From Amycolatopsis azurea DSM 43854 (GTDB taxonomy: Bacteria > Actinomycetota > Actinomycetes > Mycobacteriales > Pseudonocardiaceae): a stretch of DNA of 64,000 nucleotides. The translations under genes were made by a program, and so were the position numbers. Below are positions 1-64,000 of the stretch, piece after piece (the stretch's first letter is position 1; every line of letters starts with the position of its first letter). The notes under the pieces are model-generated. The model was given only the letters and a program-made list of their open reading frames with translations, had not been told where the DNA came from and ran no database searches. Location of the stretch: contig NZ_MUXN01000005.1 of the NCBI RefSeq assembly GCF_001995215.1, positions 1 through 64,000 of the forward strand. Reading direction: 5' to 3'.

Positions 1-830
1 GCCGCCGGACGACGGCGGCGCGCCGGCTGCGCGGGCGGGGTCTGGAACGCGCCGCTGGCCATCGGGCCGGGCTGGTCCTGGACGTCGTCCGGCTCGGCGT
101 CGAGGCCGTCGAGCCTCGCCGACAGTCCCGCGGACGGCGGTCCGGCGGGCGGTTCGGGGCGACGGCGGACAGGCGGTACCGCGCCGCGGGTCTCTTCCGG
201 GCCCGCGGGCCGCGGACGGCCACGAGGTGGCAAGCCCTCGGAATCCGGCGGGCGCTGCTGATAGCCGGACTGCTCCTGTGGCGGCGTCGGCCGCACGAAC
301 TGACCGGACTGCTGAGGCGGCTGCGGCGGACGCTGCTGGTAACCGCTCTGCTCCTGCGGCGGAGCAGGCCGGGCGAACTGACCGGACTGTTGAGGCGGCT
401 GCGGCGGACGCTGCTGATAGCCGCTCTGCTCCTGCGGCGGGGCGGGCGGGCGCACCGGCGGCGTCTGCCGGGTCGGGGTCGCGGCGTTCGGCGGCACCGG
501 CATGGGCGCGGAGTCCTGCGGCGGCGGGACCGGGCGAGCGCCGGTGTCCTGCGGCGGAAGCGGACGCGCGCCGGAGTCCTGGGGGCGCGAACGGCGCGGA
601 GGACGGTTGGGCGGCGGCGGGGTGTCGCCGGACACCCGGTCGATGATCGCCTGCGGCGCGGTGTCGCTCACCGACGGCGCGCGACGGCCACGGGTGGGCT
701 CGGGAGCCTCGTCCTCGTCGTCGGCTGCGCGGCGTCGCCTGCGGCGCCCGCCTTCGGGCTGGGCTCCGTGCTGCGCGAGCAGCTCCGCCACGGTCTTCTG
801 TGGCTGGCCGCTCTCTGTCTCGTCCGTCAT
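1..830 (-). CDS. Proline/arginine-rich membrane protein, Rv0497-like (partial)
   Basis: The gene starts at ATG 828-830 and runs off the left edge, so only the N-terminal ~276 residues are visible. The opening contains TVAELLAQHGAQ followed by an Arg cluster (GRRRRRR). This matches the VAELLARQG...RRRRR start I recall for mycobacterial Rv0497, a conserved membrane protein encoded just after ppx. The middle is a Pro/Gln-rich linker with 26-residue tandem repeats. The membrane segments expected at the C-terminus lie outside the window. It follows ppx on the same strand after 105 bp, which supports the assignment. Function is unknown. No clear ribosome-binding site precedes the ATG, so the start is moderately sure. 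Confidence 0.7.
   Translation of the reverse strand, partial: MTDETESGQPQKTVAELLAQHGAQPEGGRRRRRRAADDEDEAPEPTRGRRAPSVSDTAPQAIIDRVSGDTPPPPNRPPRRSRPQDSGARPLPPQDTGARPVPPPQDSAPMPVPPNAATPTRQTPPVRPPAPPQEQSGYQQRPPQPPQQSGQFARPAPPQEQSGYQQRPPQPPQQSGQFVRPTPPQEQSGYQQRPPDSEGLPPRGRPRPAGPEETRGAVPPVRRRPEPPAGPPSAGLSARLDGLDAEPDDVQDQPGPMASGAFQTPPAQPARRRRPA
253..440 (-). repeat. 78-bp in-frame tandem repeat (26 aa)
   Basis: Two full copies and part of a third start at 253, 331 and 409, a period of exactly 78 bp. They encode a Pro/Gln unit (EQSGYQQRPPQPPQQSGQF plus about 7 residues) in the linker of the Rv0497-like protein. Copies differ at only a few bases, so the expansion looks recent. Confidence 0.85.
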
Positions 831-935
831 ACCGTGCTGTCCAATGCGCGCTCCAGCCGTTGCGAACCGGCACGCGACGGGGCATCGGCGGCGTCGCGCG
901 CGCTATCCACCGTCATCCGCATTTCCGTCACCTCT

Positions 936-1925
936 TCACCGTGCCCGTTCTCTGTCGACTAAGTCCAGTCGGGCGCTGCCGCCCACAGTCTCGTCCGCAC
1001 CGTTCGAATGGTCCAGCCGTCGAAGGATGACACCTTCTCGCAGCGCCCACGGACAGATCTCCAGTTCTTCCAGGGAAAGCGCCCGCATGGTGGCTTGTGC
1101 GACGAGCGCGCCGGCCACCAGCTGATGCGACCTGCTCGCGCTGACCCCCTCGAGTTGTGCCAGGTCCTGGGCGGTCATCCGGGAGATGAACGCGATGAGC
1201 TGGCGCAACGCGGTGTCGGTCAGGGTACGGCGCACATGCGGCCCGCTGGCCGACGGCGCCGCTCCGGTCAACCGGGCGAGTGACCGGAAGGTCTTCGACG
1301 TCGCCACGACACGATCGGGTTCACCCATATTGGCGACCTTCTTCGCGAGCGGGGCGAGTTGCTCTTCGAGCCACGCCGAAGTGGCGATGAGCTCAGAGCG
1401 GGTCGGCGGGTCGTGGTGGAACCGCGTCCGGGTGGTCCGGCCCGCCCCGAGGGGGAGAGACTCGGCCAGATCCGGCTCCTCGTCGCGGCCCATCGCGACC
1501 TCCAGCGAGCCGCCACCGATGTCGAGCACGAGCAGTTTTCCCGCCGACCAGCCGAACCAGCGGCGGACGGCGAGGAAGGTGAGCCGGGACTCGTCGATCC
1601 CGGAAAGCACCTTCAGTTCGACGCCGGTCTGCTCGTGGACCTTCGCCAGCACCTTCGGGGCGTTCTTGGCTTCGCGGACCGCGGAGGTGGCGAACGCCAT
1701 GACCTCTTCGCAGCCGAGCCTGGCCGCCGCCGCTTTGGCCGATTCGACCGCGCGCACGAGGCTGTCCGCGCCCGCGCGGCTCAGGTCACCGGTGCGGGTG
1801 ATCTGCTCCGCTAGCCGGAGGACGGCCTTTTCGGAATGCATCGGGGTCGGGTGGGCGCCACGGTGGGCGTCGACCACGAGCAGGTGGACGGTGTTGGAAC
1901 CGACGTCGAGTACCCCTAGGCGCAC
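936..1925 (-). CDS. ppx: Exopolyphosphatase, Ppx/GppA family
   Basis: This 329-residue protein belongs to the Ppx/GppA phosphatases of the ASKHA fold, which release phosphate from the ends of inorganic polyphosphate or act on (p)ppGpp. The N-terminal phosphate-1 motif DVGSNTVHLLV is clear. The phosphate-2 motif DIGGGSLEV lies near residue 140. The length fits the short single-module actinobacterial Ppx (Rv0496-like) rather than the ~500-residue E. coli Ppx. It lies downstream of senX3-regX3 on the same strand, separated by a long hairpin, and upstream of an Rv0497-like gene. The order matches mycobacteria. A role in phosphate or polyphosphate homeostasis fits that context. Confidence 0.9.
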   Translation of the reverse strand: MRLGVLDVGSNTVHLLVVDAHRGAHPTPMHSEKAVLRLAEQITRTGDLSRAGADSLVRAVESAKAAAARLGCEEVMAFATSAVREAKNAPKVLAKVHEQTGVELKVLSGIDESRLTFLAVRRWFGWSAGKLLVLDIGGGSLEVAMGRDEEPDLAESLPLGAGRTTRTRFHHDPPTRSELIATSAWLEEQLAPLAKKVANMGEPDRVVATSKTFRSLARLTGAAPSASGPHVRRTLTDTALRQLIAFISRMTAQDLAQLEGVSASRSHQLVAGALVAQATMRALSLEELEICPWALREGVILRRLDHSNGADETVGGSARLDLVDRERAR

Positions 1926-1934
1926 GAGCGTCTA

Positions 1935-2000
1935 CGGTACCCGCCCCTGCGTCAGGTCACGAAACCGTAACCGTGATCTGTATCGCAGGGGCGGGTACCG
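1935..2000. terminator. Long hairpin between regX3 and ppx
   Basis: Perfect 17-bp arms (1935-1951 and 1984-2000, CGGTACCCGCCCCTGCG and its complement) enclose 32 bases with a second small stem (TCACG/CGTGA). It sits just after the regX3 stop, so it probably ends or attenuates senX3-regX3 transcription before ppx. Confidence 0.75.
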
Positions 2001-2006
2001 GACCTG

Positions 2007-2696
2007 TCACGTCTCGAACTTGTAGCCCAGCCCACGCACGGTGACCAGGTGCCGCGGCGATCCCGGATCCGGTTCGATCTTCGACCGCAGGCGCTTCACG
2101 TGGACGTCCAGCGTCTTGGTGTCGCCGACGTAGTCCGCGCCCCACACCCGGTCGATGAGCTGCCCGCGGGTGAGCACGCGGCCCACGTTGCGCAGCAGGT
2201 ACTCGAGCAGGTCGAACTCCTTCAGCGGCAAGGAGACCTCCTGGCCGTCGACGGTCACCACGTGCCGCTCGACGTCCATCCGCACCGGCCCGGCGGTCAG
2301 CACCAGGGGCGCCAGATCGCCTTCGGAGCCCGGCTCGCCGCCGCGGCGCAGCACCGCCCGCACGCGCGCGATGAGCTCGCGGGCGGAGTACGGCTTGGTG
2401 ACGTAGTCGTCGGCGCCGAGTTCCAGTCCGACGACCTTGTCGATCTCGCTGTCGCGCGCGGTCACCATGATCACCGGCACCGCGGAACGCTGCCGGAGCT
2501 GCTTGCAGACGTCGGTGCCGCTCATGCCGGGGAGCATGAGGTCGAGCAGGACGATGTCGGCGCCGTTGCGGTCGAACTCCTCGAGCGCCTGCTGCCCCGT
2601 CACGGCGACGGCGGCGGTGAAGCCCTCTTTGCGGAGCAAGAACGCGAGCGGGTCGGCGAACGACTCTTCGTCCTCGACGATGAGAACCCTCGTCAC
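2007..2696 (-). CDS. regX3: Response regulator RegX3, OmpR family
   Basis: This 229-residue OmpR/PhoB-type response regulator has a receiver domain at about 1-120: acidic pocket VEDEE, phospho-acceptor D52 in LLDLMLPGMSG, switch Thr in VTARD and Lys in TKPYS. A winged-helix DNA-binding domain follows (about 135-229, ending VRGLGYKFE). It starts at GTG 2694-2696 and overlaps the end of senX3 by 4 bp, so the two are translationally coupled. In mycobacteria SenX3-RegX3 governs the phosphate-starvation response. The same role is likely here, given the neighbouring gpm and ppx. Confidence 0.93.
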   Translation of the reverse strand: MTRVLIVEDEESFADPLAFLLRKEGFTAAVAVTGQQALEEFDRNGADIVLLDLMLPGMSGTDVCKQLRQRSAVPVIMVTARDSEIDKVVGLELGADDYVTKPYSARELIARVRAVLRRGGEPGSEGDLAPLVLTAGPVRMDVERHVVTVDGQEVSLPLKEFDLLEYLLRNVGRVLTRGQLIDRVWGADYVGDTKTLDVHVKRLRSKIEPDPGSPRHLVTVRGLGYKFET

Positions 2697-3925
2697 AGGT
2701 TTCCTCCATGGTCGGGGCTTTCTTGCCCTGTTGCCACGAGACGGGGTGTCCGCTCGGGGGTCTTCTCCGGCCGGGATACCGGCGGAGCCTGTTTCACGGT
2801 CGCGGCCGGCTCGGCACCGATGTGCGCGGGGATCCGCAGCGTGAACGTCGATCCGGTGCCCGGACGGCTCCAGAGGCCGACCGAACCACCGTGGTTGGCG
2901 GCCACGTGCTTGACGATCGCCAGCCCCAGGCCGGTGCCGCCGGTCGCCCGCGACCGCGCCTTGTCCGAGCGGAAGAACCGCTCGAAGACGCGCTGCTGCT
3001 CGTCCTCGGCGATGCCGATGCCGCGGTCGGTCACCGCGATCTCGACCTTGCCGTCCACCAGCCGCCTGCTGATCGACACCGGGCTGCCCGCCGGCGAGTA
3101 CGCGACGGCGTTCTCCAGCAGGTTCGACAGCGCGGTGACCATCAGCGTCCGGTCGCCCTCGATGAGCAGCCCGCTGGCCGCGTCGGTGGTGATGGTGATC
3201 TCGGCGGATTCCGCCGACAGCGTCGTCCGGCCGAGCGCCTCGCGGACGACGGCGTCGACCTCGACGACGTTCAGGTCCGGCAGCCGCTCGGCGCCCTGCA
3301 GCCGCGACAGCGCGATCAGCTCGGTGACGAGCTGGCCGAGCCGGGTCGATTCGCGGAGGATCTTGCCGCCGAACCGGCGGACCTCCTCGACGTCCTCCGC
3401 GGCGTCGAGGACGGCCTCGGTGAGCAGCGCGATCGCGCCCACCGGCGTCTTCAGTTCGTGGCTGACGTTCGCGACGAAGTCCCGCCGGACGGCTTCGAGG
3501 CGGATCGCCTCGGAGTGGTCGACGGCCTCGACCACGGTGAACCCGTCGCCGAGCGGCCGCACCTCGCCGAGGACGGCTTCGGGCTGACGGCCTCGCGCCT
3601 CCAGCGGGGAGAGGTCGATCTCCATCGGTTCGTCGGTCTCGACCACCTGCTCGGCGGCCTTGCGGGCTCGCGGATCGGCCTGGTTGACCTTCACCAGCCC
3701 CAGCTCGTAGGCGCGGGGGTTGTGCAGGACCATGTCACCGAACTTGTTGAGGACGACGACCCCGTTGTTGCTGGATCGCACGAGACGTTCGAGCAGTTCG
3801 GCGACGGTCGGGCCGGTCGGGCGCCGCTCCTCGCGGCGGGCGCGGCCCCTCGCGATCAGGAAGCCGACGACCACACCGACGATCAGTCCGCCGATGGCCA
3901 GGGCGAGTGCAACAGGCGTGGTCAC
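2693..3925 (-). CDS. senX3: Sensor histidine kinase SenX3
   Basis: This membrane-bound phosphate-responsive sensor kinase is 410 residues long from the GTG at 3925. The start was chosen because the next codons give a hydrophobic anchor (VTTPVALALAIGGLIVGVVV). The only upstream in-frame ATG adds an unconvincing Arg/Pro-rich tail. After a single membrane segment come a PAS-like domain (about 40-140), the HisKA motif FVANVSHELKTP with phospho-accepting H156, and an HATPase_c domain with N, G1 and G2 boxes (GTGLGLAIVKH). It is coupled to regX3 by a 4-bp overlap. A possible Pho-type box lies upstream at 4009-4041. Confidence 0.92.
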   Translation of the reverse strand: MTTPVALALAIGGLIVGVVVGFLIARGRARREERRPTGPTVAELLERLVRSSNNGVVVLNKFGDMVLHNPRAYELGLVKVNQADPRARKAAEQVVETDEPMEIDLSPLEARGRQPEAVLGEVRPLGDGFTVVEAVDHSEAIRLEAVRRDFVANVSHELKTPVGAIALLTEAVLDAAEDVEEVRRFGGKILRESTRLGQLVTELIALSRLQGAERLPDLNVVEVDAVVREALGRTTLSAESAEITITTDAASGLLIEGDRTLMVTALSNLLENAVAYSPAGSPVSISRRLVDGKVEIAVTDRGIGIAEDEQQRVFERFFRSDKARSRATGGTGLGLAIVKHVAANHGGSVGLWSRPGTGSTFTLRIPAHIGAEPAATVKQAPPVSRPEKTPERTPRLVATGQESPDHGGNL

Positions 3926-4008
3926 AGGGGAATCGTAAGCGCGTGGGTAGCCTTTTGGCCTAGTCCCGGCCGCGTACTCGTGATGCCTATGACACCTGGG
4001 AGCGGGCT

Positions 4009-4041
4009 GTTCGCCTACCGGCCAGGCGCCGTTCACACGAC
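4009..4041 (+). promoter_or_regulatory. Candidate Pho/RegX3-type direct repeat
   Basis: Three contiguous 11-bp units (4009-4019 GTTCGCCTACC, 4020-4030 degenerate, 4031-4041 GTTCACACGAC) lie 84-116 bp upstream of the senX3 start. The outer units resemble the 11-bp GTTCACC-type repeats known for PhoP/RegX3 boxes in actinobacteria. The middle unit is poor, so this is a candidate only. The rest of the 3926-4218 gap shows no other clear signal. Confidence 0.35.
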
Positions 4042-4218
4042 CGATCCCTGGCCGAGATCTCCTGGGTGAGGCGGGTCACCCGGAATGGGGACCTCCGGCG
4101 ACGGCTCGTGCCCGGATCGCGACTTTCGTCGTGACTATCCGGGCAGTGATCGTCCCACTCACGGGCGAATAGCGACGTTCCCGTCACGGCTTCCGGGGAA
4201 TGTTGGAAGACTGTCGCC

Positions 4219-4866
4219 GTGGAACTCGCCAGTGACATCTCCCTGATTCGCGGAGAAGCAGAGCTGTTCGACCGGACGGCTCATCTGTTCGTCGCGGCGA
4301 CCGACATCGCGTGCGCGGCCGACGACCTCTACACCTGGGCGCTTTCCCGGCCGTCGCTGACGCGGCAGGGCGAACGGCTGATCGACGACAAGCGGATCCG
4401 CAAGCTCTACCGCCCCGGCGTCCTGCTCGACGAGCGGACCGCGCAGCATCTGCACCGCCTTTCCGGCCTCGGCGCGCAGATCCGGATCGGCACCGAGGAG
4501 ATCAACGAGACGATCCTGCTCGACGAGCGGGTCGCGATCATGGCGGGTGACGAGGGCAAGGAGGTGCGCTCGTACAGCGTCATCTCGCGCCCGGAGCTGG
4601 TGCAGGGCATCCTGTCGCTGTTCGAAACCGCCTGGCTGGCGGCCACCACCCTGGAGACGTTCGACGCGCGCTTCGCCGACATCCGGCAGGAGACACCGCA
4701 GATGCTCGAGTTCCTCACCACCGGCTGCAAGGACGACAAGGCCGCGAAGAGCCTCGGCATGGGTGTGCGCACCTATCAGCGGCGGGTCTCGGAACTGCTG
4801 GTCGCGCTCGGTGTGACGTCGCGGCTCCAGGTCGACGCGCGGGCCAGGGAGCTCGGCCTCCTGTGA
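4219..4866 (+). CDS. LuxR-type helix-turn-helix transcriptional regulator
   Basis: This 215-residue protein starts at GTG 4219. The C-terminal ~60 residues form a LuxR-like helix-turn-helix (LEFLTTGCKDDKAAKSLGMGVRTYQRRVSELL), with the recognition helix around VRTYQRRV. The N-terminal ~150 residues look like the phospholipase-D-like effector domain common in Streptomyces regulators of this kind, although no catalytic HKD motif is visible. The ligand is unknown. Its stop overlaps the start of the next lipoprotein gene by 4 bp, so the two are co-translated. It is divergent from senX3. Confidence 0.8.
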   Translation: MELASDISLIRGEAELFDRTAHLFVAATDIACAADDLYTWALSRPSLTRQGERLIDDKRIRKLYRPGVLLDERTAQHLHRLSGLGAQIRIGTEEINETILLDERVAIMAGDEGKEVRSYSVISRPELVQGILSLFETAWLAATTLETFDARFADIRQETPQMLEFLTTGCKDDKAAKSLGMGVRTYQRRVSELLVALGVTSRLQVDARARELGLL

Positions 4867-5780
4867 AGCGCTGGGCGGGATTCGTGGTGCTGCTCGCGCT
4901 CGCGGGCTGCACCGCCACGGTCTCCGGCACCGCCCGGCCCGAACCGGAAACCCCGCCCTCGAACCTCGCACTGGTGAATCCCGCGCGGACCGCGTCGGTC
5001 CTGACCGCGGTGAAGACGGCCACCGAAGCGGTGTTCTCCTACGACAGCACCGCCGCGCCCGCCTACGACAAGGCACTCGCCGACAACGTGTCACCAGCGG
5101 CGCGCGAGGAACTGACGAAGCTGTTCGCCGAGATCCGGAACTCGCCGGAACCGATCAAATTGGTCACCCGGGTGATCGTGTCGGCCGCCGTCGAGCAGAC
5201 GGCGGACAAGGCACAGGTGCTGACCGTGCTCGACCAGAGCAGCACCAGGGCGGGCGCCACCACCAAGGGCATGGCGTCGGTGCTGCTCACGACGGCGCGC
5301 GAGGGCGAACGCTGGCGGATCGGCGAGATCAAGGTGAACCCGGCCGGAGCCGGGGTCCCGGCGGAGAAACCGGGCGCGGGAGACCGGGTGATCGCGCGGG
5401 TGCGGGACTCCGCCCGAGACGGTGCTCTACGCGCCGCTGAGGCCCTGCTGAACGTGAACCCGGCCGACCCCGAAGGTACTTACGCCCGCTACGAGTCCGT
5501 GTCGACCGGACAACTGCTGACCCAGTTCCAGCAGGACAAGGCGGCGCGGCTGGACCGGATCCGGACCGGGGGCGCGAAATCGGCGCTGGCGCCGAACCCC
5601 GCCGCCGCGGTGATGGAGATCGTGGACGACAAGGCGAGTGTGCTGCTGTACGCGGCGACGGACGTCACGGACGCGGCCGGGCAGGCGTCGAAGAAGTATC
5701 TGCCGCTCGTCCTGCGTCTCCAGCGCCTGCCCGAGGGCTGGAAGGCGGCCGGCATCGAGTCGGTCCAGCCCCTGCCGTAA
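4863..5780 (+). CDS. Exported lipoprotein of unknown function
   Basis: This 305-residue protein starts at GTG 4863 and overlaps the LuxR gene by 4 bp. A short signal peptide ends in the lipobox LALAGC, so the mature protein should be anchored outside the membrane at that Cys. Two similar halves (about 50-165 and 185-305) each have a helix followed by strands ending in VLLTTAREGERWRIGEIKV or LRLQRLPEGWKAAGIESV. This resembles the NTF2-like/Mce-associated fold, but I do not recognise a named family. Its pairing with a LuxR regulator next to senX3 suggests envelope stress or nutrient sensing. That is inference. Confidence 0.75.
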   Translation: MKRWAGFVVLLALAGCTATVSGTARPEPETPPSNLALVNPARTASVLTAVKTATEAVFSYDSTAAPAYDKALADNVSPAAREELTKLFAEIRNSPEPIKLVTRVIVSAAVEQTADKAQVLTVLDQSSTRAGATTKGMASVLLTTAREGERWRIGEIKVNPAGAGVPAEKPGAGDRVIARVRDSARDGALRAAEALLNVNPADPEGTYARYESVSTGQLLTQFQQDKAARLDRIRTGGAKSALAPNPAAAVMEIVDDKASVLLYAATDVTDAAGQASKKYLPLVLRLQRLPEGWKAAGIESVQPLP

Positions 5781-5801
5781 TTCTGTCGCGCGCTGACGCA
5801 A

Positions 5802-5855
5802 TTCGTCCTCTGAACGCGGTGGTTCGAGGGCGAACTACCGCATCCAGAGGACGAA
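5802..5855. terminator. Bidirectional terminator hairpin
   Basis: Arms 5802-5812 (TTCGTCCTCTG) and 5845-5855 are perfectly complementary, and an inner stem GGTGGTTCG/CGAACTACC (one mismatch) closes the loop. It lies between the converging ends of the lipoprotein gene and gpm. Confidence 0.75.
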
Positions 5856-5866
5856 ACGCGTGAGGT

Positions 5867-6616
5867 CTAGCGGCCCTGGTTGGCGACGGCGGCCGCGGCT
5901 TCCTTGGCGGCCTCCGGGTCCAGGTAGGTCCCGCCGGCGGTGACCGGCTTGAGGTCTTCGGTGAGGTCGTAGCGCAGCGGGATGCCGGTCGGGATGTTGA
6001 GCCCGGCGATGGCGTCGTCGGAGATGCCGTCGAGGTGCTTCACCAGCGCCCGCAGCGAGTTGCCGTGCGCGGCGACCAGCACGGTCTTGCCCGCGCGCAG
6101 GTCCGGCACGATCTCGGTCTCCCAGTACGGCAGCAGCCGTGCGACGACGTCCTTGAGGCATTCGGTCAGCGGGGCGGCGTCGCCGAGGTCGGCGTAGCGC
6201 GCGTCGCCGGACTGGCTGAACTCGTCGGCCGGGTCGATCGGGGGCGGAGGGGTGTCGTAGGAGCGGCGCCAGAGCATGAACTGCTCCTCGCCGAACTCGT
6301 CCAGGGTCTGCTTCTTGTTCTTGCCCTGGAGCGCGCCGTAGTGCCGCTCGTTGAGGCGCCAGTCGCGCTTCACCGGGATCCAGTGCCGGTCGGCGGCGTC
6401 GAGCGCCAGGTTGGCGGTCGAGATCGCGCGACGCATCAGCGACGTGTGGACGACGTCCGGCAGCAGACCGGACTCCGCGAGCAACTGCCCGCCCTTGCGC
6501 GCCTCCTGCTCGCCCTGGTCGGACAGCGGCACGTCCACCCAGCCGGTGAACAGGTTTTCGGCGTTCCAGGTGCTCTGCCCGTGACGCAGCAGCACCAGAG
6601 TCCCAAGCTCAGCCAT
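5867..6616 (-). CDS. gpmA: 2,3-bisphosphoglycerate-dependent phosphoglycerate mutase
   Basis: This glycolytic enzyme interconverts 3- and 2-phosphoglycerate in the cytosol. The 249-residue length is typical of dPGM. The active-site loop LRHGQSTWN carries the phospho-His at residue 12. [11 protein letters not shown] (substrate binding) and [19 protein letters not shown] (second catalytic His) are intact. In mycobacteria the gene (gpm1) sits directly upstream of senX3. Here a divergent LuxR/lipoprotein pair intervenes. Confidence 0.95.
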
Positions 6617-7052
6617 GTGCTTCAGCCTGCCAGAGTGGACGGAAGCGCCGGTCAGAGGGCCGAGATTGCCCCGTCTTCTACGGAGAGTGCGTTACCCATG
6701 GGTAACACCTTCACCCGTCCAGAAGACAGGGTGTCAACAACTGCGAATCCCCGGAAAACAGGCTGCACTCCGTTATCCCGGTTTTCAAAGTTCACTCGAA
6801 CAGAGTAACCGGTAGTCTTGTGATTACAGGTGGAGATCTGACAGGTTGGCTTAGTCCCGCGCGGCCGGATTCCACGCACTCCCCGGCTCGACGCGGGTGA
6901 CGACCGCGACTCGTCTCCCCCCTGCCGAGTCGCGGCGCCCGCCGGCCCCGTTGGCATCCCCCTCGTCACCGGGTCCACCTTGGCGGGAACTTCAGCGGGG
7001 CGGCTCGAGATCGCGACTCCCCCCTCCCTCGAGCCGTCCCGCCTGTTCATCT
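6617..7052. promoter_or_regulatory. 436-bp intergenic region with a perfect 16-bp palindrome
   Basis: No convincing gene lies between gpm and the DUF4349 lipoprotein. The stretch 6660-6850 is visibly less GC-rich than its surroundings. It contains the perfect palindrome GTTACCCATGGGTAAC at 6691-6706, 75-90 bp upstream of gpm, which is a likely repressor or activator site. The rest (6850-7050) shows nothing I can name. Confidence 0.5.
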
Positions 7053-7982
7053 TCAGTCCAGCGGAGGCGCGGACGGCAGTTCAGAGGCGGTCGCCATCGC
7101 CGGTTCCGCCGGACGGCGCCGCTTGCGCAGCCACCAGATCACCGCGGCCGCGGGAACGCCGAAGACCAGCAGGAAGGGCGCCATCGCGCCGATCACGGTC
7201 AGCAGGCCGCCACCGAAGGTCAGGAACGCGTCCCAGCCATTGGCCAGGCCACCGAAGAACCCGTTGCGGGATTCCTCCTCCGCCACGACCGTCTCCGCCT
7301 TCACCTGCAAGGAGATCGTCGACATGGCGACACTTCCGGCCAGGCTTTCCCGCCGCTTCTGCAGCGACTCGAGTTCGGCCTCTCGGCTCGTCAGCTCGCT
7401 CTCCACGGAGGCGATCTCCGAAACCGACGTCGCCCTCGCGAGCAGGGCGCGGATGCGCTCGACGCTCGCCCGCTGGGTGGCCAGTCGCGAGTCGATGTCG
7501 ACCATCTGCTCGGTCACGTCCGTCGCGGTGACCTCGCGCCGGACCTGCTTCCCGAGCTTCCCCAGCTGGTCCAGCACGCCGTCGAGGCGTTCGGAGGGCA
7601 CGACGACGTTGACCGACGCCCGCTTCTCCTGGGTGCTCTCCTGCCCGGTGTAGCCCGCGGCGCCCTGTGTGATGACGCGGACCTGCGAGATCACGTCGGC
7701 GACGTTCGGCGCGGTGAGTTCCAGGCTCGCCGTGCGGACCAGCTTGCGGTCGGTGATCCCCGGCTGCCCGGCAGGCGCCGGCGCCTTGTCCGAGCCCGTC
7801 CGGCCCGCGCTGTCGCCGCTCTCCGCGCTTCCCTTGTTCGGCGCGCCCTGATTCGGCGCGGCCTGTTTTCCATCGGCCGTCATCGGCATCGCGGCCGATT
7901 CGCCGCCGGACTCGCTCGCCGAGCAGCCCGCCAGTGCCAGCGCGACACCGACGACGGCCACCCATCTCAATCGCTTGAACAT
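7053..7982 (-). CDS. DUF4349 domain lipoprotein
   Basis: This 309-residue protein has a signal peptide with lipobox ALAGCS, an Ala/Gly/Ser-rich spacer to about residue 70, then a DUF4349 domain. The domain opens with RKLVRTASLELTAPNV, continues through a coiled coil (about 155-215) and ends with a C-terminal membrane helix (FLTFGGGLLTVIGAMAPFLLVFG) and a basic RKRRRP tail. It is therefore tethered at both ends on the outer face of the membrane. The function of the family is not established. It is the last member of a same-strand run with mshA and the YbjN gene. Confidence 0.85.
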   Translation of the reverse strand: MFKRLRWVAVVGVALALAGCSASESGGESAAMPMTADGKQAAPNQGAPNKGSAESGDSAGRTGSDKAPAPAGQPGITDRKLVRTASLELTAPNVADVISQVRVITQGAAGYTGQESTQEKRASVNVVVPSERLDGVLDQLGKLGKQVRREVTATDVTEQMVDIDSRLATQRASVERIRALLARATSVSEIASVESELTSREAELESLQKRRESLAGSVAMSTISLQVKAETVVAEEESRNGFFGGLANGWDAFLTFGGGLLTVIGAMAPFLLVFGVPAAAVIWWLRKRRRPAEPAMATASELPSAPPLD

Positions 7983-8050
7983 CGAAACCTTCTCCCTCCA
8001 GTGCTGCGGAGAGAGACGGAGGCGCGCTCAGCGCGGTTGCACCATCCGGG

Positions 8051-8566
8051 TCACGAGTCGGTCAAGGCTCCGGGTTCGTGCCCGTTCGAAGGCTCGACGA
8101 GATGTTTGAACGCCGCCAGGTTCGCCAGCGACTCTCCACGCGAGACCCGCCAGTCCCATTCGCGTTTGATCGACTCGGCGAACCCGAGTTCCAGGAGCGT
8201 GTTGAAATCGCCGTCGGCGGCTTCCAGCACCTGCCCGAGGATCTTGTCCAATTCGGCTTCGGTCACCGTGTCCAGGCCGAATTTTCCGACCAGGTAGATG
8301 TCGCCCATCGCGTCCACCGTGTAGTGCACGCCGTACAGCTTCGCGTTACGGCGCAACAGAAATCGGTAAACGTCCTCATGGGACTCATCGGGACGGCGGC
8401 AGACGAACGCTTCGACGGCGAAGGCGTGATCCCCGGCGACCAGCCAGCAATTGGTCTGGAGTTTCTTGGTACCGGGCAACGTGACGAAGTACTTTCCCTC
8501 GCCGCGCCTGTCATACTCCAGACCTGCACTGTCCAAAGAGGACCGCAGGGTCTCGTCGAGCGTCAA
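8051..8566 (-). CDS. YbjN domain protein, Rv0487-like
   Basis: This 171-residue protein starts at TTG 8564-8566, which overlaps the mshA stop. A strong GGAGG lies 8 bases before the TTG, which decides this rare start codon. Upstream in-frame starts would run far into mshA. The fold is YbjN-like (strands around [28 protein letters not shown] and [15 protein letters not shown]). YbjN proteins are implicated in stress tolerance and resemble type III chaperones, but their role here is unknown. The pairing mshA-YbjN-(...)-gpm is conserved in mycobacteria. Confidence 0.85.
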
Positions 8567-9867
8567 ACCGCCACCTCCGCGCGCTGTTCGAGGGCGCGCC
8601 GGAACGCGCCGGTCGCCTGAGCGTACGTGTCCAGCAAGCGATCCGTCGTCCGGCGCCAAGAGAAGCGTCGCGCGTGGACGACGGCGTTGGCCGAGAGCTC
8701 GGCGCGCCAACCGGGCCGCAACGAGACGTTCGCGAGCGCGCCCGCCCAGTCCTTCGGATCGTGCGAAGGCACCAGCAGCCCGGAAACACCGTGCGGGACG
8801 GCGACCGGCAGCCCGCCGACCTCGGCTGCGATCACCGGCGTCCCGCAGGCCTGCGCTTCGAGCGCCACCAGCCCGAACGACTCGTTGTAACTCGGCACGG
8901 CGACGACGTCGGCGGCGCGGTAGACGTTGACCAGCGAACGGCCCGGCTGGGGCGGCATGAACCGGGTCTGCTCCTCGATCCCGAGGGAGACGGCCAGCTC
9001 GCGCAGGGCCTGCGGCTGCTCCAGCCCGGTCCCGGACGGGCCGCCGACGATCAGCACGACCAGCCGCGACGCCAGTTCCGGCCGCTCGCGCAGCATCTCG
9101 GCCGCGGCCAGCAGGAGGACGTCCGGCGCCTTCAACGGCTGGATCCGGCCCGCGAAGGCCAGCACGATCGCGTCCCGCGGCAGGCCCAGCGCCCTGCGCG
9201 CGTCCGAGCGCGAGCCCGGAGTGAAGCGGTCGAGGTCGACCCCGGGCGGGATGGCGTGCACGGCGTGCGGATCGGCGTCGTACAGCTCGATCAGCTCACG
9301 GGCCTCGACGCGGGTGTTCGCGACCAGGCAGTCCGCCTCGTCGACGACCTGCTGCTCGCCGATCACGCGGGTGCGCGGCTCGGGGGTGTCACCCTCGGCC
9401 AGCGCGGCGTTCTTGACCTTGGCCAGGGTGTGCGCGGTGTGCACCAGCGGCACGCCCCAGCGGTCGCGGGCGAGCCAGCCCGCCTGCCCGGAGAGCCAGT
9501 AGTGCGAATGGATGAGGTCGTAGTAGCCCGGCTCGTGGAACGCCTCGGCCCGCAGCACCCCGGCGGTGAACGCGCACAGCTGCGCCGGCAGCTCGTCGCG
9601 TCCCAGCGGCTCGAACGGCCCGGCCGGGATGTGCCGGACGAGCACTCCGGGCGCCAGTTCGGCGACCGGGGGCTGGTCCGAGGACGTCGCCCGCGTGAAC
9701 ACCTCGACCTCGACGCCCCGGCGGGCCATCTCGGTGGCCGTTTGGCTCACGTAGACGTTCATCCCGCCGGCGTCGCCGGTACCCGGCTGTTCCAGCGGAG
9801 AGGTGTGCAAGGACAGCACTGCGACGCGCCTGGGCGCGGCATCGAACCCGTGCAGAGGGATCGTCAC
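8563..9867 (-). CDS. mshA: D-inositol-3-phosphate glycosyltransferase, mycothiol pathway
   Basis: MshA joins N-acetylglucosamine from UDP-GlcNAc to 1-L-myo-inositol 1-phosphate, the first step of mycothiol synthesis in the cytosol. The 434-residue protein is a GT-B family 4 glycosyltransferase. The N-terminal loop [23 protein letters not shown] is characteristic of MshA. The C-terminal donor site has [21 protein letters not shown] with its E-x7-E motif. It is translationally linked to the downstream YbjN gene. Presence of mshA marks the host as an actinomycete using mycothiol. Confidence 0.95.
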
Positions 9868-9888
9868 CTGGTCAACACTCCCGAAGTC

Positions 9889-10701
9889 CTACTGATCGGC
9901 GAATCCGCGCAGCAGATCACCGAACTCATCCGCTGCTTCGGCGAACGGCAGATGCCCCACCTCAGGTAGCCAACGCAGAACGGCACCCGGAATCTTCCCG
10001 GCCGCGTATTCCGCCGACGTCGGATCGATCACAGCGTCCGCGAGACCATGGACGATCAGCGCCGGTTTGTCCAGATCGCGAAGAACGTCCTCGCTCCCGA
10101 CGTCGCGGCGGAACAACGCGGAGCGCACCGCGGGCGGGGTCGACAGGCAGGCGCCGAGCAGCGACTGGGCGAGTGTCCCGGACACCGGGGCGGCGGTCAT
10201 CCGCTCGCTGAACCGCACCAACGCCGGAATCGCGACCGCGGGATCGTCCGAAAGCACCGCCGGGATGGCCTCGCGCATGGCGGGGCCGACCTTGCCGCCG
10301 GGCCGGTTCTTGCCTATTTCCGTGATCGCGCCCACCAGCACGACCCCACCGAGCCGTGCGGAACCGTGCACGCGGAGGTAATCCGCGATGACCATGCCGC
10401 CGTAGGACCAGCCGACGACGATCGCGTCGTCACCGGCGAAGTCGAGGACCGAGGCGAGATCTTCGGCCCAGACGCGCGGGTCGTCGTACCCGGCCGAGGG
10501 CACCTCGGAGTCACCGTGTCCGCGCAGGTCCATCGCGACCAGGCGGAACCGCTCGCTCAGCGAGGGGTCCGCCAGCTGCGGCGCCCACGCCCGGGCCGAC
10601 TGGGCCCAGCCGTGCACGAACACGATCGGACGGGTGTTCTCGGCGCCCTCGACCCGCAAACCGATGCGGGTCCCGCCGTAGCCGACGACCTCGGTCTTCA
10701 T
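9889..10701 (-). CDS. Alpha/beta hydrolase
   Basis: This 270-residue alpha/beta-fold hydrolase has the oxyanion segment VHGWAQ, nucleophile elbow GWSYGG with Ser99, an acidic residue in HGLADAVIDP (about 220) and catalytic His in PEVGHLPFAEA near the C-terminus. The cap between residues 120 and 190 is small. It most resembles peroxidase/esterase-like hydrolases. The substrate cannot be read from sequence. It lies 21 bp upstream of mshA on the same strand and may be co-transcribed, but no mycothiol link is known to me. Confidence 0.85.
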   Translation of the reverse strand: MKTEVVGYGGTRIGLRVEGAENTRPIVFVHGWAQSARAWAPQLADPSLSERFRLVAMDLRGHGDSEVPSAGYDDPRVWAEDLASVLDFAGDDAIVVGWSYGGMVIADYLRVHGSARLGGVVLVGAITEIGKNRPGGKVGPAMREAIPAVLSDDPAVAIPALVRFSERMTAAPVSGTLAQSLLGACLSTPPAVRSALFRRDVGSEDVLRDLDKPALIVHGLADAVIDPTSAEYAAGKIPGAVLRWLPEVGHLPFAEAADEFGDLLRGFADQ

Positions 10702-10825
10702 GCCTGCACTTTATGGGCTGTCGCGTGGTGACCCCTACCCGCCGGAAGTCCGCTATCGCCGCACTCGCCTCGCGTGCACCGAGCAGTCACAGCGGTGCGC
10801 TTGAAGGGGGAGGTCCGATGGGGAC

Positions 10826-10878
10826 GTTGTGAAAGCCACTTTCGCAACGCTGAAGGTTGCGAAAGTGGCTTTCACAAC
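10826..10878. repeat. Perfect 23-bp-arm hairpin repeat (family 1, copy 1)
   Basis: Arms 10826-10848 and 10856-10878 are perfectly complementary (core GAAAGCCACTTTCGCAAC) around the loop GCTGAAG. A second, nearly identical copy lies at 18736-18788. It sits in the spacer between the L,D-transpeptidase gene and the hydrolase. Confidence 0.9.
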
Positions 10879-10937
10879 ACCTCCAGCGAGGCCAGGTACC
10901 CGCCCGCAGCGGCCGTCGACTCGCAGAGGTTCACCTG

Positions 10938-10988
10938 CCGTGAAGGCCTCCTTCCCTACCCTGAAGGTAGGCAAGGAGGCCTTCACGG
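10938..10988. repeat. 23-bp-arm hairpin repeat (family 2)
   Basis: Arms 10938-10960 and 10966-10988 (core GAAGGCCTCCTTCCCTACC) have one mismatch and loop CTGAA. It begins 10 bp after the L,D-transpeptidase stop and could terminate that transcript. It shares the NTGAA loop with the family-1 hairpin 60 bp away. Confidence 0.88.
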
Positions 10989-10998
10989 ACAGGGACGG

Positions 10999-12177
10999 CT
11001 ACTTGATCGCCGACAGGGCCTTCCAGGACTTCCAGTCGTAGAACCAGTTCTTGACGTCCGATTTGGTCGGACTGCCCAGTTTGGACCCGGTGATCTCGAC
11101 CGGGTCGCCGATCAGCGCCGAGTCGAAGTACTTCTTGGCGTCCGCTTCAAGCAGGTTCACGCAGCCGTGCGAGGTGTTGGACCGGCCGATGTTCGACGCG
11201 TTGTCCTGGTTCTCGTGGATGTACTCGCCGTTGTTCGAGATCCGGCAGGCCCACTTCTTGTTGACGTTGGTGTAGCCGTAGCGCGCGTTGTCGAACCGCG
11301 CCGTCGGCTCCTTCGTCATCACGATGAACGTGCCGTTGGGGGTGTTCCGCTGGACGTCGCCGTCGAGCCCGTTCGAGCACGGGTAGCTCGCCGACTCGGC
11401 ACCGCCGCGGTAGACCTTCATCGTGTGGTCCGGGGTGTTGACCTTGACCACCTGGTTGCGGCCGATCTTGAACTTGGTGGTGACGTCGGCCTTGCCGTAC
11501 GCGCCGCCGCCGAGCGCGACGCCGTAGAGCTTCGCCTCGACGTTGACCGTGATGTTGGCGGGCCAGTATTCCTTGGGCCGCCAGTCGACCTGGGTGTCCG
11601 ACAGCCAGCCCCAGGAGCCTTCGACGTCCTTGTCGGTCTTGACCTTGAGCGCCTTCTCGGCGGCTGCCTTGTCCTTGACCGGGGACGCGAACTTCACGCT
11701 GATCGGCATCGCGACGCCGACCTCGGCGTCGTCGGCCGGGTTCAGCGTGGCGCGGACCTCCTTGGCGGGCTTGAGCGTGGTGAAGGAGCCCTTGAACTCG
11801 GCGGGCTTGTTGTCGCTGCCGGTGGCCTTCGCGGCGTACGTGTACGTCTTGCCGTAGCCGAGGACCTCGGAGCTGGTCCAGGTGAGGCCGTCCGCGGACA
11901 GCTCGCCCTTGACGTCCTTGCCGCCGTCGCCGGTGACCTTGACCTCGGTGAGCTTGCCGTCGGCGACCTTCACCACGATCGGGGTCACCACGGGGGCGTC
12001 CTTGGCGTCGGCGGCGGGTTCGGCGGTGATCTTGGCTACCGGCGCGGCTTCCTGCTCCCCGCCACCGCTGCTGCCCTCCGGCTTGGCGTTGCCGCCTTCT
12101 TCGCTGGAGCAGGCGGCGGCCAGCATGGCCGCACCCGCGGCGAGCGCGGCCTTGAACACCGTGCGCCGTTCGATCAC
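10999..12177 (-). CDS. L,D-transpeptidase lipoprotein (LprQ/Ldt type)
   Basis: This enzyme forms 3-3 cross-links in peptidoglycan at the outer face of the membrane. The 392-residue protein has a lipoprotein signal (AAAMLAAACSS), a Gly/Glu spacer and two Ig-like domains (about 50-240). The YkuD catalytic domain carries SHGCVNL, with His337 and nucleophile Cys339. This is the actinobacterial Ldt architecture (LdtMt2, LprQ/Rv0483). It lies on the same strand upstream of the hydrolase and next to murB, as lprQ does in mycobacteria. That context supports a cell-wall role. Confidence 0.93.
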   Translation of the reverse strand: MIERRTVFKAALAAGAAMLAAACSSEEGGNAKPEGSSGGGEQEAAPVAKITAEPAADAKDAPVVTPIVVKVADGKLTEVKVTGDGGKDVKGELSADGLTWTSSEVLGYGKTYTYAAKATGSDNKPAEFKGSFTTLKPAKEVRATLNPADDAEVGVAMPISVKFASPVKDKAAAEKALKVKTDKDVEGSWGWLSDTQVDWRPKEYWPANITVNVEAKLYGVALGGGAYGKADVTTKFKIGRNQVVKVNTPDHTMKVYRGGAESASYPCSNGLDGDVQRNTPNGTFIVMTKEPTARFDNARYGYTNVNKKWACRISNNGEYIHENQDNASNIGRSNTSHGCVNLLEADAKKYFDSALIGDPVEITGSKLGSPTKSDVKNWFYDWKSWKALSAIK

Positions 12178-12333
12178 CGTGTACCTCCCATGAAGATCCC
12201 CGCCCCCGCGCGAGTCATTACCCGCTCAGCGCTGGGGACCTCTCCGACGTTACCCGCGGCGACGGATCTCACCCTCGCCCCTCGGAGTGATAGACGCACG
12301 GGACCTGCCCAGGGTTGTTCACGACTTTCCGGC

Positions 12334-12387
12334 GGATCGCGTTTAGCCCGCTAAACGCGATCGCGTTTAGCGGGCTAAACGCGATCC
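12334..12387. repeat. 54-bp perfect palindrome built of four TCGCGTTTAG modules
   Basis: The two 27-bp halves are exact complements with no spacer, and each half is itself a hairpin (TCGCGTTTAG-CCCG-CTAAACGCGA type). It starts 5 bp beyond the murB stop, so it probably acts as the murB terminator. The two-level symmetry is unusual. The remaining gap (12178-12333) shows nothing else. Confidence 0.9.
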
Positions 12388-12391
12388 GGCC

Positions 12392-13456
12392 CTAGAGCGA
12401 GCAGTTGATGAGCAGGGGCTCCGGGTGCAGTGAAACTCCGAAGCGGGCCTCGACGCCGTCGCGCACTTCGCGCGCCAGAGCGAGCAAGTCCTCCGTCGAC
12501 GCCTTACCCCGGTTGGTGAGCGCGAGCGTGTGCTTCGTCGACAGCGAGACCCGGCCGCCGGGCCCTTCGTGGCCCTTGCCGAACCCCGCCCGCTCGATCA
12601 GCCACGCGGCGGACAGCTTCGTGCCGCCGGGCGCCGGGTACTGCGGCACGCGCACGTCCTCGCCGACGACGTCGACGATCCCGGCCAGCACCTTCGCCAG
12701 CCGAGCCTCCCCGATGATCGGATTGGTGAAGAACGAACCCGCGCTCCACGTGTCGTGGTCGTCCGCGTCCAGGACCATGCCTTTGCCGCGACGCAGCCCG
12801 AGGACCGCTTCGCGTGCTTCGGCCGCCGGGACCCGGTCGCCGATCTCGACGCCGAGCGTGCGGGCGAGTTCGGCGTAGCGGATCGGGGCCGAGAGGCCGT
12901 CTTCGGTGACCTTGAAGCGCACTGTGAGCACCACTCCCGCATCGGTCCCCTTCAGGATCGACGTGCGGTAGCCGAAGCCGAGTTCTTCGGCGGTCAGCGT
13001 GCGGGTCTCGCGGGCGGCGCGGTCGTAGAGGTCGACCGAGACCAGGGACTCGGCCACCTCGCAGCCGTACGCGCCGACGTTCTGGATCGGCGTCGCGCCG
13101 ACGGAACCGGGGATCCCGGAGAGGCATTCGAGCCCGCCGACGCCGTCGGCGACCAGCTCCGCGACGAACTCGTCCCAGTTCTGTCCCGCGGCGACCTCGA
13201 CGAGATCTCCGTCACGGGTCCAGCCGGTGTTGCCGACCTTCAGCACCGCGCCCTCGAAGCCGCCGTCGGAGACGACCAGGTTCGAGCCGCCGCCGAGCAG
13301 CAGGATCGGCTCGGCCGCGTCGTCGGCTTCGCGGACCGCGTCGACCAGGGCCTGCACGGTCTTCGCCTCGGCATAACGCCGCGCCGGGCCGCCGAGGCGC
13401 AGCGTGGTGTGGTCGGCGAGGGCGGCGTGCTGGGTGGGAGTTTCGGCAGTGCTCAC
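12392..13456 (-). CDS. murB: UDP-N-acetylenolpyruvoylglucosamine reductase
   Basis: MurB reduces UDP-GlcNAc-enolpyruvate to UDP-MurNAc with NADPH in the cytosol, an early step of peptidoglycan synthesis. The 354-residue protein (GTG start at 13456) has the FAD-binding PILLLGGGSNLVVSDGGF and GIPGSVGATPIQNVGAYG. It also has AGSFFTNP with the catalytic Ser, and SAAWLIERAGFGKG. It is divergent from the DUF2505 gene across 26 bp. The murB / DUF2505 / L,D-transpeptidase grouping matches mycobacterial Rv0481c-Rv0483. Confidence 0.95.
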   Translation of the reverse strand: MSTAETPTQHAALADHTTLRLGGPARRYAEAKTVQALVDAVREADDAAEPILLLGGGSNLVVSDGGFEGAVLKVGNTGWTRDGDLVEVAAGQNWDEFVAELVADGVGGLECLSGIPGSVGATPIQNVGAYGCEVAESLVSVDLYDRAARETRTLTAEELGFGYRTSILKGTDAGVVLTVRFKVTEDGLSAPIRYAELARTLGVEIGDRVPAAEAREAVLGLRRGKGMVLDADDHDTWSAGSFFTNPIIGEARLAKVLAGIVDVVGEDVRVPQYPAPGGTKLSAAWLIERAGFGKGHEGPGGRVSLSTKHTLALTNRGKASTEDLLALAREVRDGVEARFGVSLHPEPLLINCSL

Positions 13457-13482
13457 GCCCGTGAACGGTACTGTCTGGCGCC

Positions 13483-13980
13483 ATGGCCTCCCGTATCGAG
13501 CACCGCTCAGCGTTCTCCGCAGACCTCGCGACCACGTTCGACGCGGTCGCCGGCGAGCCGGCGCTGCGGGCGAGGCTGGAGCAGATCGGCGGCGACGACG
13601 CGGAGCTGCTGGAGTACGTCCCGGACGGGGACGGCGTGCGCTACAAGCTGCGTCAGGGCATCAGCTCGGACAAGCTCCCGTCGGCCGTGCGGACCCTGCA
13701 CCGGGGCGACCTGATCGTCGAGCGCGAGCAGACCTGGAAGGCCACCGGAGCGGGATACACCGGCACGGCGACCGCGTCGGTGTCGGGCGTGCCCGGCGAA
13801 ATCACCGCGAAGACGTCGCTGACCGACGAAGGCGAGCGGACGACGCTGGTGAACAGCGGCACGGTCAAGGTGCGGATCCCGTTCGTCGGCGGGAAGCTGG
13901 AGACCGTGATCGCCGAACAGGTCACCAAACTGCTGGAGCGCGAGGCGGAATTCGTCGCGAAGTGGCTGGCCGAGCGCTGA
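13483..13980 (+). CDS. DUF2505 family protein (SRPBCC-like)
   Basis: This 165-residue protein begins with IEHRSAFSADLATTFDAV and has alternating strands typical of DUF2505, a START/SRPBCC-like fold with a hydrophobic cavity. A C-terminal helix follows (VIAEQVTKLLEREAEFVAKWL). It has no enzyme motif. Rv0481c is the mycobacterial counterpart beside murB. It may bind a lipid or hydrophobic ligand, but the function is unknown. The methyltransferase gene downstream overlaps its end by about 19 bp. Confidence 0.88.
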   Translation: MASRIEHRSAFSADLATTFDAVAGEPALRARLEQIGGDDAELLEYVPDGDGVRYKLRQGISSDKLPSAVRTLHRGDLIVEREQTWKATGAGYTGTATASVSGVPGEITAKTSLTDEGERTTLVNSGTVKVRIPFVGGKLETVIAEQVTKLLEREAEFVAKWLAER

Positions 13981-14777
13981 AGCCGGTCGGGGCACCGACA
14001 CGCGGGACGACCAACCCGAACCGGCTGCGCCGCGTCGACCGGTGGCTCGCGAGCGACGCGGGCGTGACGCGGCTGCTGCGCCGCGCGGACGAACCGCTGG
14101 TGGTCGACCTCGGTTACGGCGCCTCACCGGTGACCACCGTGGAGATGGCGCGATGGCTGCGGTCCGTCCGCCGCGACGTCCGGGTGCTGGGCCTGGAAAT
14201 CGACGCCGAACGCGTCGCCGTCGCGCAAGCGTGCGTCGACAAGCCGTGGCTGGACTTCCGCCGCGGCGGCTTCGAGCTCGCCGGGACCCGGCCGACGCTG
14301 GTGCGCGCGTTCAACGTGCTTCGGCAGTACGACGAGGCCGAGGTCCCGGGCGCCTGGTCGCTGATGCTGGACGCGATGGCGCCGGGCGGGCTCCTGGTCG
14401 AAGGGACCTGCGACGAGATCGGACGGCTGAGCACCTGGGTCGCGGTCGGGCACGACGGACCGCGCACGCTCACCCTGTCGGTCCATCTGGCCAGCCTGGA
14501 ACGTCCGTCCACAGTGGCCGAACGCCTGCCCAAGGCCCTCATTCACCGCAACGTCCCCGGCGAACGGGTCCACGAACTACTGTCCGCTCTGGACGTCTGC
14601 TGGGCGACGGCGGCGCCGCACCAGAACTTCGGCGTCCGCGCCCGCTGGACGCACACCGTGCACCTGCTCACCGGACGGGGCTGGCCGGTGCTGAACCGGC
14701 CGTCGCGCTGGCGGCTCGGCGAGCTGACCGTGCCCTGGTCCGCCGTCGCGCCGAGTGACCGCGGACTGGTCCCTTAG
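13962..14777 (+). CDS. Class I SAM-dependent methyltransferase-like protein
   Basis: This protein is about 271 residues long if it starts at GTG 13962, the first plausible in-frame start inside the end of the DUF2505 gene. No good ribosome-binding site separates the candidates. The SAM motif I equivalent is LVVDLGYGASPVTTVEMA, followed by an acidic end of strand 2 (LGLEIDAERV). The reaction and substrate are not recognisable. Translational coupling to DUF2505 suggests a shared pathway. Confidence 0.75.
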   Translation: MAGRALKPVGAPTRGTTNPNRLRRVDRWLASDAGVTRLLRRADEPLVVDLGYGASPVTTVEMARWLRSVRRDVRVLGLEIDAERVAVAQACVDKPWLDFRRGGFELAGTRPTLVRAFNVLRQYDEAEVPGAWSLMLDAMAPGGLLVEGTCDEIGRLSTWVAVGHDGPRTLTLSVHLASLERPSTVAERLPKALIHRNVPGERVHELLSALDVCWATAAPHQNFGVRARWTHTVHLLTGRGWPVLNRPSRWRLGELTVPWSAVAPSDRGLVP

Positions 14778-14843
14778 CGGGAATTCACCGGTAGCACCCC
14801 ACTCCGTCACCCCGAAGCGACCTGCGGTGATCACCATGGAGCC

Positions 14844-15503
14844 GTGGAACTGCTGGAGTACGTCACCGAACTGCTTCGGGGCACCCTGGGATCACCCTGG
14901 CTGTGGGTGATCGTGTTCCTCGTGTCCGGGTTGGACGCGCTCCTGCCGTTCATGCCGAGCGAGACGACGGTCATCACCGTCGCCGTCCTGATCGGCCCGG
15001 ACTTCCCGCAGCTGGCGCTGCTCGCGCTGGTCTCCGCGCTCGGGGCCTGGCTTGGCGACTGCCTCGGCTACACCGTCGGCGCCGCGGCGGGCCCGCGGGC
15101 GCTCGCCCGCCTGCAACGCGGTCCGGACGGGGTCCGGCGCTACGAATGGGCGAAGATCCAGGTGCGGCGCAACGCCGTCCTGCTGATCCTCGCCGCCCGC
15201 TACCTGCCCGGCGGCCGGGTCGCGAGCGGCCTCGCCAACGGCAGTCTCGGCTACCCGCCGCGCAAGTTCGTCCTGCTCGACGCCCTCGGCGCCGGCATCT
15301 GGGCGGTGTACAGCGTCCTGATCGGGCTCATCGGCGGAGCGACCTTCGCGGACGAACCGGAGAAGGGCCTTCTGCTGTCCTTCGCGATCGGCCTGCTGCT
15401 GGTCGCGGCGATCGAGATCGGGCGTCGGGTCCGTGTCCGCATCCTGACCCGACGCCGCGCGGCGGCCGAGACCAGCGACAATGGTCTCTGTGTCGAACCC
15501 TGA
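14844..15503 (+). CDS. DedA family membrane protein
   Basis: This 219-residue protein starts at GTG 14844. It has the DedA (SNARE-associated/VTT) pattern: an N-terminal re-entrant region with FLVSGLDALLPFMPSETTVI, the GAWLGDCLGYTVGA segment and the signature RYLPGGRVASGLANG. Two C-terminal membrane helices follow. DedA proteins are linked to lipid (undecaprenyl-phosphate) flipping and membrane potential. The Glu/Asp and Arg residues typical of the family are present. Its 3' end overlaps the purU start by 23 bp. Confidence 0.9.
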   Translation: MELLEYVTELLRGTLGSPWLWVIVFLVSGLDALLPFMPSETTVITVAVLIGPDFPQLALLALVSALGAWLGDCLGYTVGAAAGPRALARLQRGPDGVRRYEWAKIQVRRNAVLLILAARYLPGGRVASGLANGSLGYPPRKFVLLDALGAGIWAVYSVLIGLIGGATFADEPEKGLLLSFAIGLLLVAAIEIGRRVRVRILTRRRAAAETSDNGLCVEP

Positions 15504-16365
15504 ACGTCGCTATGTGATCTCCTTCGGCTGCCCCGACCGCACCGGCATCATCGCCCGGATCTCGGGTTTCCTCGCCGAACACGGCGGCTGGATCGTCGAA
15601 GCGGCGTATCACACGGACCCCGACACCGGCTGGTTCTTCACCCGCCAGGTCGTCCGCGCCGACTCGCTCCCGTTCGACGCCACCGAACTCCGCACGCGCT
15701 TCGCCGAGGTCGCGAAGTCGCTTTCGGCCGAGTCGAGCTGGCAGGTCAGCGACACGGGTGAGCGACGTCGCGCCGTGATCCTCGTCTCCAAGGCCGGGCA
15801 CTGCCTCTACGACCTCCTCGGCCGGGTCGCGTCCGGGGAACTGGACGTCGACGTCGCCGCCGTCATCGGCAACCACGCTTCGCTGGGCGACATCACCCGC
15901 GCCCACGGCATCCCGTTCCACCACGTCCCGTTCCCCGCCGGCGACGCCGCCGCCAAGGCGTCCGCCTTCGCCGAGGTGCGGAAACTGGTCGACGAGCACG
16001 ACCCGCACGCCGTCGTCCTGGCCCGGTTCATGCAGGTCCTGCCCGCGGAACTGTGCGAAGCCTGGGCCGGGCGGGCGCTCAACATCCACCACAGCTTCCT
16101 GCCGTCGTTCGTCGGCGCGCGGCCGTACCACCAGGCCCACGCGCGCGGGGTGAAGCTCATCGGCGCGACCTGCCACTACGTCACCGCCGACCTCGACGCG
16201 GGCCCGATCGTCGACCAGGACGTCATCCGCGTCGACCACGGCGACTCGGTCGACGACATGGTCCGCAAGGGCCGCGACATCGAGAAGGTGACGCTGGCGC
16301 GCGGGCTGCGGTGGCACCTGGAGGGCCGCGTGCTGGTGCACGGTAACCGAACTGTCGTCTTCTGA
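15481..16365 (+). CDS. purU: Formyltetrahydrofolate deformylase
   Basis: PurU hydrolyses 10-formyl-THF to THF and formate, balancing one-carbon pools for purine synthesis. The 294-residue protein has an N-terminal ACT domain (YVISFGCPDRTGIIARIS), a site for regulation by Gly/Met in E. coli. A formyltransferase domain follows, with catalytic Asn-His in LNIHHSFLPSF and Asp in DLDAGPIVDQDV. Length and order match the family. It is translated from ATG 15481 inside the end of dedA. Confidence 0.94.
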   Translation: MVSVSNPERRYVISFGCPDRTGIIARISGFLAEHGGWIVEAAYHTDPDTGWFFTRQVVRADSLPFDATELRTRFAEVAKSLSAESSWQVSDTGERRRAVILVSKAGHCLYDLLGRVASGELDVDVAAVIGNHASLGDITRAHGIPFHHVPFPAGDAAAKASAFAEVRKLVDEHDPHAVVLARFMQVLPAELCEAWAGRALNIHHSFLPSFVGARPYHQAHARGVKLIGATCHYVTADLDAGPIVDQDVIRVDHGDSVDDMVRKGRDIEKVTLARGLRWHLEGRVLVHGNRTVVF

Positions 16366-16380
16366 TGATTCACTGAGGTC

Positions 16381-17010
16381 ATGGGGACTTCAGAGATCAA
16401 AACGATCGAGACGCTCGATGCGCTGCGTGAGCACCTGGGCCACCCGGCCGAGCGGACGCGGGGGAAGATCATCCCCTTCATCGACCAGCACGCGCGCACG
16501 CTGATCGAACACTCGCCGTTCTACCTGCTGGCGACGGCGTCGTCCGACGGCACCTGCGACGTCTCCCCGCGCGGCGACCCGGCGGGTTCGGTGAAGGTGC
16601 TCGACGACAACACCCTGGTGCTGGCGGACCGGCCGGGCAACAAGCTGCTCGACAGCCAGACCAACATCATCGAGAACCCGCACGCCGGACTGCTGTTCAT
16701 CGTGCCGGGCATGAACGAGACGCTGCGGATCAACGGCCGCGCGAAACTGGTCGCCGACGCGCCGTTCTTCGACGACCTCGTGGTCAAGGGCAAGCGGCCC
16801 GCGCTGGCGATCCTGGTCGAGGTCGAAGAGCTGTACATGCACTGCGCCAAGGCTTTCCTGCGGTCCTCGCTGTGGAAGCCGGACACCTGGCCGGAGCGCT
16901 CCAGCCTGCCGACCGCGGGCCAGATCTTCCGGGACCAGATGAAGCTGGACGTCACGGCGGAGGCGCTCGACGCCGCCCTGACCGAAGGCGCCCTCACGAC
17001 CCAGTACTGA
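16381..17010 (+). CDS. FMN-dependent pyridoxamine-5'-phosphate oxidase family protein
   Basis: This 209-residue flavin-binding split-barrel protein resembles the MSMEG_1061 subfamily. The N-terminal helix (FIDQHARTLIEHSPFYLLATASSDG), the FMN-phosphate segment SPRGDPAGSV and the C-terminal ELYMHCAKAFLRSSLW are characteristic. These proteins lack the PNPOx substrate residues and are usually deazaflavin- or FMN-dependent oxidoreductases of unknown substrate. It starts 15 bp after purU and is likely co-transcribed. Confidence 0.88.
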   Translation: MGTSEIKTIETLDALREHLGHPAERTRGKIIPFIDQHARTLIEHSPFYLLATASSDGTCDVSPRGDPAGSVKVLDDNTLVLADRPGNKLLDSQTNIIENPHAGLLFIVPGMNETLRINGRAKLVADAPFFDDLVVKGKRPALAILVEVEELYMHCAKAFLRSSLWKPDTWPERSSLPTAGQIFRDQMKLDVTAEALDAALTEGALTTQY

Positions 17011-17012
17011 GG

Positions 17013-17090
17013 CTGAAGGACGCTTTCTCCGCATCGGACGCGGCGAAGGGCGCTTTCCTCGCAGGGGATGCGGGGAAAGCGCCCTTCGGC
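17013..17090. repeat. Tripartite hairpin repeat (family 3, copy 1)
   Basis: A leading unit (17015-17034) is followed by a second unit (17045-17063, GAAGGGCGCTTTCCTCGCA) and its inverted copy (17069-17087) with one wobble mismatch. It fills the gap between the converging flavoprotein and oxidoreductase genes. Related copies lie near 43.1, 54.8 and 56.0 kb. Confidence 0.88.
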
Positions 17091-17096
17091 CCGGGG

Positions 17097-18095
<999 letters not shown>

Positions 18096-18195
18096 GAGGT
18101 AACTCCAAAGTCTGTGGCCGAAGCGGGGCGATCGCCCCGTATCCATGCCCGGTACAACGGGCTAACCGGGGCGACCATTCCGATTGTGGTGAGCG

Positions 18196-18630
18196 CTACA
18201 CGACCTCGGCGAGCTTGCCGAGCACTCCCTCGTAGATCCGCTTGAGCCCGCCGGGCGCGAAGGTCTTCTCGAAGAAGCCGCCGATGCCGCCCGCGCCGTC
18301 CCAGGACGTCTCGATGCGGACGAGGCTGCCCTCCGGCACCTCGTGGACGGTCCACGTGGTGACCATGCTGGAGTTCGCGTCGGTCTCGACGTAGGTGCCT
18401 TCGGACGGCTCGGTCACCGTCGCGGCGACGTCCCGCACGCGCTTCGACGTCGCTTGCAGCTTCCAGCTCGCCTTCGTGCCCGCGCCGACGCCGCCTTCGG
18501 TGACCTCGTAGTCGCGGTAGTGCTCGGTCAGCAGCTTCGGTCGGGTTTCGGCGTAGTCCGCGACGAGCGCCCTGACCTTGTCCGCCGGCGCTTCGATGGT
18601 GCGCTCCGCGATGGCCGTGACCTTTCCCAT
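18196..18630 (-). CDS. SRPBCC (polyketide-cyclase/START-like) family protein
   Basis: This 144-residue protein starts at ATG 18628-18630, behind GGGAG. A longer frame reaching 18792 is an artefact of reading through the hairpin repeat upstream. It opens with AIAERTIEAPADKVRALVADY and continues with the strand-rich cavity fold (TWTVHEVPEGSLVRIETSWDG). A C-terminal helix follows (FFEKTFAPGGLKRIYEGVLGKL). It may bind a hydrophobic ligand. The role is unknown. Confidence 0.85.
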   Translation of the reverse strand: MGKVTAIAERTIEAPADKVRALVADYAETRPKLLTEHYRDYEVTEGGVGAGTKASWKLQATSKRVRDVAATVTEPSEGTYVETDANSSMVTTWTVHEVPEGSLVRIETSWDGAGGIGGFFEKTFAPGGLKRIYEGVLGKLAEVV

Positions 18631-18735
18631 CCCACTCCCTTTCACCCGTGTTGCAAGACAGCGTCCACGATTCCACCGCCGTGCGCAGGAGGAGTGAGCG
18701 CCCCCTCGGGCGGCACCGCCTGGTGGGAAGGCGAC

Positions 18736-18788
18736 GTTGCGAAAGCCACTTTCGCAACGTTGAAGGTTGCGAAAGTGGCTTTCGCAAC
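18736..18788. repeat. Perfect 23-bp-arm hairpin repeat (family 1, copy 2)
   Basis: Arms 18736-18758 and 18766-18788 are exact complements around the loop GTTGAAG. It differs from the copy at 10826 only at one base pair of the stem and in the loop. It lies between the osmoprotectant-binding lipoprotein gene (stop at 18847) and the SRPBCC gene. Confidence 0.92.
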
Positions 18789-18846
18789 ACACTCCAGGCC
18801 AGGACCGAGGGAATCCCCGAGTGTCGCGACCGGCCCCAGGTACGGG

Positions 18847-19767
18847 CTAGATGAGGGACTTCTCCTTCAGCCAGTCCTTCGCGACGTCGCCCGGCTTCTC
18901 GCCGTCCGAGTCGACGCGCTTGTTCAGCTCACGCAGCTGCGCGGTGTCGAGGGCCTTGCTCACGGCGTTGACGGCGGCCGCGAAGTCGGCGCCGCGCTCG
19001 TCGAGGACCTTCTTGTTCACCGCGGGCACGACGTTCTCGGTCGGCACGATGGCGAGGTCGTCCTCCAGCGCCACGAACTGCGGGTCGCCGACGAGCGGGC
19101 TCACCGAGTCGACCGGGATGACGGTGACCTTGCCGGACCGCAGCTGCTCGACGCGCGGGCCCGCCTCCTGCACGGTCTGGAAAGTCGCCTTCAGCTTGTA
19201 GACGTCGGTGAAGCCCTTGAAGCAAGGAAGCCGCTCCGCGCACTCGGGCGCGCCCGCGACGACGACGTTGTCGACCTTGGACAGGTCGCTGATCTTCGCC
19301 AGCCCCTTCTCCTTGGCGAGGTCGGCCTTCACGATGTAGGTGTTCTTGTTCTCCGCCGGCGACTGCTCCAGCAGGCCGATGCCGTCGGGCTCGAACAGCT
19401 TCTTGAGCTGTTCGTGTTCGCCCGCCGCGTCCTTCGCGGCTTCCTTGCCGAATCCGGTGCTGATGGCGGCACCCTGGTACTCCGGGACGAACTGGAGCTC
19501 ACCGGACTTGAGCGCCGGGTAGATCAGCTCGCGCGAACCGAGGTTCAGCTTCCGGGTGATCGGGTAGCCCTTGGCCTCCAGCGCGTTCGCGTACAGCTCG
19601 GCGAGGATCACGCTGTCGGTGAAGTTGAAGGAGGCGACCACGATCGGCGCGCCGCCCTTGCCCTGCGCGGCCGGGGCCGCCGCGTCGTCGCCACCCCCAC
19701 AGGCGGTCATACCGAGGACGGCGGCGGCCAGCACCGCGCCCACTCGAACATTCCGTGTCCAGCGCAC
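18847..19767 (-). CDS. Glycine betaine/osmoprotectant-binding lipoprotein
   Basis: This substrate-binding protein belongs to a quaternary-amine (OpuC/OsmF/ProX) ABC transporter and is anchored outside the membrane by lipobox LGMTACG. From GTG 19767 it is 306 residues. That GTG has AGGAG at 7 bp, whereas the GTG two codons upstream has it 1 bp away. The OpuAC-type domain begins PIVVASFNFTDSVILAELYA and contains GSRELIYPALKSGELQFVPEY and VIPVDSVSPLVGDPQFVALEDD. The two permease genes are divergent from it. Confidence 0.9.
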   Translation of the reverse strand: MRWTRNVRVGAVLAAAVLGMTACGGGDDAAAPAAQGKGGAPIVVASFNFTDSVILAELYANALEAKGYPITRKLNLGSRELIYPALKSGELQFVPEYQGAAISTGFGKEAAKDAAGEHEQLKKLFEPDGIGLLEQSPAENKNTYIVKADLAKEKGLAKISDLSKVDNVVVAGAPECAERLPCFKGFTDVYKLKATFQTVQEAGPRVEQLRSGKVTVIPVDSVSPLVGDPQFVALEDDLAIVPTENVVPAVNKKVLDERGADFAAAVNAVSKALDTAQLRELNKRVDSDGEKPGDVAKDWLKEKSLI

Positions 19768-19901
19768 GTGCACACTCCTATGACTCGTTCAGAGGAATGA
19801 ACCGTATCCCTGGGTCACGACAGAATCCACATATTGAGAGTTGCGCCCCGTGCGCTCCCAGAGAACGGAATCGGGCCGTCCGAACGGGGTAAGGTCGGCC
19901 G

Positions 19902-20603
19902 GTGCGAGCATCCTCCGTGTTCCCCGTATCCGCCCAGGGCGGACGGCCGCTCTTCGAGTGGCGGTGGGTGGACCGCCATCTCGACGAGATCTTCGAGCGG
20001 CTCGGCGAGCACATCACGCTCACCGCGGCGGCGCTCGCCATCGGACTCGTGGTGTCGATCGGTGTTTCCGTGGTTTCGCTGCGTCGCCGGTGGTTCTACG
20101 CCCTCGCGCTGGGCGCGGCGGGTTCGCTGTACGTCATCCCGAGCCTCGGCGCCTTCGCCGTACTGGTGCCCTTCACCGGCCTGACGTCCTTCACCACCGC
20201 GGTCATCCCGTTGGCGACGTACACGTTGCTGATCCTCATCCGCAACATCGTCACGGGTGTCGAACAGGTGCCCAAGGAAGTCCGCGAAGCCGCGATAGGC
20301 ATGGGTTTCACGCGGGCGCGGTTGCTGTGGCAGGTCGAACTGCCGCTCGCGCTGCCGGTGGTGGTCGCGGGGCTGCGTGTCGCGGCGGTGACCACGATCG
20401 GCCTCGTGACGGTGACTTCCATGCTCGGCAAGGGCGGGCTCGGATACTTCATCCGCAACGGGATCCAGACCGCGACGCCGAACCCGACGTCGATCATCGT
20501 CGGCGTCGGACTTTCCGTGGTGCTCGCCGTGGCGGTGGATCTGTTGCTGTGGCTCGGTGGGCGCGCGCTCGCGCCGTGGTCGCGGAAGGCGGCGTCGCGA
20601 TGA
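19902..20603 (+). CDS. Osmoprotectant ABC transporter permease 1
   Basis: This 233-residue inner-membrane permease (GTG 19902) has about five membrane helices. The EAA-type loop that docks with the ATPase reads EVREAAIGMGFTRARLLWQVELPLALP. The fold matches OpuCB/YehW permeases. It is translated together with the second permease through a 4-bp overlap. No ATPase gene is found in this cluster. Confidence 0.9.
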   Translation: MRASSVFPVSAQGGRPLFEWRWVDRHLDEIFERLGEHITLTAAALAIGLVVSIGVSVVSLRRRWFYALALGAAGSLYVIPSLGAFAVLVPFTGLTSFTTAVIPLATYTLLILIRNIVTGVEQVPKEVREAAIGMGFTRARLLWQVELPLALPVVVAGLRVAAVTTIGLVTVTSMLGKGGLGYFIRNGIQTATPNPTSIIVGVGLSVVLAVAVDLLLWLGGRALAPWSRKAASR

Positions 20604-21316
20604 GCATCATCGACCAGACCATCGAGTGGTTCGGCGAGCCGAACCGCTGGAGCTGGACCGAACCGGCGGGCGTGCCGTACCGGACCGTCGAGCACCTGCA
20701 GTTCTCCTTGGTGGCGTTGGCGATTTCCGCCGTGCTGACGATCCCGCCCGCGCTGTGGCTCGCGCACTACCGCCGCGCCCAGTTCCTCGCGACGAGCGCG
20801 GTGAACATCGGCCGCGCGATCCCCAGCTTCGGACTGGTGATCCTGTTCTGGTTCCTGGCTTCCCGGCTCGAAGTCGACACGACGTTCTGGCCGCTGATGC
20901 TCGCGCTGGTGGCACTGGCGCTGCCGCCGTTGTTCACCAACACCTACGCGGGCGTCATCCAACTGGAGCAGGAAACCGTCGACGCCGCGCGCGGAACCGG
21001 TTACCGCGAGTGGCAGATCATGCTGCGCCTGGAGTTGCCGCTCGCGTCGCCGGTCATCCTCGCGGGTGCACGCGTCGCGTTCCTGCAACTGGTGGCCACC
21101 GTCGCGATCGGCGCGATCGTCAACGACGGCGGCGGACTCGGACGGTACATTGTGGACGGTTTCGCGCTCGGGGAACCGGGCCACGGCGAGATCCTGGCGG
21201 GCGGCATCGCCGTCGTCGTCCTGGCTTTGGTGTGCGAGGGCGTTTTCGCGCTCATCACGCGTTGGGCGACTCCGCGCGGGCTGGCGATCCAGTCCCGCGC
21301 GGAGGCCCAGGCCTGA
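20600..21316 (+). CDS. Osmoprotectant ABC transporter permease 2
   Basis: This 238-residue permease starts at ATG 20600, overlapping the stop of permease 1. The EAA loop is VDAARGTGYREWQIMLRLELPLASP. The N-terminal region places a soluble stretch (WFGEPNRWSWTEPAGVPYRTVEHLQ) before the first helix, as in OpuCD/YehY proteins. It should form a heterodimer with permease 1. It converges on the NucA/NucB-like gene 9 bp later. Confidence 0.9.
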   Translation: MSIIDQTIEWFGEPNRWSWTEPAGVPYRTVEHLQFSLVALAISAVLTIPPALWLAHYRRAQFLATSAVNIGRAIPSFGLVILFWFLASRLEVDTTFWPLMLALVALALPPLFTNTYAGVIQLEQETVDAARGTGYREWQIMLRLELPLASPVILAGARVAFLQLVATVAIGAIVNDGGGLGRYIVDGFALGEPGHGEILAGGIAVVVLALVCEGVFALITRWATPRGLAIQSRAEAQA

Positions 21317-21325
21317 CCCCTGGTT

Positions 21326-22552
21326 CTAGTCGAGAATCCAGATCCAGTACTGATCACCGTCGAGGATGTGGTGCCGGCTGATGAAGTCGTTCACGGTCTG
21401 CTCCATCGCCAGGAAGACACTCTCGGCGACCGGTTTCACGGCGAAGGCCCCGCCTGCCGAGTGCCCCGGATAACGGCCCGCCCCGTCTCTCGTGCTGTTG
21501 AACGGATACGCGGCGCACTTGAGAACCGTCCCGTCCGGACCGGTACGCCAGTCCGGGCCCCACCGCGCCGCGCAATATCGCTCGGAGACCGTCTTGTTGG
21601 CTTCTTGAGCCGGCTGGTGGTTGGTTCGCGTGAGCGGATGGGTACGCAACGCCAGGATGTCGCCAAGCCACCCCGGAATGTAATGACCTACCGCGCTGCC
21701 GGGATAGGCTTCCTTGATATTGCGGCGGATCGCGTCGGCCACCAGCCGCCCGTAGTCCGCGGCAGCCGGTTCCTGAAGATCCACGAAGAACAGGGCCGGC
21801 CGTTGGAAGACGCACTTGCTTCCTCGGACGTAGTCGGCGTCGTCGCACCGCGCTTCGGCCGAGAGGACCGGCGCGTTCTCCACCACGCCGTTCTCGCCCT
21901 CGACGAACAGGGTCCGGCCCAGCTTGTACCAGGTGCGCTTCTCAGCCTGGATCTCCGGCGACTCCTTGGGATCCGGGACGTCCTGGCCGCGCATGGTGAA
22001 CACCGTGTTCTCGACGGGCTGGGCCTTCCACTCCGCGATGCTCTTCGAGATCTTGGCTTCGGGCACGTCGCAGTCCGCGGTCCCGGTGGTGTACTTCGCG
22101 GCGCACGTCATGGTGGCGCCGAACCGCGTGGTGTCGGGCAGGCCGCGGAGGGAGGAGAACTGCATCCGGTGGCCGATGACGACGCGGCGTTGCCCAGGTT
22201 CCATGTTCCGGGTGACGACCACGAACACGACCGCCTCGCCGACGAGCGGACAGGCCTGCTCGGGGCACGCGTACCGCTTGTAATGCAATTGCGTGATCTG
22301 ACAGGTGGAAAAACGATTCTTGAAGTACCCGTCCGCCGGATTAGGGCGACTGAGATAACATCCGTCGAAAGTGACGGGCTCGGGTATGTTCCGGTCGGTG
22401 TGCGGAAGGGGATACCCAGGCGGTGGCGACTCTTGCGGTATCGCCAAAGGTGTTGCGAGAGCAGCGGTTTGTGTCGCGCTCGCCATCGAGCCGATGAGCA
22501 GGACCAGCGTGGAGATCATGAGCGCGACGCGCCCAGGTCTTCGGTGATTCAT
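21326..22552 (-). CDS. Secreted protein with C-terminal NucA/NucB-like domain
   Basis: This protein is 408 residues long from ATG 22552, chosen because GGGGA lies 6 bp upstream. Two alternative in-frame ATG codons lie slightly further up. A Sec signal peptide (ALMISTLVLLIGSMASA) is followed by a ~250-residue Cys-containing region I do not recognise. The last ~75 residues resemble the actinobacterial deoxyribonuclease NucA/NucB domain (YPFNSTRDGAG ... RHHILDGDQYWIWI). The family's acidic DE before YPF is AA here (A347-A348). Nuclease activity is therefore doubtful. Confidence 0.7.
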   Translation of the reverse strand: MNHRRPGRVALMISTLVLLIGSMASATQTAALATPLAIPQESPPPGYPLPHTDRNIPEPVTFDGCYLSRPNPADGYFKNRFSTCQITQLHYKRYACPEQACPLVGEAVVFVVVTRNMEPGQRRVVIGHRMQFSSLRGLPDTTRFGATMTCAAKYTTGTADCDVPEAKISKSIAEWKAQPVENTVFTMRGQDVPDPKESPEIQAEKRTWYKLGRTLFVEGENGVVENAPVLSAEARCDDADYVRGSKCVFQRPALFFVDLQEPAAADYGRLVADAIRRNIKEAYPGSAVGHYIPGWLGDILALRTHPLTRTNHQPAQEANKTVSERYCAARWGPDWRTGPDGTVLKCAAYPFNSTRDGAGRYPGHSAGGAFAVKPVAESVFLAMEQTVNDFISRHHILDGDQYWIWILD

Positions 22553-22619
22553 GGGTGTCCCCATTCTCGAAAACACTGTGGACCACCAAGATTAAGGAGC
22601 GCCGACACCGGGATCGCCG

Positions 22620-24041
22620 TCAGAACGGCCCAAATCCCCCGGCGGTAAACGCGGCGACGAGAGCAGTCACTTCCGGCCCCAATGACCGATCCCCGGCCAC
22701 CGGCGGCACCAGTTCCCGCAGCCGCTCGTAAGCGGGCCGGAGTCCCGGCGCTCCTTCCCCGGAAGCCAGCCACCGCGCCTGCGAACCCGTGATCAGCTCG
22801 CAGGCCGTGATGGCGGACATCCGCGCGCAGGCGTCGCGGAGCTGATTCCCCGCCGCCCACGCGAACGCCTGCACGTCCTCCTGTCCGGCGGAAGTGTCGA
22901 CGGAGCCCAGCGTCGCGGGCGTGACCAGCCGCCGCAGCGCGTGCAGCTCCCCCACCGCGCGTTTGTGCAACGGCGTCAACCCCGCCTGCGATCCCGGATC
23001 CGCCGCCAACTGCGCGGGCAGACCGCTGAATCGCTCGTCCAGCATCCGGTGCGCCCGCTGGACGCTCACTTCGCCGAGATGCGCCAGCGCCGCCGTCGCC
23101 GCGTCCATCCGCAGCCCGAGTTCGACGGCGTGGAAACCCGTCGTGGACACGAATTCGCCGTCCAGGAACGCCGGCGAGTCGGTCGGCATCGAGCGGCGCA
23201 GGACCTCGTCCAGCTCGTCGGCGACCCGCGTCACATGGGCGATCGCGCGCGGCGCGACCCGGACGGAAACGGGCGCCTGCACGACCTGCGGCCGTTCGGC
23301 GGAACCTCGGATCAGTTCGCTCACCGCGGCCAGGACCGCCCGGAGAACCTCGTCGTCCCCCGCCAGCGAAGGACGGTAGATCGCTTGCGGCGCACCGAGA
23401 ACGTCGATCGCGATCGCCGCGGCCAGCGTCTGGATTTCCACGAGCCGCCGGACCTCGGTGAGCGCGAACGCGGCGAGCGTCTCGGCCAGCGGCGAGCCCT
23501 GGATGAGGGTCGCGCCCTCCTTGAGGCCGGGTTCGTACGGCTTCGCGAGTACCTCCGACGCGGGCGTCTCGACGCCGTCCACCAGCACGGTCCCGACGCC
23601 GAGAAAGGTCTGGAAGGCGTGCGCCAGCGGGATGATCTCCCCGGCACTGCCCAGCCCCGTCCTCGGCACGGCGGGCGTGAACCCGTCGTTGAGCCGGCCG
23701 ACGAGGAACGTCACCAGCTCCGGGCTCGCGCCCGCCTCCGGCGCGAGCAGATCCCGCAGGCGCACCAGCAGGAGCCAGCGCACCTCGCCGGGCGAGAGCC
23801 AGGGCGGGCCGCCGACGGCCCGGCCGATCAGCAGGTTCCGCTGGTGCGCGGCCGACGCGTCCACCGCGATCCCGGCGAGCCGCCCCATGCCGGTGTTCAC
23901 GCCGTAGACGGGGCGGTCGGTCAGCGCGCCGAGGACGCGGGCGCGGTTTTCACCGAGCCCCGCCAGCAACGCGGGGTCGATCTCCAGGAAGGCCGCTTCG
24001 AACGCCGAAGCCAGCGAGAAGTCCTTTGTGGACAGCCTCAC
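22620..24041 (-). CDS. Aromatic amino acid lyase (HAL/PAL) homologue lacking the MIO triad
   Basis: This 473-residue protein starts at GTG 24041, overlapping the YbaK gene by 4 bp. It follows the histidine ammonia-lyase fold: YGVNTGMG with Tyr46, QRNLLIGRAVG, and IPLAHAFQTFLG after the cofactor loop, then QEDVQAF near the end. The MIO-forming Ala-Ser-Gly is Ser-Ala-Gly here (S132-A133-G134). HAL Asn195 is Gln181 and HAL Tyr280 is Val258, while Gln255 and Arg261 remain. Without the central Ser the MIO group should not form. It may be a non-lyase or regulatory relative. The usual hut genes are absent. Confidence 0.8.
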   Translation of the reverse strand: MRLSTKDFSLASAFEAAFLEIDPALLAGLGENRARVLGALTDRPVYGVNTGMGRLAGIAVDASAAHQRNLLIGRAVGGPPWLSPGEVRWLLLVRLRDLLAPEAGASPELVTFLVGRLNDGFTPAVPRTGLGSAGEIIPLAHAFQTFLGVGTVLVDGVETPASEVLAKPYEPGLKEGATLIQGSPLAETLAAFALTEVRRLVEIQTLAAAIAIDVLGAPQAIYRPSLAGDDEVLRAVLAAVSELIRGSAERPQVVQAPVSVRVAPRAIAHVTRVADELDEVLRRSMPTDSPAFLDGEFVSTTGFHAVELGLRMDAATAALAHLGEVSVQRAHRMLDERFSGLPAQLAADPGSQAGLTPLHKRAVGELHALRRLVTPATLGSVDTSAGQEDVQAFAWAAGNQLRDACARMSAITACELITGSQARWLASGEGAPGLRPAYERLRELVPPVAGDRSLGPEVTALVAAFTAGGFGPF

Positions 24042-24592
24042 TCGACGGGACGGGCGAGGTCGTCGATCACCTCGGCACCGGGGAGCGAGGCGAGCGCCGA
24101 ACCCGAGATCAGCAGCTTGCTGCCGCGGATCCCGCTCCCGATGATCAGCTCGGGCTCGTCGGCGACGCGCCGGTCGATCAGGATCGGCCACGACTCGGGC
24201 AGGCCGACGGGGGTGATGCCGCCGTACTCCATGCCGGTGATCGAGACGGCCTCGTCCATCGGGGCGAAGGACGCCTTGCGGACGTCGAGACGGCGTTTGA
24301 TCACGCCGTTCACGTCGGCGCGGGTGGTGGCGAGGATCAGGGCGGCGGCGAAGCGGACCTCACCGGCGCGTTTGCCGGCGACGACGACGCAGTTCGCGGA
24401 CGCGGAAAGCGGGGAGCCGTACGCCTCGCAGAAGGCGGCGGTGTCGGCCAGCTCGGCGTCGATCTCGGCGACGCCGAGGGCGTCGGGATCGGGCAGGGCG
24501 GCGAGGGCCTTGGCGACGGGCTCGGCGAGCAGGTCCGTACGCGACGGGGCGGGGACGACGGTGAGGCTTCCGGCGATGGTCCAGTCAGTCAC
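24038..24592 (-). CDS. YbaK/EbsC-family aminoacyl-tRNA deacylase
   Basis: This 184-residue cytosolic protein (GTG 24592) belongs to the YbaK/ProRS-editing superfamily. These proteins hydrolyse mischarged tRNAs such as Cys-tRNAPro. It has the conserved Lys-containing core CVVVAGKRAGEVRFAAALILATTRADVNGVIKR and the GMEYGGITPVGLPESWPILID loop with the GGxxPxG pattern. It is coupled by a 4-bp overlap to the lyase homologue downstream. The exact tRNA target cannot be inferred. Confidence 0.88.
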   Translation of the reverse strand: MTDWTIAGSLTVVPAPSRTDLLAEPVAKALAALPDPDALGVAEIDAELADTAAFCEAYGSPLSASANCVVVAGKRAGEVRFAAALILATTRADVNGVIKRRLDVRKASFAPMDEAVSITGMEYGGITPVGLPESWPILIDRRVADEPELIIGSGIRGSKLLISGSALASLPGAEVIDDLARPVE

Positions 24593-24606
24593 AGGACCCA
24601 CCCTAA

Positions 24607-24900
24607 TCACCAGTTGCGGCCGCCGCGTTGCACCTCGATCAGCTTGGGGCGGACGTCGACGAGGTAGACCAGGACCGCGACCAGGGCGGGCAGCCAAAGG
24701 ATCATGCCGCCGCCGTAGAACTCGAACAGGACCATCACGACGGTGGCCCCGCCGGTGATGAGCATCCAGATGGGTTTGGTCTTGCGATCGGCGGCCGAGT
24801 ACGCGTCCGAGCGCTGACGCAGCGCGTGCACGAACGCGAACAGCCCCGTCAGTGCGCCGGCCCAATGGATGGCGATGAGGATCCAGGTGGCAACGAGCAC
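24607..24900 (-). CDS. DUF2516 membrane protein, Rv0476-like
   Basis: This 97-residue protein (GTG start) has three hydrophobic helices: the N-terminal WILIAIHWAGALTGLFAFVHAL, then WMLITGGATVVMVLFEF, then MILWLPALVAVLVYLVDVRPKLIEVQ. A small cytosolic loop (RQRSDAYSAADRKTKP) separates the first two. Length and order match DUF2516 (Rv0476), which follows hbhA in mycobacteria as it does here. Function is unknown. It starts 84 bp after hbhA, across a terminator hairpin. Confidence 0.88.
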   Translation of the reverse strand: MLVATWILIAIHWAGALTGLFAFVHALRQRSDAYSAADRKTKPIWMLITGGATVVMVLFEFYGGGMILWLPALVAVLVYLVDVRPKLIEVQRGGRNW

Positions 24901-24934
24901 GAAGCCAGCTTACGTCAAACCGGGCGAATGACCC

Positions 24935-24967
24935 GGGCCCCCGGCACCGAAGCGGTGCCGGGGGCCC
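24935..24967. terminator. Hairpin terminator after hbhA
   Basis: Perfect 15-bp arms GGGCCCCCGGCACCG (24935-24949) and complement (24953-24967) with loop AAG lie 18 bp beyond the hbhA stop. This is a typical GC-rich actinomycete terminator without a long T-run. Confidence 0.85.
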
Positions 24968-24984
24968 TGGGAGTTCGCGCGGAC

Positions 24985-25668
24985 CTACTTGTCGGTCGTC
25001 TTCGGCGCGGTGGCCGGCTTCTTGGCGGCCGCGGTGGTGCTGGTGCGGCGCGCGGCCGGGGAGGTGGTCTTCGGCGCGGTCTTGTTGGCGACCTTGCGCG
25101 AAGCCGAGCGGGTCTCGTGCGCGAGGTCGTCGCCGATCTCCTCGACCTCGTCGGCGATCTCGCCGGCGACCTCGGTCACCTTGCGGGCGGTCTTCTCGCC
25201 CACCGAGCGGGTGCCCTTGGTGACCTTGCCGAGCACGGTGTCGATGCGCTCACGGGCGTCGGTGGTCACGTCCTCGACGCGGTCCTGCGCGGTGCTCAGC
25301 GCCTCTTCGAGCTGCTCGATGGTCTTCTTGACCTGCGGCTGCGCGGCGAACTTGTCCCACGCCTGCTCACCGGACTCGGCCAGCTTGTTGTACAGCTTCA
25401 GCGCGGCCTCGGTGTACTCGTCGATGACCTTGCGCAGCTCGGCCGGGTCCAGCTTCTCGCGGAGGCCCTCGACGTCGTGCGGGAGCTCCTCGATGTTCTT
25501 GCGGGCGGCCTCGCCGCTCTCGACGACACGCTCCTTGGCCTTCGAGACGGCGTCGACGACGGCCTGGCCCGCCAGGTTGCCGGCGCCGAGCGCGGCCAGC
25601 AGCGGGGTGCGGACCTGGTCGAGGGCGGTGTGCTTGCGTTCGGTCTTGGTGGTCGTGGCCGTGGTCAT
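24985..25668 (-). CDS. hbhA: Heparin-binding haemagglutinin-like protein HbhA
   Basis: This 227-residue protein starts at ATG 25668 behind GGAGA. It is mostly a long amphipathic coiled coil (about 55-165, e.g. EELPHDVEGLREKLDPAELRK). A Lys/Ala/Pro/Thr-rich tail (about 185-227) resembles the heparin-binding KPA-repeat tail of mycobacterial HbhA. In mycobacteria HbhA is surface-exposed and also affects intracellular lipid inclusions. In a soil actinomycete the latter is more plausible. It is coupled by a 4-bp overlap to the XRE regulator, matching Rv0474-Rv0475. Confidence 0.88.
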   Translation of the reverse strand: MTTATTTKTERKHTALDQVRTPLLAALGAGNLAGQAVVDAVSKAKERVVESGEAARKNIEELPHDVEGLREKLDPAELRKVIDEYTEAALKLYNKLAESGEQAWDKFAAQPQVKKTIEQLEEALSTAQDRVEDVTTDARERIDTVLGKVTKGTRSVGEKTARKVTEVAGEIADEVEEIGDDLAHETRSASRKVANKTAPKTTSPAARRTSTTAAAKKPATAPKTTDK

Positions 25669-26120
25669 GCTGTCTCCTTGGATTCGGCTGCGGGGTCTTC
25701 GGGTTTCGCGTCCGCCGCCTGCGTCGGCTTCGCGGCGGCGTTCTCGCGACGGAACGATTCGTAGACGTCGAGCAGGACCTGCTTCTGCCGTTCGGTCAGC
25801 TCGGTGTCGGCGCGGATCGCGTCGCCGACCGGGCCGCCCGTGGGCAGATCGAGGATTCCCGCTTGCACGTAGAGCGCCTCGGCCGAGATACGCAGGCCCT
25901 TGGCGATCTGCTGCAGGATCTCCGCGCTGGGTTTGCGGACCCCGCGCTCGATCTGGCTCAGGTACGGATTGGACACTCCGGCGAGTTTCGACAGCTGCCG
26001 CAAGGAGATCTTCGCGTTGCTGCGCTGCTGCCTGATGTACTCGCCGATGTCGGAAGCGATGTCCGCGACCTTCTCCATCGGTCCGCCCGATGCGGGCTGA
26101 TCCCGGTTGGTGTCTGACAT
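25665..26120 (-). CDS. XRE-family transcriptional regulator, Rv0474-like
   Basis: This 151-residue protein has an N-terminal XRE helix-turn-helix at about 25-80 (ISLRQLSKLAGVSNPYLSQIERGVRKPSA). A helical extension and an acidic Ala-rich tail follow. The start is ATG 26120 behind GAGG. It is translationally coupled to hbhA and probably controls its own operon. The nested inverted repeats at 26157-26189 are 37-69 bp upstream of the start and are the obvious operator. Confidence 0.92.
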   Translation of the reverse strand: MSDTNRDQPASGGPMEKVADIASDIGEYIRQQRSNAKISLRQLSKLAGVSNPYLSQIERGVRKPSAEILQQIAKGLRISAEALYVQAGILDLPTGGPVGDAIRADTELTERQKQVLLDVYESFRRENAAAKPTQAADAKPEDPAAESKETA

Positions 26121-26156
26121 CGGTCACCTCCTCGCGACGTCTTCAACGCTACGCGC

Positions 26157-26189
26157 GAGTGCTAGCTATTGCAAGCACTCTGCTTGCAA
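26157..26189. promoter_or_regulatory. Nested inverted repeats upstream of the XRE-hbhA operon
   Basis: TTGCAAGCA and its complement (26169-26177, 26181-26189, 3-bp spacer) overlap a second pair GAGTGCT/AGCACTC (26157-26163, 26174-26180, 10-bp spacer). They sit in the 109-bp divergent gap between the XRE gene and a methyltransferase gene. Autoregulation by the XRE protein is inferred. Confidence 0.6.
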
Positions 26190-26229
26190 CCATCGGGTGT
26201 GTCGGTGCTCACCCGGCTACCGTGGAGGG

Positions 26230-27360
26230 ATGTCGAACGCGACGCGGCTGCGGCGGCGCCTGGTCGGGCATCTGCTCGGCGAGGGGGTGCTGCACGACGC
26301 GCGCTGGATCACCGCGTTCCGCACCGTGCCGAGACACGTCTTCCTGCCGCGGTTCTTCGTCCCGGCGGCGAACGGCTGGGCCGCGATGGAGACCGGCGAC
26401 GACAAGTGGCTCGCCCGCGTCTACTCCCCCGACGTGCTGGTCGTCCAGCTCGACGACGATTCCGGGCTCTGGGAACGGGCCCGTTATCTCGGCGCGCAGC
26501 CGGGGACGCCGACGAGTTCGTCCAGCCAGCCGACGATCATGGCGATCATGCTCGAAGAGCTCCGGGTCGCCGACGGGAACCGCGTCCTGGAGATCGGCAC
26601 GGGCACCGGCTACAACGCCGCCCTGCTGTGCCAGCGGCTCGGCTCCGGGCTGGTGTACACAGTGGACATCGACCCGGATCTGGTCGACGCCGCGCGCAAG
26701 CGGCTCGCGGAAGCCGGATACGCGCCGTCGTGCGCCGCGGGCGACGGCGCCGAGGGCTTCCCGGCGGGCGTGCTCTACGACCGGGTCATCTGTACGTGCT
26801 CGGTGTCGTCGATCCCGCCCGCGTGGCTGGAACAGACGGTGCCGGGCGGGCTCATCGTCACCACGCTCAACCGGCCGATCGGCGGCGGGCTCGTCCGGAT
26901 CGTCGCGGGCGAAGGGGCGACCGGCCACGGACGGGTACTGGCGCGCGACGGTCGCTTCATGCCACTGCGCGCGCACCGCTTCAAGCCGTCGAAGGTGCCG
27001 GAAGGCGACGTCGTCTGGCGGCCGACGCGGCTGCCGATAGGAGTGATCACGGAGGTCCGCAGCCGCTTCGAGTTCTTCGCCGGGCTTCAGCTCCCGGGTG
27101 TGGCTGCCCTGCGCGAAGGCGGGATCACCGCGTTGGTCCATCCGGACGGCTCATGGATACGGCACCGGCAGGCAGGCGGCGGGTTCGAAGTGGCCGAAGG
27201 CGGCCCGCGGCGACTGTGGGAAGGCGTCGAAAGCGCGTACGAGGAGTGGCTCGATCTCGGCCAGCCGTGGCGAGACCGGTTCGGGCTCAGCCTCGACGGC
27301 GAGGAGCAGGTGATCTGGCTGGATTCACCCGACGGCCGCACTTGGCCCTTGTGTCCCTGA
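26230..27360 (+). CDS. Protein-L-isoaspartate methyltransferase-like protein
   Basis: This 376-residue protein starts at ATG 26230 immediately after GGAGG. The N-terminal ~220 residues are a PCMT-type SAM methyltransferase: SSSSQPTIMAIMLEEL (substrate loop), VLEIGTGTGYNAALL (motif I) and VYTVDIDPDLVDAARKRL (motif II). The last ~150 residues are an extra domain (VITEVRSRFEFFAGLQLPG ...) of the type found on methyltransferases that modify peptides in actinomycetes. No peptide precursor or cyclase is nearby. The substrate is open. Confidence 0.85.
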   Translation: MSNATRLRRRLVGHLLGEGVLHDARWITAFRTVPRHVFLPRFFVPAANGWAAMETGDDKWLARVYSPDVLVVQLDDDSGLWERARYLGAQPGTPTSSSSQPTIMAIMLEELRVADGNRVLEIGTGTGYNAALLCQRLGSGLVYTVDIDPDLVDAARKRLAEAGYAPSCAAGDGAEGFPAGVLYDRVICTCSVSSIPPAWLEQTVPGGLIVTTLNRPIGGGLVRIVAGEGATGHGRVLARDGRFMPLRAHRFKPSKVPEGDVVWRPTRLPIGVITEVRSRFEFFAGLQLPGVAALREGGITALVHPDGSWIRHRQAGGGFEVAEGGPRRLWEGVESAYEEWLDLGQPWRDRFGLSLDGEEQVIWLDSPDGRTWPLCP

Positions 27361-27981
27361 AAGCAGGCTTCGCACCCAGGTCTCGACGTGGTCGACGGCG
27401 GCGTCCACCGGGAGGTGGGTGGTGTCGAACACCTCGACCGGCGGAGCCATCGAGGGCGCTTCCCGTTGCAGCCACTCGTTGAACTCCAGCATCTCCTCGA
27501 CCCGCTCCTCGTCCCACTCGCGCCACGCGGGCCGCGCCAGCAAACGCTTGCGGAGGGCTTCGGGCTCGCTGACGAGCGCCAGGTAGTGGATGTCGGAGAA
27601 GAAGACGCGCTCGGGCAGCCGCTCGAACTCGGGCGGCGCGACGGTGCCGCAGAGCACGACCGGACGGCCGTTCTGGTGCAGCATCGCCGCCATCCGCAGC
27701 CAGGTCGAGCGGAACGCGGGATGACCGGGGACGTCGTCGCGCAACGCCCCGGTCCACAGCACGTCCTGCTCGACCACGAGCGCGAGGTCGCCGAGACGGC
27801 GCGCCAGCAGCGGCCCGACCGTCGACTTGCCCGCCCCGCTCGGCCCGGTCAGCGCGAACAACGGGAGCCGCCGGAACGGCCACCGGTGCGCGCATTCCGC
27901 GCACACCAGCAGCCCGCTCTCGACGTGTGGCCGTTCGGCGCGATCACCGCAGGCCGGGCAGATCTTGAGATCGAGGACCAC
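27325..27981 (-). CDS. P-loop nucleoside/nucleotide kinase-like ATPase with zinc ribbon
   Basis: This 218-residue protein (GTG 27981) begins with a four-Cys zinc ribbon (CPACGDRAERPHVESGLLVCAEC). A P-loop kinase domain follows: Walker A LTGPSGAGKST near residue 47, and VVEQDVLWTGA, VLCGTVAPPEFE and the R-rich LID-like RKRLLARPAWREWD. The fold resembles adenylate/cytidylate-type or AAA_33 kinases. The substrate is unknown. It lies 2 bp after the TFIIB-type zinc-ribbon gene and its 3' end overlaps the converging methyltransferase gene by 36 bp. Confidence 0.8.
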   Translation of the reverse strand: MVLDLKICPACGDRAERPHVESGLLVCAECAHRWPFRRLPLFALTGPSGAGKSTVGPLLARRLGDLALVVEQDVLWTGALRDDVPGHPAFRSTWLRMAAMLHQNGRPVVLCGTVAPPEFERLPERVFFSDIHYLALVSEPEALRKRLLARPAWREWDEERVEEMLEFNEWLQREAPSMAPPVEVFDTTHLPVDAAVDHVETWVRSLLSGTQGPSAAVG

Positions 27982-27983
27982 GG

Positions 27984-28361
27984 TCAGTCGAAGAGGCCTT
28001 CGAGGAAGCCGCCCTTGCGACGCTTGCCGTGGTGGCCGTACCCGTGCGGGGAGTCCGCGTAGCCGCCGCGGTATCCCTTGGGCGAGTCGGCGTAACCGCC
28101 CCGGTAGCCCTTCGGGGAGTCGGCGTACCCGCCGCGATGCGGCCGCGGGGAGTCCGGACGGCCGTAGTGCGGCGCCGGCGCGTGCCCACCTCCCTGGTAC
28201 GGCGGAGGCTGGTGCCCGCCGTAGTACGAGTTCTCGGCACCGGCGATGGCCTCCAGTTCGCCCCTGTCCAGGAAGATGCCGCGGCATCCCTGACACTGGT
28301 CGATGTGGATGCCGTTCTTGTCGACGGTCTTCATGGCGTTCTGGCACTTCGGACAAATCAC
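27984..28361 (-). CDS. TFIIB-type zinc-ribbon protein with GYADSPKGYRG repeats
   Basis: This 125-residue protein (GTG 28361) has an N-terminal zf-TFIIB zinc ribbon (CPKCQNAM ... DQCQGCRGIFLDRGELEAI). A low-complexity Gly/Tyr/Pro/His tail contains three 11-residue GGYADSPKGYR-like repeats and ends in a basic HHGKRRKGG. The family is small and uncharacterised, and may bind nucleic acid. It is probably co-transcribed with the downstream zinc-ribbon kinase. Confidence 0.85.
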   Translation of the reverse strand: MICPKCQNAMKTVDKNGIHIDQCQGCRGIFLDRGELEAIAGAENSYYGGHQPPPYQGGGHAPAPHYGRPDSPRPHRGGYADSPKGYRGGYADSPKGYRGGYADSPHGYGHHGKRRKGGFLEGLFD

Positions 28362-28394
28362 GTATCAGAGATTACGCATTTTTCTCGTCCGAGG

Positions 28395-28763
28395 TCAGCA
28401 GGCGCACAGGCAAAACGGGTGTCCGGCCGGATCCGCGTACACCCGGAACGTCTCCGGGGAGTCGTCCAGCAGCTTCGCGCCGATGGCCAGCGCGCGCTCG
28501 TGGGCGGCCTCCATGTCGGTGACGTCGAGGTCGATGTGCGCCTGCTGCGGGTTCTCGGCGGACGGCCAAGCGGGCGGGCGGTAGTCCGGCACGCGCTGGA
28601 ACGAGAACCGCGCACCGCCCTGGGGATTCCGCAGCGTCACCCAATGGCCGTCTTCGGCGACTTCGGCCGCCTTCCAGTCGAGCAGCTCGCGGTAGAACTC
28701 CGCCAGCGCGACCGGGTCCGGGCAGTCGAGGGCCACCGCGCCGAAGGTCGGTACCGCACCCAT
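28395..28763 (-). CDS. VOC (glyoxalase/bleomycin-resistance) family protein
   Basis: This 122-residue protein has two beta-alpha-beta-beta-beta modules: FGAVALDCPDPVALAEFYRELLDW and AHIDLDVTDMEAAHERALAIGAKL, ending in YADPAGHPFCLC. It is a small metal-binding-fold protein that probably acts on or sequesters a small molecule. The actinomycete glyoxalase_6-like subgroup is usual for this pattern. It is divergent from the CGNR regulator. Confidence 0.85.
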   Translation of the reverse strand: MGAVPTFGAVALDCPDPVALAEFYRELLDWKAAEVAEDGHWVTLRNPQGGARFSFQRVPDYRPPAWPSAENPQQAHIDLDVTDMEAAHERALAIGAKLLDDSPETFRVYADPAGHPFCLCAC

Positions 28764-28856
28764 GGTCCATCCTCCAAGACGATCGAGTAACCAGTGAACC
28801 GAGTATGCGGGTTATCGGAGCCGATGACAACAGGTCTCGCCCGTACACTGTGCGAG

Positions 28857-29324
28857 GTGAACACCGACGCGTCCCTGGTGGTCGAGTTTCTGAACACGGT
28901 GAACGTCGAGCACGGCACCGACCTCTTGGACGATCTGGAGCCCTGGCAACGCTGGGCGCGCGATCACCGGCTGCGGGCGGACACCCCCGCGGCCGCGCGC
29001 GAAACCCGGGACGCGCTGCGGGCGGCCATCGGCGACCCGCGACTGCCCCGGCTCGGCCTGCGCGCGCCGGCGGAGATCGTCCTCGGCCCGGAAGGCCCGC
29101 TCCTCGTCGCGGAAACGGTCAGCGAAGCGGTGATGGCGGCGTCCACCCGGCTGACCGTGCTCGGCGAGTGGATCCGGCTCAAGATCTGCCCGGCGGACGA
29201 CTGCCTGTGGGCGTTCTACGACGAATCGCGCAACCGGTCGAGGACGTGGTGCTCGATGCGGGCCTGCGGGAACCGGGAGAAGGCGCGGACCTGGCGGGCG
29301 CGGACGGCGGACATCTCGACCTGA
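28857..29324 (+). CDS. CGNR zinc-finger regulator (ABATE domain)
   Basis: This 155-residue protein starts at GTG 28857. The ABATE domain normally begins with LVVxFLNT, here LVVEFLNTVN at residue 7, and a TACACT -10-like hexamer 9 bp upstream suggests a leaderless message. ATG 28824 and GTG 28794 are alternatives. The C-terminal zinc finger is complete (CPADDCLWAFYDESRNRSRTWCSMRACGNREKA). CGNR proteins are putative stress-related transcription factors. The ligand is unknown. Confidence 0.85.
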   Translation: MNTDASLVVEFLNTVNVEHGTDLLDDLEPWQRWARDHRLRADTPAAARETRDALRAAIGDPRLPRLGLRAPAEIVLGPEGPLLVAETVSEAVMAASTRLTVLGEWIRLKICPADDCLWAFYDESRNRSRTWCSMRACGNREKARTWRARTADIST

Positions 29325-29340
29325 GGCGGGACGCCCCGGC

Positions 29341-29403
29341 GGACGACTCACGTGATTGGAGGGACGACACGCGTGATCAGGTGGACGACACTTGTGATCT
29401 GGC
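29341..29403 (+). repeat. Three 21-bp tandem direct repeats
   Basis: Units at 29341, 29362 and 29383 follow the pattern GGACGAC(A/T)C(A/G/T)(C/T)GTGAT. They lie 17 bp after the CGNR stop. Possible operator array or spacer repeat. Confidence 0.75.
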
Positions 29404-29476
29404 GGGCGTCCGCACCTATCCGGACCCGAATGACCACAACTTCTGGGGTCACCCACCCCCGAGTTACCCCCAGGGG

Positions 29477-29550
29477 TTGTGCACAGCGTTAGGCCAAAGA
29501 CGTGAAATGCTGTGGATAACCCTGGGGATGACTCCACTTCCTGTGGACAA
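29477..29550. other. Cluster of DnaA-box-like 9-mers (1)
   Basis: TTGTGCACA (29477-29485), TGTGGATAA (29511-29519) and TGTGGACAA (29542-29550) match or nearly match actinomycete DnaA boxes (TTGTCCACA, TTATCCACA, read on either strand). They lie in the 267-bp convergent spacer between the CGNR and DUF445 genes. Confidence 0.5.
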
Positions 29551-29591
29551 CTCCGGGTGAGGCCTCCGGAGTGTGGTATATGCGCCGAGGC

Positions 29592-30890
29592 TCAGAAGAG
29601 CAGCTGCGCGACCGCGTAGATGACCAGACCGGCGAGCGCGCCGACCACCGTGCCGTTGATCCGGATGAACTGGAGATCCCGGCCCACCTGGAGCTCGATC
29701 TTGCGCGAGGTCTCCTCGGCGTCCCAGCGCTCCACGGTGTCGGTGATGATCGTGGTGATCTCCTTGGAGTAGTGCGTGACCACGTAGGCCGCCGCGCCCT
29801 CCACCCAGGTGTCCACTTTGGACCGGATCTGGTCGTCGGAGACCAGCCGACCGCCCAGGGTCTCGAGTCCGGTGCGCACGCGGCGCCGCAGCTCGCTCGA
29901 CGGGTCCTCGGCGGCGTTGAGCAGCATCTCCTTCGCCGTCGCCCACGCCGAGCCGATCAGCTTCTGCACCTCGTCGTGCCCCAGCATCTGGGCTTTGACC
30001 TGCTCGGCGCGCGCCATCACCTCGGGGTCGGTCTGGAGGTCCTGGGCGAACTCGCCGAGGAACTTGTCCAGCGCCAGCCGCATGGGGTGGTTGACGTCGG
30101 TCTTCACCGCCCACACGAAGGACAGGACCTCGCCGTAGACCTTGTCCGCGAGCATCTCGTCGACGAATTTCGGCGACCAGCTCGGCGCCCGGTCCGAGAC
30201 CACGCGCAGCATCGTCGTGTGGTTGTCCCGCACCCATTCGTAGGCGCGGTCGCACATCAGGTCGACCAGCTTGTGGTGCGCCCCGTCGGCGAACACGCCC
30301 TCCAGGATCTTGCCGAGCGGCGGGCCCCACGGCTTGTCCACGATCCGCTTGACCACGGCCTGTTCCATGATCGCCTGGACGTCTTCGTCGCGGAGCACCT
30401 TGACCGCGGCGCGCACGACGGTCGCCAGCTCGGACGTCACGCGTTCGGCGTTCTTCGGCTGCGAAAGCCAGCCACCGAGCCGCTTCGACACCTCGACCCG
30501 GCTCAGCTTCTCGCGGATCACGGACTCGGACAGGAAGTTCGAGCCGACGAAGTCACCGAGACTGCTGCCCAGCGCGTCCTTCTTGTTCGGGATGATCGCC
30601 GTGTGCGGGATCTTGATCCGCAGCGGATGCCGGAACAGCGCGGTCACCGCGAACCAGTCGGCGAGCGCGCCGACCATCCCGGCTTCGGCGGCGGCACGGA
30701 CGTAGCCGACCCAGCCCGGCCAGCCCGCGGCCTCGGCCCAGCTGGTGAGCAGGAAGATCACCGTCGCCCCGAGCAGGAACGACAGCGCGACCATCTTCAT
30801 CTTGCGCAGGCCGCGGCGCTTCTCCTCCTCGGCGGCTGTTCCACCTGGCGGATCGGCTGGGGTCACCTTGGCGGGCGTCAGTTGCTCCAC
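29592..30890 (-). CDS. DUF445 family membrane protein
   Basis: This 432-residue protein starts at GTG 30890. Two N-terminal membrane helices (about 32-55 and 64-85) carry the DUF445 signature AAAEAGMVGALADWFAVTALFRHPL. It continues IPHTAIIPNKKDALGSSLGDFVGSNFL. A long helical cytosolic region follows, with a C-terminal helix (FIRINGTVVGALAGLVIYAVAQLL). The family (E. coli YjiN-like) has no assigned function. It is divergent from the aminotransferase across 29 bp. Confidence 0.9.
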   Translation of the reverse strand: MEQLTPAKVTPADPPGGTAAEEEKRRGLRKMKMVALSFLLGATVIFLLTSWAEAAGWPGWVGYVRAAAEAGMVGALADWFAVTALFRHPLRIKIPHTAIIPNKKDALGSSLGDFVGSNFLSESVIREKLSRVEVSKRLGGWLSQPKNAERVTSELATVVRAAVKVLRDEDVQAIMEQAVVKRIVDKPWGPPLGKILEGVFADGAHHKLVDLMCDRAYEWVRDNHTTMLRVVSDRAPSWSPKFVDEMLADKVYGEVLSFVWAVKTDVNHPMRLALDKFLGEFAQDLQTDPEVMARAEQVKAQMLGHDEVQKLIGSAWATAKEMLLNAAEDPSSELRRRVRTGLETLGGRLVSDDQIRSKVDTWVEGAAAYVVTHYSKEITTIITDTVERWDAEETSRKIELQVGRDLQFIRINGTVVGALAGLVIYAVAQLLF

Positions 30891-30919
30891 ACCACCATTG
30901 TCCGTGAGGATGGCTGATC

Positions 30920-32083
30920 GTGCGCGAACCTGTCCTAGTACCCCGCCTCCAGCCCTTCACGTCGACCATCTTCACGGAGATGACGGCACTGGCCGTCCGC
31001 CACGAAGCCGTCAACCTCGGCCAGGGTTTCCCCGACACCGACGGACCCGCCGGGATGCTCGACGCCGCCAAGAACGCGCTGTTCGGAGGCGCGAACCAGT
31101 ACCCACCGGGTCCGGGACGGCCGGAGTTGCGCGCGGCGATCGCGCGGCATCGCCGCCGCTACGGCATCGAGTACGACGCCGACACGGAGATCCTGGTCAC
31201 CGCCGGTGCCACCGAGGCCATCACCGCGTCGCTCATCGCGCTGACGCAGGCGGGCGACGAGGTCATCGTCATCGAGCCCTACTACGACTCGTACGCGGCC
31301 GCGGTCGCCATGGCGGGGGCGGAGCGGCGGGTCGTCGGCCTGGTGGAACGCGACGGCCGGTTCGCGCTGGACATCGAGGGCCTGCGCGCCGCGGTGACCG
31401 GCCGGACCAGGGCGATCCTGATCAACTCGCCGCACAACCCGACCGGCACGGTGTTCACGCGCGCCGAACTGGAGGTCGTCGCCGCGCTCTGCGTCGAGCA
31501 CGACCTGATCGCGATCACCGACGAGGTGTACGAGCACCTGGTCTTCGACGACGCCGAGCACCTGCCGCTCGCGACGTTCCCCGGCATGCGCGACCGCACG
31601 GTCTCGATCTCCAGCGCGGGCAAGACGTTCAACTGCACCGGCTGGAAGATCGGCTGGGTCTGCGCGAGCCCGGATCTGGTCGCGGCGGTGAAGGCGGCGA
31701 AGCAGTTCATCACCTTCGTCTCGGGCGGCCCGCTCCAGCCGGCCGTCGCCCACGCGCTGGACCACGAGGTGCCCTGGGCCGAGGAACTGCGCACGAGCCT
31801 GCAGGCCAAACGGGACCGGCTCGCGGCCGGTCTCGCGGAGGCCGGGTTCGCCGTCCGGCCGACCGCGGGGACGTACTTCATCTGCGCCGACGTGCGTCCG
31901 CTCGGCTTCGAGGACGCCGGGGAACTGGCCTGGCAGCTCCCCGAACGGGTGGGGGTGGCGGCCGTGCCCGTAAAGGTGTTCACCGATCACCCGGAAGAGT
32001 GGAAACATCTGCTGCGGTTCGCGTTCTGCAAGCGCAACGAGGTCATCGACGAAGCGGTCACCCGATTGCGCAAACTCCAGTGA
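30920..32083 (+). CDS. PLP-dependent aminotransferase, DapC/kynurenine aminotransferase-like
   Basis: This 387-residue fold-type I aminotransferase (GTG 30920) is most like Rv0858c-type N-succinyldiaminopimelate aminotransferases and kynurenine-type enzymes. Features are NLGQGFPDTDGP, TAGATEAI, INSPHNPTGTVF, DEVYEHLVFD, the Schiff-base Lys235 in SSAGKTFNCTGWKIGW, and the carboxylate-binding Arg in LLRFAFCKRNEV. It could serve lysine/diaminopimelate synthesis. The annotation of substrate is an inference. Confidence 0.88.
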   Translation: MREPVLVPRLQPFTSTIFTEMTALAVRHEAVNLGQGFPDTDGPAGMLDAAKNALFGGANQYPPGPGRPELRAAIARHRRRYGIEYDADTEILVTAGATEAITASLIALTQAGDEVIVIEPYYDSYAAAVAMAGAERRVVGLVERDGRFALDIEGLRAAVTGRTRAILINSPHNPTGTVFTRAELEVVAALCVEHDLIAITDEVYEHLVFDDAEHLPLATFPGMRDRTVSISSAGKTFNCTGWKIGWVCASPDLVAAVKAAKQFITFVSGGPLQPAVAHALDHEVPWAEELRTSLQAKRDRLAAGLAEAGFAVRPTAGTYFICADVRPLGFEDAGELAWQLPERVGVAAVPVKVFTDHPEEWKHLLRFAFCKRNEVIDEAVTRLRKLQ

Positions 32084-32098
32084 CTCGTCCGATGTCCT

Positions 32099-32590
32099 TC
32101 ACGCCCAGCCGCCCTTTTCGAGCGCGCGTCTGAGCCGGTCGAGGCACCTTCTTCGCAGCCTGCCCACACTGGCCGGACTGATCCCCAGCTCCCCCGCGAG
32201 CTGCGCGTAGGACAGTTCCGGCCGGTGTGCGAGCAGCCACATCAGCCGCCGGTGGACGTCCGGCAGGAGATCGACCGCCGCCCAGAGCGCGCGGCCGAGT
32301 TCGGCGCGGACGACCTCGGCCTCCGGGGTCGAACCGGCGGCCGGGTTCGGCTCGGCGGCCGGGACCGGGCGCGGATTTTCACGCCTGTTCCTGGTGATCA
32401 TCCGGACCGCCCGGCGCCGCGCGGTGGTCGTCAGCCAAGCCCTGAGTTTCGCTTCGTCGCGTAGCGCTCCCGGCGCGCGGAGCAGTTCCAGCCAAGCGTC
32501 CTGACAGACGTCCCTGGCGTCGGATTCGGTCAGGCGATAGGTCTTCAGCGCGCCGAGCACCGCCGCCGAAACCGCTTTCACGTCCCACAT
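32099..32590 (-). CDS. ECF-type RNA polymerase sigma factor
   Basis: This 163-residue sigma-70-family protein has region 2 (LTESDARDVCQDAWLELLRAPGALRDEAKLRAWLTTTARRRAVRM), a Pro/Ala-rich linker and region 4 (LSYAQLAGELGISPASVGRLRRRCLDRLRRAL). No anti-sigma gene adjoins it. The secreted low-complexity protein at 32944 is divergent, so it is a possible target. The cognate promoter motif cannot be defined from one site. Confidence 0.88.
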   Translation of the reverse strand: MWDVKAVSAAVLGALKTYRLTESDARDVCQDAWLELLRAPGALRDEAKLRAWLTTTARRRAVRMITRNRRENPRPVPAAEPNPAAGSTPEAEVVRAELGRALWAAVDLLPDVHRRLMWLLAHRPELSYAQLAGELGISPASVGRLRRRCLDRLRRALEKGGWA

Positions 32591-32943
32591 CCCGGACTCT
32601 CCTCTCCAGACGGCCCGCGACCGCCACGTCGATCACCGAACGCGACTTGGACGGCACACACCGCAGCAGGGATCCGGAAAAGGTCAGGTCATCGCGGATT
32701 TGAGTAGTTCCACCCGGACTCGGATGGCCGCCGGGCACACACCGAGAGTGATCAACTTCGGTACTCCATGCACCGGAGCCGGTTGCGTCGTTCCGCCTAA
32801 CGGGCTGGATCAGCGGCGGCTGAGATGAAACACTCCCCTCCGGTGCTAAAACTGGTGCAGCCCCGGGGGAACTGCGACCTGACCGGAAGAGACCCCAAGA
32901 AAGATCGAACTCACGCGGAGAACGTGGGTTTCAGGCGCGGACG
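32591..32943. other. 353-bp divergent intergenic region
   Basis: It lies between the sigma factor gene and the secreted-protein gene. It is less GC-rich than flanking coding DNA and must hold both promoters. I looked for riboswitch cores, inverted repeats longer than 8 bp and a leader peptide, and can support none. Confidence 0.4.
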
Positions 32944-34086
32944 GTGGTGATTGCTGTGAGTGGTGCGGCAGTCGTGTCCCGTCACGGCCTCACCTTCCCG
33001 AAGACCGGCGCGCGAATTCTTTTCGCGGGCGGGCTCGCGCTCACGGGATGGCTTCTCGGCGCCGTCCTGTCCACTCCGGCTTCGGCCGACGAGCAGACCC
33101 CCGTGACGCCGGAGACCTCCGTGGTCCAGCCCGCGAATGAAGCGGGATCCGGGAAAACGGCTACACCGGAGGAGTCCACTTCGGACTCCAGCGCGACCGG
33201 GACCACGAAAGCCGCCGATACCACCGAAACCCCGAAGACCGAATCCCCGAAGGAAGAGCCCGCTCCCGTTTCGGCCAAGGAGCCGGCCACGGAGCCCGAG
33301 GCCGCGTCTTCCGAGAGCACCGTCGAGGAAAAGGCCGTATCGAACGCGAGTTCCGTCGAGAAGTCTTCTTCTCCGGAACCGGAAAAGAAGACTTCGAAGC
33401 CTCAGGCGTCCGGCGGTTTGCTGGGCGGCCTCCTCGGCGGCGTGCTGAACCTCGTCACGAACACGGTCGGCGGGGTCGTCGAAACCGTCGGCGGGGTCCT
33501 CGGCGGAATCAGCGAGCACGTCGTCGAACCGATCGTCAAACCGGGTCCGTGCTGCGGATCGAGCAATCCGGGGCTCCTGCCGGGCGCCGGCGACGTGCTC
33601 GACCCCGTCTTCGGCGGCGGCTCGGGCCAGTCGGCGGGCGGCTCGGTCACCATCGCCGTCCCGGCCAAGACCGCCACGACGCCCGCGTCCGAGCCGATCA
33701 CGCCGGACCCGCGTCCGTTCGTCCCCGCCACGCCGCCCACCCCGGCGCCCGCGGTCCAGAACCACCGCCTCGCCGCGCTGCCCGTGCAGCTCAAGACCGA
33801 CCCCAAGCCTGCTCAGGCCGGGCCCGCCGCTTCCGACACGCACGCGTCCCCGGACGGCGGCGGCTCGGGCGGCGGCGGTGGCCTGCCGAACACCCCGGCG
33901 ACCCCGGTCGCGCCCACGACGAGCGCGCAGCCAGGGCACGACCACTCCGGCGGCGGCCGCGGGCCGCTCGCCGTGCTCGACTCCGGAATGCCCGCCACGC
34001 AGCTGAAGCTCATCGGAGCCGGTTGCGACCACGAAGGCGAGCGCACCGGCCGGGAAGCCGCGCTTCCGGCCACCTCCCCCGACTGA
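32944..34086 (+). CDS. Secreted low-complexity protein with Gly/Leu/Val-rich core
   Basis: This protein is about 380 residues from GTG 32944 (GTGs at 32947 and 32956 are also in frame). A signal peptide (ILFAGGLALTGWLLGAVLSTPASA) precedes a Ser/Thr/Glu/Lys-rich stretch to about 155. A hydrophobic Gly/Val core with repeated GG (GGLLGGLLGGVLNLVTNTV ... VVETVGGVLGG) spans about 157-200. A CC pair lies in GPCCGSSNPG, and the tail is Pro/Gly-rich. No family is recognised. The core could insert in the envelope or assemble. Next to an ECF sigma gene, a surface role is plausible. Confidence 0.75.
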   Translation: MVIAVSGAAVVSRHGLTFPKTGARILFAGGLALTGWLLGAVLSTPASADEQTPVTPETSVVQPANEAGSGKTATPEESTSDSSATGTTKAADTTETPKTESPKEEPAPVSAKEPATEPEAASSESTVEEKAVSNASSVEKSSSPEPEKKTSKPQASGGLLGGLLGGVLNLVTNTVGGVVETVGGVLGGISEHVVEPIVKPGPCCGSSNPGLLPGAGDVLDPVFGGGSGQSAGGSVTIAVPAKTATTPASEPITPDPRPFVPATPPTPAPAVQNHRLAALPVQLKTDPKPAQAGPAASDTHASPDGGGSGGGGGLPNTPATPVAPTTSAQPGHDHSGGGRGPLAVLDSGMPATQLKLIGAGCDHEGERTGREAALPATSPD

Positions 34087-34409
34087 CCTGACCGGGTCGC
34101 CGGGGAGAACCACGTCCAAACCAAGATCAACTTCGGGTTTCGACGTCCTCTGAAGTCCTCGGCCTGAGTCCGCTTTCGCCTGCCCTCGTTCAGGTATCCC
34201 CCTGTCTTCCCGAACGGCCGACCGCGCCCGGCCGGTTCGGATCCCGGTCCCGGCGCCGCGCTGCCCCGGCGGCGCCGGGACCAGCACCGGGTGGACTCCG
34301 GGGGCTTCTGCTCACCGCGCCGAGCAGGAGCCGGCCAAGCTCGAAGTCCACCTGAACCGCGGGCGGTTCCCGGCACGTCGAGGGGCTGTGCCGGGTAACC
34401 GCCGCGGTG

Positions 34410-34517
34410 CCCGTCCCGAGATTTCGGTCTCGGGGCGGGCCGGATAGCCGGTGCGCTGGTCGTGCGGCGCCGATGCCCTCCCTGGAGCATCGGCCGCCCC
34501 GCCGGCGCACCGGCTAT
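34410..34517. terminator. Tandem hairpins with a nested stem
   Basis: Hairpin 1 spans 34410-34439 (12-bp arms, one wobble). Hairpin 2 has outer arms ATAGCCGGTGCGC at 34444-34456 and its complement at 34505-34517, enclosing an inner stem GCCGATGC/GCATCGGC (34469-34476, 34487-34494). It lies 14 bp from the converging mocR end and probably terminates it. The rest of the 444-bp spacer (34087-34409) shows nothing clear. Confidence 0.75.
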
Positions 34518-34530
34518 TTCCGTTTCCGGG

Positions 34531-35985
34531 TCAGGTGACCTGGACGGTGACCGGGGCGGCCGTGGCGGGGGTCGCGGCGACCGAAGCGGCGGCCGCGCCC
34601 AGCCGTCGCACGGCCTCGAACAGCCTGTCGGCCGGGAGCGAGTACGGCAGGCGCAGCCAGCGCTCCAGTCCACCGTGGACACCGAACCGCGAACCCGGCG
34701 CCACCTGCACTCCGTGTCCCGCCGCCGCGACGGCCAGGCGTGTGCTCATCGGCTCCGGCAGGCGGCACCACAGCGAAAGCCCGCCGGGCGGCACGGTGAA
34801 CGTCCACTCCGGGCAGTACCAGTTCAGCGCCCCGGTCAGCGCGTCGCGCAGGGCCAGCGTCTCCTCTCGACGGTGCGCCAGCGCGGCCCCGCCGTCGTCC
34901 AGCAGTTCGGCGAGGACGAGTTGCTCGAAGACCGGCGATCCCAGGTCGACGGCGAACCGGGCCGCGATCAGCCTGCCGACGACGTCCTCGGAAGCGCGGA
35001 TCCAGCCGAGCCGCAGTCCGGCCCAATGCGACTTCGACGCCGAACCGATCGTGATGCCGAGGTCGCCCGCGAACGCGCCCAGCGGCGGCGGCCCGTCGGC
35101 CGGATCGCCCTCGAGGTCCAGTTCGACCAGGGTCTCGTCGATGATCGCGGGCGTCCGCGCGCGGCTCAGCGCGGCCGCGAGCCGCTCCCGGTCGGCCGCG
35201 TCCATGCGCAGGCCCGTCGGGTTCTGGAAGTCCGCGACGAAGTACGCGAGCCTCGGCGCGGACTGCCGCAGCGCGGCCTCGATTCCGACGACGTCCCAGC
35301 CGGTGGCCGGGTCGAGCGGCACCGGCACCGGAATGGCGTGTGCGGCGCCGATGGCTTCGAGCGCGTTCGGATACGTCGGCTGCTCGACCAGCACGCGGTC
35401 GCCGGGGCCGGCCAGCATGCGCAGGACCTGTACGAACGCGTGGTGGGCGCCGTTGGTGATCATCACCTGGTCGGCGTTGGTCGGCAGGCCGCGTTCGGTG
35501 TAGCGGCGAGCGATCCGCTCACGCAGGATCCGCAGGCCGCGCACGTGATAGCCGTTCTCGCCGAGGTGGTCCACCAGCGCCTTGCGCGCGGCGTCCACGG
35601 CCGGGACCAGACCGGGGATCGCGGGCGGGCAGGCCTGGGCGAGGTCGATGAGGTCCTCCCCGGACGGCAGGATCGTCTCCCGGCCCCTGCCCCCGGGAGA
35701 CGCGATCCAGGACCCGGCCCCGCGACGGCTGGCGACCAGCCCGTCGGCCCGCAGTTTGTCCAGCGCGGCGCCGATCAGCGTGCGGCTGACTTCGAGGGCG
35801 TCGGCCAGCTCGCGTTCGGCGGGGAGTTTCGTGCCGAGCGGGAGCCTTCCGTCGAGGACGAGCAGCTCGACCGCCGCCGCGAGATCCGCGGCACCGTGTC
35901 GAGAACCACTCTGCCGCCAACTCCCCAGCAAAATGGCCAATTTCGAGCCTGAAACGCGTCCAGTCAGCGGGATCAGCGGTTCCAT
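34531..35985 (-). CDS. MocR-type PLP-dependent regulator
   Basis: This 484-residue GntR/aminotransferase fusion starts at ATG 35985. The N-terminal winged helix (about 30-100) contains LPLGTKLPAERELADALEVSRTLIGAALDKLRADGLV. The fold-type I aminotransferase domain carries the PLP lysine in GSASKSHWAGLRLGW, with ITNGAHHAF and DFQNPTGLRM. MocR proteins sense amino-acid or vitamin-B6-type ligands through PLP. It is divergent from a YczE-family gene and the inverted repeat at 35988-36009 touches its start. The arrangement parallels YczR-YczE pairs. Confidence 0.9.
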   Translation of the reverse strand: MEPLIPLTGRVSGSKLAILLGSWRQSGSRHGAADLAAAVELLVLDGRLPLGTKLPAERELADALEVSRTLIGAALDKLRADGLVASRRGAGSWIASPGGRGRETILPSGEDLIDLAQACPPAIPGLVPAVDAARKALVDHLGENGYHVRGLRILRERIARRYTERGLPTNADQVMITNGAHHAFVQVLRMLAGPGDRVLVEQPTYPNALEAIGAAHAIPVPVPLDPATGWDVVGIEAALRQSAPRLAYFVADFQNPTGLRMDAADRERLAAALSRARTPAIIDETLVELDLEGDPADGPPPLGAFAGDLGITIGSASKSHWAGLRLGWIRASEDVVGRLIAARFAVDLGSPVFEQLVLAELLDDGGAALAHRREETLALRDALTGALNWYCPEWTFTVPPGGLSLWCRLPEPMSTRLAVAAAGHGVQVAPGSRFGVHGGLERWLRLPYSLPADRLFEAVRRLGAAAASVAATPATAAPVTVQVT

Positions 35986-35987
35986 AA

Positions 35988-36009
35988 GACCAATTGTTCC
36001 AGATTGGTC
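35988..36009. promoter_or_regulatory. Inverted repeat between MocR and YczE genes
   Basis: GACCAAT (35988-35994) and ATTGGTC (36003-36009) are separated by 8 bp in the 61-bp divergent promoter. It is the best candidate MocR operator controlling both genes. Confidence 0.6.
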
Positions 36010-36046
36010 ATGGTCAAGGTAGCCACTTACCCCTGATGGTGCATCC

Positions 36047-36673
36047 GTGGCACTCAAACTCGACCTCAAACCCGTCGGCATCTCCCACGACACCACCCGC
36101 CGTTCGATCCAGCTCGTCGGCGGGCTCGCCCTCTACGGCGGCAGCATGGCCATGCTGACCAGGTCGGGGCTCGGCCTCGACCCGTGGGACGTGCTGCACG
36201 AGGGCCTGATGAAGCTCACCGGCCTGTCGTTCGGCACGGTCACCGCGATCGCTTCGGTCCTGGTGCTCCTGCTGTGGATCCCCCTGCGGCAGCGGCCCGG
36301 GATCGGCACGCTCGCCAACATCGTGGTCATCTCGCTGACCGTCGACCTGGTCCGGCTGTTCCTGCCCGAGCAGGACGTCCTCGGCTGGCAGATCCTCAAC
36401 CTGGTCGCCGGTGTCGTGCTCAACGGCCTCGCCGCCGCGATCTACGTCGGGGCGCGGCTCGGCCCGGGCCCCCGCGACGGGCTGATGACCGGTTTCGCGG
36501 CCCGGACGGGCAAGTCGATCCGCCTCGTCCGGACCCTCATCGAGATCACCGTCCTGACCGCCGGCTGGCTGCTGGGCGGCACCGTCGGTGTCGGCACGGT
36601 CCTCTACGCGCTGGCCATCGGACCGCTGACGCAGGCCTTCCTGCCGTACGTCGTGTGGCGTGAGCGGGCCTGA
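36047..36673 (+). CDS. YczE/YyaS/YitT-family membrane protein
   Basis: This 208-residue protein (GTG 36047) has five membrane helices and the family hallmarks LARSGLGLDPWDVLHEGL-like (here LTRSGLGLDPWDVLHEGL) and LGPGPRDGLMTGFAARTG. It ends in FLPYVVWRER. YczE-type proteins are predicted transporters or membrane factors whose substrate is not established. They recur next to MocR regulators, as here, which hints at transport of the MocR ligand. Confidence 0.9.
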   Translation: MALKLDLKPVGISHDTTRRSIQLVGGLALYGGSMAMLTRSGLGLDPWDVLHEGLMKLTGLSFGTVTAIASVLVLLLWIPLRQRPGIGTLANIVVISLTVDLVRLFLPEQDVLGWQILNLVAGVVLNGLAAAIYVGARLGPGPRDGLMTGFAARTGKSIRLVRTLIEITVLTAGWLLGGTVGVGTVLYALAIGPLTQAFLPYVVWRERA

Positions 36674-36716
36674 CGGGTCGCCGCCGGGATGGTCGGGCAT
36701 GTCGCGAAAGCTGTGT

Positions 36717-36944
36717 GTGGAGGATTTGGGACGGTGAACGTCCTGGATCCTCCACGCTCGGTCTCGTTGATGAGGGATTCGCGACGCTGAACGCCCTAAA
36801 TCCTTCATCAACGGGGGAGGATTCCGGCCGTTGAACGTCCGGAATCCTCCCCCGTGACGTCGTCTGCCACCGGTCGTGACCGGCGCGATCTTGATCAACG
36901 GAGGATCGGGGACGTGGAGTGTCCCGGATCCTCCGTTGATCAAG
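36717..36944 (+). repeat. Array of four related hairpins (family 4)
   Basis: Hairpins at 36717-36755, 36766-36812, 36811-36855 and 36890-36944 have arms of 17-25 bp sharing the core GGAGGAT ... GGACG. The loops are GTGAA, CTGAA, TTGAA and TGGAG. They fill the 340-bp spacer between the converging YczE and Clp_N genes. Arm mismatches range from one (third) to five (second). This is not a CRISPR: units are inverted and there are no unique spacers. Confidence 0.88.
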
Positions 36945-37013
36945 CTCCGAAGCTGGGCGACACCGAGCGACGATGCGGGAGTGACGAACCCCCACCATCC
37001 CGCGGTCCGACGG

Positions 37014-37538
37014 TCAGCTGGCCTCGCGTTGCTCCACCAGGCGCCGTACGGCCAGGTAGTCGATCCCCCGCTGCGCGAGGACGTCGGCGGCCACCCCGGG
37101 AAGCGCCGTCAGCGCGAGCAGGAGGTGCTCGCCTTCGATGCGCTTGCTGCCGACTTCGATGGCTTCGCGAAGGCTCTTCTCCAGTACCTTCTTCGCGTCC
37201 TGCGTGAAGGGCCGGTGCCCGCGCCCGCCGCGCTGTCCCCCGGTCAGCGCGCCGGGCCCGTGCGTCTGCTCGACCCGCTCGACGATGTGCTCGACGTCGA
37301 TGCCGAATCCGCTCAGGGCTTCGACGTCGGCGTCGCTCATCCCGCCCCGGCGGCGGACGCGGCGGAGGTCGTCGGCCAGTTCGTCCGCCGGGCAGCCCAG
37401 GGTGGTGAGCACGCCGGCGTGCCGGGCGAGGGACGTCAGCAGGTGCAGCGGGTCGACGTTCGCGGACCCCTCGTCCGAAGCGACCCGCTGCGCCCCCATG
37501 ACGACCTCGCGGAGTTCGGTGGTGAACCGTTCGAACAT
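37014..37538 (-). CDS. Stand-alone Clp_N (ClpC N-domain-like) protein
   Basis: This 174-residue protein contains two four-helix Clp_N repeats: MFERFTTELREVVMGAQRVASDEGSANVDPLHLLTSLA (about 1-60), then FTQDAKKVLEKSLREAIEVGSKRIEGEHLLLALTALPG (about 110-150). There is no AAA+ ATPase. In ClpC1 this domain recruits substrates and adaptors and is the target of cyclomarin-type peptides. The start overlaps the stop of the upstream HTH gene by 1 bp, so the two form a split version of a ClpC2-like regulator. Confidence 0.88.
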   Translation of the reverse strand: MFERFTTELREVVMGAQRVASDEGSANVDPLHLLTSLARHAGVLTTLGCPADELADDLRRVRRRGGMSDADVEALSGFGIDVEHIVERVEQTHGPGALTGGQRGGRGHRPFTQDAKKVLEKSLREAIEVGSKRIEGEHLLLALTALPGVAADVLAQRGIDYLAVRRLVEQREAS

Positions 37539-37747
37539 CAGTGCCTCCCGTACTTCTTGTGCACCGCTTGCCTGCTGACCCCCAGCTCGGCCGCGATCTC
37601 CTGCCAGGACCAGCCGTGCACCCGCGCGCTGCGGACCTGCACGGCCTCGAGTTGTTCCAACAGCCGGCGCAAGGCGGCGACGGCGCGCAATCCCACCCGG
37701 GGATCGCGGTCGCCGGCTCGCGCGGCCAGATCTGTCGCTTCGGTCAT
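37538..37747 (-). CDS. Small HTH protein, partner of the Clp_N gene
   Basis: This 69-residue protein ends in a helix-turn-helix (HGWSWQEIAAELGVSRQAVHKKYGRH). The HTH closely resembles the one at the N-terminus of the fused ClpC2-like protein at 56037-56756 (ASWTEIGKNMGVSKQAAQKRF). It is joined to the Clp_N gene by a 1-bp overlap. Two GTCAAC-N4-GTTGAC palindromes lie 4-46 bp upstream, so autoregulation is likely. Confidence 0.82.
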   Translation of the reverse strand: MTEATDLAARAGDRDPRVGLRAVAALRRLLEQLEAVQVRSARVHGWSWQEIAAELGVSRQAVHKKYGRH

Positions 37748-37750
37748 GAC

Positions 37751-37793
37751 GTCAACCTACGTTGACATCTCGCCCGCGTCAACCTCAGTTGAC
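37751..37793. promoter_or_regulatory. Paired operators GTCAAC-N4-GTTGAC
   Basis: Two 16-bp palindromes at 37751-37766 and 37778-37793, 27 bp centre to centre, occupy the whole 61-bp divergent gap between the HTH gene and the PP2C-like gene. The same half-sites recur at 56760-56804 beside the fused ClpC2-like gene. Confidence 0.75.
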
Positions 37794-37808
37794 AGTTAGG
37801 GTCTGGCC

Positions 37809-38582
37809 ATGGTCGAAATCGCAGTGGCGGAAAGGGACGGAGTAGGCGCGGACGGAGCATCGCGCCCGACCGAAGACCACGTCGCCGTACTCGGCAACGC
37901 CGTGGTGGTGCTCGACGGGGCGACCGCGCCGCGACCGGATCTGCCGTCCGGCGGCTGGTACGCGAGCCTGCTCGTGCGCAGCCTGTCGCGGGCGCTGACC
38001 GCGGAACCCGAGGCGGATCTCGCGGTCCTGCTGGCCGGGTCGATCGCCGACGTCGCGGGTCGTGAAGGTCTCGAACCGGGACGATCACCGTCGAGCACGG
38101 TCGCGATCGCGCGCTGGACAGACGACACCGTCGACGCGCTGGTGCTCGCCGACAGTCCCATCATCGCCTTCGGCCCCTCCGGCGCGGACCCGCTTACGGA
38201 CGACAGGCTGGTTTCGCTCCGTGACAGCGGGCAGCTTCGCACAGGGGCCGACGTCCGCGCGAAACGCAACGCGCCGGACGGCTTCTGGGTCGCCGAAGCG
38301 GAACCGAAGGCGGCCGACGAGGCCGTCCGCCGCAGCTGGCCGCGTTCGGAGGTCGAAGCCCTGCTGCTGGCGACGGACGGGGTCGCGATCGGGGTCGACG
38401 AGTACGGCCTGTTCGGCTGGCCGGAGGTGCTCGCCCTCAGCCGCGAGCGTGGTCCGGACGCGGTCCTCGACGCGGTGCGCACGGCGGAGAAACAGGACCC
38501 GGACGGCGCCCGCTGGCCCCGCGCGAAAAGGCACGATGACCAGCTACTGGTACTGGTCGAGCTAGGGGTAGCCCCAGGGTAG
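37809..38582 (+). CDS. PP2C-like serine/threonine phosphatase domain protein
   Basis: This 257-residue protein resembles PPM/PP2C phosphatases: TEDHVAVLGNAVVVLDGATAP (metal-binding Asp plus Gly), SSTVAIARWTDDTVDALVLADSPIIAF and LLLATDGVAIGVDEYGLF with the DG motif. The usual first metal motif is shortened, so activity is uncertain. The divergent HTH gene and the paired operators 16 bp upstream suggest it is regulated by the HTH/Clp_N pair. Confidence 0.78.
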   Translation: MVEIAVAERDGVGADGASRPTEDHVAVLGNAVVVLDGATAPRPDLPSGGWYASLLVRSLSRALTAEPEADLAVLLAGSIADVAGREGLEPGRSPSSTVAIARWTDDTVDALVLADSPIIAFGPSGADPLTDDRLVSLRDSGQLRTGADVRAKRNAPDGFWVAEAEPKAADEAVRRSWPRSEVEALLLATDGVAIGVDEYGLFGWPEVLALSRERGPDAVLDAVRTAEKQDPDGARWPRAKRHDDQLLVLVELGVAPG

Positions 38583-38635
38583 AACCGGGGGCTTCCCGGA
38601 TCGGAAATCCACGCCCGCGCGAGCAGGCTGGACGC

Positions 38636-39535
38636 ATGACGTTTCCCGGGGAGAGATCGCGGGCCAAGCCTTGGCTCATCGCGTCGGTCGCGGCGATCGG
38701 CTGGGCGCTGGTCACCATGGTGGTGCTGCACCTGATCAGCTCACGCGATCCGGTGTTCGACACGTTGTCCAGCTACGCCTACGTCGACCGCGGCACGGGC
38801 ATGCTCGGGGCCAGCGTGCTTTCCCTGTCGATCGGCTCGCTGACCGCGCTCGGCGCGCTGGCCGCGGCGGGCATCCCGCTCAGCCGCACCACGAAACTGC
38901 TGTTCGTGCTGTGGTCACTCGGACTGGCGGCGGCCGCGATCTTCCCGGCGAGCTACCCCGAATACCCGGACCCGGTCAGCGGCGAGATCCACCTGTACGC
39001 GTGCCTCATCGCGTTCCTCAGCCTGCCCGCCGCCGGGTTCACCCTGCGCGACAACCTGCGCGGCACCCCCGCGGCCCGGCAGATCGGCCGCCTGGCTTGG
39101 GGCAGCGCGGCCAGCCTGATCGTCTTCGGGCTCAGTTTCATCTTCGTGCGCCTGGCCGACATCCCGTTCTTCAAGACGCTGACCGACATCATGCCCGTCG
39201 GTGTCACGCAACGGCTTTCACTGGTGGTGCACGTGATCCTGATCGCCGGGATGCTGAAAGTCGCGTCAGCGGCTCACCGCGTCGGTGAACTCAGGGGCGT
39301 AACCGTAGAGACCGGGCAGTCCTCCCGTGTGCAGGAAGACAACGTGCTCGTCGGCCGCGAACTGGCCTTCGGCGGCCCACTCGACCAGCGCGGCACCCAC
39401 CTTGCCGGTGTACACGGGATCGAGCGCGATCCCTTCCGTGCGGCCGAAAAGCCGTATCGCGTCCCACGTCGCGGCGGTCGGGATCCCGTAGCCGGGGCCG
39501 ATCGCGCGGTCGTCGATGTGCAGACCGTCGAGTGA
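38636..39535 (+). CDS. DUF998 membrane protein with antisense C-terminal extension
   Basis: The first ~210 residues are a typical six-helix DUF998 protein (LIASVAAIGWALVTMVVLHL ... VVHVILIAGMLKVAS). The frame has no stop at the expected point. It continues ~85 more residues as a hydrophilic Arg/Val/Gly tail that overlaps the convergent ACC deaminase/D-cysteine desulfhydrase gene by 270 bp. The tail resembles antisense coding shadow, so the natural stop may have been lost. Function of the family is unknown. Confidence 0.7.
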   Translation: MTFPGERSRAKPWLIASVAAIGWALVTMVVLHLISSRDPVFDTLSSYAYVDRGTGMLGASVLSLSIGSLTALGALAAAGIPLSRTTKLLFVLWSLGLAAAAIFPASYPEYPDPVSGEIHLYACLIAFLSLPAAGFTLRDNLRGTPAARQIGRLAWGSAASLIVFGLSFIFVRLADIPFFKTLTDIMPVGVTQRLSLVVHVILIAGMLKVASAAHRVGELRGVTVETGQSSRVQEDNVLVGRELAFGGPLDQRGTHLAGVHGIERDPFRAAEKPYRVPRRGGRDPVAGADRAVVDVQTVE

Positions 39536-40270
39536 CGGCGGCTCGGTTCCCAGCAGCACGGAGGCCGCGATGGTGAGATCGGCCAGGTTGTCCAGGGCTT
39601 CGTCGACCGGATGACTGACGCAGGCGATGTCCAGTGTCAGCCAGTCGAGGTCCGCCGTCCCGACGACGAGCCCGGCGGACGTCCCGCCGCTGGCGTGCGG
39701 CGCGACCAGCCTCGCTTTCGTGACTCCCCGCTCGGCGAGTTGCCCGGCGATCTCGCGCGCGGCCACCACGTAGCCGAGCGCGCCGACGCCGTCGGACCCG
39801 CCGACCGGGAACGTGGCCACCTTGCGGCCCTCGGCCGCGGCCTCGGTGATCAGCCGGTCGTAGGTCCTGCCGGTCTCCTCGCCGTCACGGCAGACGTGCA
39901 CGTTCGCGCCGAAGAGATGGTCGAGGGAGACGTTGCCGGACCGTTCGTACGCGTCGCCGTCGCGAGGGACCTTCGCCGTGAGCACCAGTTCGCAGCGCAA
40001 CCCGAGCTTCGCGCAGGCGGCGGCGGTCTGGCGGCCGTGGTTGGTCTGCAGCGCGCCGAAGGTGATCACCGTGTCGGCGCCGTTCTCGATCGCCGCGCCG
40101 AGCAGGAATTCGAGTTTGCGCAGCTTGCTGCCGCCCACGCCGAGCGGATGCACGTCGTCGCGTTTGAGCAGCAGGTTCGGCAGACCGAGGGCCTCGCCCA
40201 GCCGGGGCGCCGGATGCAGGGGCGTCGGATGGCCACCGAGGTCGACGCGGGGGAAGCGATCCAGGTTCAT
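39266..40270 (-). CDS. 1-Aminocyclopropane-1-carboxylate deaminase / D-cysteine desulfhydrase
   Basis: This 334-residue fold-type II PLP enzyme starts at ATG 40270. It has HPTPLHPAPRLGEAL, LLLKRDDVHPLGVGGSKLRKLEFLLG (PLP lysine in SKLRK), QTNHGRQTAAACAKLG and the phosphate-binding APHASGGTSAGL. HTGGLPGLYGY lies at the C-terminus. The family covers both ACC deaminases and D-cysteine desulfhydrases. Sequence alone does not separate them here. The 3' end overlaps the DUF998 frame. Confidence 0.87.
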   Translation of the reverse strand: MNLDRFPRVDLGGHPTPLHPAPRLGEALGLPNLLLKRDDVHPLGVGGSKLRKLEFLLGAAIENGADTVITFGALQTNHGRQTAAACAKLGLRCELVLTAKVPRDGDAYERSGNVSLDHLFGANVHVCRDGEETGRTYDRLITEAAAEGRKVATFPVGGSDGVGALGYVVAAREIAGQLAERGVTKARLVAPHASGGTSAGLVVGTADLDWLTLDIACVSHPVDEALDNLADLTIAASVLLGTEPPSLDGLHIDDRAIGPGYGIPTAATWDAIRLFGRTEGIALDPVYTGKVGAALVEWAAEGQFAADEHVVFLHTGGLPGLYGYAPEFTDAVSR

Positions 40271-40321
40271 GCAGGTCACGTAACCACACCGAAGACGCGC
40301 GATCGAGGTTACCCGGTGGTA

Positions 40322-40341
40322 TCGTTCGTTTGAACGAACGA
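40322..40341. promoter_or_regulatory. TetR operator (20-bp palindrome)
   Basis: TCGTTCGTT and AACGAACGA flank a 2-bp centre, a perfect inverted repeat 17-36 bp before the amidase ATG. The downstream TetR gene of the same operon is the likely binder. Confidence 0.8.
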
Positions 40342-40358
40342 GAGAGGCAGGGGGAGCC

Positions 40359-41741
40359 ATGACCACGTCGAAACCGGAGCTCGCCTTCACGGGCCTGGCC
40401 GAACAGGCCGCGATGCTCGCCACCGGAGCCACGACGTCGGTCGAGCTCACGCGCTTGGCGCTCGAGAAGGCCGAGGCCAGCCAGCCGACTCTCAACGCCT
40501 TCAAAAGCCTTCGCGCCGAAGAGGCCCTTCGCGAGGCCGAGGAGGCCGACCGGCGGCTGGCCGCCGGAGAGACCGCTCCCCTGCTCGGCGTCCCCACCGC
40601 GATCAAGGACGACCTCGACGTCACCGGGATGCCGACGGCGTTCGGCTGCGAAGGCGACTTCTCGGTCGCGACAACGGATTCCCCGCCCGTCACCGCTCTC
40701 CGCGAGGCGGGCGCGGTGCTCATCGGCAAGACCAACACCCCGGAACTCGGCCAATGGCCGTTCACCGAAGGCCCCGCGTTCGGCGCGACCCGCAATCCGT
40801 GGGACACCGAGCGCACCCCGGGCGGTTCCTCGGGCGGCGCGGCGGCGGCCATCGCGTCGGGGGTGATCGCCGCCGCGCTGGGATCCGACGGGGCGGGGTC
40901 GATCCGGATCCCGGCCGCGTGGACCGATCTGGTCGGGATCAAACCGCAGCGCGGCCGCGTCCCGACCGAACGCGAACTCTTCCACGGCCTGACCGTGGTC
41001 GGCCCGCTCGCGCGCACCGTCGCCGACGCGGCCCTGCTGCTCGACGTCGCGGCGGGCACCGGGACCGCGTTCCAGTCGGCCGCGCGCCGCGAACCGGGCC
41101 GGATGCGGATCGGCCTGTCCACCAGGATCCCTTTCACCGCCACGAAAACCCGGCTCGACCCGCATGCGCACGCGGCCGTCGTCCGGCTCGCGGAGCGGTT
41201 CGCCGAACTCGGCCACGAGATCGTCGAGATCGAACCCGACTACCGGCTGATCGGCCTCACCTTCCTGCCGCGTTCGCTCGTCGGCGTGCGTGACTGGTCC
41301 CGTCGCGTCCCGGACCAGGCCCGGCTCGACCCGCGCACGCGGGCCAACGCGCGGCAGGGCTCGGCGCTGGCCGGACCGGCGCTGCGGCTGGCCAGGGCCA
41401 CGGAACCGTTGCTGCAACGGCAGATCGGCTCCGTGTTCGGCCGCGTGGACGTCGTGCTGACGCCGACCACCGCGACCCCGCCGCCGCGGATCGGCACCTT
41501 CGACAAGCTCTCCGGCTGGCAGACCGACCAGGCCATGATCGCCGCTTGCCCCTACGCTTGGCCGTGGAACGTGCTGGGCTGGCCGGGGGTCAACGTCCCC
41601 GCCGGGCTGAGCCCGGAAGGCCTGCCGCTCGGCGGCCAGCTGCTCGGCCCCTCGCATGCGGAGGAACGGCTGATCTCGCTGGCCGCGCAACTGGAAGAGG
41701 TCGAACGGTGGCAGGACCGCAAGCCCGAGACCGGTTGGTGA
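40359..41741 (+). CDS. Amidase signature family protein
   Basis: This 460-residue amidase has a complete Ser-cisSer-Lys triad: Lys83 in TAIKDD, Ser158 in PGGSSGG, and nucleophile Ser181 in GSDGAGSIRIPA. A usual C-terminal lobe follows (ATTATPPPRIGTFDK ... WNVLGWPGVNVPAGL). Family members hydrolyse carboxamides. The substrate is unknown. It leads a three-gene operon with a TetR regulator and an MpaB oxygenase, all joined by 4-bp overlaps. The operator at 40322 suggests ligand-inducible control. Confidence 0.9.
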   Translation: MTTSKPELAFTGLAEQAAMLATGATTSVELTRLALEKAEASQPTLNAFKSLRAEEALREAEEADRRLAAGETAPLLGVPTAIKDDLDVTGMPTAFGCEGDFSVATTDSPPVTALREAGAVLIGKTNTPELGQWPFTEGPAFGATRNPWDTERTPGGSSGGAAAAIASGVIAAALGSDGAGSIRIPAAWTDLVGIKPQRGRVPTERELFHGLTVVGPLARTVADAALLLDVAAGTGTAFQSAARREPGRMRIGLSTRIPFTATKTRLDPHAHAAVVRLAERFAELGHEIVEIEPDYRLIGLTFLPRSLVGVRDWSRRVPDQARLDPRTRANARQGSALAGPALRLARATEPLLQRQIGSVFGRVDVVLTPTTATPPPRIGTFDKLSGWQTDQAMIAACPYAWPWNVLGWPGVNVPAGLSPEGLPLGGQLLGPSHAEERLISLAAQLEEVERWQDRKPETGW

Positions 41742-42286
41742 ACACCCGCGAGACGATCCTCCACGCCGCGCTCAAGGTGGTCGGGGAACAGGGCGTCGGA
41801 GGGCTGACCAACCGCCGGATCGCGACCGCGGCCGGCGTCTCGCTCGGCACGCTGACCTATCACTTCCCCAGCCAGACCGCGTTGCTGCGCGAGGCGATGC
41901 TGCTGTTCGTCGAGGAGGAGACCACGAAGCTGACCGGCTTCGTGGACGCCTACCGCGAGCAGGGGTTGAGTGTCGAGCAGGCCGCGTCGGTGGTCGAGCA
42001 GGTCATCTCGCAGCTACCGTTCGGCACCGACGAACTCGGCGCGCACGAGCTGTACCTCCAGGCCGCGCGCGACCCCGGCCTGCAGGACGCGGCCGCGCGG
42101 TGTTTCGCCGCCTACGACGAGCTCGCGCTGGTGATCCTGAAGACGCTCGGCGTGCCGTCGCCGGAACGGCTGACCGGTCCGGTCGTGGCGATCATCGCCG
42201 GACTGCAGTTGCGCAGGCTGGCCACCGGCGACGATGGCGTCGGGGTGGCGCAGTCGTTGATGATGCTCGTCCGCGGCGCGTCATGA
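41738..42286 (+). CDS. TetR-family transcriptional regulator
   Basis: This 182-residue regulator (GTG 41738, overlapping the amidase stop) has an N-terminal TetR helix-turn-helix (TRETILHAALKVVGEQGVGGLTNRRIATAAGVSLGTLTYHF). An all-helical ligand domain follows. It probably represses its own operon at the palindrome 40322-40341. Its ligand may be an amidase substrate or product. Confidence 0.92.
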   Translation: MNTRETILHAALKVVGEQGVGGLTNRRIATAAGVSLGTLTYHFPSQTALLREAMLLFVEEETTKLTGFVDAYREQGLSVEQAASVVEQVISQLPFGTDELGAHELYLQAARDPGLQDAAARCFAAYDELALVILKTLGVPSPERLTGPVVAIIAGLQLRRLATGDDGVGVAQSLMMLVRGAS

Positions 42287-43137
42287 GCGGTCCGCTGATC
42301 GTCAAGGGGACGGCGGCGTGGCGGTACTTCGGCGACTTCCGGGCCGGGCTGCTGGCGGGTCAGGTGCTGGTCTTGCAGGTCGCGCATCCGGTCGTCGCGG
42401 CCGGGGTGCGGGATCATTCGGACTACGTCGAGGATCCGTGGACGCGGCTGATGCGCACGGCCGCGTCGCTGTCCATCTACATCTACGGTGGCCCCGAAGG
42501 CGCGCGCTACGAGGCGAACCGGTTGCGCGCGCTGCATCGCGGGTTCACCGGGGTCGACGCCGAAGGCCGCCGGTACAGCGCGCTGAACCCGCGCGCGTAC
42601 GCCTGGGTGCACGCCACGCTCGTCATGGTTCCCGTTGACACGCAACGGTTCTACGGCAAGCCGATGACCGCGTCCGAACTGGACGAGTACTACGCGCAGA
42701 TGTGCGACGTCGGCCGTCTTCTCGGGCTCCGCGAACAGGACATGCCGCCGACGTGGCCGGAATTCGAGCGGTACTACGCGGAAACGATCGACGGCTTCGG
42801 TCCGAACGGGACGATCTCGACGCTGTTCGAGACGATCCGGACGGTGAAGAAACCCTGGCGATGGCTGCCCGACGAACAGTGGGTGCGGCTCCAGCGGTGG
42901 CAGCATCGGGGGCAGATGTTCGTCATCCGCGGCACTCTTCCGCCCGCGCTGCGTGAACGCCTCGGTCTACAGTGGACAGAACAGGACCAGCGCCGGTTCG
43001 ACCGCTTCCGGGCCGTGGTGCGGCTGGCCGGCGGGCTGGTGCCGACGACGTTGCGCTCGTCTCTCGTGCGCCGGATCGGCAGGCTGAACGTCTGGTTCCG
43101 GGCGCATCCGCGCGCTTACCGCTTCCTGGGCGGCTGA
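42283..43137 (+). CDS. MpaB-family oxygenase (DUF2236)
   Basis: This 284-residue protein starts at ATG 42283, overlapping TetR by 4 bp. It contains the DUF2236 core (VLVLQVAHPVVAAGVRDHSDYVEDPW ... LRALHRGFTGV ... AYAWVHATLVMVPV). Relatives include MpaB oxygenase and rubber oxygenase Lcp, which use haem to cleave C=C bonds. The His and Arg/Asp positions of the family are visible. Its TGA stop (43135-43137) lies inside the CTGAAGG end of a hairpin repeat. Confidence 0.85.
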   Translation: MSGPLIVKGTAAWRYFGDFRAGLLAGQVLVLQVAHPVVAAGVRDHSDYVEDPWTRLMRTAASLSIYIYGGPEGARYEANRLRALHRGFTGVDAEGRRYSALNPRAYAWVHATLVMVPVDTQRFYGKPMTASELDEYYAQMCDVGRLLGLREQDMPPTWPEFERYYAETIDGFGPNGTISTLFETIRTVKKPWRWLPDEQWVRLQRWQHRGQMFVIRGTLPPALRERLGLQWTEQDQRRFDRFRAVVRLAGGLVPTTLRSSLVRRIGRLNVWFRAHPRAYRFLGG

Positions 43138-43211
43138 AGGACGCTTTCCCAGCATAAGACGAGGCGAAGGGCGCTTTCACCGCATCCCTTGCGGGGAAAG
43201 TCCCCTTCAGC
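43133..43211. repeat. Tripartite hairpin repeat (family 3, copy 2)
   Basis: The leading unit 43136-43155, second unit 43166-43185 and inverted unit 43189-43208 share the GAAGG...TTTC...GCAT pattern of the other family-3 elements. The left end provides the stop codon of the MpaB gene. Confidence 0.85.
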
Positions 43212-43233
43212 CCCCGACCGGAGTAAGGGAGAC

Positions 43234-43253
43234 GGTCCCCTGTACGGGGGACC
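43234..43253. promoter_or_regulatory. GGTCCCC-N6-GGGGACC palindrome upstream of the membrane operon
   Basis: This is a perfect 7-bp-arm inverted repeat, 58 bp before the first gene of the histidine-rich operon. GC-tract palindromes of this sort resemble metal-sensor operators (CsoR-like), but no such regulator is in the window. Candidate operator. Confidence 0.45.
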
Positions 43254-43310
43254 CAGGTTCACCCGGCGCCGTGACGCTTTCCCCGGCCTCCGTCGTTAAC
43301 TTCAGGCAGG

Positions 43311-44759
43311 ATGGGGAAATCACCGAGGGGGCGGCGCGCGGCGCCGTTGGTCATCGCCCGCGTACTCGTGCTCTGTGCGCTGGCTTCCTTGCTGTGGGGC
43401 GGCACGGCCCGGGCGGACGGCGTGTCGAGCGGGGCGGACGTCCAGGTCGCGCAGACGCTCGGCACCCGGGACCTCACGATCGTGCTGCGACGGATGGACA
43501 TCGCGCCCGGGCCGCTGCACGTCGACGTCGTCACGCACGCCGGAAGCGCACCGGGCACACTGAAACTGCGCGCGTCGACAGCCGGGAACACGTTTTCCGA
43601 AGCCACGGTCCAGCTGGACGGGAAACCCGGCGCCCATCCGGCGCTGCTGAAGGTCGACCAGCCCGGGCCGTGGGAGCTCGGCCTCGACGACGGGACGGAC
43701 ACCGCGTCGATCCCGTTCCTCGTCCCGGCCAGGGTCATCCCTCCTTGGGAGAAGGCCACCTTCGGCGGTTTCGTCGCCGCGGGCGTGTTCCTGGTGATCG
43801 GTCTCGTGGTCGCGCTGCGCGTCCGGAGACCACAGCTCGCGCTGATCCCGGCAGGCGGGATGGTCGCCGCGCTCGCGGTCGCGGTCACCGGCGCGATGCT
43901 CTCGGCGTCGACACCGGCACCACCCGCGCCGGGCGCGGCACTGGACCCGACGATCGACAACGTCCAGGACCCGTACGCGAACGCGCAGATGTCCACTGTG
44001 GACTTCTCGCGGCCGCCGGTGAACCTGGCGGTGAAGGCGCCGAACGCGCGATCGGGCGGCCTCGCCGAGGTCCGGCTCGCCTTCTCCGACGGCGCGACCG
44101 GACGCCCTGTCGACGATCTTCTGGTGCACGACAACGCCTTGGTGCATCTCGTCGTCATCTCGCCGACGGGCAGGCTCTGGCATCTGCATCCGGTGCGCGT
44201 CGCCCCCGGCGACTACCGCGTGAAGTTCACGCCGCCCGAGGCGGGGACCTACGCCGTCGCCGCCGAGGTCGCCCGGCGAGGTGGTGGGGTGCAGTTGGTC
44301 CGCGCCACGATGGATGTCGCGACAGGCAACGACTCCCCCGCCGAGCCCGTGCCGACGGGCGCCGGCCGGAAGGTCGTGAACGGGAACCCGGTCGACGTCG
44401 AGGTCAAGCCGGGGACACCGACCACGATCACCGCGCGGTTCGGCAAAGCCGATCTCCAACCCTGGCTGGGCATGCTCGGCCACCTGATCGTCGTCGGCCC
44501 GATAACCGGCGACAGCCGGGTCGGCGCGGATGCCGCTGCCGCGCCGACCTGGGCCCATGTGCACTCGATGATCCCGCAATCGCCCGGTATGCCGGGAAAG
44601 CCCGATGAGACCGTCGCCGCGTACGGCCCCGACGTCCCGTTCACCTACACCTTCGCCGCCCCCGGCAAGTACCGGATCTGGTTGCAGGCCGAACGCGACT
44701 ACACGGTGCTGACCGTGCCCATGCAGCTCGAAGTCCCGCCGGAAGGGGCGCCGCAATGA
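43311..44759 (+). CDS. Exported two-lobe membrane protein with paired histidines
   Basis: The protein has 482 residues. A signal peptide (about 10-36, ending TARADG) leads to a ~110-residue beta-rich domain. Two membrane helices follow (about 148-165 and 177-195), then two further extracytoplasmic beta lobes. These lobes carry His pairs: HDNALVH...WHLHP (H273, H279, H291, H293) and GH...WAHVH (H391, H416, H418). Similar 'HLHP' and 'LHVHP' lobes occur in actinobacterial exported proteins thought to bind heavy metals. Copper or another metal is a reasonable guess. The overlap with the next gene indicates an operon. Confidence 0.75.
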   Translation: MGKSPRGRRAAPLVIARVLVLCALASLLWGGTARADGVSSGADVQVAQTLGTRDLTIVLRRMDIAPGPLHVDVVTHAGSAPGTLKLRASTAGNTFSEATVQLDGKPGAHPALLKVDQPGPWELGLDDGTDTASIPFLVPARVIPPWEKATFGGFVAAGVFLVIGLVVALRVRRPQLALIPAGGMVAALAVAVTGAMLSASTPAPPAPGAALDPTIDNVQDPYANAQMSTVDFSRPPVNLAVKAPNARSGGLAEVRLAFSDGATGRPVDDLLVHDNALVHLVVISPTGRLWHLHPVRVAPGDYRVKFTPPEAGTYAVAAEVARRGGGVQLVRATMDVATGNDSPAEPVPTGAGRKVVNGNPVDVEVKPGTPTTITARFGKADLQPWLGMLGHLIVVGPITGDSRVGADAAAAPTWAHVHSMIPQSPGMPGKPDETVAAYGPDVPFTYTFAAPGKYRIWLQAERDYTVLTVPMQLEVPPEGAPQ

Positions 44760-45172
44760 CCACCAAGACGTCCATAGTGGACAGACGTAAGCCCGTCCTG
44801 CTCATTTCCGTCGTCGCCGTGCTCGTGGCGGCGATCGTGGCCTGGCTGGTGTGGCCGAGCGGCGGCGGGGAACAGGTGCAGAGCTCGACCCAGGGCCCGT
44901 ACACCGTGCGGCTTTCGGTCGAGGATCCGCACCAGGGCGGCAATGTCTTCGCCCTGACCGTCAGCGGCGCCACGCCGGACGTCGTCACCGTCGAACCGGT
45001 GATGCCGCAGATGGGGCACGCGCTCGCCCCGTCGCCCGCGATCGCCCAGGCGCCGGGCCGGTTCCGCACCGGCGACGTCCTGTTGCCGATGTCGGGGCAG
45101 TGGGAGATCACCGTTTCACTGCGCGGGCCGTCCGGCTCCACGCAGCACGTTTTTCCTTTGCTGGTCAAGTAG
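44756..45172 (+). CDS. Membrane-anchored FixH/YtkA-like protein
   Basis: The 138-residue protein starts at ATG 44756, overlapping the previous stop. One N-terminal membrane anchor (VLLISVVAVLVAAIVAWLVW) precedes an extracytoplasmic beta-sandwich: YTVRLSVEDPHQGGNVFALTV ... VEPVMPQMGHAL ... GQWEITVSLRGPSG. This pattern is typical of YtkA/FixH-like domains. The PQMGHAL segment places Met and His together, as in copper-binding relatives. It probably works with the preceding protein. Confidence 0.75.
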   Translation: MTTKTSIVDRRKPVLLISVVAVLVAAIVAWLVWPSGGGEQVQSSTQGPYTVRLSVEDPHQGGNVFALTVSGATPDVVTVEPVMPQMGHALAPSPAIAQAPGRFRTGDVLLPMSGQWEITVSLRGPSGSTQHVFPLLVK

Positions 45173-45191
45173 GAGAGGGAGGTCAGGGGGT

Positions 45192-46325
45192 ATGGATCTC
45201 ACCGCGGGAGGGGCGAGGGTCGCCTCGGTGGCACGAAGCGAACGCGCCGGGCTCGTACCGGCGGGCACGGTACTGGCCGGATCGGTGATCTCACTGATCG
45301 GGCTGACCTGGGACATCCAGTGGCACGGCGACGTCGGACCGGACACGTTCTTCACGCTGCCGCATCTGTTCCTGTATTCGGGCAGCGCGATCTCCGGGCT
45401 CGCGAGTCTCGTGGTCGTGCTGATGACCACGGCCGCGCGGCGGGCGGGCCGCCAGGTCGACGCGAGCGTCGGCGGCCGGGCGATCAACGTCTTCGGCAAG
45501 CTTTTCGCCGCACCGGCCGGCTATCTGGTGACCGGGACCGGCGCGGCGATGTTCCTGTTGTACGGCCTGTGGGACCAGTGGTGGCACGGGCTGTACGGCT
45601 TCGACGCGGTGATCGACTCGCCGCCGCACATCGGGCTGCTGCTGTCGATCACGCTGAGCATCATCGGCACGGTCATGGTGTTCGCGGCCGCGCGGGAGCA
45701 CCGCTGGGGCACCCTCGGCGTGGTCGGCAGCCTCGGCGTGCTGATCGCGTTCAGCACGGTCACCGTGCTGGGGCTCCAGCAGATCGACGTCGACCTGGTC
45801 GACGTGATCTCCGTGGGCATCGCGCTGCTTTCGGTGCTGCTGGTCTCGGCGGGCGCCGGGTTCTGGGGACGGCCGGGCGGCGCGGTCCGGGTCGCCGCGT
45901 CGCTGGCGGTCATCCAGGCGATCACCTGGTGGTTCTCGCCGTGGGCGGCGGAGGCGTACGCGAGCGCCGTCGGGTTGCCGATGCGGGACTACATCGACGG
46001 CGTGCCCGCGATGCCCGCGATGATGCCGATGGCGTTGCTGCCGATCGCGGCCGTGCTCGAAGCGGTCTACCTGCTTTCGCGGCGTGGCCTCTCCGCCGGC
46101 CGGGTTTCGGTGCTGGCCGGCGGGATCGGCGGGTTCCTGGTCGGCGCGAGCATGCCGATCCAGAACGTGATCGTGTACGGGGCCTCGCACGTCGAGTGGG
46201 CGCTCGTGTTCGGGACCGCCGCCGCCGGCGCGGTGTTCGGGCTGCTCGGCGGGTTCGCCGGGTGGCGGTTCGGCGGGATGCTGAGGCTGCTGGCCCCGGC
46301 GAAGGGGGACGACGCGCATGCGTAA
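45192..46325 (+). CDS. Polytopic membrane protein with duplicated WDxxWH...PH motif
   Basis: The 377-residue protein has about nine or ten membrane helices and no recognised family. Two copies of one motif are visible. The first is W40-D41-x-x-W44-H45 with Pro-His at 57-58. The second is W127-D128-x-x-W131-H132 with Pro-His at 145-146. They sit at equivalent places after helices, implying an internal duplication and a possible metal or haem site. It starts behind a strong GGAGG-rich leader 19 bp after the FixH-like gene. Confidence 0.72.
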   Translation: MDLTAGGARVASVARSERAGLVPAGTVLAGSVISLIGLTWDIQWHGDVGPDTFFTLPHLFLYSGSAISGLASLVVVLMTTAARRAGRQVDASVGGRAINVFGKLFAAPAGYLVTGTGAAMFLLYGLWDQWWHGLYGFDAVIDSPPHIGLLLSITLSIIGTVMVFAAAREHRWGTLGVVGSLGVLIAFSTVTVLGLQQIDVDLVDVISVGIALLSVLLVSAGAGFWGRPGGAVRVAASLAVIQAITWWFSPWAAEAYASAVGLPMRDYIDGVPAMPAMMPMALLPIAAVLEAVYLLSRRGLSAGRVSVLAGGIGGFLVGASMPIQNVIVYGASHVEWALVFGTAAAGAVFGLLGGFAGWRFGGMLRLLAPAKGDDAHA

Positions 46326-46866
46326 GACACTGCTGGCCTTGGCGGCGGCGATCGGGTTGCTGTTCGCGACCACGCCCGCGGCGAACGCCTACGAACCGGT
46401 GAACATCGTCCACACCGAGCGGGTGCAGGTCGGCCCGTACGGGATGACGGTCGGCTTCAGCACGTGGCCGTTGCGCGCCATGCAATCGCTGGACTTCACG
46501 TTCATCCCGGACGACGGGATCGCCGGGAAGTCGGGGACGCTCGCGTTCGTCAATCCGGAGACCGGGCGGCTGGGCCGCGCGCAGCCGCTGGCGAAGCATC
46601 CGCGGAAGCTGGAGGTGTGGGGACTGGACATCCGGGCCTTGCAGACGCAGGGCGCGTGGACGTTCCGGTTCGAGATCGACGGTCCCGCGGGCAAGGGCAC
46701 GGGGGAACTCCGCGATCTGACGGTGCTCGAACAGCCGGGACCGCCGATGGCGGTGAGCTGGTCGATCAGCCTGATCCCGCTGATCGTCCTGGCCGTCCTG
46801 ATCACCATCGCCTGGAGGCGCACCAAATCCAGGCTCCGCGGGAACGGGCTCCCGGCGACGGTGTGA
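46318..46866 (+). CDS. Exported single-anchor protein, last gene of the His-rich operon
   Basis: The 182-residue protein (ATG 46318, overlapping the previous gene by 8 bp) has a signal peptide (TLLALAAAIGLLFATTPAANA). It then has a beta-rich extracytoplasmic domain (NIVHTERVQVGPYGMTVGFSTWPLRAMQSLDFTF). A C-terminal membrane helix (VSWSISLIPLIVLAVLITIAW) with a basic tail follows. The topology matches CopC/YcnI-like anchored beta domains, but motifs are not diagnostic. It should sit beside the other three proteins at the outer face of the membrane. Confidence 0.75.
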   Translation: MRKTLLALAAAIGLLFATTPAANAYEPVNIVHTERVQVGPYGMTVGFSTWPLRAMQSLDFTFIPDDGIAGKSGTLAFVNPETGRLGRAQPLAKHPRKLEVWGLDIRALQTQGAWTFRFEIDGPAGKGTGELRDLTVLEQPGPPMAVSWSISLIPLIVLAVLITIAWRRTKSRLRGNGLPATV

Positions 46867-46889
46867 CTCGAAGTGACCGAAGATCGGAT

Positions 46890-46920
46890 GGCTCGCGTGT
46901 CCCGGCAGGGCACGCGAGCC
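46890..46920 (+). terminator. Terminator of the His-rich operon
   Basis: GGCTCGCGTG (46890-46899) pairs perfectly with 46911-46920, followed by TTTCGT. It lies 23 bp past the last stop and also faces the converging DUF397 gene. Confidence 0.85.
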
Positions 46921-46925
46921 TTTCG

Positions 46926-47180
46926 TCAGGGGCTCAAATCGAACTGTCCGGCCTTGACCGCCTGGAGGAAGGCGTTCCACTCACCGGAATCGAAGACGAA
47001 GACGGGACTCTTCGCCAGTTTGGTGTCACGGACCCCGACCAGGCCTTCGTGGGCGAGGTTGACCTCGACACAGTTACCTCCGTTGGGCTCGCTCGCGAAG
47101 GACTTCTCCCACGCGGAGTCGTCGAACAGCGACACGGCCGTGGTCGGATCGTAATCCGCCGCCGATGGATAATCGGCCAT
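46926..47180 (-). CDS. DUF397 domain protein
   Basis: This 84-residue protein is a typical DUF397 domain: SAWEKSFASEPNGGNCVEVNL ... VGVRDTKLAKSPVFVFDSGEWNAFLQAVKAGQFD. DUF397 proteins pair with Scr1-type XRE regulators in actinomycetes and behave as their small partners. The likely partner here is the XRE gene at 49801, although it is not adjacent. Confidence 0.9.
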   Translation of the reverse strand: MADYPSAADYDPTTAVSLFDDSAWEKSFASEPNGGNCVEVNLAHEGLVGVRDTKLAKSPVFVFDSGEWNAFLQAVKAGQFDLSP

Positions 47181-47530
47181 TGGTCGTACCTCCGAACGTC
47201 GGTCGGGGGTGCGAGACGCGACCTGCGCGAACCGTCACGGCCCCAGCTTCTCCTTGCCTCAACGGGACTATCCCGCACGGCCAAGTGGGTGATCAACTCC
47301 GCCCACTCTCGACATGAAGATTATTCCAGGAGTAGGATTAATCGCAGCGGCCGGGGCTCGGTTGTTGGTGATTCGCCCGCAGTATGCGAGAACCTCGGCG
47401 ACAGCCGTCACCGGGGCGCTCACCAGGGAGTTCGCCCGTTCCAGCTGGTCACCGACGGCAGGTGACCGGCCGGGACACGATCCCCGGGGCGCACGACCAC
47501 CCACCGCCGACCTCGTGGGGGAGGATCAGC
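47181..47530. other. 350-bp divergent intergenic region
   Basis: It lies upstream of both the DUF397 gene and the small zinc-finger-like gene. The part 47310-47350 is unusually AT-rich for this genome (GAAGATTATTCCAG type) and probably holds promoters. Short open frames here lack codon bias. I see no repeats or RNA. Confidence 0.4.
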
Positions 47531-47803
47531 GTGATCATTCAGGACACGATGCCTGCGACGGTACTCGCCGTCGGCAGGCTCATGGCCGGGACGGCGGGCG
47601 AAAGCCGCCGCTCCGCGCACCTTTTCGACCTGCACTCCGGGGGCTCGCACCCCGAGTTCCTGCACGCCCGTTGCGGCGCGGCGATGCCTTACGACCACCT
47701 GGAATGGATCCCCGTCGGTTCGGGGATGCCGTGTGAGCGTTGTCTCGGTCTCGCCGGTTCGGTCGACCAGACGCGGTTGCCGCGCCCGAGCCGGGGAGTG
47801 TGA
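47531..47803 (+). CDS. Small Cys/His protein of unknown function
   Basis: This 90-residue protein starts at GTG 47531, 6 bp after GGAGG, which decides the start. The C-terminal half has HLFDLHSGGSHPEFLHARCGAAMPYDHLEWIP ... PCERCLG, a possible zinc site (C, CxxC, His). It overlaps the next small gene by 4 bp. I do not recognise the family. The location among XRE/DUF397 genes suggests a regulatory role. Confidence 0.65.
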   Translation: MIIQDTMPATVLAVGRLMAGTAGESRRSAHLFDLHSGGSHPEFLHARCGAAMPYDHLEWIPVGSGMPCERCLGLAGSVDQTRLPRPSRGV

Positions 47804-48075
47804 CCGTCATGGCCGTCCGCCTCACCACGCTGCTGTTCCGCCGTGAGGACGAACGCCTGGCATCGACGAAGCGCCGCAACATCGGGCTCGAACTGCGTCA
47901 GCGGTTCGGGTTCAGCCTCATCCAGGCCCCGCTGCGCAAGCAGCCACCATGGAACTCCGAAGTCGATTTCCCGCTCCCGCGCGGCACGCACCGGGACCTG
48001 ATCAGAACCGGCCGGCCGCTCGAAGGTCACTTCGAGCTGACGCCCTTGATCGGGCATCTGACCGGCCGGGCCTGA
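47800..48075 (+). CDS. Small basic protein of unknown function
   Basis: This 91-residue protein starts at GTG 47800 (overlap with the previous stop). ATG 47809 is the alternative. It is Arg/Leu-rich (RLTTLLFRREDERLASTKRRNIGLELRQRFGFSLIQ) with an aromatic/Pro C-terminal half and no recognised domain. It is probably co-translated with the small Cys/His protein. It converges with the DUF574 gene 4 bp later. Confidence 0.6.
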   Translation: MTVMAVRLTTLLFRREDERLASTKRRNIGLELRQRFGFSLIQAPLRKQPPWNSEVDFPLPRGTHRDLIRTGRPLEGHFELTPLIGHLTGRA

Positions 48076-48079
48076 GGGT

Positions 48080-48937
48080 TCAGGGCTTGCGGCCCAGGCC
48101 GCCGAGCCCGCCGGTGAAGGTCGGGTCGTCCGCGAACCGGTCGCTCGCGCGGGAAGCCGCCTCGTCCAGATGCCAGGTGGCCATCCAGTCGATCCCCGGC
48201 TCCACCAGCTCCAGGCCGTCGAAGAACGCGGTGAACTCCGCTCGGGACCGGAGGTGGAACGGCGCGGAGGTCTTCTTGTAGAGCTCCTGGACGTTCTCCC
48301 GGTTGTCGCCTTCCTTGCGGGTGACGCCGTCCTCGGTCAGATGCGAGGACAGGAAGTACGAGCCCGGCGGCAAGAAGTCGAGATAGCGCTGGACGATCTC
48401 GTGGACGGGCACGTCCGGGCCGAGGAAGTACAGCAGGCCGACGAGGACCAGCCCGATCGGCTGGCGGGGGTCGAGCACCCCGGTTTCGAGGGCGCGCTTC
48501 CAGATGTCGGCGGGATCCCGCACGTCACCCTGCAGGACCGCGTGCCGCCCGAGCAGGCCTTCCCGTTCCAGCAGCAGCTGCGAATGCGCGACGGCGACCG
48601 GCTCGATGTCGACGTAGACGACGCGGCTGTCCGGGTTGACCGCGCTCGCGATCTGGTGGACGTTGCCGACGGTGGGCACGCCGGAGCCGATGTCGAGGAA
48701 CTGCGTGATCCCCTGGCGGGCCAGGTATCCCACGCCGCGGCCGAGGAAGTCGCGCCCGACCCGGGCGAAGGTCTTGACCTCCGGGAACTGCTTGAGCACC
48801 TGCGAGCCGAACTCGCGGTCGATGGCCCAGTTGGCGGAACCGCCGAGAAACCAGTCGTACACCCTGGCCACGTTGGGTCGTTCGAGGTCGACACCTTCGG
48901 GAGCTTCGGGGTCTCGGGGGTCCTGCTGCGTCGTCAT
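48080..48937 (-). CDS. DUF574 S-adenosyl methyltransferase family protein (paralogue 1)
   Basis: The 285-residue protein has the PF04672/DUF574 pattern: VDLERPNVARVYDWFLGGSANWAIDREF, SAM loop FLDIGSGVPTVGNVH, VVYVDIEPVAVAHSQLLL and VGLLYFLGPDVPVHEIV. The fold is a class I methyltransferase. The substrate is unknown. These genes are greatly expanded in actinomycetes and often lie near XRE/DUF397 regulators. A paralogue follows 4 bp upstream on the same strand. Confidence 0.9.
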   Translation of the reverse strand: MTTQQDPRDPEAPEGVDLERPNVARVYDWFLGGSANWAIDREFGSQVLKQFPEVKTFARVGRDFLGRGVGYLARQGITQFLDIGSGVPTVGNVHQIASAVNPDSRVVYVDIEPVAVAHSQLLLEREGLLGRHAVLQGDVRDPADIWKRALETGVLDPRQPIGLVLVGLLYFLGPDVPVHEIVQRYLDFLPPGSYFLSSHLTEDGVTRKEGDNRENVQELYKKTSAPFHLRSRAEFTAFFDGLELVEPGIDWMATWHLDEAASRASDRFADDPTFTGGLGGLGRKP

Positions 48938-48941
48938 GCCG

Positions 48942-49772
48942 TCACACCTCGTCGGAAACCGGTTTGCGGGCGACCCCGCCGATGGCGCAGTTAAGCGCAG
49001 GAGAGCGGGGGTCGTCCAGCCGCCATGCGCCGACCGGGACCAGACCGGGCGCCGCGAGGTCGAAATCGCCGAAGAAGCCGCGGATCTCTTCCTTGTCGCG
49101 AAAGGACGCGGGTGTGCTGGACTGCTCGTACTGCTTCACGACGCGCTTGATCTGTTCGAGTTCGTCGCCTTCCACATCGGACATCGTGACGTGGGAAAGA
49201 ACGTAGAAGGAGCCCTCGGGCAGGAGTCTCCGGTACCTCGCGATGACGGCGGCGAGCTCGGGGCCCGGTACGAAGTGCAGGACCGCGACGGTGAGCAAGG
49301 CCACCGGCCGGGCCGGGTCGAGCACGCCGGTGTCGAAGGCGCGTTCCCAGACGTCGTCGGCGTCGCGCAGGTCGCCGCCGATCACCGCGTGCCTGGCGGG
49401 ATCCCCGCCTCTTTCCAGCAGGATCCTGCCGTGTGCGACGGCGACCGGTTCGTTGTCGACGTATACGCAGCGGCTGTCTTCGTCGACCTCTCCGGCGATC
49501 TCGTGGACGTTGCCGACAGTGGGCACGCCGGAGCCGAGATCGAGGAACTGGTTCACGCCGTGCTCGGCGCAATACCGCACCGCACGGCCGAGGAAGGCCC
49601 GGTTGGCCCTGGCGAGGGAGCGGATGAGCGGGAAGGCCTTGACCAGTTGCTCGCCGAATTCCCTGTCCACCGCCCAGTTCGCGGTTCCCCCGAGTGCCCA
49701 GTCGTAGATCCGGGCGGCGTTGGGCCGCTCGAGATCGACACCCTCGGGCAGGAACTGCGGATCCACGTCCAT
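48942..49772 (-). CDS. DUF574 S-adenosyl methyltransferase family protein (paralogue 2)
   Basis: The 276-residue protein starts at ATG 49772. It is parallel to paralogue 1 throughout: GVDLERPNAARIYDWALGGTANWAVDREF, FLDLGSGVPTVGNVHEIAGEV, VYVDNEPVAVAHGRIL, and a C-terminal DLAAPGLVPVGAWRLDD. The two genes probably arose by tandem duplication, since the similarity spans the full length. Methyl acceptor unknown. Confidence 0.9.
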   Translation of the reverse strand: MDVDPQFLPEGVDLERPNAARIYDWALGGTANWAVDREFGEQLVKAFPLIRSLARANRAFLGRAVRYCAEHGVNQFLDLGSGVPTVGNVHEIAGEVDEDSRCVYVDNEPVAVAHGRILLERGGDPARHAVIGGDLRDADDVWERAFDTGVLDPARPVALLTVAVLHFVPGPELAAVIARYRRLLPEGSFYVLSHVTMSDVEGDELEQIKRVVKQYEQSSTPASFRDKEEIRGFFGDFDLAAPGLVPVGAWRLDDPRSPALNCAIGGVARKPVSDEV

Positions 49773-49800
49773 GACCCTACCGAAGGGACGTCGTCGATCT

Positions 49801-50658
49801 TCAGGATTGCATCTGATTGCGGTACAGCTCGGCGAGTTCCTTGAGGAACTGCCGGGTTTCCTGGCGTTCCAGCGCGGCGCCGCGCAGCCTGTCCCAGGAG
49901 TCGACGAAGATGTTGAAGTCCTTGACGTCGTCGAGGTACAACCCGCCCGCGGAATGCTCGATGTAGACGAAATCCCTGGTGCGATCGGGAAAACGCATGA
50001 TGGTGAAGTCGTTGGGCACCGCGGCGAGGCGGGCGCCGAACGGCAGGACGTGCACATACACGCGCGGATGCTTGTCCAGCGCCAGCAGATGCTCGACCTG
50101 GTCGAGCATCACCGCCGGGGCGGAACCGCCGGGAGCGCGGCGCAGGGCGCCTTCGCTGATGATGAACCGGTAGTAGGGCGGCTGCTGTTGTTCGAAGACG
50201 GCCTTGCGGTCCAGCCGGTTGCGGACCAACGAGGTGACGTCGGTGGCGCCGGCTTCGGTGAACTGCTTGAGCATGTAGTGCTCGGACTGCAACGGGCCGG
50301 GGATGCGCTCGCCGTGCCAGGTGAGGATCTCCGCGGCCGCGGGTTCGAGGTCGGTGAAGGTGCGGAACCAGTGCGGTACCACGGATCGATAGCCGGACCA
50401 GTGGCCGCGCTGCCCGGCCGCGGCGCGGGCCAGGTTCATCAGCGTGTCGGCCTCGTCGCCGTTGATCCCGAACGCGTTCAGCATCGATCGCACATCCCCG
50501 AGTTTGACCCCGACGGCACCGGACTCGATCTTGTTGACCTTGCCCTGGGTGCAGCCGAGAACCTCGGCGACCTGCTGCTGTGTCATCCGCGCGGCGTTGC
50601 GGGCATGCCGGAGCTCGTTCCCGAGCTGCTTCCGGCGCGAGGTGACGGTGCTGGCCAT
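49801..50658 (-). CDS. Scr1-type XRE regulator with DUF5753
   Basis: The 285-residue protein starts at ATG 50658. It has an N-terminal XRE domain (about 10-65, RMTQQQVAEVLGCTQGKVNKIESG) and a DUF5753 C-terminal domain (SEHYMLKQFTEAGAT ... QVEHLLALDKHPRVYVHVLPFGA ... VYIEHSAGGLYLDD). Such regulators act with DUF397 partners and influence secondary metabolism in streptomycetes. It follows the DUF574 pair on the same strand. Confidence 0.92.
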   Translation of the reverse strand: MASTVTSRRKQLGNELRHARNAARMTQQQVAEVLGCTQGKVNKIESGAVGVKLGDVRSMLNAFGINGDEADTLMNLARAAAGQRGHWSGYRSVVPHWFRTFTDLEPAAAEILTWHGERIPGPLQSEHYMLKQFTEAGATDVTSLVRNRLDRKAVFEQQQPPYYRFIISEGALRRAPGGSAPAVMLDQVEHLLALDKHPRVYVHVLPFGARLAAVPNDFTIMRFPDRTRDFVYIEHSAGGLYLDDVKDFNIFVDSWDRLRGAALERQETRQFLKELAELYRNQMQS

Positions 50659-50854
50659 CAGCCTTGCTCTCCCGGACCACATAGCCAGGACCGCGGCTTC
50701 CCGCCGTCCTGCGCGCGAATACTCGAACCCACCCAGGGTACTTCACCTTGCGGGGTTCGATGATGACATTCCGCAGCGTTCCAGGAAACGGCCGAAAACA
50801 CCAGTCACCTGGTACGTCACCCTGGTGGCGGAACGATCTCGTCACATTCCGGGC

Positions 50855-51787
50855 ATGTCCACCGGGCATAGTGACCAGGTGGACCAATCCCCCTTCGCCC
50901 GGCAAGTCTCCGACGATGTCTTCGGGTACGTGCAACCCGACGGTTCCTGGTGGATCAACAACTGCGGCTTCGTCGCCGCGGGCGACCACACCGTGGTCAT
51001 CGACACCTGTTCCACCGAACGGCGCACGCGCGCCCTGCTGGAGACCGCGTCGTCGACCGGCGGGGCGCCGGTGACGACCGTGGTCAACACGCATCACCAC
51101 GGCGACCACACGAACGGCAACTACCTGGCGGCGGGCGCGACGATCGTCGGGCACCGGAAGACGCGCGAGGTGATGGTCGCGACCGGGATCAACACCTACG
51201 AGAACTCGTTCACGGGAAGCGACTGGGGGCATCTGGAGCTGCGGCCGCCCGAGGTGGTGTTCGACGACCGGCTGACCGTGCACGCCGGCGACGTCCGGCT
51301 GGAGCTGATCCACCCCGGGCACGCCGCGCACACCACCAACGACGTGCTGGTCTGGCTGCCGGAGCGGCGGGTGCTGTTCGTCGGCGACCTGATCTTCAAC
51401 GGGGGCAGCCCGTTCGCGCTGATGGGCTCCCCCGCGGGCTGGCGGAAGGCCCTGGACCTGGTCCGCGAGCTGGAGCCGGAGACGATCGTGCCGGGCCACG
51501 GCCCGGTGTGCGGGCCCGAGGCGATCGACGTCGTCGACGGGTACCTGGGCTTCCTGCAGAAACTCGCGTCGCACGGCAAGGCCGCGGGCCTGACGCCTCT
51601 TCAGGCCGCGCGCGAAGCGGACCTCGGGCCTTACGACGCACTGTCCGAACAGGAACGACTGCCCGCGAACCTGCACCGGGCCTATGCCGAACTGGACGGC
51701 CTGGAGTGGGGCGCGCCGATCGATCTGGGGGCCGCGATAGCGGACATGGTCACCTTCAACGGCGCCCCGATCCGCTGCTTCTCCTGA
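50855..51787 (+). CDS. MBL-fold metallo-hydrolase
   Basis: The 310-residue protein starts at ATG 50855. GTG 50879, behind a CATAGT -10-like hexamer, is a leaderless alternative. The zinc motif is NTHHHGDHTNGN near residue 80, with downstream ligands in HPGHAAHTTND, VGDLIFNGG and VPGHGPVCGP. A helical C-terminal segment follows. It belongs to the glyoxalase II / Vmh-like cyclase-lactonase group. Substrate unknown. Confidence 0.88.
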   Translation: MSTGHSDQVDQSPFARQVSDDVFGYVQPDGSWWINNCGFVAAGDHTVVIDTCSTERRTRALLETASSTGGAPVTTVVNTHHHGDHTNGNYLAAGATIVGHRKTREVMVATGINTYENSFTGSDWGHLELRPPEVVFDDRLTVHAGDVRLELIHPGHAAHTTNDVLVWLPERRVLFVGDLIFNGGSPFALMGSPAGWRKALDLVRELEPETIVPGHGPVCGPEAIDVVDGYLGFLQKLASHGKAAGLTPLQAAREADLGPYDALSEQERLPANLHRAYAELDGLEWGAPIDLGAAIADMVTFNGAPIRCFS

Positions 51788-51815
51788 CGCGCTCCACTCA
51801 GGACATTCGGGATGC

Positions 51816-52742
51816 TCAGACAGTCAGGACGAGCTTGCCCCGGAGATGGCCGCCGTCGAGCAGCCGATGCGCGTCGGCGACGCGCTCGAACGGGAACGTC
51901 TCCTGTACGTGGACGCGGAGCTTGCCCTGGTCGACGAGGTCGGCGAGACCTCGCAGGGCGACCGGGTCGGGGTCGACCGCGATGCCGCTGAAGCGCTTGC
52001 CTGCCGTCTCGTACCTGGCGATGAGCTCCGCATCCTCCTCGGCGACCGCCGTCACCAGGTGGCCTCCCGGGCGGAGCACTTCGAGCGAGCGCTCGACGGT
52101 GTCGCCGCCGATCGTGTCGAGTACGACGTCGATGTCGCGGACCGCCTCGGTGAAGTCGACCGCTGTGTAGTCGATCACTTCGTCGGCGCCGAACCCCTCG
52201 ACGAACTCCCGTTTGCTCTCACTGGCGGTCGCGATCACGTGCGCGCCGAACGCTTTCGCGAGCTGGATGGCGACGTGACCGACCCCGCCACCGCCGCCGT
52301 GGATCAGGACGCGGTCGCCTTCGGTCACGCCGCCGAGGTCGACGAGGCCTTGCCACGCCGTCAGCCCGACGATCGGCAGCGCCGCCGCCTCGACGTGCGA
52401 GAGCGACGCCGGCTTGCGCACCAGGTGCAACGCGGGCGCCGACACGACCTCGGCGTAGGCGTTCGCCGCCCGCGGGAACAGCGGCATCCCGAACACCTCG
52501 TCGCCGGGCCTGAACCGCCAGGTCCGCGCCGCTTCGACCACGCCGCTGACGTCCCAGCCGAGGACGAACGGCGGCTGTCCGATCAGCGGGAACTCTCCGG
52601 CGCGCAGGCGCGCTTCCAGCGGGTTGAGGCCGATCGCCTTGACGCGGACGAGGACTTCGGTGGGCAGGGGCCTGGGCTCGGGCGCGTCCACGACGATGAG
52701 CACTTCGGGACCGCCGAGCGCCTGCTGGGTGATGATTCGCAT
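51816..52742 (-). CDS. NADPH:quinone reductase-type oxidoreductase
   Basis: The 308-residue MDR-superfamily protein has LGWDVSGVVEA, the cofactor loop VLIHGGGGGVGHVAIQLAKAFGA, GADEVIDYTAVDFTEAV and a C-terminal RLLDGGHLRGKLVLTV. Zinc ligands are absent, as in quinone reductases (QOR class). It is divergent from an HxlR regulator across a 48-bp promoter. HxlR-type control by a quinone or electrophile is likely. Confidence 0.9.
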   Translation of the reverse strand: MRIITQQALGGPEVLIVVDAPEPRPLPTEVLVRVKAIGLNPLEARLRAGEFPLIGQPPFVLGWDVSGVVEAARTWRFRPGDEVFGMPLFPRAANAYAEVVSAPALHLVRKPASLSHVEAAALPIVGLTAWQGLVDLGGVTEGDRVLIHGGGGGVGHVAIQLAKAFGAHVIATASESKREFVEGFGADEVIDYTAVDFTEAVRDIDVVLDTIGGDTVERSLEVLRPGGHLVTAVAEEDAELIARYETAGKRFSGIAVDPDPVALRGLADLVDQGKLRVHVQETFPFERVADAHRLLDGGHLRGKLVLTV

Positions 52743-52790
52743 GGCTTCAAGCTAGGTTTCCGAAAGGAACCGGCAGGTACCTTGGGTGCC

Positions 52791-53165
52791 GTGAGCGGTT
52801 CCGGTGATCTCTTCCTCGCCGACTGTCCGGCGCGGCTGGCGGTCGAGCTGATCGCCGACAAGTGGACGGTGGTCGTGCTCGCCGGGCTCAGCGAGGGCCC
52901 GGTGCGCCACGGCGAACTGGTCGCGCTGATCGGCGGCATCTCCCGCAAGGTGCTCACCCAGACGCTCCGGCGGCTCGAAGCGCACGGACTCGTCCGCCGC
53001 CACGCCTACGCCGAGGCGCCACCCCGCGTCGAATACGAACTCACTCCGCTCGGAGCGACGCTGATCGACCCGATCCAGGCGCTGACCGAGTGGGCGAAAG
53101 CGAACGGCGACGCCGTCCTCGACGCCCTCGACACCGCCCCCGAAAAGCCCGCCGACCGCGGCTGA
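52791..53165 (+). CDS. HxlR-family transcriptional regulator
   Basis: The 124-residue winged-helix protein starts at GTG 52791. It has CPARLAVELIADKWTVVVLAGLSEGPVRHGELVALIGGISRKVLTQTLRRLEAHGLVRR, the conserved Cys preceding the first helix and a dimer-forming C-terminal helix. HxlR proteins often sense electrophiles through that Cys. The divergent quinone reductase is the obvious target. Confidence 0.92.
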   Translation: MSGSGDLFLADCPARLAVELIADKWTVVVLAGLSEGPVRHGELVALIGGISRKVLTQTLRRLEAHGLVRRHAYAEAPPRVEYELTPLGATLIDPIQALTEWAKANGDAVLDALDTAPEKPADRG

Positions 53166-53288
53166 ACACCCCACCCGCCGCGCTCGAAACCCCTCGCCCG
53201 CGCGCCTGAACCCCCCGCCCATCCCTGGGGGACGGCCCCGCACCCAGCGTACCGGCGCCCCCTGTCGGCCAGGGGTGGCCGAGCCGAG

Positions 53289-53318
53289 TTGTCCACAGGC
53301 CGGCCAGGTTGTGGACAA
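53289..53318. other. Inverted pair of DnaA-box 9-mers (2)
   Basis: TTGTCCACA (53289-53297) and TGTGGACAA (53310-53318) are perfect complements and lie within longer 12-bp arms (53286-53297 GAGTTGTCCACA, and 53310-53321). The pair lies 82-114 bp upstream of gnd. Confidence 0.6.
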
Positions 53319-53402
53319 CTCGGCGTTGATCCCTTCTCGCCCCGGCGCCGTATCCCTCAACGGGGATAGGCTCGGCACGGGAATCGAAGCGGAAGGGTGC
53401 GG

Positions 53403-54842
53403 ATGAGCAAGAAGGCGAGCATCGGGGTCACCGGCCTGGCGGTCATGGGCCGCAACCTGGCCAGGAACCTGGCGAGGCACGGGCACACGGTGGCCCTGCA
53501 CAACCGCTCCGAGCAGCGGACGAAGGAACTGGTCGAGCAGTTCGGCGACGAAGGCGACTTCATCCCGGCGTATTCGGCGCAGGAGTTCATCGACGCGCTG
53601 GAGCGGCCGCGCCAGGTCGTGATCATGGTCAAGGCCGGTGCGCCGACGGACGCCGTGATCGACGAGTTCGTCCCGCTGCTGGAGAAGGGCGACGTGATCG
53701 TCGACGCGGGCAACGCGCACTTCGCGGACACCCGGCGCCGCGAGGCCGCGCTGCGCGAGAAGGGCATCCACTTCGTCGGCACCGGGGTGTCCGGCGGCGA
53801 GGAGGGCGCGCTGCACGGGCCGAGCATCATGCCGGGCGGCTCCAAGGAGTCGTACGAGTCGCTCGGGCCCCTGTTCGAGGACATCTCGGCGAAGGTCGAC
53901 GGCGAACCGTGCTGCACGCACGTGGGCGCGGACGGCGCCGGGCATTTCGTGAAGATGGTGCACAACGGCATCGAGTACGCCGACATGCAGTTGATCGCCG
54001 AATCGTTCGACCTGCTGCGCGGCGCGGGCGGCTACTCCCCCGCCGAGATCGCCGGCATCTTCCAGAACTGGAACTCCGGACGGCTGGACTCGTACCTGAT
54101 CGAGATCACCTCGCAGGTGCTGGCCCACACCGACGCCGCTTCCGGCAAGCCGTTCGTCGACATCGTGGCGGACCAGGCGGAGCAGAAGGGCACCGGCCGC
54201 TGGACCGTCCAAATCGGACTGGACCTGGGGGTGCCGATCAGCGGGATCGCCGAAGCCGTCTTCGCGCGTTCGCTGTCCGGTTCGTCGAACCTGCGTGAGG
54301 CCTCACGCGGTCTCGGTGGTCCTTCGCGCGCTCCGCTCACCGGGTCCGCTTTGGACACCTTCGCGGACGACGTGGAGCAGGCGCTGTACGCGTCGAAGGT
54401 GGTGGCGTACGCCCAGGGCTTCAACCAGATCCAGGCGGGCGGCGCCGAATACGGCTGGGACATCGACCTCGGCAAGGTCGCGTCCATCTGGCGCGGCGGC
54501 TGCATCATCCGCGCGAAGTTCCTGAACGACATCACGGCCGCGTACGCCGACGAGCCCGCCCTGCCGACGCTCCTGACTTCCGGCGGCTTCCGCAAGGCCG
54601 TCGAAGACGCCCAGGACTCCTGGCGTTCGGTGATCTCCACCGCGGTGCGGCTCGGCATCCCGACCCCGGGCTTCTCGACCGCGCTGGCCTACTACGACGG
54701 CCTGCGCGCCGAGCGGCTCCCCGCCGCGCTGGTGCAGGGGCAGCGTGACTACTTCGGTGCCCACACGTACCGCCGGGTCGACCGGGAAGGTTCGTTTCAC
54801 ACCGCTTGGGCGGCCGACGGCCGTCCCGAGTCCTCCGCCTGA
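53403..54842 (+). CDS. gnd: 6-Phosphogluconate dehydrogenase, decarboxylating
   Basis: This oxidative pentose-phosphate enzyme converts 6-phosphogluconate to ribulose 5-phosphate with NADP+. The 479-residue protein starts at ATG 53403, with an AGGG 6 bp before. It has NADP motif GLAVMGRNLARNLARHG, catalytic Lys and Asn in GHFVKMVHNGIEYADMQ, VSGGEEGALHGPSIMPGG and a C-terminal FHTAWAADGRPESS. The length is that of the long form of the enzyme. It ends next to a tripartite hairpin. Confidence 0.95.
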   Translation: MSKKASIGVTGLAVMGRNLARNLARHGHTVALHNRSEQRTKELVEQFGDEGDFIPAYSAQEFIDALERPRQVVIMVKAGAPTDAVIDEFVPLLEKGDVIVDAGNAHFADTRRREAALREKGIHFVGTGVSGGEEGALHGPSIMPGGSKESYESLGPLFEDISAKVDGEPCCTHVGADGAGHFVKMVHNGIEYADMQLIAESFDLLRGAGGYSPAEIAGIFQNWNSGRLDSYLIEITSQVLAHTDAASGKPFVDIVADQAEQKGTGRWTVQIGLDLGVPISGIAEAVFARSLSGSSNLREASRGLGGPSRAPLTGSALDTFADDVEQALYASKVVAYAQGFNQIQAGGAEYGWDIDLGKVASIWRGGCIIRAKFLNDITAAYADEPALPTLLTSGGFRKAVEDAQDSWRSVISTAVRLGIPTPGFSTALAYYDGLRAERLPAALVQGQRDYFGAHTYRRVDREGSFHTAWAADGRPESSA

Positions 54843-54845
54843 GAG

Positions 54846-54922
54846 CTGAAGGGGACTTTCCCCGCATAAGACGCAACGAAGGGGCCCTTCACCGCATGGC
54901 ATGCGGTGAAGGGCCCCTTCGT
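54846..54922. repeat. Tripartite hairpin repeat (family 3, copy 3)
   Basis: The leading unit is 54848-54867, followed by unit 2 at 54878-54897 (GAAGGGGCCCTTCACCGCAT) and its perfect inverted copy at 54901-54920. It fills the space between the converging gnd and Vsr-like genes and is the most perfect of the four copies. Confidence 0.92.
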
Positions 54923-55881
54923 CAACTTGCGATCCGAACGTTCGGCCGGGTCCGAGCCGCGGCCGCGGCATGTGCGGCCCGCAGCTCTTCGACCACCTTG
55001 TCCGGCTCTGTCCGCAGCCTCGACGGCAAGGTCTGGAGCACCAAGACGCCGGCCGCCGCGTATCGCCCGTTCCTTGCCAAGGTCCGGTCGAATCCGTTCA
55101 CGACCTGGAGATGGAACGACAGTGAGTCGACCTCCCACGCCAGCCCGACATCGTCGAACCAGGCGTCCGGTTTCGCCACGAACCGTCCCTCCTCGTCGTA
55201 CAGCTTCTTGTTCCACATCGGTTCCGGGAGTCCGGAACGCGCCCAAACCCGCCGGGCATCGATCTCCGCGATCGACTCTTGCCCGGAAGCCAGCTCCGTG
55301 AGCACCAGCCGGGGCACCGCGCTACCGCGCTGACTGCCATGGGCCAGTTCGCGGGACAACCGCTCGAACGAGCTGTACCTGCGCTGAACCGCTTCGCTCA
55401 TAAGAGCCCGCACAGGCCTGACCTCGGTCTGTCTGCGACAGACGTCGAGAGTCGCACGAGTGACCTCCGCCAGCGGCCGTCCATCTCGGCGCACCGTTCG
55501 GGGCATCCGTTGTGTCCGCTCGACGACCACGAAGCCGTAGTTGTGGAGCTTCCGTTCGTGCGGCACGAGCAGATGGATCTCTTCGCCGGTGTCGGGCGCA
55601 TTACGCAGGCCGTGGATCCGGCAAGCCTCACCGCCGGTGAGCAGCGCGGTCTCGCCGCCGTACAACATCGCCGCGGCGATCTGTTGCTCGCGGGTGGGCG
55701 GTCCGTTGAAGAGGAGGACGATGCCCGGCAAGAGTCTCGTCCATGGGCCGCTGGGTCCGCATCTTCGATAGGTCGTGGTCGAAGAGACGCCCATTTCTTG
55801 AAGGCGCATCGCGCGGATGACGCCGTGGTCGCTGGTCTCCATCAGGAGTTCGGGGTCGTCGCCCCATGATCCTTTTTTCAT
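54922..55881 (-). CDS. AbiEi/Vsr-like endonuclease-fold protein
   Basis: The 319-residue protein starts at ATG 55881. A longer frame to 56010 reads into the hairpin repeat and is rejected. The N-terminal half is winged-helix-like (GVSSTTTYRRCGPSGPWTRLLPGIVLLFNGPPT), as in AbiEi antitoxin-type proteins. The C-terminal half has a Vsr/DUF559-like fold (KPDAWFDDVGLAWEVDSLSFHLQ ... RNGRYAAAGVLVLQTLP). PD-(D/E)xK-type Asp and Glu are visible, but function and partner toxin are not. It is an isolated gene. Confidence 0.72.
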   Translation of the reverse strand: MKKGSWGDDPELLMETSDHGVIRAMRLQEMGVSSTTTYRRCGPSGPWTRLLPGIVLLFNGPPTREQQIAAAMLYGGETALLTGGEACRIHGLRNAPDTGEEIHLLVPHERKLHNYGFVVVERTQRMPRTVRRDGRPLAEVTRATLDVCRRQTEVRPVRALMSEAVQRRYSSFERLSRELAHGSQRGSAVPRLVLTELASGQESIAEIDARRVWARSGLPEPMWNKKLYDEEGRFVAKPDAWFDDVGLAWEVDSLSFHLQVVNGFDRTLARNGRYAAAGVLVLQTLPSRLRTEPDKVVEELRAAHAAAAARTRPNVRIAS

Positions 55882-55933
55882 TCTTCGATCGTGGGGCCCG
55901 CCACGACGTCTGCCCAGACCCGATTCCCCGACC

Positions 55934-55960
55934 TGTGGACAACCGGGGTGTTGTGGATAA
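55934..55960. other. DnaA-box-like pair (3)
   Basis: TGTGGACAA (55934-55942) and TGTGGATAA (55952-55960) lie in the same orientation, 18 bp apart, upstream of the Vsr-like gene and adjacent to a hairpin repeat. Confidence 0.5.
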
Positions 55961-55963
55961 CCG

Positions 55964-56040
55964 CTGAAGGGGACTTTCCCCACATCCCATGAGACGAAAG
56001 CGTCCTTCACCGCGTCGCATGCGGTGAAGGGCCCCTTCAG
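55964..56040. repeat. Tripartite hairpin repeat (family 3, copy 4)
   Basis: The leading unit is 55966-55985, unit 2 is 55996-56015 (diverged) and the inverted unit is 56019-56038. Its right end (CTTCAG, read CTGAAG on the other strand) supplies the TGA stop of the ClpC2-like gene at 56037-56039. Confidence 0.85.
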
Positions 56041-56756
56041 CCCTCCCTGGTCGCTACGATCTCCTCTAGAGCCCCCAAGATCGCCGCCTCGGTCTTCTCT
56101 TTCGTAAGACCGAGCTCGATGAGCAAACCACTCTCGAGTTCGAACAGGGCCAGCAGGATGTGCTCGGTGCCGATGTAGTTGTGCCCGAGCCGCAGCGACT
56201 CCCGCATCGTCAGCTCGAGCGCCTTCTTGGCCTGCGCCCCGAAGGCCATCTTCGCCGCTTCCGCCGGTTCGTCGGCGGGTTCCGGTAGTGCCGCCGTCGC
56301 GGCCTCGCGGACGGCTTCGAGGGTCACCTTCTGCGCCACGATCGCCCCGGCGGCGAGCGCCGCGGGTTCGGCGAGCAGGCCGAGGACCAGGTGCACGGGC
56401 TCGATCTGCGGACTCTTCGCCGTCACGGCCGCGTCCCGCGCAGCGACGACGACGTGCCGCGCGCGATCGGTGTAGCGGCTGAACACCTTCACCAGGTCTT
56501 CGAGCGAAGAGCCGCTGGATTCGACGAAGCGTTTCTGGGCGGCCTGCTTGGACACACCCATGTTCTTGCCGATTTCGGTCCAGGAGGCGCCGGAACGCCG
56601 CGCCTGGTCGACGAAGTGGCCGATCAGATGGTCGGCCACTTCGCCGAGGTGCTCGCCGAGGAAGACCGCGTCGGACAGCTGGCCGAGCACGTCGCCGTCG
56701 GGATGCTGTTGCTTGATGTGGGAGATGAGGTCGTCGAGCCGGACTGGATTCGCCAT
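56037..56756 (-). CDS. ClpC2-like regulator: HTH fused to Clp_N domain
   Basis: The 239-residue protein starts at ATG 56756. The N-terminal ~85 residues hold a helix-turn-helix (ASWTEIGKNMGVSKQAAQKRF). The rest is a double Clp_N domain (about 95-239: FSRYTDRARHVVVAARDAA ... AKKALELTMRESLRLGHNYIGTEHILLALFE) without any AAA+ ATPase. This is the architecture of mycobacterial ClpC2 (Rv2667). I recall that ClpC2 binds ClpC1-targeting antibiotics and regulates its own gene. Paired GTCAAC-N5-GTTGAC operators lie directly upstream. A split paralogue is at 37014-37747. Confidence 0.88.
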   Translation of the reverse strand: MANPVRLDDLISHIKQQHPDGDVLGQLSDAVFLGEHLGEVADHLIGHFVDQARRSGASWTEIGKNMGVSKQAAQKRFVESSGSSLEDLVKVFSRYTDRARHVVVAARDAAVTAKSPQIEPVHLVLGLLAEPAALAAGAIVAQKVTLEAVREAATAALPEPADEPAEAAKMAFGAQAKKALELTMRESLRLGHNYIGTEHILLALFELESGLLIELGLTKEKTEAAILGALEEIVATREG

Positions 56757-56759
56757 ACC

Positions 56760-56804
56760 GTCAACTTTAGGTTGACGATCTTCAATCGTCAACCACGGGT
56801 TGAC
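56760..56804. promoter_or_regulatory. Paired operators GTCAAC-N5-GTTGAC
   Basis: Two 17-bp palindromes at 56760-56776 and 56788-56804, 28 bp centre to centre, lie 4-48 bp upstream of the ClpC2-like gene. The second overlaps the end of the flavoprotein gene. The half-sites match those at 37751-37793. Confidence 0.75.
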
Positions 56805-58003
56805 GCAAAGGTCGCCTTCAGATCGAAGCCGTTGGCCTCCAGCAGCTCGAACCGCGGCGCCGGATCCGCGGCGAACAGCCGCCGCGCGGCGATGTGGTCC
56901 GGCGGCCGGTTCACCGACTCGACCCCGGCCAGCACGCCGTCCCGGAAAGACAGCACCGAGAACTTCCCGCCCTCCCGATCCCCGGTCACGACGGTCTCGC
57001 CCGCCCCGGTCAGGATCCCGGCGATCTGCAGTTTCGCGCCGAGCTGGTCGGTCCAGAACCACGGCAGGCTGTCATAGGGCGCCGGTTCGCCGGTGATGAC
57101 GGCGGCCGCCGCCCGCGCCTGGTCGACGGCGTTCTGCACCGACTCCAGCCGCGTCGCGGTCCCCGCCTGGACACACGGGAAGTTCGCGCAGTCCCCGACC
57201 GCCGAGATCTTCGGGTCGCTCGTACGCAGGTGCTCGTCGACGACGACACCGTTGGCCACCGCGAGCCCGGCCTCTTCGGCGAGCCGGGTCCGCGGCTCCA
57301 CCCCGACCCCGACCAGCACCAGGTCGGCGGGCAGCAGGCTGCCGTCGCTCAGTTCCACCTCGGTCACCCGGCCCTCACCGCGCAGCGCGGCGACACCCTT
57401 GCCGAGCAGGATCGTGTGCCCGGCCCCCTCGTGCAGAGCGGCGAAGTACGCGGAGACCTCCGGAGTCGCGACGCGGGCCATCAGCCTGTCCTGCGCTTCG
57501 ACGATCGTCACGGGCCGCCCGGCGTGCGCGGCGAACTCCAGCCCGATGAACCCGCCCCCGACCACGACCACGTTCTCCGCGCTTTCCAGTGCGGCGCGCA
57601 GGACATCGGCTTCGTCCTTGGTGCGTAAGGTGAACACACCGTCCAAAGTGGACCCGGGCACCGGCAGCACCCGGTTCACCGAGCCCGTCGCCAGGACGAG
57701 GTGGTCGTACTCGTGAGCGCTCCCGTCCTCGAGCACCACCTTGGCGCCGTCGCGATCCACCGACGCGACGCGGCCCGGGATCAGTTCGATGCTCTTCTCC
57801 GCGAAGAAGTCCTCGGGGCGCAAACGCAACTGAGCGTCACCCGCGGTCCCGGCGAGATAGCCCTTCGACAACGGAGGACGTTGATACGGCAGCCCGGGTT
57901 CGTCGCCGATGAGCACCACCCGCCCGTCGAACCCCTTGTCCCGCAGCGAGGTCGCCACTCCGAACCCGCTCTGCCCGGCCCCTACGACGAGGACGGTCTC
58001 CAT
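56789..58003 (-). CDS. NAD(P)H-dependent FAD oxidoreductase, ferredoxin reductase type
   Basis: The 404-residue flavoprotein starts at ATG 58003 behind GGAG. FAD motif VVGAGQSGFGVATSL is followed by LPYQRPPLSKGYLAG (rubredoxin/ferredoxin reductase signature). The NAD(P)H motif VVGGGFIGLEFAAH and the C-terminal FAD motif ISAVGDCANFP are intact. It probably passes electrons to a ferredoxin or P450 system. No ferredoxin or P450 gene lies within the window. Its last codons contain one of the ClpC2 operators. Confidence 0.9.
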   Translation of the reverse strand: METVLVVGAGQSGFGVATSLRDKGFDGRVVLIGDEPGLPYQRPPLSKGYLAGTAGDAQLRLRPEDFFAEKSIELIPGRVASVDRDGAKVVLEDGSAHEYDHLVLATGSVNRVLPVPGSTLDGVFTLRTKDEADVLRAALESAENVVVVGGGFIGLEFAAHAGRPVTIVEAQDRLMARVATPEVSAYFAALHEGAGHTILLGKGVAALRGEGRVTEVELSDGSLLPADLVLVGVGVEPRTRLAEEAGLAVANGVVVDEHLRTSDPKISAVGDCANFPCVQAGTATRLESVQNAVDQARAAAAVITGEPAPYDSLPWFWTDQLGAKLQIAGILTGAGETVVTGDREGGKFSVLSFRDGVLAGVESVNRPPDHIAARRLFAADPAPRFELLEANGFDLKATFASTRG

Positions 58004-58137
58004 CGGCGCTCCTTCCGTTGTACCCGGTGTCCATTCAACACAGCTCCGGGGATTTCGACACGTGATCCTCACGCGGCCGACGCGCTACGGTCATGCCCGA
58101 CGAGTCCACTGGTGTTCCCGCACGTGAGGAGGGGTGC

Positions 58138-59487
58138 ATGAGCCGGCCCGAGATCCACCCGGTCGACGCCCGCCCGCCGCTGCCGAAGCTGACCCTGCTC
58201 GGCCTCCAGCACATGGCGATCATGTACGCGGGCTCGGTGGCCGTCCCGCTCGTCGTGGGCAGCGCGCTGAAACTCGACGCGGCGACGATCGCGTTGCTGG
58301 TCAACGCGGATCTGCTGGTCGCGGGAATCGCGACGCTCATTCAGGCGATCGGGATCGGCAAGATCTTCGGTATCCGGCTGCCGGTGGTGGCGGGCGCGAC
58401 GTTCACCGTGGTCAACCCGATGATCATGATCGCGTCCCAGTACGGCATGCAGGCCGTCTACGGCGCGATGATCGCGTCAGGTGTGTTCGGCCTGCTCATC
58501 GCGAAGCCGTTCGCGAAGATGATCCGGTTCTTCCCGCCACTGGTCTCGGGCACGCTGCTCGTCGTCATCGGCATCTCGCTCATCGGCCCCGGCGTCGGCC
58601 TGATCGCCGGCCACGACACCACGTCACCGGACTACGCGAAGCCCGCCAACATCGCCCTCGCGTTCGGCGTGATCGCGGTGATCATCCTGTTCACGCGGGT
58701 CCTGCGCGGCTTCGCGAACCAGATCGGCCCGCTGCTGGCACTGCTGATCGGCTTGGCCGCGGCCGTCCCGATGGGCCTGGTGAAGTTCGACGGCATCGCC
58801 GGAGCCGCCTGGTTCGGCCTCGCGTCGCCGTTCCACTTCGGCCCGCCGACCTTCCCGATCGCGGCCGTCCTCTCGATGTGCGTCGTGATGCTGGTGACCT
58901 ACACCGAATCCACCGCGGACCTGGTCGCGGTCGGCGAGATCACCGGACGGCCCGCGACCGACTCCGACCTCGCGCGCGGACTCGCCACCGACGGTCTCTC
59001 GGCCATCCTCGGCGGCGCGATGAACTCGTTCCCGGACACGGCTTTCGCGCAGAACGTCGGCCTCGTGCAGATGACCGGGGTGCGCAGCCGCTGGGTGGTC
59101 GCGATGGCGGGCGGCCTGCTCGTGCTGATGGGCCTGGTGCCGAAGGTCGGCGCGTTCGTCGCGGCCGTGCCGGAACCGGTGATCGGCGCGGTCGCGGTGG
59201 TCATGTTCGCGATGGTCGCCGCGGTCGGCGTGCAGAACCTGAAGAAGGTGGAGTTCTCCGGAAACCACAACACGTTCATCGTCGCGGTGTCGTTCGGGGT
59301 CGGCCTGCTGCCCGCGTTCTCGACGAACCGGTTCGGGAACTCGATCTTCTTCCAGCACTTCCCGGCGTGGTTGCAGACCATCTGCGGCAGCCCGATCACG
59401 GTCGCCGCGATCGTCGCCTTCACCCTCAACCTGCTGTTCAACCACCTCGGCAAAGACCGGGAGCCGGACTTATCGCGGGCGCCCTAG
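58138..59487 (+). CDS. NCS2-family nucleobase permease (uracil/xanthine)
   Basis: The 449-residue transporter starts at ATG 58138 behind GAGGAGGGG. It has about 14 membrane helices with the NCS2 signatures LGLQHMAIMYAGSVAVPLVVG, ESTADLVAVGEITGR and GLATDGLSAILGGAMNSFPDTAFAQNVGL. It imports a purine or pyrimidine base or urate with a cation. The base preference is not readable. It converges with the Ser/Pro-rich gene with a 4-bp overlap. Confidence 0.93.
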   Translation: MSRPEIHPVDARPPLPKLTLLGLQHMAIMYAGSVAVPLVVGSALKLDAATIALLVNADLLVAGIATLIQAIGIGKIFGIRLPVVAGATFTVVNPMIMIASQYGMQAVYGAMIASGVFGLLIAKPFAKMIRFFPPLVSGTLLVVIGISLIGPGVGLIAGHDTTSPDYAKPANIALAFGVIAVIILFTRVLRGFANQIGPLLALLIGLAAAVPMGLVKFDGIAGAAWFGLASPFHFGPPTFPIAAVLSMCVVMLVTYTESTADLVAVGEITGRPATDSDLARGLATDGLSAILGGAMNSFPDTAFAQNVGLVQMTGVRSRWVVAMAGGLLVLMGLVPKVGAFVAAVPEPVIGAVAVVMFAMVAAVGVQNLKKVEFSGNHNTFIVAVSFGVGLLPAFSTNRFGNSIFFQHFPAWLQTICGSPITVAAIVAFTLNLLFNHLGKDREPDLSRAP

Positions 59488-60011
59488 CACCAGAGCCATT
59501 TCGGCCACAGGTTGCATTCTTCGGTCGGCGTCGTGGAGGGCGGCGGCGGGGTCGGGTTGGGCGGCTGCGGGGCGCCTGTCGATCCCGTCGGCTTCGGCGG
59601 ATCGGCGGGCTCATGCGAAGTCGGTGTCGCCGTCGGTTCGTCCGGGGTGTCGGACGTCGACGCGGCCGAACTCGACGTGCGACGGCTCGACGACGTCGAT
59701 TTGCTGGGCTGCGAGGAAGTCCCGCCTTCGCCGGTTTCGACCGTCTCAGTGGACGGGACAGCCGACGTCGCGCCGGCTCCCCTGTTCTCCGAAGGCCGCT
59801 TCGGCATCTCGATGACACTCATGTTGTTCGGCTGCGCATTCTGCTCGGGATCGGAATCGAACCCGACGAGAACGCCGGCCGCGCCGCAGGCGACGACCAC
59901 GGCGATCACCACCGCGATAACTCTCCAGCGTGACTTTGCCCGTGACTCCTCGTGGTCGTCCCAGCCCTCGCGAATGAGCAGGTCGGCGACCGAAACGTCG
60001 TCGTCATCCAC
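59484..60011 (-). CDS. Single-pass membrane protein with Ser/Thr/Pro-rich exterior
   Basis: The 175-residue protein has an acidic cytosolic head (DDDDVSVADLLIREGWDDHEE) and one membrane helix (VIAVVIAVVVACGAAGVLVGF). A disordered extracytoplasmic tail of Ser/Thr/Pro repeats ends in CNLWPKWLWC. The terminal Cys pair and Trp-rich end are distinctive. I do not recognise a family. The head resembles those of small membrane regulators of Pseudonocardiales, but this is inference. Confidence 0.72.
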   Translation of the reverse strand: MDDDDVSVADLLIREGWDDHEESRAKSRWRVIAVVIAVVVACGAAGVLVGFDSDPEQNAQPNNMSVIEMPKRPSENRGAGATSAVPSTETVETGEGGTSSQPSKSTSSSRRTSSSAASTSDTPDEPTATPTSHEPADPPKPTGSTGAPQPPNPTPPPPSTTPTEECNLWPKWLWC

Positions 60012-60258
60012 CAGCTGAGACCTTTCGCACCCGGGAACGAGCGAACCGTAGTTTTACCGCAACTCACCGCCGAATGGGTGAAGTTAACCAAAAATTATTC
60101 ACTCGATGGAACACGTTAGCGTATGTCCGTCACACAGTGTGTATTCATATGCTTTCGCGCATATCAGCGGTGGCCCACCTTCGGTTCGCGTATACAGCGC
60201 CCTTCGCGGGTGGTGTAATCGACGGTGCCAGCACCGGTAGAGGGGGTACGGACGGATC
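60012..60258. promoter_or_regulatory. AT-rich divergent promoter region
   Basis: A 247-bp spacer between the Ser/Pro-rich gene and the GGDEF/EAL gene. Segment 60080-60200 is visibly AT-rich, with ACACAGTGTGT and a small ATATGC...GCATAT stem around 60150-60170. It probably contains promoters and an operator. Confidence 0.5.
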
Positions 60259-63036
60259 ATGGAGGCTGACGCCCTCGCCGTGCCGGGGGCCGGAAATTCC
60301 GGTCATCCGACAGGCAAACCGCTCGGAAACGAGCCGGTCGGCGATCTCGGCCTCGCGGGCGACCACGCCGCCATCTGGTCGTACGACTTCGAGAGCGAGC
60401 GGCTGTCCTGGCTGCCCGGCCTGGAGAACCTGCTGGGCGGGGCCGCCCTCACCGAAGCCGACGTCGAGTCCCGGCTGGCCGATCTGGTCGCCCCGCTGAC
60501 CTCGGGCACCCGCACTTCCCCGCCCTGGCGCGAGTTCGAACTCGAGCAGTCGTTCCGGAACCCCGCGGGCGAGATCCGCTGGGTCCGCCTGCGCGCCCGC
60601 ACCATCGGTGACGACAACGGCTCGTCGGGACTGCTCGGGATCGCCACCGACGTGACCGACGTCCGCGAGAACCGGCAAGCCCTCGAAGATCTCACTGACC
60701 GTTACCGGCTTTTGGTTGAGCTGAGTCCCGACGCGGTCTGCGTCCACGAAGCAGGAATCGTCACGTACGTGAACCGGGCCGCCGTCGCCGCGCTCGGGGC
60801 GTCCTCGAGCGCCGAACTGATCGGCCGGCCGATCATGGACTTCGTCGCCGACGAATCACTCCCGGCCCTGCTGGACAGGATCGCGTCGCTGCACCGCCAG
60901 GGCGCGTCGACCGATCCCGCCGACACCGTCATGCTCCGCCTCGACGGCACGAAGTACCTGGTCCAGAGCATCTCGGTGCGAACGACCTGGGAAGACCGGC
61001 CCGCGTTCCAGGTCATCATGCGCGACATCAGCGCGCAGAAGGCCGCCGAAGCGACGCTGCGCTACCAAGCCGCGCTGATCAGCCACGTCAGCGACGCGAT
61101 CATCGCGACCAACGGCACGGGCATGGTGACCAGCTGGAACCCAGCCGCGGAGAACGTCTACGGCTGGACGGCGGGCGAGGCGATCGGCGGCACGGTGAGC
61201 GACCTCGTCGGCGCCGCGCTCGACCCGGAAACCGTGCTGCGCAAGGGCGGCGTCCTGCGGACGACCCACCGTCACCGCAACGGCTCGACCCTGGCCATCC
61301 GCATCTCGGCCGCGGAGATGAACGACGGCTTCGTCCTGGTCTGCGCCGACGAAACGGCCCGGCGGCGCGCCGAACAGCACTACAGCACCGTGGTCGCGTC
61401 GCTCGACGAAGGCGTGGTCGTCGTCGGCCCCGGCGGCCTCATCGAATCGGCGAACCCGGCGGCCTGCCGGATCATCGGCATCGAACACGACGACCTCATC
61501 GGCGTCCCGTGCGTGACGCTGGAGCTGTACGACGAGCAGGGCCGCATCCCGCCCGCCCGGATCCCGTCCGTGGTGACCAGGCGCACCCGGGTCACGCAGA
61601 CCGGGCTCGTGCTGCGGCTGCGCAGGCCCGCCGGCGACGACGTCTGGATCTCGCTGACCTCACGGCTGCTCACGCCGGAAGACCCGTCGGCGATGGCGGT
61701 GGTCACCTCGTTCACCGACATCACCGAACGCCGCGCCATCGGCGAGCGGCTCGCCCACGAGGCGACGCACGACCCGCTCACCGAACTCGCGAACCGGACG
61801 CTGGTCCTGGACAGCCTGGCCGAGGCCCTGTCCGGCGCCGGCCGCGCCGAGCTGACCACGCTGCTGTTCATCGATCTCGACAAGTTCAAGGTGATCAACG
61901 ATTCCCTCGGGCATTCCGTCGGCGACAAGGTGCTCCGCATCGCGGCGGAACGGCTGCGCCGGTGCATCGGAGAGAGCGATCTCGTCGGCAGGCTCGGCGG
62001 CGACGAATTCGTCGTCGTCACCGCGGAGATCACCGAACCGGACGAGATCAAGGCGCTGGCCGAGCATCTGCGCGAGGCGCTGACCGAACCGATCACGGTC
62101 AACGGCAGGCAACTGCACATAGACGCCAGCATCGGCATCGTCACCGCGGCCAACGACGACACCCGGACCGCCGAGGATCTGCTGCGGGACGCGGATGTCG
62201 CGATGTACCAGGCGAAAACGCTCGGCCGCGCGCGGTACGAGTTCTTCGACGTCGAACTGCGGGAGCGGATGCAGCGGCGGCTCCGCATGGAGCAGGACCT
62301 GCGCGACGCCTTGCAGAACGAGGAACTCTGGACCGCCTACCAGCCGGTCGTGGACATCGAATCCGGCGAGATGGTCGCCGTGGAGGCGTTGCTGCGCTGG
62401 AAACATCCGGCGCACGGCACGATCTCGCCCGCCGAGTTCATCCCGCTGGCCGAGGAAAGCGACCTGATCAACCTGATCGGCAAGTACGTCCTGCGCACGA
62501 CCACGCGCGAGATCGCCCGGCGGCGCCGGCAACTCGGCATCGACCTGAATCTCAAGGTCAACCTGTCCGCCCGGCAGCTGGACGACCCGCATCTGGTGGC
62601 GGGTGTGCAGGACGCGTTGAAGACGACCGGGCTCCCGCCGCACGCGCTGACCCTGGAGGTCACCGAGAGCGCGCTGATGCGGGACCAGGCCGCGGCCGCC
62701 GAAGTCCTGACGTCGTTGCGCGATCTCGGTGTCACGCTGGCGATCGACGACTTCGGCACCGGTTATTCGTCGCTCGCGCAGCTGCAACGGCTCCCGCTGG
62801 ACACGCTCAAGATCGACCGCACCTTCGTCACCGGCATCGCGGAATCGCGCGACGCGGCCGCGATCGTCAAGAGCATCATCGCGATGGCGCACGCCGTCGA
62901 CCTGATCGTCGTCGCCGAAGGCGTCGAAGACGAAGAGCAGCTCGCGGTCCTGCGTGAGCTGCGCTGTGACCAGGCGCAGGGCTTCCACCTGGGTCGCCCC
63001 GCGCCTCCGGACGAACTTTTCGGAGCCGTTGAATGA
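60259..63036 (+). CDS. PAS-PAS-PAS-PAS-GGDEF-EAL cyclic-di-GMP protein
   Basis: The 925-residue cytosolic protein has about four PAS domains (about 30-140, 150-270, 270-375, 380-490). It then has a GGDEF domain with an intact motif at 580-584 and an EAL domain with E709-A710-L711 and DD at 830-831 (IDDFGTGYSSL). Both c-di-GMP synthase and phosphodiesterase activities look possible. The allosteric RxxD site before GGDEF is GESD, so product feedback should be lost. No membrane helices. The PAS domains suggest redox or small-molecule input. Confidence 0.93.
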   Translation: MEADALAVPGAGNSGHPTGKPLGNEPVGDLGLAGDHAAIWSYDFESERLSWLPGLENLLGGAALTEADVESRLADLVAPLTSGTRTSPPWREFELEQSFRNPAGEIRWVRLRARTIGDDNGSSGLLGIATDVTDVRENRQALEDLTDRYRLLVELSPDAVCVHEAGIVTYVNRAAVAALGASSSAELIGRPIMDFVADESLPALLDRIASLHRQGASTDPADTVMLRLDGTKYLVQSISVRTTWEDRPAFQVIMRDISAQKAAEATLRYQAALISHVSDAIIATNGTGMVTSWNPAAENVYGWTAGEAIGGTVSDLVGAALDPETVLRKGGVLRTTHRHRNGSTLAIRISAAEMNDGFVLVCADETARRRAEQHYSTVVASLDEGVVVVGPGGLIESANPAACRIIGIEHDDLIGVPCVTLELYDEQGRIPPARIPSVVTRRTRVTQTGLVLRLRRPAGDDVWISLTSRLLTPEDPSAMAVVTSFTDITERRAIGERLAHEATHDPLTELANRTLVLDSLAEALSGAGRAELTTLLFIDLDKFKVINDSLGHSVGDKVLRIAAERLRRCIGESDLVGRLGGDEFVVVTAEITEPDEIKALAEHLREALTEPITVNGRQLHIDASIGIVTAANDDTRTAEDLLRDADVAMYQAKTLGRARYEFFDVELRERMQRRLRMEQDLRDALQNEELWTAYQPVVDIESGEMVAVEALLRWKHPAHGTISPAEFIPLAEESDLINLIGKYVLRTTTREIARRRRQLGIDLNLKVNLSARQLDDPHLVAGVQDALKTTGLPPHALTLEVTESALMRDQAAAAEVLTSLRDLGVTLAIDDFGTGYSSLAQLQRLPLDTLKIDRTFVTGIAESRDAAAIVKSIIAMAHAVDLIVVAEGVEDEEQLAVLRELRCDQAQGFHLGRPAPPDELFGAVE

Positions 63037-63332
63037 GTGTCGAGATCAAAGCCGGGGAAGACCGCTACGACATCGTCGTGGACGGGAAGACCGCGGGGTT
63101 CCTGGATACCCGCACCCGCCCGGACGCGGTCCTGTTCCTGCACACCGAGATCTCGGACGACTTCGCGGGCCAGGGCTTGGCGGGCAAGCTCGTGAAAGCC
63201 GCGCTCGACGACGTCCGGTCGCAGGGCAAGTCCGTCCTGCCCTACTGCCCGTACGTGCGCTCGTACATCGCGAAGCACCGCGAGTACGAGGATCTCGTCC
63301 CCGAGGACAAGCGCGCGGAGTTCGAACTCTGA
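63033..63332 (+). CDS. Small GNAT-like N-acetyltransferase (YjdJ type)
   Basis: The 99-residue protein starts at ATG 63033, overlapping the GGDEF/EAL stop by 4 bp. It has the short GNAT fold: VLFLHTEISDDFAGQGLAGKLVKAALDDV with the acetyl-CoA loop, then SVLPYCPYVRSYIAKHREYEDLV. These mini-GNATs (YjdJ/Gtn-like) lack the full substrate domain. Substrate unknown. Translational coupling ties it to the c-di-GMP gene. Confidence 0.9.
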   Translation: MSVEIKAGEDRYDIVVDGKTAGFLDTRTRPDAVLFLHTEISDDFAGQGLAGKLVKAALDDVRSQGKSVLPYCPYVRSYIAKHREYEDLVPEDKRAEFEL

Positions 63333-63336
63333 GCGC

Positions 63337-64000
63337 TCAGCCCGGGTAGATCTTCAGCAACTTCGCGAGTTCGTCCTCGGTGAGGACGACGTCCAGCTCG
63401 CGCAGTGTCGCGTCGAGCCGTTCGGGTGGGACCGGCGTGGTCTCCTTGGTCCCGTCCGGGCGTTCGACGGTGAGCTCGGTGCCGACCAGCTTGCGGCTGA
63501 GCCCTTCTTCCAGGCGCATGATCACCAGCTGCCCGGTGAACGGCGAACGCGGATGTGTCGACGTGTAGTGGTGGTAGACCTCGTAGTCGATCCGGTGCAT
63601 CGGCGTGAGCGTGAAGGCGTGCAAGTCGGTCCAGTCGTCGCCTTCCTGTTTCTGCAAACGCCACCAGTCGCCGTCGGCGACGAGCCGGTGCGGCCAGCCC
63701 GCCTGCTCCACCACGGCGCCGTCGACCAGCGGCATCGGTACCAGCATCCCAGCGCCGAAACCGACGTCGACCAGGTGCTGGACGCCGTCGGCCTCGACGG
63801 CGAGCGTCATATGCGTGTACGGGCCGTTCCGCTGCGGTTGCACCCGCGCGACCAGGCGGCGCACGGGGTAGCCGAGCTGCTCGGCGGCCGCGGCGAACAG
63901 GCTTCCGTGCTCGTAGCAGTAGCCGCCGCGATGACGGTGGACGAGTTTGCCGATCACGTCTTCGAGCGCGATTCCCTTGTGCTGTCCCAAAACCACATCG
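63337..64000 (-). CDS. nat: Arylamine N-acetyltransferase (partial)
   Basis: The window edge truncates the 5' end, leaving about 221 residues. The catalytic Cys is in HRGGYCYEHGSLFAAAAEQLGYPV. The His and Asp of the triad follow in NGPYTHMTLAVEADG and LVDVGFGAG. A C-terminal NAT domain ends LTEDELAKLLKIYPG. NATs transfer acetyl groups from acetyl-CoA to aromatic amines. In mycobacteria the enzyme also links to sterol metabolism. No sterol genes are visible nearby. Confidence 0.92.
   Translation of the reverse strand, partial: DVVLGQHKGIALEDVIGKLVHRHRGGYCYEHGSLFAAAAEQLGYPVRRLVARVQPQRNGPYTHMTLAVEADGVQHLVDVGFGAGMLVPMPLVDGAVVEQAGWPHRLVADGDWWRLQKQEGDDWTDLHAFTLTPMHRIDYEVYHHYTSTHPRSPFTGQLVIMRLEEGLSRKLVGTELTVERPDGTKETTPVPPERLDATLRELDVVLTEDELAKLLKIYPG

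Follow-up and report, generated by a model that had tools for sequence, protein, structure and literature searches.

Sequence comparison reveals, in the window analysed here, the whole 64,000-nucleotide stretch of Amycolatopsis azurea DNA, what is probably a new and widespread autorepressor of the ClpC2 kind, encoded by two neighbouring genes, one for an HTH protein and one for a stand-alone Clp_N protein. The pair appears as a separate, old branch that coexists with a fused ClpC2, and the operators of one system differ from those of the other by a single base of spacing (N4 versus N5). For the fused protein the model of ClpC2 autoregulation and cyclomarin sensing is already known (PMC10030653). 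In the literature that we searched, mostly non-subscription papers, no description of the two-gene locus was found. The case is built from comparison of sequences: the pair itself, its operators, the promoter embedded in them, their deep conservation, the private character of the sites and the N5 paralogue.

Table 1. Features of the two-gene locus and of the fused paralogue (positions in the window)
Feature	Position	Strand	Basis
Stand-alone Clp_N protein (174 aa), downstream gene of the pair	37014..37538	-	Pfam PF02861 and PDB matches
HTH protein, 69 aa, first gene of the pair	37538..37747	-	HTH families, profile match, model
Proximal operator O1, GTCAACCTACGTTGAC	37751..37766		perfect GTCAAC-N4-GTTGAC; spacer NTAN in 80/80 loci
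Putative HTH/Clp_N promoter -10, TAGGTT, within O1	37754..37759	-	6 nt to ATG, leaderless; comparison
Putative HTH/Clp_N promoter -35, TTGACG, within O2	37777..37782	-	TTGACN-17/18 nt-TANNNT in 78/78 two-site loci
Distal operator O2, GTCAACCTCAGTTGAC	37778..37793		perfect GTCAAC-N4-GTTGAC; 27 bp from O1
Probable PP2C promoter -10, TAGGGT, just beyond O2	37797..37802	+	predicted; 6 nt before ATG
PP2C-type phosphatase, predicted, 257 aa, divergent	37809..38582	+	PF13672; acidic residues; PstP-like fold
Fused ClpC2 paralogue, 239 aa	56037..56756	-	PDB ClpC2 C-domain E=1.6e-40, N-domain 8ADA E=1.5e-25
Two GTCAAC-N5-GTTGAC operators of the fused ClpC2	56760-56776, 56788-56804		same window

The gene pair, its operators and the embedded promoter

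An ORF check upholds the coordinates of the 69-residue HTH gene and the 174-residue Clp_N gene and their 1 bp overlap, the HTH stop and the Clp_N start having one base in common (TGATG). The Clp_N protein matches PF02861 at 40.9 bits (cut-off 20.7) and, in the PDB, the ClpC1 N-domain (E=1.4e-14) and the ClpC2 C-domain (E=3e-8). The HTH protein falls in HTH-type Pfam families (E about 1e-6) and its structure model has a pLDDT of 87; searched with Foldseek, the model gave weak generic HTH matches only and no ClpC2 match. Over its 70 codons the HTH gene has 0-7 synonymous differences from close congeners and 21 from one more distant, and the Clp_N gene has 28-35 over 174 codons. Constraint at the DNA level is a possible explanation of the low synonymous change in the HTH gene.

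Two perfect palindromes are indeed present between the pair and the PP2C gene, as the first-pass annotation had reported. Its statement that the gap consists almost entirely of palindromes went too far: they fill only 32 of 61 bp, and the remainder comprises promoter parts. Across 80 named loci from Amycolatopsis, Streptomyces and Embleya the spacer is N4 in 159/159 sites; exactly two sites occur in 77 of the 80, and in all 77 they are 27 or 28 bp apart. The sites are also private to the locus. O1 and O2 are the sole exact matches to GTCAAC-N4-GTTGAC in the 9.2-Mb genome, and a scan of ten genomes with GTCAAY-N4-RTTGAC gave 24 sites, 20 of them at the doubled pair locus, against 0 for the reversed control. 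As far as exact sites are concerned, a large regulon under N4 sites was ruled out by this ten-genome scan.

In the minus-strand reading, TTGACG comes from the right half of O2 and is followed after 17 nt by TAGGTT in O1 and after a further 6 nt by the ATG of the HTH gene. A strict consensus promoter scan of the region gave no match, so the promoter assignment rests on comparison across loci. In each of the 78 loci with both sites, 17 or 18 nt lie between -35 and -10; the -10 lies 6 nt from the ATG in 69 of the 80 named loci, and TA occupies spacer positions 2-3 in 80/80 proximal sites and 1/78 distal ones. Since the -10 would lie in O1 and the -35 in O2 of a leaderless promoter, autorepression by an HTH dimer can be argued; it is the operator position alone that suggests repression rather than activation.

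Distribution and conservation

The first-pass annotation had made conservation of the gene order and the palindromes in relatives a check on its reading, and both proved to be conserved well beyond the Pseudonocardiales. HTH/Clp_N pairs with doubled N4 sites occur in Amycolatopsis, Streptomyces, Embleya and other Actinomycetes. Among the best 30 HTH loci in a 395-genome sample of the class, all 30 carry one or more N4 sites and have Clp_N as the next gene downstream. In the named loci Clp_N follows the HTH gene in 79 of 80 (the exception, L106, has just 326 bases beyond the HTH gene), and in 78 of these 79 the end of the HTH gene and the beginning of Clp_N overlap by 1 or 4 nt. Remoter loci, same-order members included, mostly keep the N4 sites, with half-sites that have drifted.

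The HTH protein is 100% identical to several named Amycolatopsis records and to all sampled congeners. It is 75-100% conserved within the family, whereas Clp_N is about 40-57% conserved outside the genus. Within the family the pair is mostly at one fixed locus. No HTH match was found in plasmid and phage collections, and on that ground the pair as a mobile element was ruled out. Elsewhere, genome G033 carries an HTH relative (L285) with three N4 sites and Clp_N not following. What recurs generally is the pair together with its doubled operator, the HTH/Clp_N/PP2C trio being a feature of one family.

Relationship to fused ClpC2

Mycobacterial ClpC2 (Rv2667; Taylor et al., 2023) is a fused HTH-Clp_N protein that represses its own promoter and is derepressed by cyclomarin (PMC10030653). 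Its sites, CGTCAAC-n5-GTTGACG, are often doubled and lie over the -35/-10 of a leaderless promoter (PMC10030653). The kinship to ClpC2 drawn in the first-pass annotation finds support in the homologous HTH, the identical half-sites and the retained ligand phenylalanines. The HTH protein is homologous to the dimerising N-domain of ClpC2: against the HTH of the fused ClpC2, hhalign gives a probability of 96% and E=2.6e-9 over 41 columns, and D46/R57 align by eye with ClpC2 E31/R42, both at least 90% conserved. As in ClpC2, the doubled operator spans -35/-10 with a leaderless start. The spacer here is N4, and HTH and Clp_N are separate ORFs, here and in relatives, rather than one polypeptide.

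The description 'split ClpC2' is nevertheless misleading. A fused ClpC2, absent from the first-pass annotation, lies 19 kb away from the pair and, together with its operators, occupies 56037-56804. At fused ClpC2 loci elsewhere the spacing is N5 in 32/32 sites, and likewise in further fused loci that were compared. In a quick tree the fused ClpC2 Clp_N domains form one clade (support 100), with the two-gene proteins outside it. Coexistence and tree separation rule out a recently split ClpC2, and therefore point to the pair as a separate, old two-gene branch.

The part that reads DNA

For DNA binding by ClpC2, Taylor et al. put forward two arginines of the Clp_N domain, R185 and R189 (PMC10030653). 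Their crystal structure of the ClpC2 N-domain, 8ADA, ends at residue 72, just short of the recognition helix. Position 189 is arginine in 20/20 fused proteins versus 5/130 two-gene Clp_N proteins, being absent from the other 125; R185 is kept in 112 of the 130, but occurs in ClpC1 too. Because the HTH protein of the two-gene branch is a separate, highly conserved chain, and because R189 is mostly absent from that branch, we infer that HTH, not Clp_N, reads DNA in both branches. HTH helix residue 64 (K or Q) tracks the inner base of the operator half-site: with K there is no G in 610 positions, and with Q there is G in 28 of 62. This correlation, which involves about three changes on the tree, is suggestive but not significant.

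The adjoining phosphatase gene

The PP2C-like protein matches PP2C_2 (PF13672) at 24.3 bits (cut-off 24.0), and its model (pLDDT 91) resembles PP2Cs, PstP among them, with E values of about 1e-11. Residues E22, D23, D36, G37, D190, D243 and D244 are invariant in 18 homologues. The predicted fold and the acidic metal residues are consistent with phosphatase activity.

The operators belong to the HTH gene: sites are nearly always absent without HTH and are kept without PP2C. PP2C genes without the cassette were found in 25 genomes; 24 of these have no site, and in 23 of those yczE lies 20-189 bp before PP2C. Conversely, the pair without PP2C in ten genomes keeps two sites in 10/10. That the sites track HTH, not PP2C, supports the earlier suggestion that the operators are the likely target of the HTH protein. 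HTH and Clp_N genes with N4 sites accompany PP2C at 24 of the best 30 family loci for that gene, and both genes are missing at the other 6. The notion that PP2C belongs to the system everywhere was ruled out, pairs outside the family having no PP2C alongside. Of the trio that the first-pass annotation named, the pair, its order and the palindromes are widely kept, and the full trio is limited to one family.

It may be that the regulation of PP2C is incidental, the cassette lying between yczE and PP2C with its operators beside PP2C by chance. The yczE-PP2C order is conserved in relatives, and the distance between the two genes, 20-189 bp without the cassette and about 800-1190 bp with it, is what such a placement would produce, as is the want of an adjoining PP2C in pairs outside the family. 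The idea of a phosphatase switch is weakened because many relatives have PP2C right after yczE with no pair or operators. Chance adjacency, however, sits less easily with a divergent PP2C kept beside HTH in 58 of 68 family HTH loci, with the -10-like TANNNT motifs that recur upstream of PP2C a few bases beyond O2 in many related loci, and with locus L241 of genome G033, where a cassette-less PP2C keeps one N4 site and the HTH relative L285 is on another contig. For the PP2C part of the model only, we give incidental regulation a sizeable minority chance. Control of PP2C by the pair, limited to this family and to loci where the genes are adjacent, is plausible from the comparisons, but it may be a by-product of where the cassette lies.

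Two further elements lie near the cassette. Upstream, a GntR/aminotransferase-type regulator gene diverges from the yczE-like gene (34531-36673), and an imperfect hairpin element of 35 nt occurs four times between yczE and Clp_N (36717-36947).

A proposed mechanism

In the two-gene Clp_N proteins the phenylalanines that contact cyclomarin in ClpC2 are largely kept (F96 in 127/130, F172 in 122/130), as is the glutamate of the second GTEH motif (123/130); that of the first is present in 73/130. These residues fit a ligand groove like that of ClpC1, and by analogy Clp_N would be the ligand-sensing partner of the HTH protein. A conserved extra segment, RRRGG...GIDV...HG.GAL, is not found in ClpC1 or fused ClpC2, and because of this branch-specific segment the ligand may differ from theirs.

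From these observations we infer DNA binding, repression, an HTH-Clp_N complex, a ligand and control of PP2C, and combine them in a model of a two-gene ClpC2-type autorepressor. An HTH dimer would bind each palindrome and, at both sites, would cover the -35/-10 of its own leaderless promoter and shut it off, probably covering the PP2C promoter too and keeping PP2C off. Clp_N, translationally coupled, would dock on the HTH dimer as the sensory part. When its groove is filled by a ligand otherwise bound for the ClpC1 N-domain, candidates being cyclic peptide antibiotics, unfolded proteins and tagged substrates, DNA binding would be lost. Derepression would then lead to overproduction of HTH and Clp_N, the latter serving as a decoy that shields ClpC1. 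We consider this model, as a whole, to be somewhat more likely than not. Its more ambitious extension, a bipartite sensor insulated by one-base spacing, with the ligand signal passing across the HTH-Clp_N interface, coupling to a Ser/Thr phosphatase in the Pseudonocardiaceae and HTH as the DNA reader in both branches, is put forward tentatively and may well not hold in full.

The HTH protein might instead be a simple autorepressor without a partner, some other signal acting on it and Clp_N being an output (ClpC1 decoy, holdase or adaptor). HTH is far more conserved than Clp_N and may not need a specific Clp_N surface, and L285 has its three N4 sites with no Clp_N after it. Yet the 69-residue protein has no visible ligand domain, Clp_N comes after HTH in 79 of the 80 named loci and the Clp_N part is the published sensor in the fused paralogue (PMC10030653), so that we think this reading unlikely. 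A toxin-antitoxin-like module, with HTH as a RelI-related antitoxin-type regulator and Clp_N as an effector disturbing ClpC1, is very improbable: among PDB sequences HTH matches RelI (9sdc) best (E=0.0013), RelI-type antitoxins are derived from ClpC2 by the RelI authors (PMC13284704) and the genes are small, coupled and apparently autoregulated, but the neighbour of HTH is Clp_N with no adjacent RelS-like toxin gene, Clp_N keeps the ligand phenylalanines of the ClpC N-domain, and the pair, mostly at one fixed locus in the family, has no HTH match in the plasmid and phage collections.

Significance

In the proposed two-gene autorepressor, DNA binding and sensing fall to different chains, so that a mechanism not settled for ClpC2 could be dissected one part at a time. 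The presence of N4 and N5 operators in one genome amounts to a clean natural experiment on the avoidance of cross-talk between paralogous repressors. Drugs target ClpC1, and ClpC2 is known to defend against those that bind it. Another widespread Clp_N regulator, having an operator of its own, would add a route by which actinomycetes sense and buffer ClpC1-binding compounds.

Comparison with known systems

The predicted phosphatase resembles PstP-type PP2Cs in its fold and invariant acidic metal residues and differs in belonging to a separate subfamily, at about 16% identity. RelI (Rv2664) is, like our HTH protein, a related stand-alone HTH of similar size; it differs in that its partner is the RNase RelS and that its authors did not find inverted repeats upstream (PMC13284704). 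Like our Clp_N protein, M. smegmatis ClpC3 (MSMEG_3761) is a small Clp protein; it is reported to bind cyclomarin and ecumicin and to be stress-induced (PMC10864484, PMC10454040). If ClpC3 is the Clp_N of a two-gene locus, part of the two-gene branch has already been named.

The fused ClpC2 of the window shares with the pair its half-sites, doubled operators and homologous HTH, and differs in its N5 spacing, single chain and lack of a PP2C. Mycobacterial ClpC2 likewise combines HTH and Clp_N with doubled GTCAAC/GTTGAC palindromes, a leaderless promoter overlapped by them and the ligand phenylalanines. The pair, in contrast, has two chains, N4 in place of N5, R189 in only 5 of 130 proteins, an extra Clp_N segment, a place outside the fused clade and a PP2C neighbour.

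Follow-up and report, generated by a model that had tools for sequence, protein, structure and literature searches.

The window, i.e., the 64,000-nucleotide stretch of Amycolatopsis azurea DSM 43854 that was analyzed (positions 1 to 64,000 of contig NZ_MUXN01000005.1), carries four genes on its forward strand, designated ORF1 to ORF4, which are preceded by an inverted repeat. These genes and their principal sites are as follows, with conservation given as the number of homologs retaining a residue:

43235-43252, no strand: 18-base inverted repeat GTCCCCTGTACGGGGGAC, upstream of the operon
43311-44759, + strand: ORF1, 482 aa
44145-44189, + strand: first three-His set of ORF1, H279, H291 and H293 (HLHP), each invariant (79/79)
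44481-44564, + strand: second three-His set of ORF1, H391, H416 and H418, each invariant (79/79)
44756-45172, + strand: ORF2, 138 aa, with an ATGA overlap with ORF1
45002-45019, + strand: ORF2 motif M83-x2-M86-x-H88 (MPQMGH); M83 78/79, M86 79/79, H88 78/79
45192-46325, + strand: ORF3, 377 aa, separated from ORF2 by 19 bases
45312-45365, + strand: CuC-like site of ORF3, D41-x3-H45-x12-H58 with D51 between, each invariant (80/80)
45573-45629, + strand: CuD-like site of ORF3, D128-x3-H132-x13-H146 with D138 between, each invariant (80/80)
46318-46866, + strand: ORF4, 182 aa, with an 8-base overlap with ORF3

These coordinates bear out the original prediction, which described four overlapping or nearly contiguous genes and proposed a search for their conservation. 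Such a search, a contig scan in which 80 of 185 relatives were retained, located ORF1 to ORF4 together and in the same order in 79 of the 80 homologous loci, the remaining locus being truncated by a contig end. This recurrence of the four-gene order far exceeds chance. Alignments were built from diversity-picked loci (44 of the 80 for A3 and A4, 31 for A5 and 23 for A6). The ORF3 family was present in 45 of 396 sampled actinobacterial genomes, and no genes for a substrate, an electron donor or methylotrophy were seen adjoining the operon.

The N-terminal half of ORF3 contains two ligand sets that resemble those of PmoC, in which CuC is formed by Asp156/His160/His173 and CuD by Asn227/His231/His245 (PMC12576850). 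In a comparison with AmoC/PmoC sequences, the spacings of the two ORF3 motifs were found to be identical to those of the PmoC CuC and CuD sites, while the CuD-like site has Asp where PmoC has Asn, its spacing and both His residues being kept in 80 of 80 homologs. Among 28 divergent relatives, the invariant columns comprised the six ORF3 ligands together with two Gly, one Asp and one Pro. The paired motif was encountered in 116 of 4,961 ORFs (frames of at least 150 aa, including duplicates where loci overlap), all of which belong to the ORF3 family or represent PmoC/AmoC. Furthermore, a diverse N-half profile compared with AmoC using hhalign scored 36.1, against a mean of 12.9 and a maximum of 21.5 for 150 shuffles; a window-type N-half profile scored 27.3, a value reached by none of 80 shuffles, in an alignment that spans both sites and whose register places the ORF3 CuC-like ligands on those of AmoC. 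The cross control against AmoA behaved as unrelated, with 24 of 80 shuffles scoring as high. An AmoC-only HMM run on the 4,961 ORFs ranked the ORF3 family right after its 10 training sequences.

Database searches returned a fainter signal. The top three matches of family profile A1 in the PDB (177,635 sequences) were AmoC chains, at E-values of 0.21-0.54, while AmoC was not listed for A3 and A7, i.e., for two of three profiles. PF04896 (AmoC) had no match in the genome at E<=0.1 and a single match among the 28 divergent members (E=0.23, below the cut-off), and members of the ORF3 family that were scanned gave no convincing match to a curated Pfam family. A search of ORF3 against PHROGs and one of a viral structure library yielded nothing useful, NCBIfam returned weak chance matches only, and no CuMMO C-subunit was detected in phage records at E<=1e-3. 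The N-terminal half of ORF3 is nevertheless probably homologous to PmoC. The D-x3-H...H pairs of ORF3 had been overlooked in the original prediction, and are more telling than the residues listed there. Two other candidates were set aside: a drug transporter of the SMR type, whose NCBIfam match (E=0.021) fell far short of the cut-off, and a CopD importer, for which ORF3 has no Pfam match even at E<=10.

For the C-terminal half, the evidence is chiefly structural. The AlphaFold model of ORF3 (pLDDT 89.7, pTM 0.89) is polytopic, and in a VIA-align search rows 1-9 were all pMMO/AMO chains of PmoA/AmoA length, with Z-scores of 11.0-11.9 compared to 8.7 for the next, unrelated, entry, where VIA-align itself notes that a Z near 12 is possible for unrelated helical bundles. 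As the rows name no subunit, the PmoA/AmoA identity of rows 1-9, like the PmoC identity of 7yzy_C and 9cl1_Ba, was deduced from how long the chains are, from their numbering and from the AmoC chains that the PDB profile search had named. PmoA/AmoA chains are the closest structural matches to the C-terminal half of the model, the match to 7ev9_B, for example, having an rmsd of 3.1 over 168 residues. A Foldseek search with the same model returned nothing at E<=0.001, PmoC (7s4h_C) standing at rank 23 with E=1.0. At the sequence level, comparison of the C-half with an AmoA profile was marginal, 1 of 80 shuffles scoring as high, while two other comparisons gave nothing; the cross control against AmoC behaved as unrelated (16 of 80 shuffles as high), and PF02461 (PmoA/AmoA) had no match in the genome at E<=1. 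Homology of this half to PmoA is, on balance, favored. Based on its motifs, the AmoC profile comparison and the PmoA/AmoA-like model of its C-half, ORF3 thus has the appearance of a PmoC+PmoA-like core that occurs naturally as one chain.

The three remaining genes had been predicted to encode exported or anchored beta proteins alongside one polytopic protein. The polytopic assignment agrees with the ORF3 model, and the beta assignment agrees with structure prediction for ORF1 and with homology for ORF2, while for ORF4 the agreement is limited to a weak profile similarity. On sequence grounds, ORF2 is a membrane-anchored YtkA-family copper-binding protein: it scores 29.8 bits against Pfam PF13115 (YtkA; cut-off 25.9) and matches PDB 9ll2, ‘Copper resistance protein’, at E=1.3e-9. 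The PQMGHAL motif pointed out previously coincides with its near-invariant Met/His motif, beyond which M112 is retained in 79 of 79 homologs. ORF4 consists of a signal-like N-terminus, a beta domain and a C-terminal helix; for both ORF2 and ORF4, signal peptides and single helices were assigned by visual inspection. The H32, E34 and H94 of ORF4 are retained by all 80 of its 80 homologs, and hhalign detects a weak similarity between ORF4 and the ORF2 profile (E=7.4e-4, with 0 of 40 shuffles as high). The PmoC-like core of related fusion proteins carries a YtkA-like domain (hhalign E=4.4e-5, 0 of 40 shuffles as high), whereas their C-domain was not distinct from shuffles when compared with ORF4 (5 of 40 as high).

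ORF1 comprises a signal-like N-terminus, a beta domain (44-138), two helices (145-171 and 174-200) and two further beta domains (235-338 and 352-475). Its AlphaFold model is beta-rich (pLDDT 83.7), and the predicted layout is like that of PmoB with one extra domain. No similarity to PmoB was detected with the ORF1 profile, the model matched many Ig-like and macroglobulin domains, none of them PmoB-specific, and a PDB sequence search with ORF1 alone returned nothing useful. Domains D1 and D2 are similar to the YtkA profile of ORF2, though a comparison of D1 with D2 was not distinct from shuffles (3 of 40 as high), and neither ORF1 nor ORF4 had a CopC Pfam match at E<=10. All ORF1 His positions given in the original prediction were correct, and the six that make up the two three-His sets are invariant; H273 is not (73 of 79), and H76, absent from that list, is (79 of 79). 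Chance clustering of His residues is ruled out by this invariance across homologs. Judged by sequence, it is YtkA-like beta domains with invariant His/Met residues that ORF1, ORF2 and ORF4 are predicted to contribute.

The known systems closest to this arrangement are the copper membrane monooxygenases, or CuMMOs (pMMO, AMO and the actinobacterial hydrocarbon monooxygenase, encoded by xmoCAB). Shared with these are the spacing of both PmoC ligand sets and the acidic residue at +10, a membrane core with a PmoC-like half and, as far as the model of ORF3 indicates, a PmoA-like half after it, and, as modeled for ORF1, a beta subunit whose middle holds a pair of neighboring helices (beta-2TM-beta). 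In contrast, ORF3 is one chain where CuMMOs have PmoC and PmoA as separate proteins, the CuD Asn is replaced by Asp, and YtkA-like beta proteins take the place of a recognizable PmoB, no N-terminal His-brace being seen; the best match to PF04744 (PmoB) in the genome was located on another contig (E=0.45). The operon falls outside the copper membrane monooxygenases as these are defined, since it has no AmoA/B/C Pfam match and no His-brace was seen. ORF2 falls within the YtkA/CtaK (PF13115) and FixH-like proteins, yet it is encoded with a PmoC/PmoA-like core, whereas in YcnJ the YtkA domain is fused to CopC-CopD. According to PMC13344008, the Bacillus subtilis YcnJ (CopC-CopD-YtkA) importer likewise combines extracytoplasmic copper-binding beta domains, including YtkA, with a polytopic protein; the polytopic part is CopD there and PmoC/PmoA-like here, the genes are separate here, and CopC has no Pfam match here. 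The literature searched contained no description of a system with exactly this four-gene set, in agreement with what had been stated at the outset.

We consider there to be an even chance that the four genes specify a copper complex of the membrane, with ORF3 as its core and as a distant relative, in a single chain, of the CuMMO membrane part. In such a complex, ORF1, ORF2 and ORF4 would act as outward-facing YtkA/FixH-like beta subunits that collect copper, and possibly electrons, for ORF3, the corresponding place in known enzymes being filled by PmoB and PmoD. In the most likely mechanism, the Met/His and His3 sites of the beta subunits would pass copper on to the Asp/His2 sites that ORF3 has at its membrane face, where it may activate O2 and so oxidize a small or membrane-borne substrate. 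Copper binding is probable and copper chemistry is likely, with substrate oxidation and copper handling as its two readings; for oxygenase-type chemistry the chances are slightly below even. The metal complex suggested by the original prediction, probably of copper, is supported by the YtkA family membership, the 9ll2 match and the CuC/CuD-type sets, while its ‘redox’ function is one of two live readings. Neither of the outcomes that the original prediction named as refuting it was obtained: non-metal families gave no strong match, and the four genes stay together across loci. What that prediction missed is the relation to PmoC/AmoC and PmoA, and it is the PmoC/AmoC-like N-half and PmoA-like C-half of the polytopic subunit that change the most likely identity of the locus.

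Copper handling would correspond to an acquisition or metallation complex, in which the core, by analogy with YcnJ, would be a permease or a loading platform for copper that supplies cytochrome oxidase or another cuproenzyme and has no oxygenase activity. This account is a tentative one, somewhat on the improbable side, and is consistent with the several YtkA/FixH-type beta domains with His/Met, with the cupredoxin-like exported proteins that adjoin related cores, and with a genome without canonical monooxygenase subunits as judged by PF04896, PF02461 and PF04744 searches; YtkA domains of B. subtilis, moreover, participate in CuA-site assembly, as described in PMC13344008. However, ORF3 lacks a CopD match, the CuMMO membrane subunits are closest to it in motif, profile and fold, and a carrier would not need both full PmoC ligand sets to be invariant. 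That this resemblance to PmoC arose by chance, with convergent D-x3-H...H motifs in an unrelated polytopic metalloprotein, possibly of zinc or iron, appears improbable. Such convergence would accommodate the lack of a sequence match significant at database level, the non-significant Foldseek E-values and the failure of the A3 and A7 profiles to retrieve AmoC from the PDB, but not readily the agreement of both sites in spacing and extra acidic residues, profile scores reached by 0 of 150 and 0 of 80 shuffles, or two ORF3 halves that independently indicate two partner subunits of one enzyme.

The regulatory neighborhood invites a further account, i.e., a module that senses copper, O2 or an envelope signal on behalf of a two-component system often located upstream. 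A NarL-type response regulator was present upstream in approximately 22 of 30 loci examined by neighborhood clustering (30 of the 80), a figure derived from open frames that recur antisense to it, with the sense genes read in two loci and one more response regulator confirmed by Pfam. Two-component genes do not adjoin the operon of the window itself, and an upstream regulator that controls the operon is the simpler account, which makes a sensory role very improbable.

The relationship of the ORF3 core to the CuMMO membrane subunits bears on a long-standing dispute, as the methane monooxygenase active site has been variously assigned to PmoB, PmoA and PmoC sites (PMC12576850, introduction). A natural relative with the PmoC ligand sets and without a recognizable PmoB would make the active-site question testable in culturable soil bacteria, and the ORF3 family would serve as a distant outgroup for CuMMOs. 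It is conceivable, although rather unlikely, that ordinary soil actinobacteria harbor, in this locus, an undescribed branch of the CuMMO superfamily: a PmoC-PmoA enzyme in one chain that lacks the PmoB His-brace, has YtkA-type copper donors and belongs to a wider Actinomycetota family of fusions and paralogs, a family that may be ancestral or sister to the methane/ammonia monooxygenases. If so, it would offer a minimal system in which to ask which copper site does the chemistry. If the complex were instead a copper-loading machine, this would point to a common ancestry of the monooxygenase core and copper trafficking.

The palindromic upstream site mentioned in the original prediction is indeed present, and this conserved inverted repeat is a probable operator. 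The window and 10 of 10 aligned close loci share its TCCCCT-N2-ACGGGGGACC core, and GTCCCCTGTACGGGGGAC is the sole perfect copy in the genome, with two mismatches at each of four further places.

The window belongs to a 9.2 Mb actinobacterial genome, for which Amycolatopsis species gave the closest named matches. Of 396 genomes sampled across the phylum, 45 carried the ORF3 family. The window's representative, a polytopic membrane protein, is encoded in an operon with three beta proteins (ORF1, ORF2 and ORF4), adjacent genes overlapping or being separated by 19 bases:

43235-43252: inverted repeat, conserved
43311-44759, + strand: ORF1, open reading frame
44756-45172, + strand: ORF2, open reading frame
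45192-46325, + strand: ORF3, open reading frame
46318-46866, + strand: ORF4, open reading frame

All four genes occur in this order in 79 of the 80 ORF3-family loci retrieved, which were drawn from Amycolatopsis, Lentzea, Kibdelosporangium, Actinokineospora, Crossiella, Umezawaea, Nonomuraea, Nocardia and other genomes. The sole exception (L073) starts at a contig end and retains ORF3 and ORF4; these two genes are also present at a more distant locus (L149), where ORF1 and ORF2 were not found.

ORF3 has the anatomy of a copper site, represented by the motifs D41-x3-H45-x12-H58 and D128-x3-H132-x13-H146. The ligand spacings are identical to those of pMMO chain C, which binds copper through Asp156, His160 and His173 at the CuC site and through Asn227, His231 and His245 at the CuD site (PMC12576850). 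Genuine C-subunits of copper membrane monooxygenases (CuMMOs), fetched for comparison, exhibit the motifs D-x3-H-x5-D-x6-H and N-x3-H-x5-E-x7-H, and thus even the acidic residue at +10 from the first ligand is shared with ORF3 at both sites. The six ligands and both acids (D51 and D138) are unchanged in all 80 four-gene ORF3 homologs, while the invariant columns among 28 divergent members, in an alignment where the four-gene type is 21-23% identical to the first row, consist of the six ligands plus two Gly, an Asp and a Pro. The motif pair was found in 116 of 4,961 ORFs of at least 150 residues from all loci collected (duplicates included where loci overlap), every one of which belongs to the ORF3 family or to PmoC/AmoC.

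Profile comparisons relate the N-terminal half of ORF3 to the same subunit. A ten-member family profile searched against 177,635 PDB sequences returned AmoC chains as its top three matches (E 0.21-0.54), aligned on the CuC motif; AmoC was absent from the matches listed for two other family profiles. When an HMM built from ten CuMMO C-subunits only was applied to the 4,961 ORFs, the ORF3 family ranked straight behind the training set (best E=0.0028). Profile-profile alignment of the diverse N-half with AmoC scored 36.1 (E=9.8e-5), against a mean of 12.9 and a maximum of 21.5 for 150 column-shuffled controls and 14.8 for the reversed profile. The N-half of the window's four-gene type scored 27.3 (E=0.0025), a value reached by none of 80 shuffles, in an alignment covering both sites in register. 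The Pfam AmoC model recognized only one of the 28 divergent members (E=0.23), and none in the window's genome.

In the confident AlphaFold model of ORF3 (45 sequences; pLDDT 89.7, pTM 0.89), helices 4-47 and 109-135 have D41/H45 and D128/H132 at their ends, and helices 56-84 and 144-166 have H58 and H146 at their starts. Searched with this model, Foldseek alone returned nothing significant. VIA-align of Foldseek's 1,000 best chains ranked nine pMMO/AMO entries first with Z 11.0-11.9, a size that, according to the tool note, helical proteins can reach by accident; Z falls to 8.7 for the first entry that is unrelated. Five of the nine align over ORF3 residues 167-376 only, and 7ev9_B superimposes with an rmsd of 3.1 over 168 residues. 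Judged by chain length and the exclusion of named AmoC chains, these nine entries are PmoA/AmoA. The sequence resemblance of the C-terminal half to AmoA is marginal, one of 80 shuffles scoring as high. The sequence of the first half leads to PmoC and the fold of the second to PmoA, two neighbours in one enzyme; jointly, the halves argue for ORF3 as a PmoC-PmoA-like single chain.

Among the beta proteins, ORF2 belongs to the YtkA family (29.8 bits, cut-off 25.9), with a match at E=1.3e-9 to a copper resistance protein of solved structure; all 79 homologs share its M86 and M112, and M83 and H88 are each present in 78. The predicted layout of ORF1, in which two helices follow the first of three beta domains (pLDDT 83.7), is like that of PmoB; profile comparison revealed no sequence similarity to PmoB, and no PmoB-specific fold match was obtained. 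Similarity to the ORF2 profile is seen in beta domains 1 (E=1.4e-4) and 2 (E=8.5e-5) of ORF1; for domain 3 the comparison gave E=0.0028 over ten columns, and 0 of 40 shuffles were as high in each case. In ORF1, H76, H279/H291/H293 and H391/H416/H418 are kept in all 79 homologs. ORF4, in which H32, E34 and H94 are invariant (80/80), shows a weaker link to that profile (E=7.4e-4, 0/40 shuffles). Furthermore, larger relatives carry a PmoC-like core fused to a C-terminal domain matching the ORF2 profile (E=4.4e-5, 0/40 shuffles), indicating that the pairing of core and YtkA-like domain is a family-wide feature.

We infer the identity of the metal, complex formation, O2 chemistry and substrate of the ORF1-ORF4 system, for which the following route seems the most likely. 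Copper would be picked up outside the membrane by Met/His (ORF2) and His3 (ORF1) sites and then handed to both Asp/His2 sites in ORF3, where, if the analogy with CuC/CuD holds, O2 could be activated and a small or lipid substrate oxidized. The main rival explanation is that the four proteins constitute a copper-loading or import machine, a role that the many YtkA-like domains would fit; B. subtilis YcnJ, as described in PMC13344008, unites CopC, CopD and YtkA domains and acts in copper import and CuA assembly. However, ORF3 is not CopD-like, and it retains sites that look catalytic.

Neither a PmoC-PmoA single chain nor the four-gene operon was found described in searches of the open-licence PubMed Central literature. 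In PMC6215863, xmoCAB is treated as three genes, with archaeal AMO as the most distant group. Divergent archaeal CuMMOs, as presented in PMC9038741, are a different case from ORF3, as their amoA, amoB and amoC are separate and their CuB and CuC sites are kept. The ORF3 system is not classed as a CuMMO member because several defining features tested were not found in it. Methylocystis and Nitrosomonas plasmids (L144, L145 and L146) possess a lone amoC/pmoC; the genes listed alongside include none for an A or B subunit.

The window's own genome holds two further paralogs of the ORF3 family. One PmoC-like paralog of ~600 residues, fused to a YtkA-like domain, adjoins two proteins, one exported and cupredoxin-like, the other polytopic, beginning AHGLGG-S/T-DLP or similar and without a convincing Pfam family; this three-gene grouping (L139:7190-10672, contig C17) is seen again in L150 and L151. 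The other (L140:7047-8285, contig C10), of 413 residues and with DMSWHFMWLRDDLAPPH and DVINHRVNGLDLTAWSPSH, gave no match in a Pfam scan and is surrounded by apparently unrelated genes.

Upstream of the window's operon lie genes for a TetR regulator and an MpaB/Lcp-type oxygenase, neither of which stood out as a generally conserved neighbour in clustering of 30 of the 80 loci; the latter, directly upstream in the same direction (42283-43134), encodes an MPAB_Lcp_cat protein of the rubber oxygenase type (Pfam E=1.7e-67). A NarL-type two-component system lies upstream in about 22 of the 30 loci, with none beside the window's operon; for example, response regulator and sensor kinase precede the four-gene operon at L094:1600-3482 and L064:2301-4117. 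A locus titled Rhodococcus rhodnii (L053, JOAA01000010.1) has the operon lengths of Kibdelosporangium loci L052 and L056, and its genome is possibly mislabelled. Downstream in the window are a DUF397 protein (46926-47180) and, by eye, two similar methyltransferase-like genes with a helix-turn-helix regulator gene (48080-50682, - strand).

Follow-up and report, generated by a model that had tools for sequence, protein, structure and literature searches.

A clpC2 orthologue and a split HTH/Clp_N locus of Amycolatopsis azurea with differently spaced operators, and an N-terminal helix-turn-helix as their most likely reader

When the first 64,000 nucleotides of contig NZ_MUXN01000005.1 of Amycolatopsis azurea DSM 43854 (the window) were analyzed, two loci pairing a helix-turn-helix (HTH) with a Clp_N domain were observed (Table 1). 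The first is a fused gene behind two palindromes, 18 kb from the split locus, as the original prediction had described it. With its start codon, an ATG, at 56756, the gene makes up only part of the interval 56037-56804 reported earlier; the rest holds its operators. In the second locus the two domains are separate ORFs, and the stop codon of the HTH gene overlaps the start of the Clp_N ORF (TGATG). Pfam assigned Clp_N to each of the two Clp proteins and gave HTH-type matches for the 69-aa protein, whose AlphaFold model has the same helix arrangement as the HTH of the fused protein. Intergenic segments at 36741-36950, 54840-55000 and 55940-56040 of the window are repeated, have phrases like GAACGTCC..GGATCCTCC and GGTGAAGGGCCCCTTC in common, and are possibly repeat elements.

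Table 1 Features of the fused and split loci (window positions) and of ClpX-zinc-finger–HTH genes (positions within the named loci)
Feature	Position	Strand	Basis or detail
Fused HTH-ClpN gene, ClpC2 orthologue, 239 aa	56037..56756	-	Clp_N E 6e-16; ClpC2 C-domain structures; 8ADA
HTH, residues 59-77	56526..56582	-	AlphaFold model, mean pLDDT 92.6, helices 59-66 and 70-77
Recognition helix, residues 70-77 (KQAAQKRF)	56526-56549	-	AlphaFold model
ClpC1-N-domain-like ligand domain, residues 91-233, cyclomarin-site Phe pair retained	56058..56486	-	Structure matches, homologue alignment
Fused-gene promoter: -35 TTGACG (56787-56792), 17-bp spacer, -10 TAAAGT (56764-56769)	56764..56792	-	Consensus scan
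Fused-gene proximal operator GTCAACTTTAGGTTGAC, GTCAAC-n5-GTTGAC, 3 bp ahead of start codon	56760..56776	.	Motif scan
Fused-gene distal operator GTCAACCACGGGTTGAC, GTCAAC-n5-GTTGAC	56788..56804	.	Motif scan
Split locus, Clp_N protein, 174 aa	37014..37538	-	Pfam Clp_N
Split locus, stand-alone HTH protein, 69 aa	37538..37747	-	AlphaFold helices 48-55 and 59-66, pLDDT 93.7
Split-locus proximal operator GTCAACCTACGTTGAC, GTCAAC-n4-GTTGAC	37751..37766	.	Motif scan
Split-locus distal operator GTCAACCTCAGTTGAC, GTCAAC-n4-GTTGAC	37778..37793	.	Motif scan
Divergent PP2C-like phosphatase gene beside split locus	37809..38582	+	PP2C_2, E 3e-5
ClpX C4 zinc finger fused to same HTH, 110 aa, same genome	L008:1516-1848, G000:C54	-	PF06689, E 1e-15
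Nonomuraea ClpX-zinc-finger–HTH	L412:1201-1527		Tandem GTCAGG-n5 operators
Streptomyces ClpX-zinc-finger–HTH	L413:1201-1530		Tandem GTCAGG-n5 operators

Residues 2-68 of the fused protein match 8ADA, the N-domain of Mycobacterium tuberculosis ClpC2, with an E-value of 6.6e-27, over the region corresponding to ClpC2 residues 4-72. Its C-terminus is a ClpC1-N-like domain without an AAA+ module, the chain stopping at 239 aa. In this protein and 41 fused relatives, the cyclomarin-contact residues F96 (F/Y in 42/42), F172 (F in 42/42) and E181 (E in 42/42) are kept, and Q71, A72, Q74 and R76 of the recognition helix are invariant across 40 homologues. The two operators are perfect palindromes with a five-base spacer (n5) and a 28-bp period. 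The promoter, a 9/12 match and the one found by the consensus scan against 0.0 expected, lies exactly across both of them, with -35 in the distal and -10 in the proximal operator; the transcript is predicted to be leaderless.

The mycobacterial clpC2 operator is CGTCAAC-n5-GTTGACG, often doubled and covering -35 and -10, and its transcripts were suggested to be leaderless (Taylor et al. 2023, PMC10030653). Repression, ligand release and sponge function of ClpC2 are known from mycobacteria. The double n5 operator of the fused gene is therefore already published for ClpC2. The gene also resembles mycobacterial ClpC2 (Rv2667) in domain order and in the cyclomarin-site phenylalanines. Because N-domain, C-domain, operator and promoter all fit mycobacterial clpC2, the fused locus is of a known kind and is, judged by its sequence, an ordinary ClpC2 orthologue. 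The ClpC2-like autoregulator proposed earlier thus gains support from the 8ADA match, the ClpC2 C-domain structures, the double operator and the promoter geometry.

The operators of the split locus have a four-base spacer (n4) and a 27-bp period. On the HTH-gene strand of both loci, the distal operator has a -35 TTGAC as its right half-site, and the proximal one has a -10 TAnnnT at its centre. The consensus scan gave no split-locus promoter at threshold, and thus the promoter geometry of this locus rests on conservation. Among relatives the operator period is mostly 27-28 bp for n4 and 28-29 bp for n5, and either way the promoter spacer is 17-18 bp. A one-base shift in both spacer and period leaves the -35/-10 spacing within this range, and the near-equal period of the two loci is imposed by the promoter.

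Four perfect n4/n5 sites were found in the window against 0.10 expected from shuffles. The whole 9.2 Mb genome contains two perfect n4 and two perfect n5 sites, all at the fused and split promoters, and no site of a reversed-pattern control (expectation 0.2-0.4 per spacing). Since perfect sites occur at these two promoters only, the objection that the motif is common genome-wide fails. When up to two mismatches were allowed, 136 n4 and 610 n5 sites per strand were found, vs 76 and 186 for the reversed control. A wider regulon around n4/n5 sites was dropped, as these matches are mostly background and no further tandem pair was found among the matches listed. In the family, 359/390 genomes carry n4/n5 sites, mostly 2-6 each vs 0-1 in the control. 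Lone n5 sites, as at L016 and L023 among the relatives, resembled chance and were rejected.

The spacer divides the loci of the relatives into two classes. Within the family, tandem n5 sites were found at 41/41 fused loci (n4 at 0) and tandem n4 sites at 130/132 split loci (n5 at 0). Class-wide, fused loci have 94 n5 sites and no other spacer, and split or stand-alone HTHs have 502 n4 sites vs 2 n5; the loci counted in these operator comparisons and in the helix comparisons below are non-independent. The division also holds within genomes carrying both genes, and the bases flanking the operators differ between the classes (T..A/G vs C..G). The operator searches fixed the TCA/TGA core, and HTHs with other operator cores would therefore be missed. 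In L402, behind three tandem n5 operators, the clpC2 frame breaks inside the HTH, possibly through a frameshift or an assembly error. At L033 and L138/L019, n4 operators precede what seem to be decayed HTH genes.

Both loci had been suggested to share one operator type and, with each paralogue binding the operators of the other, to form a single cross-regulated mini-regulon. The identical GTCAAC/GTTGAC half-sites agree with this, and in 18/21 same-contig cases in Amycolatopsis the two loci share a strand at a distance of 13-19 kb. However, the difference in spacer is conserved, and spacer and flanking bases separate the two classes at the loci examined. In addition, the linkage is absent in other genera, the split locus of G133, a genome that yielded no fused gene at the cut-off, keeps n4, and where other genomes carry two split paralogues, their half-sites differ. 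We consider cross-regulation unlikely; the fused and split genes look like two insulated autorepressors acting as parallel switches.

The split locus was not classed as ClpC2, as its HTH and Clp_N are two ORFs and its operators are n4, yet it would work like ClpC2, and its HTH and Clp_N probably contact each other. In the case of RelS-RelI, a RelS-type toxin gene beside the HTH gene would be expected, and the neighbor here is Clp_N. The antitoxin RelI (Rv2664; structure 9SDC) has a related HTH module, and its authors remarked on the likeness to the HTH region of ClpC2; unlike ClpC2 and the split HTH, its partner is a RelE-type toxin and no such operator was reported (PMC13284704). A Foldseek search with the split HTH model gave no confident match (best E about 1); the matches listed did not include 8ADA or 9SDC, an absence that carries no information. 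The best structural neighbors are Fis-type and other small HTH dimers (Z 5.4, rmsd 4.7, 62 aligned), and at this low Z and 11 % identity we claim a shared arrangement only and no family. M. smegmatis has a second small protein of the ClpC1-N-domain type, ClpC3 (cited in PMC10864484; MSMEG_3761 in PMC10454040), and it binds the same peptides.

The split form is common in Streptomyces and relatives. Its HTH shares 91-100 % identity between Amycolatopsis and Streptomyces and the partner Clp_N mostly 40-60 % (mean pairwise identity 0.89 vs 0.49). A phosphatase had been proposed as the target of the split paralogue. Both the split locus and the divergent PP2C-like gene exist, and the gene could be regulated here; however, at the loci seen this neighbor is confined to Pseudonocardiaceae. 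PP2C as a general target was rejected for Streptomyces, where it is missing at the split loci and 47 of them share an upstream quinone-oxidoreductase-like gene.

The palindrome was present at 267/293 HTH loci, and two residues of the recognition helix covary with its half-site. In the numbering of the split HTH, A at residue 61 goes with GTCAA and S/T with GTCAG, while at residue 64 K/R goes with C, E with G and A/T with T as half-site base 6, Q being mixed. With proteins clustered at 75 % identity, residue 61 agreed with operator base 5 in 26/27 and 8/9 clusters (Fisher p 2.6e-6), and p was 0.007 for residue 64 and base 6. In the fused family, base 6 is C in 303/304 half-sites with K75 and in 24/42 with Q75. 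About seven genomes have two split paralogues with different half-sites, each matching the prediction from its own helix. The rule also fits four proteins outside its derivation, namely the same-genome ClpX-zinc-finger–HTH protein, its Nonomuraea and Streptomyces relatives, and an HTH protein of a Streptomyces plasmid (n4). In a tree test of independent changes 91/96 and 90/96 rows agreed, at low power, with just 1-2 contrasts on well-supported branches. L137, L328 and the HTHs adjoining MoxR genes (GTCATC or GTCACC on one side) are exceptions. Further HTH classes, whose second code residue is R or A, have GTCAGC or GTCAGT operators and matching helices (L229, L310, L331, L343, L354; L326, L329, L338).

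Because this rule fits, including the four outside proteins, we concluded that the operator is most likely read by the N-terminal HTH rather than by the published C-terminal domain. Taylor et al. (2023, PMC10030653) solved residues 4-72 and 94-252 of ClpC2 and proposed R185 and R189 of the C-domain as the DNA reader; R185A/R189A lowered DNA binding and raised expression about 2-fold, and both arginines are retained in the fused homologues. However, R57A in the N-domain derepressed more strongly (4.6-fold) in the same study, and ClpC1, whose surface is similarly charged, shows little sequence specificity in its binding. The solved N-domain ends immediately ahead of the recognition helix, since its residue 72 aligns with residue 68 here. 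R189 is kept in 12/133 split Clp_N proteins with the half-site unchanged, and the operator-HTH covariation persists without an adjacent Clp_N gene or with a ClpX zinc finger partner. A C-domain reader is thus very improbable, but the C-domain may contribute to DNA binding, as R185A/R189A weakens it. It is scarcely credible that the palindromes merely form a strong promoter under conservation or serve a regulator other than the adjacent HTH proteins: -35 and -10 do sit within them, but promoter needs leave the palindromy, the n4/n5 classes and the helix covariation unexplained, and ClpC2 binding to this operator was demonstrated in mycobacteria.

We therefore regard it as highly probable, from comparison of sequences, that the fused gene is a clpC2 autorepressor and decoy whose N-terminal HTH reads the n5 operators, and that the split locus is a parallel n4 switch insulated by its spacer. 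ClpC2 would act as a dimer, its HTH (residues 59-77) binding both operators of its own leaderless promoter. As these hold -35 and -10, bound ClpC2 would exclude RNA polymerase. The C-terminal domain, which copies the docking domain of ClpC1, would sense agents or substrates that bind ClpC1; ligand binding would free the DNA, and the protein would build up as a sponge. The split pair would follow the same scheme with two polypeptides and n4 operators. By analogy, the repression, ligand release and sponge action of mycobacteria probably hold in this host too.

The same genome also encodes a ClpX zinc finger fused to this HTH, with the helix RQSAWER and tandem GTCAGG-n5-CCTGAC operators at a 28-bp period; it is a putative ClpX counterpart of ClpC2. 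The Streptomyces relative (L413) is plasmid-borne, and the annotation of a nearby gene is fic-family toxin component. At L129, L348 and L360 the HTH adjoins a MoxR AAA ATPase gene in place of Clp_N, and the outer half-site of the n4 operators deviates (GTCATC/GTCACC). In related genera, MoxR genes (L015, L018, L021, L053) and alpha/beta hydrolase genes (L014, L017, L020) have n4 operators with no HTH adjoining. Tentatively, one HTH module may have been joined, by fusion or as an operon partner, to docking domains of varied unfolding/AAA+ machines (ClpC N-domain, ClpX zinc finger, MoxR). The result could be a family of sensor-decoys that repress themselves. Each would guard a single machine, and a code of two half-site bases, set by two helix residues, and a spacer of 4 or 5 would keep them separate. 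Neither the split form nor the ClpX-zinc-finger–HTH regulator was described in the open-access literature searched, and both may be new to the literature.

The covariation of helix residues with half-site bases is new here; together with the strict separation of n4 from n5 loci, the wide occurrence of the split form and the putative ClpX counterpart, it is the valuable outcome. ClpC2 blunts antibiotics and targeted degraders acting on ClpC1, and how a ligand can free ClpC2 from DNA depends on which of its domains reads the operator. If our reading is true, the published ClpC2 model points to the wrong domain. With the helix-operator code, operators could be predicted for uncharacterised regulators of actinomycetes in their hundreds, and the ligand of the ClpX counterpart could mark ClpX-directed natural products.
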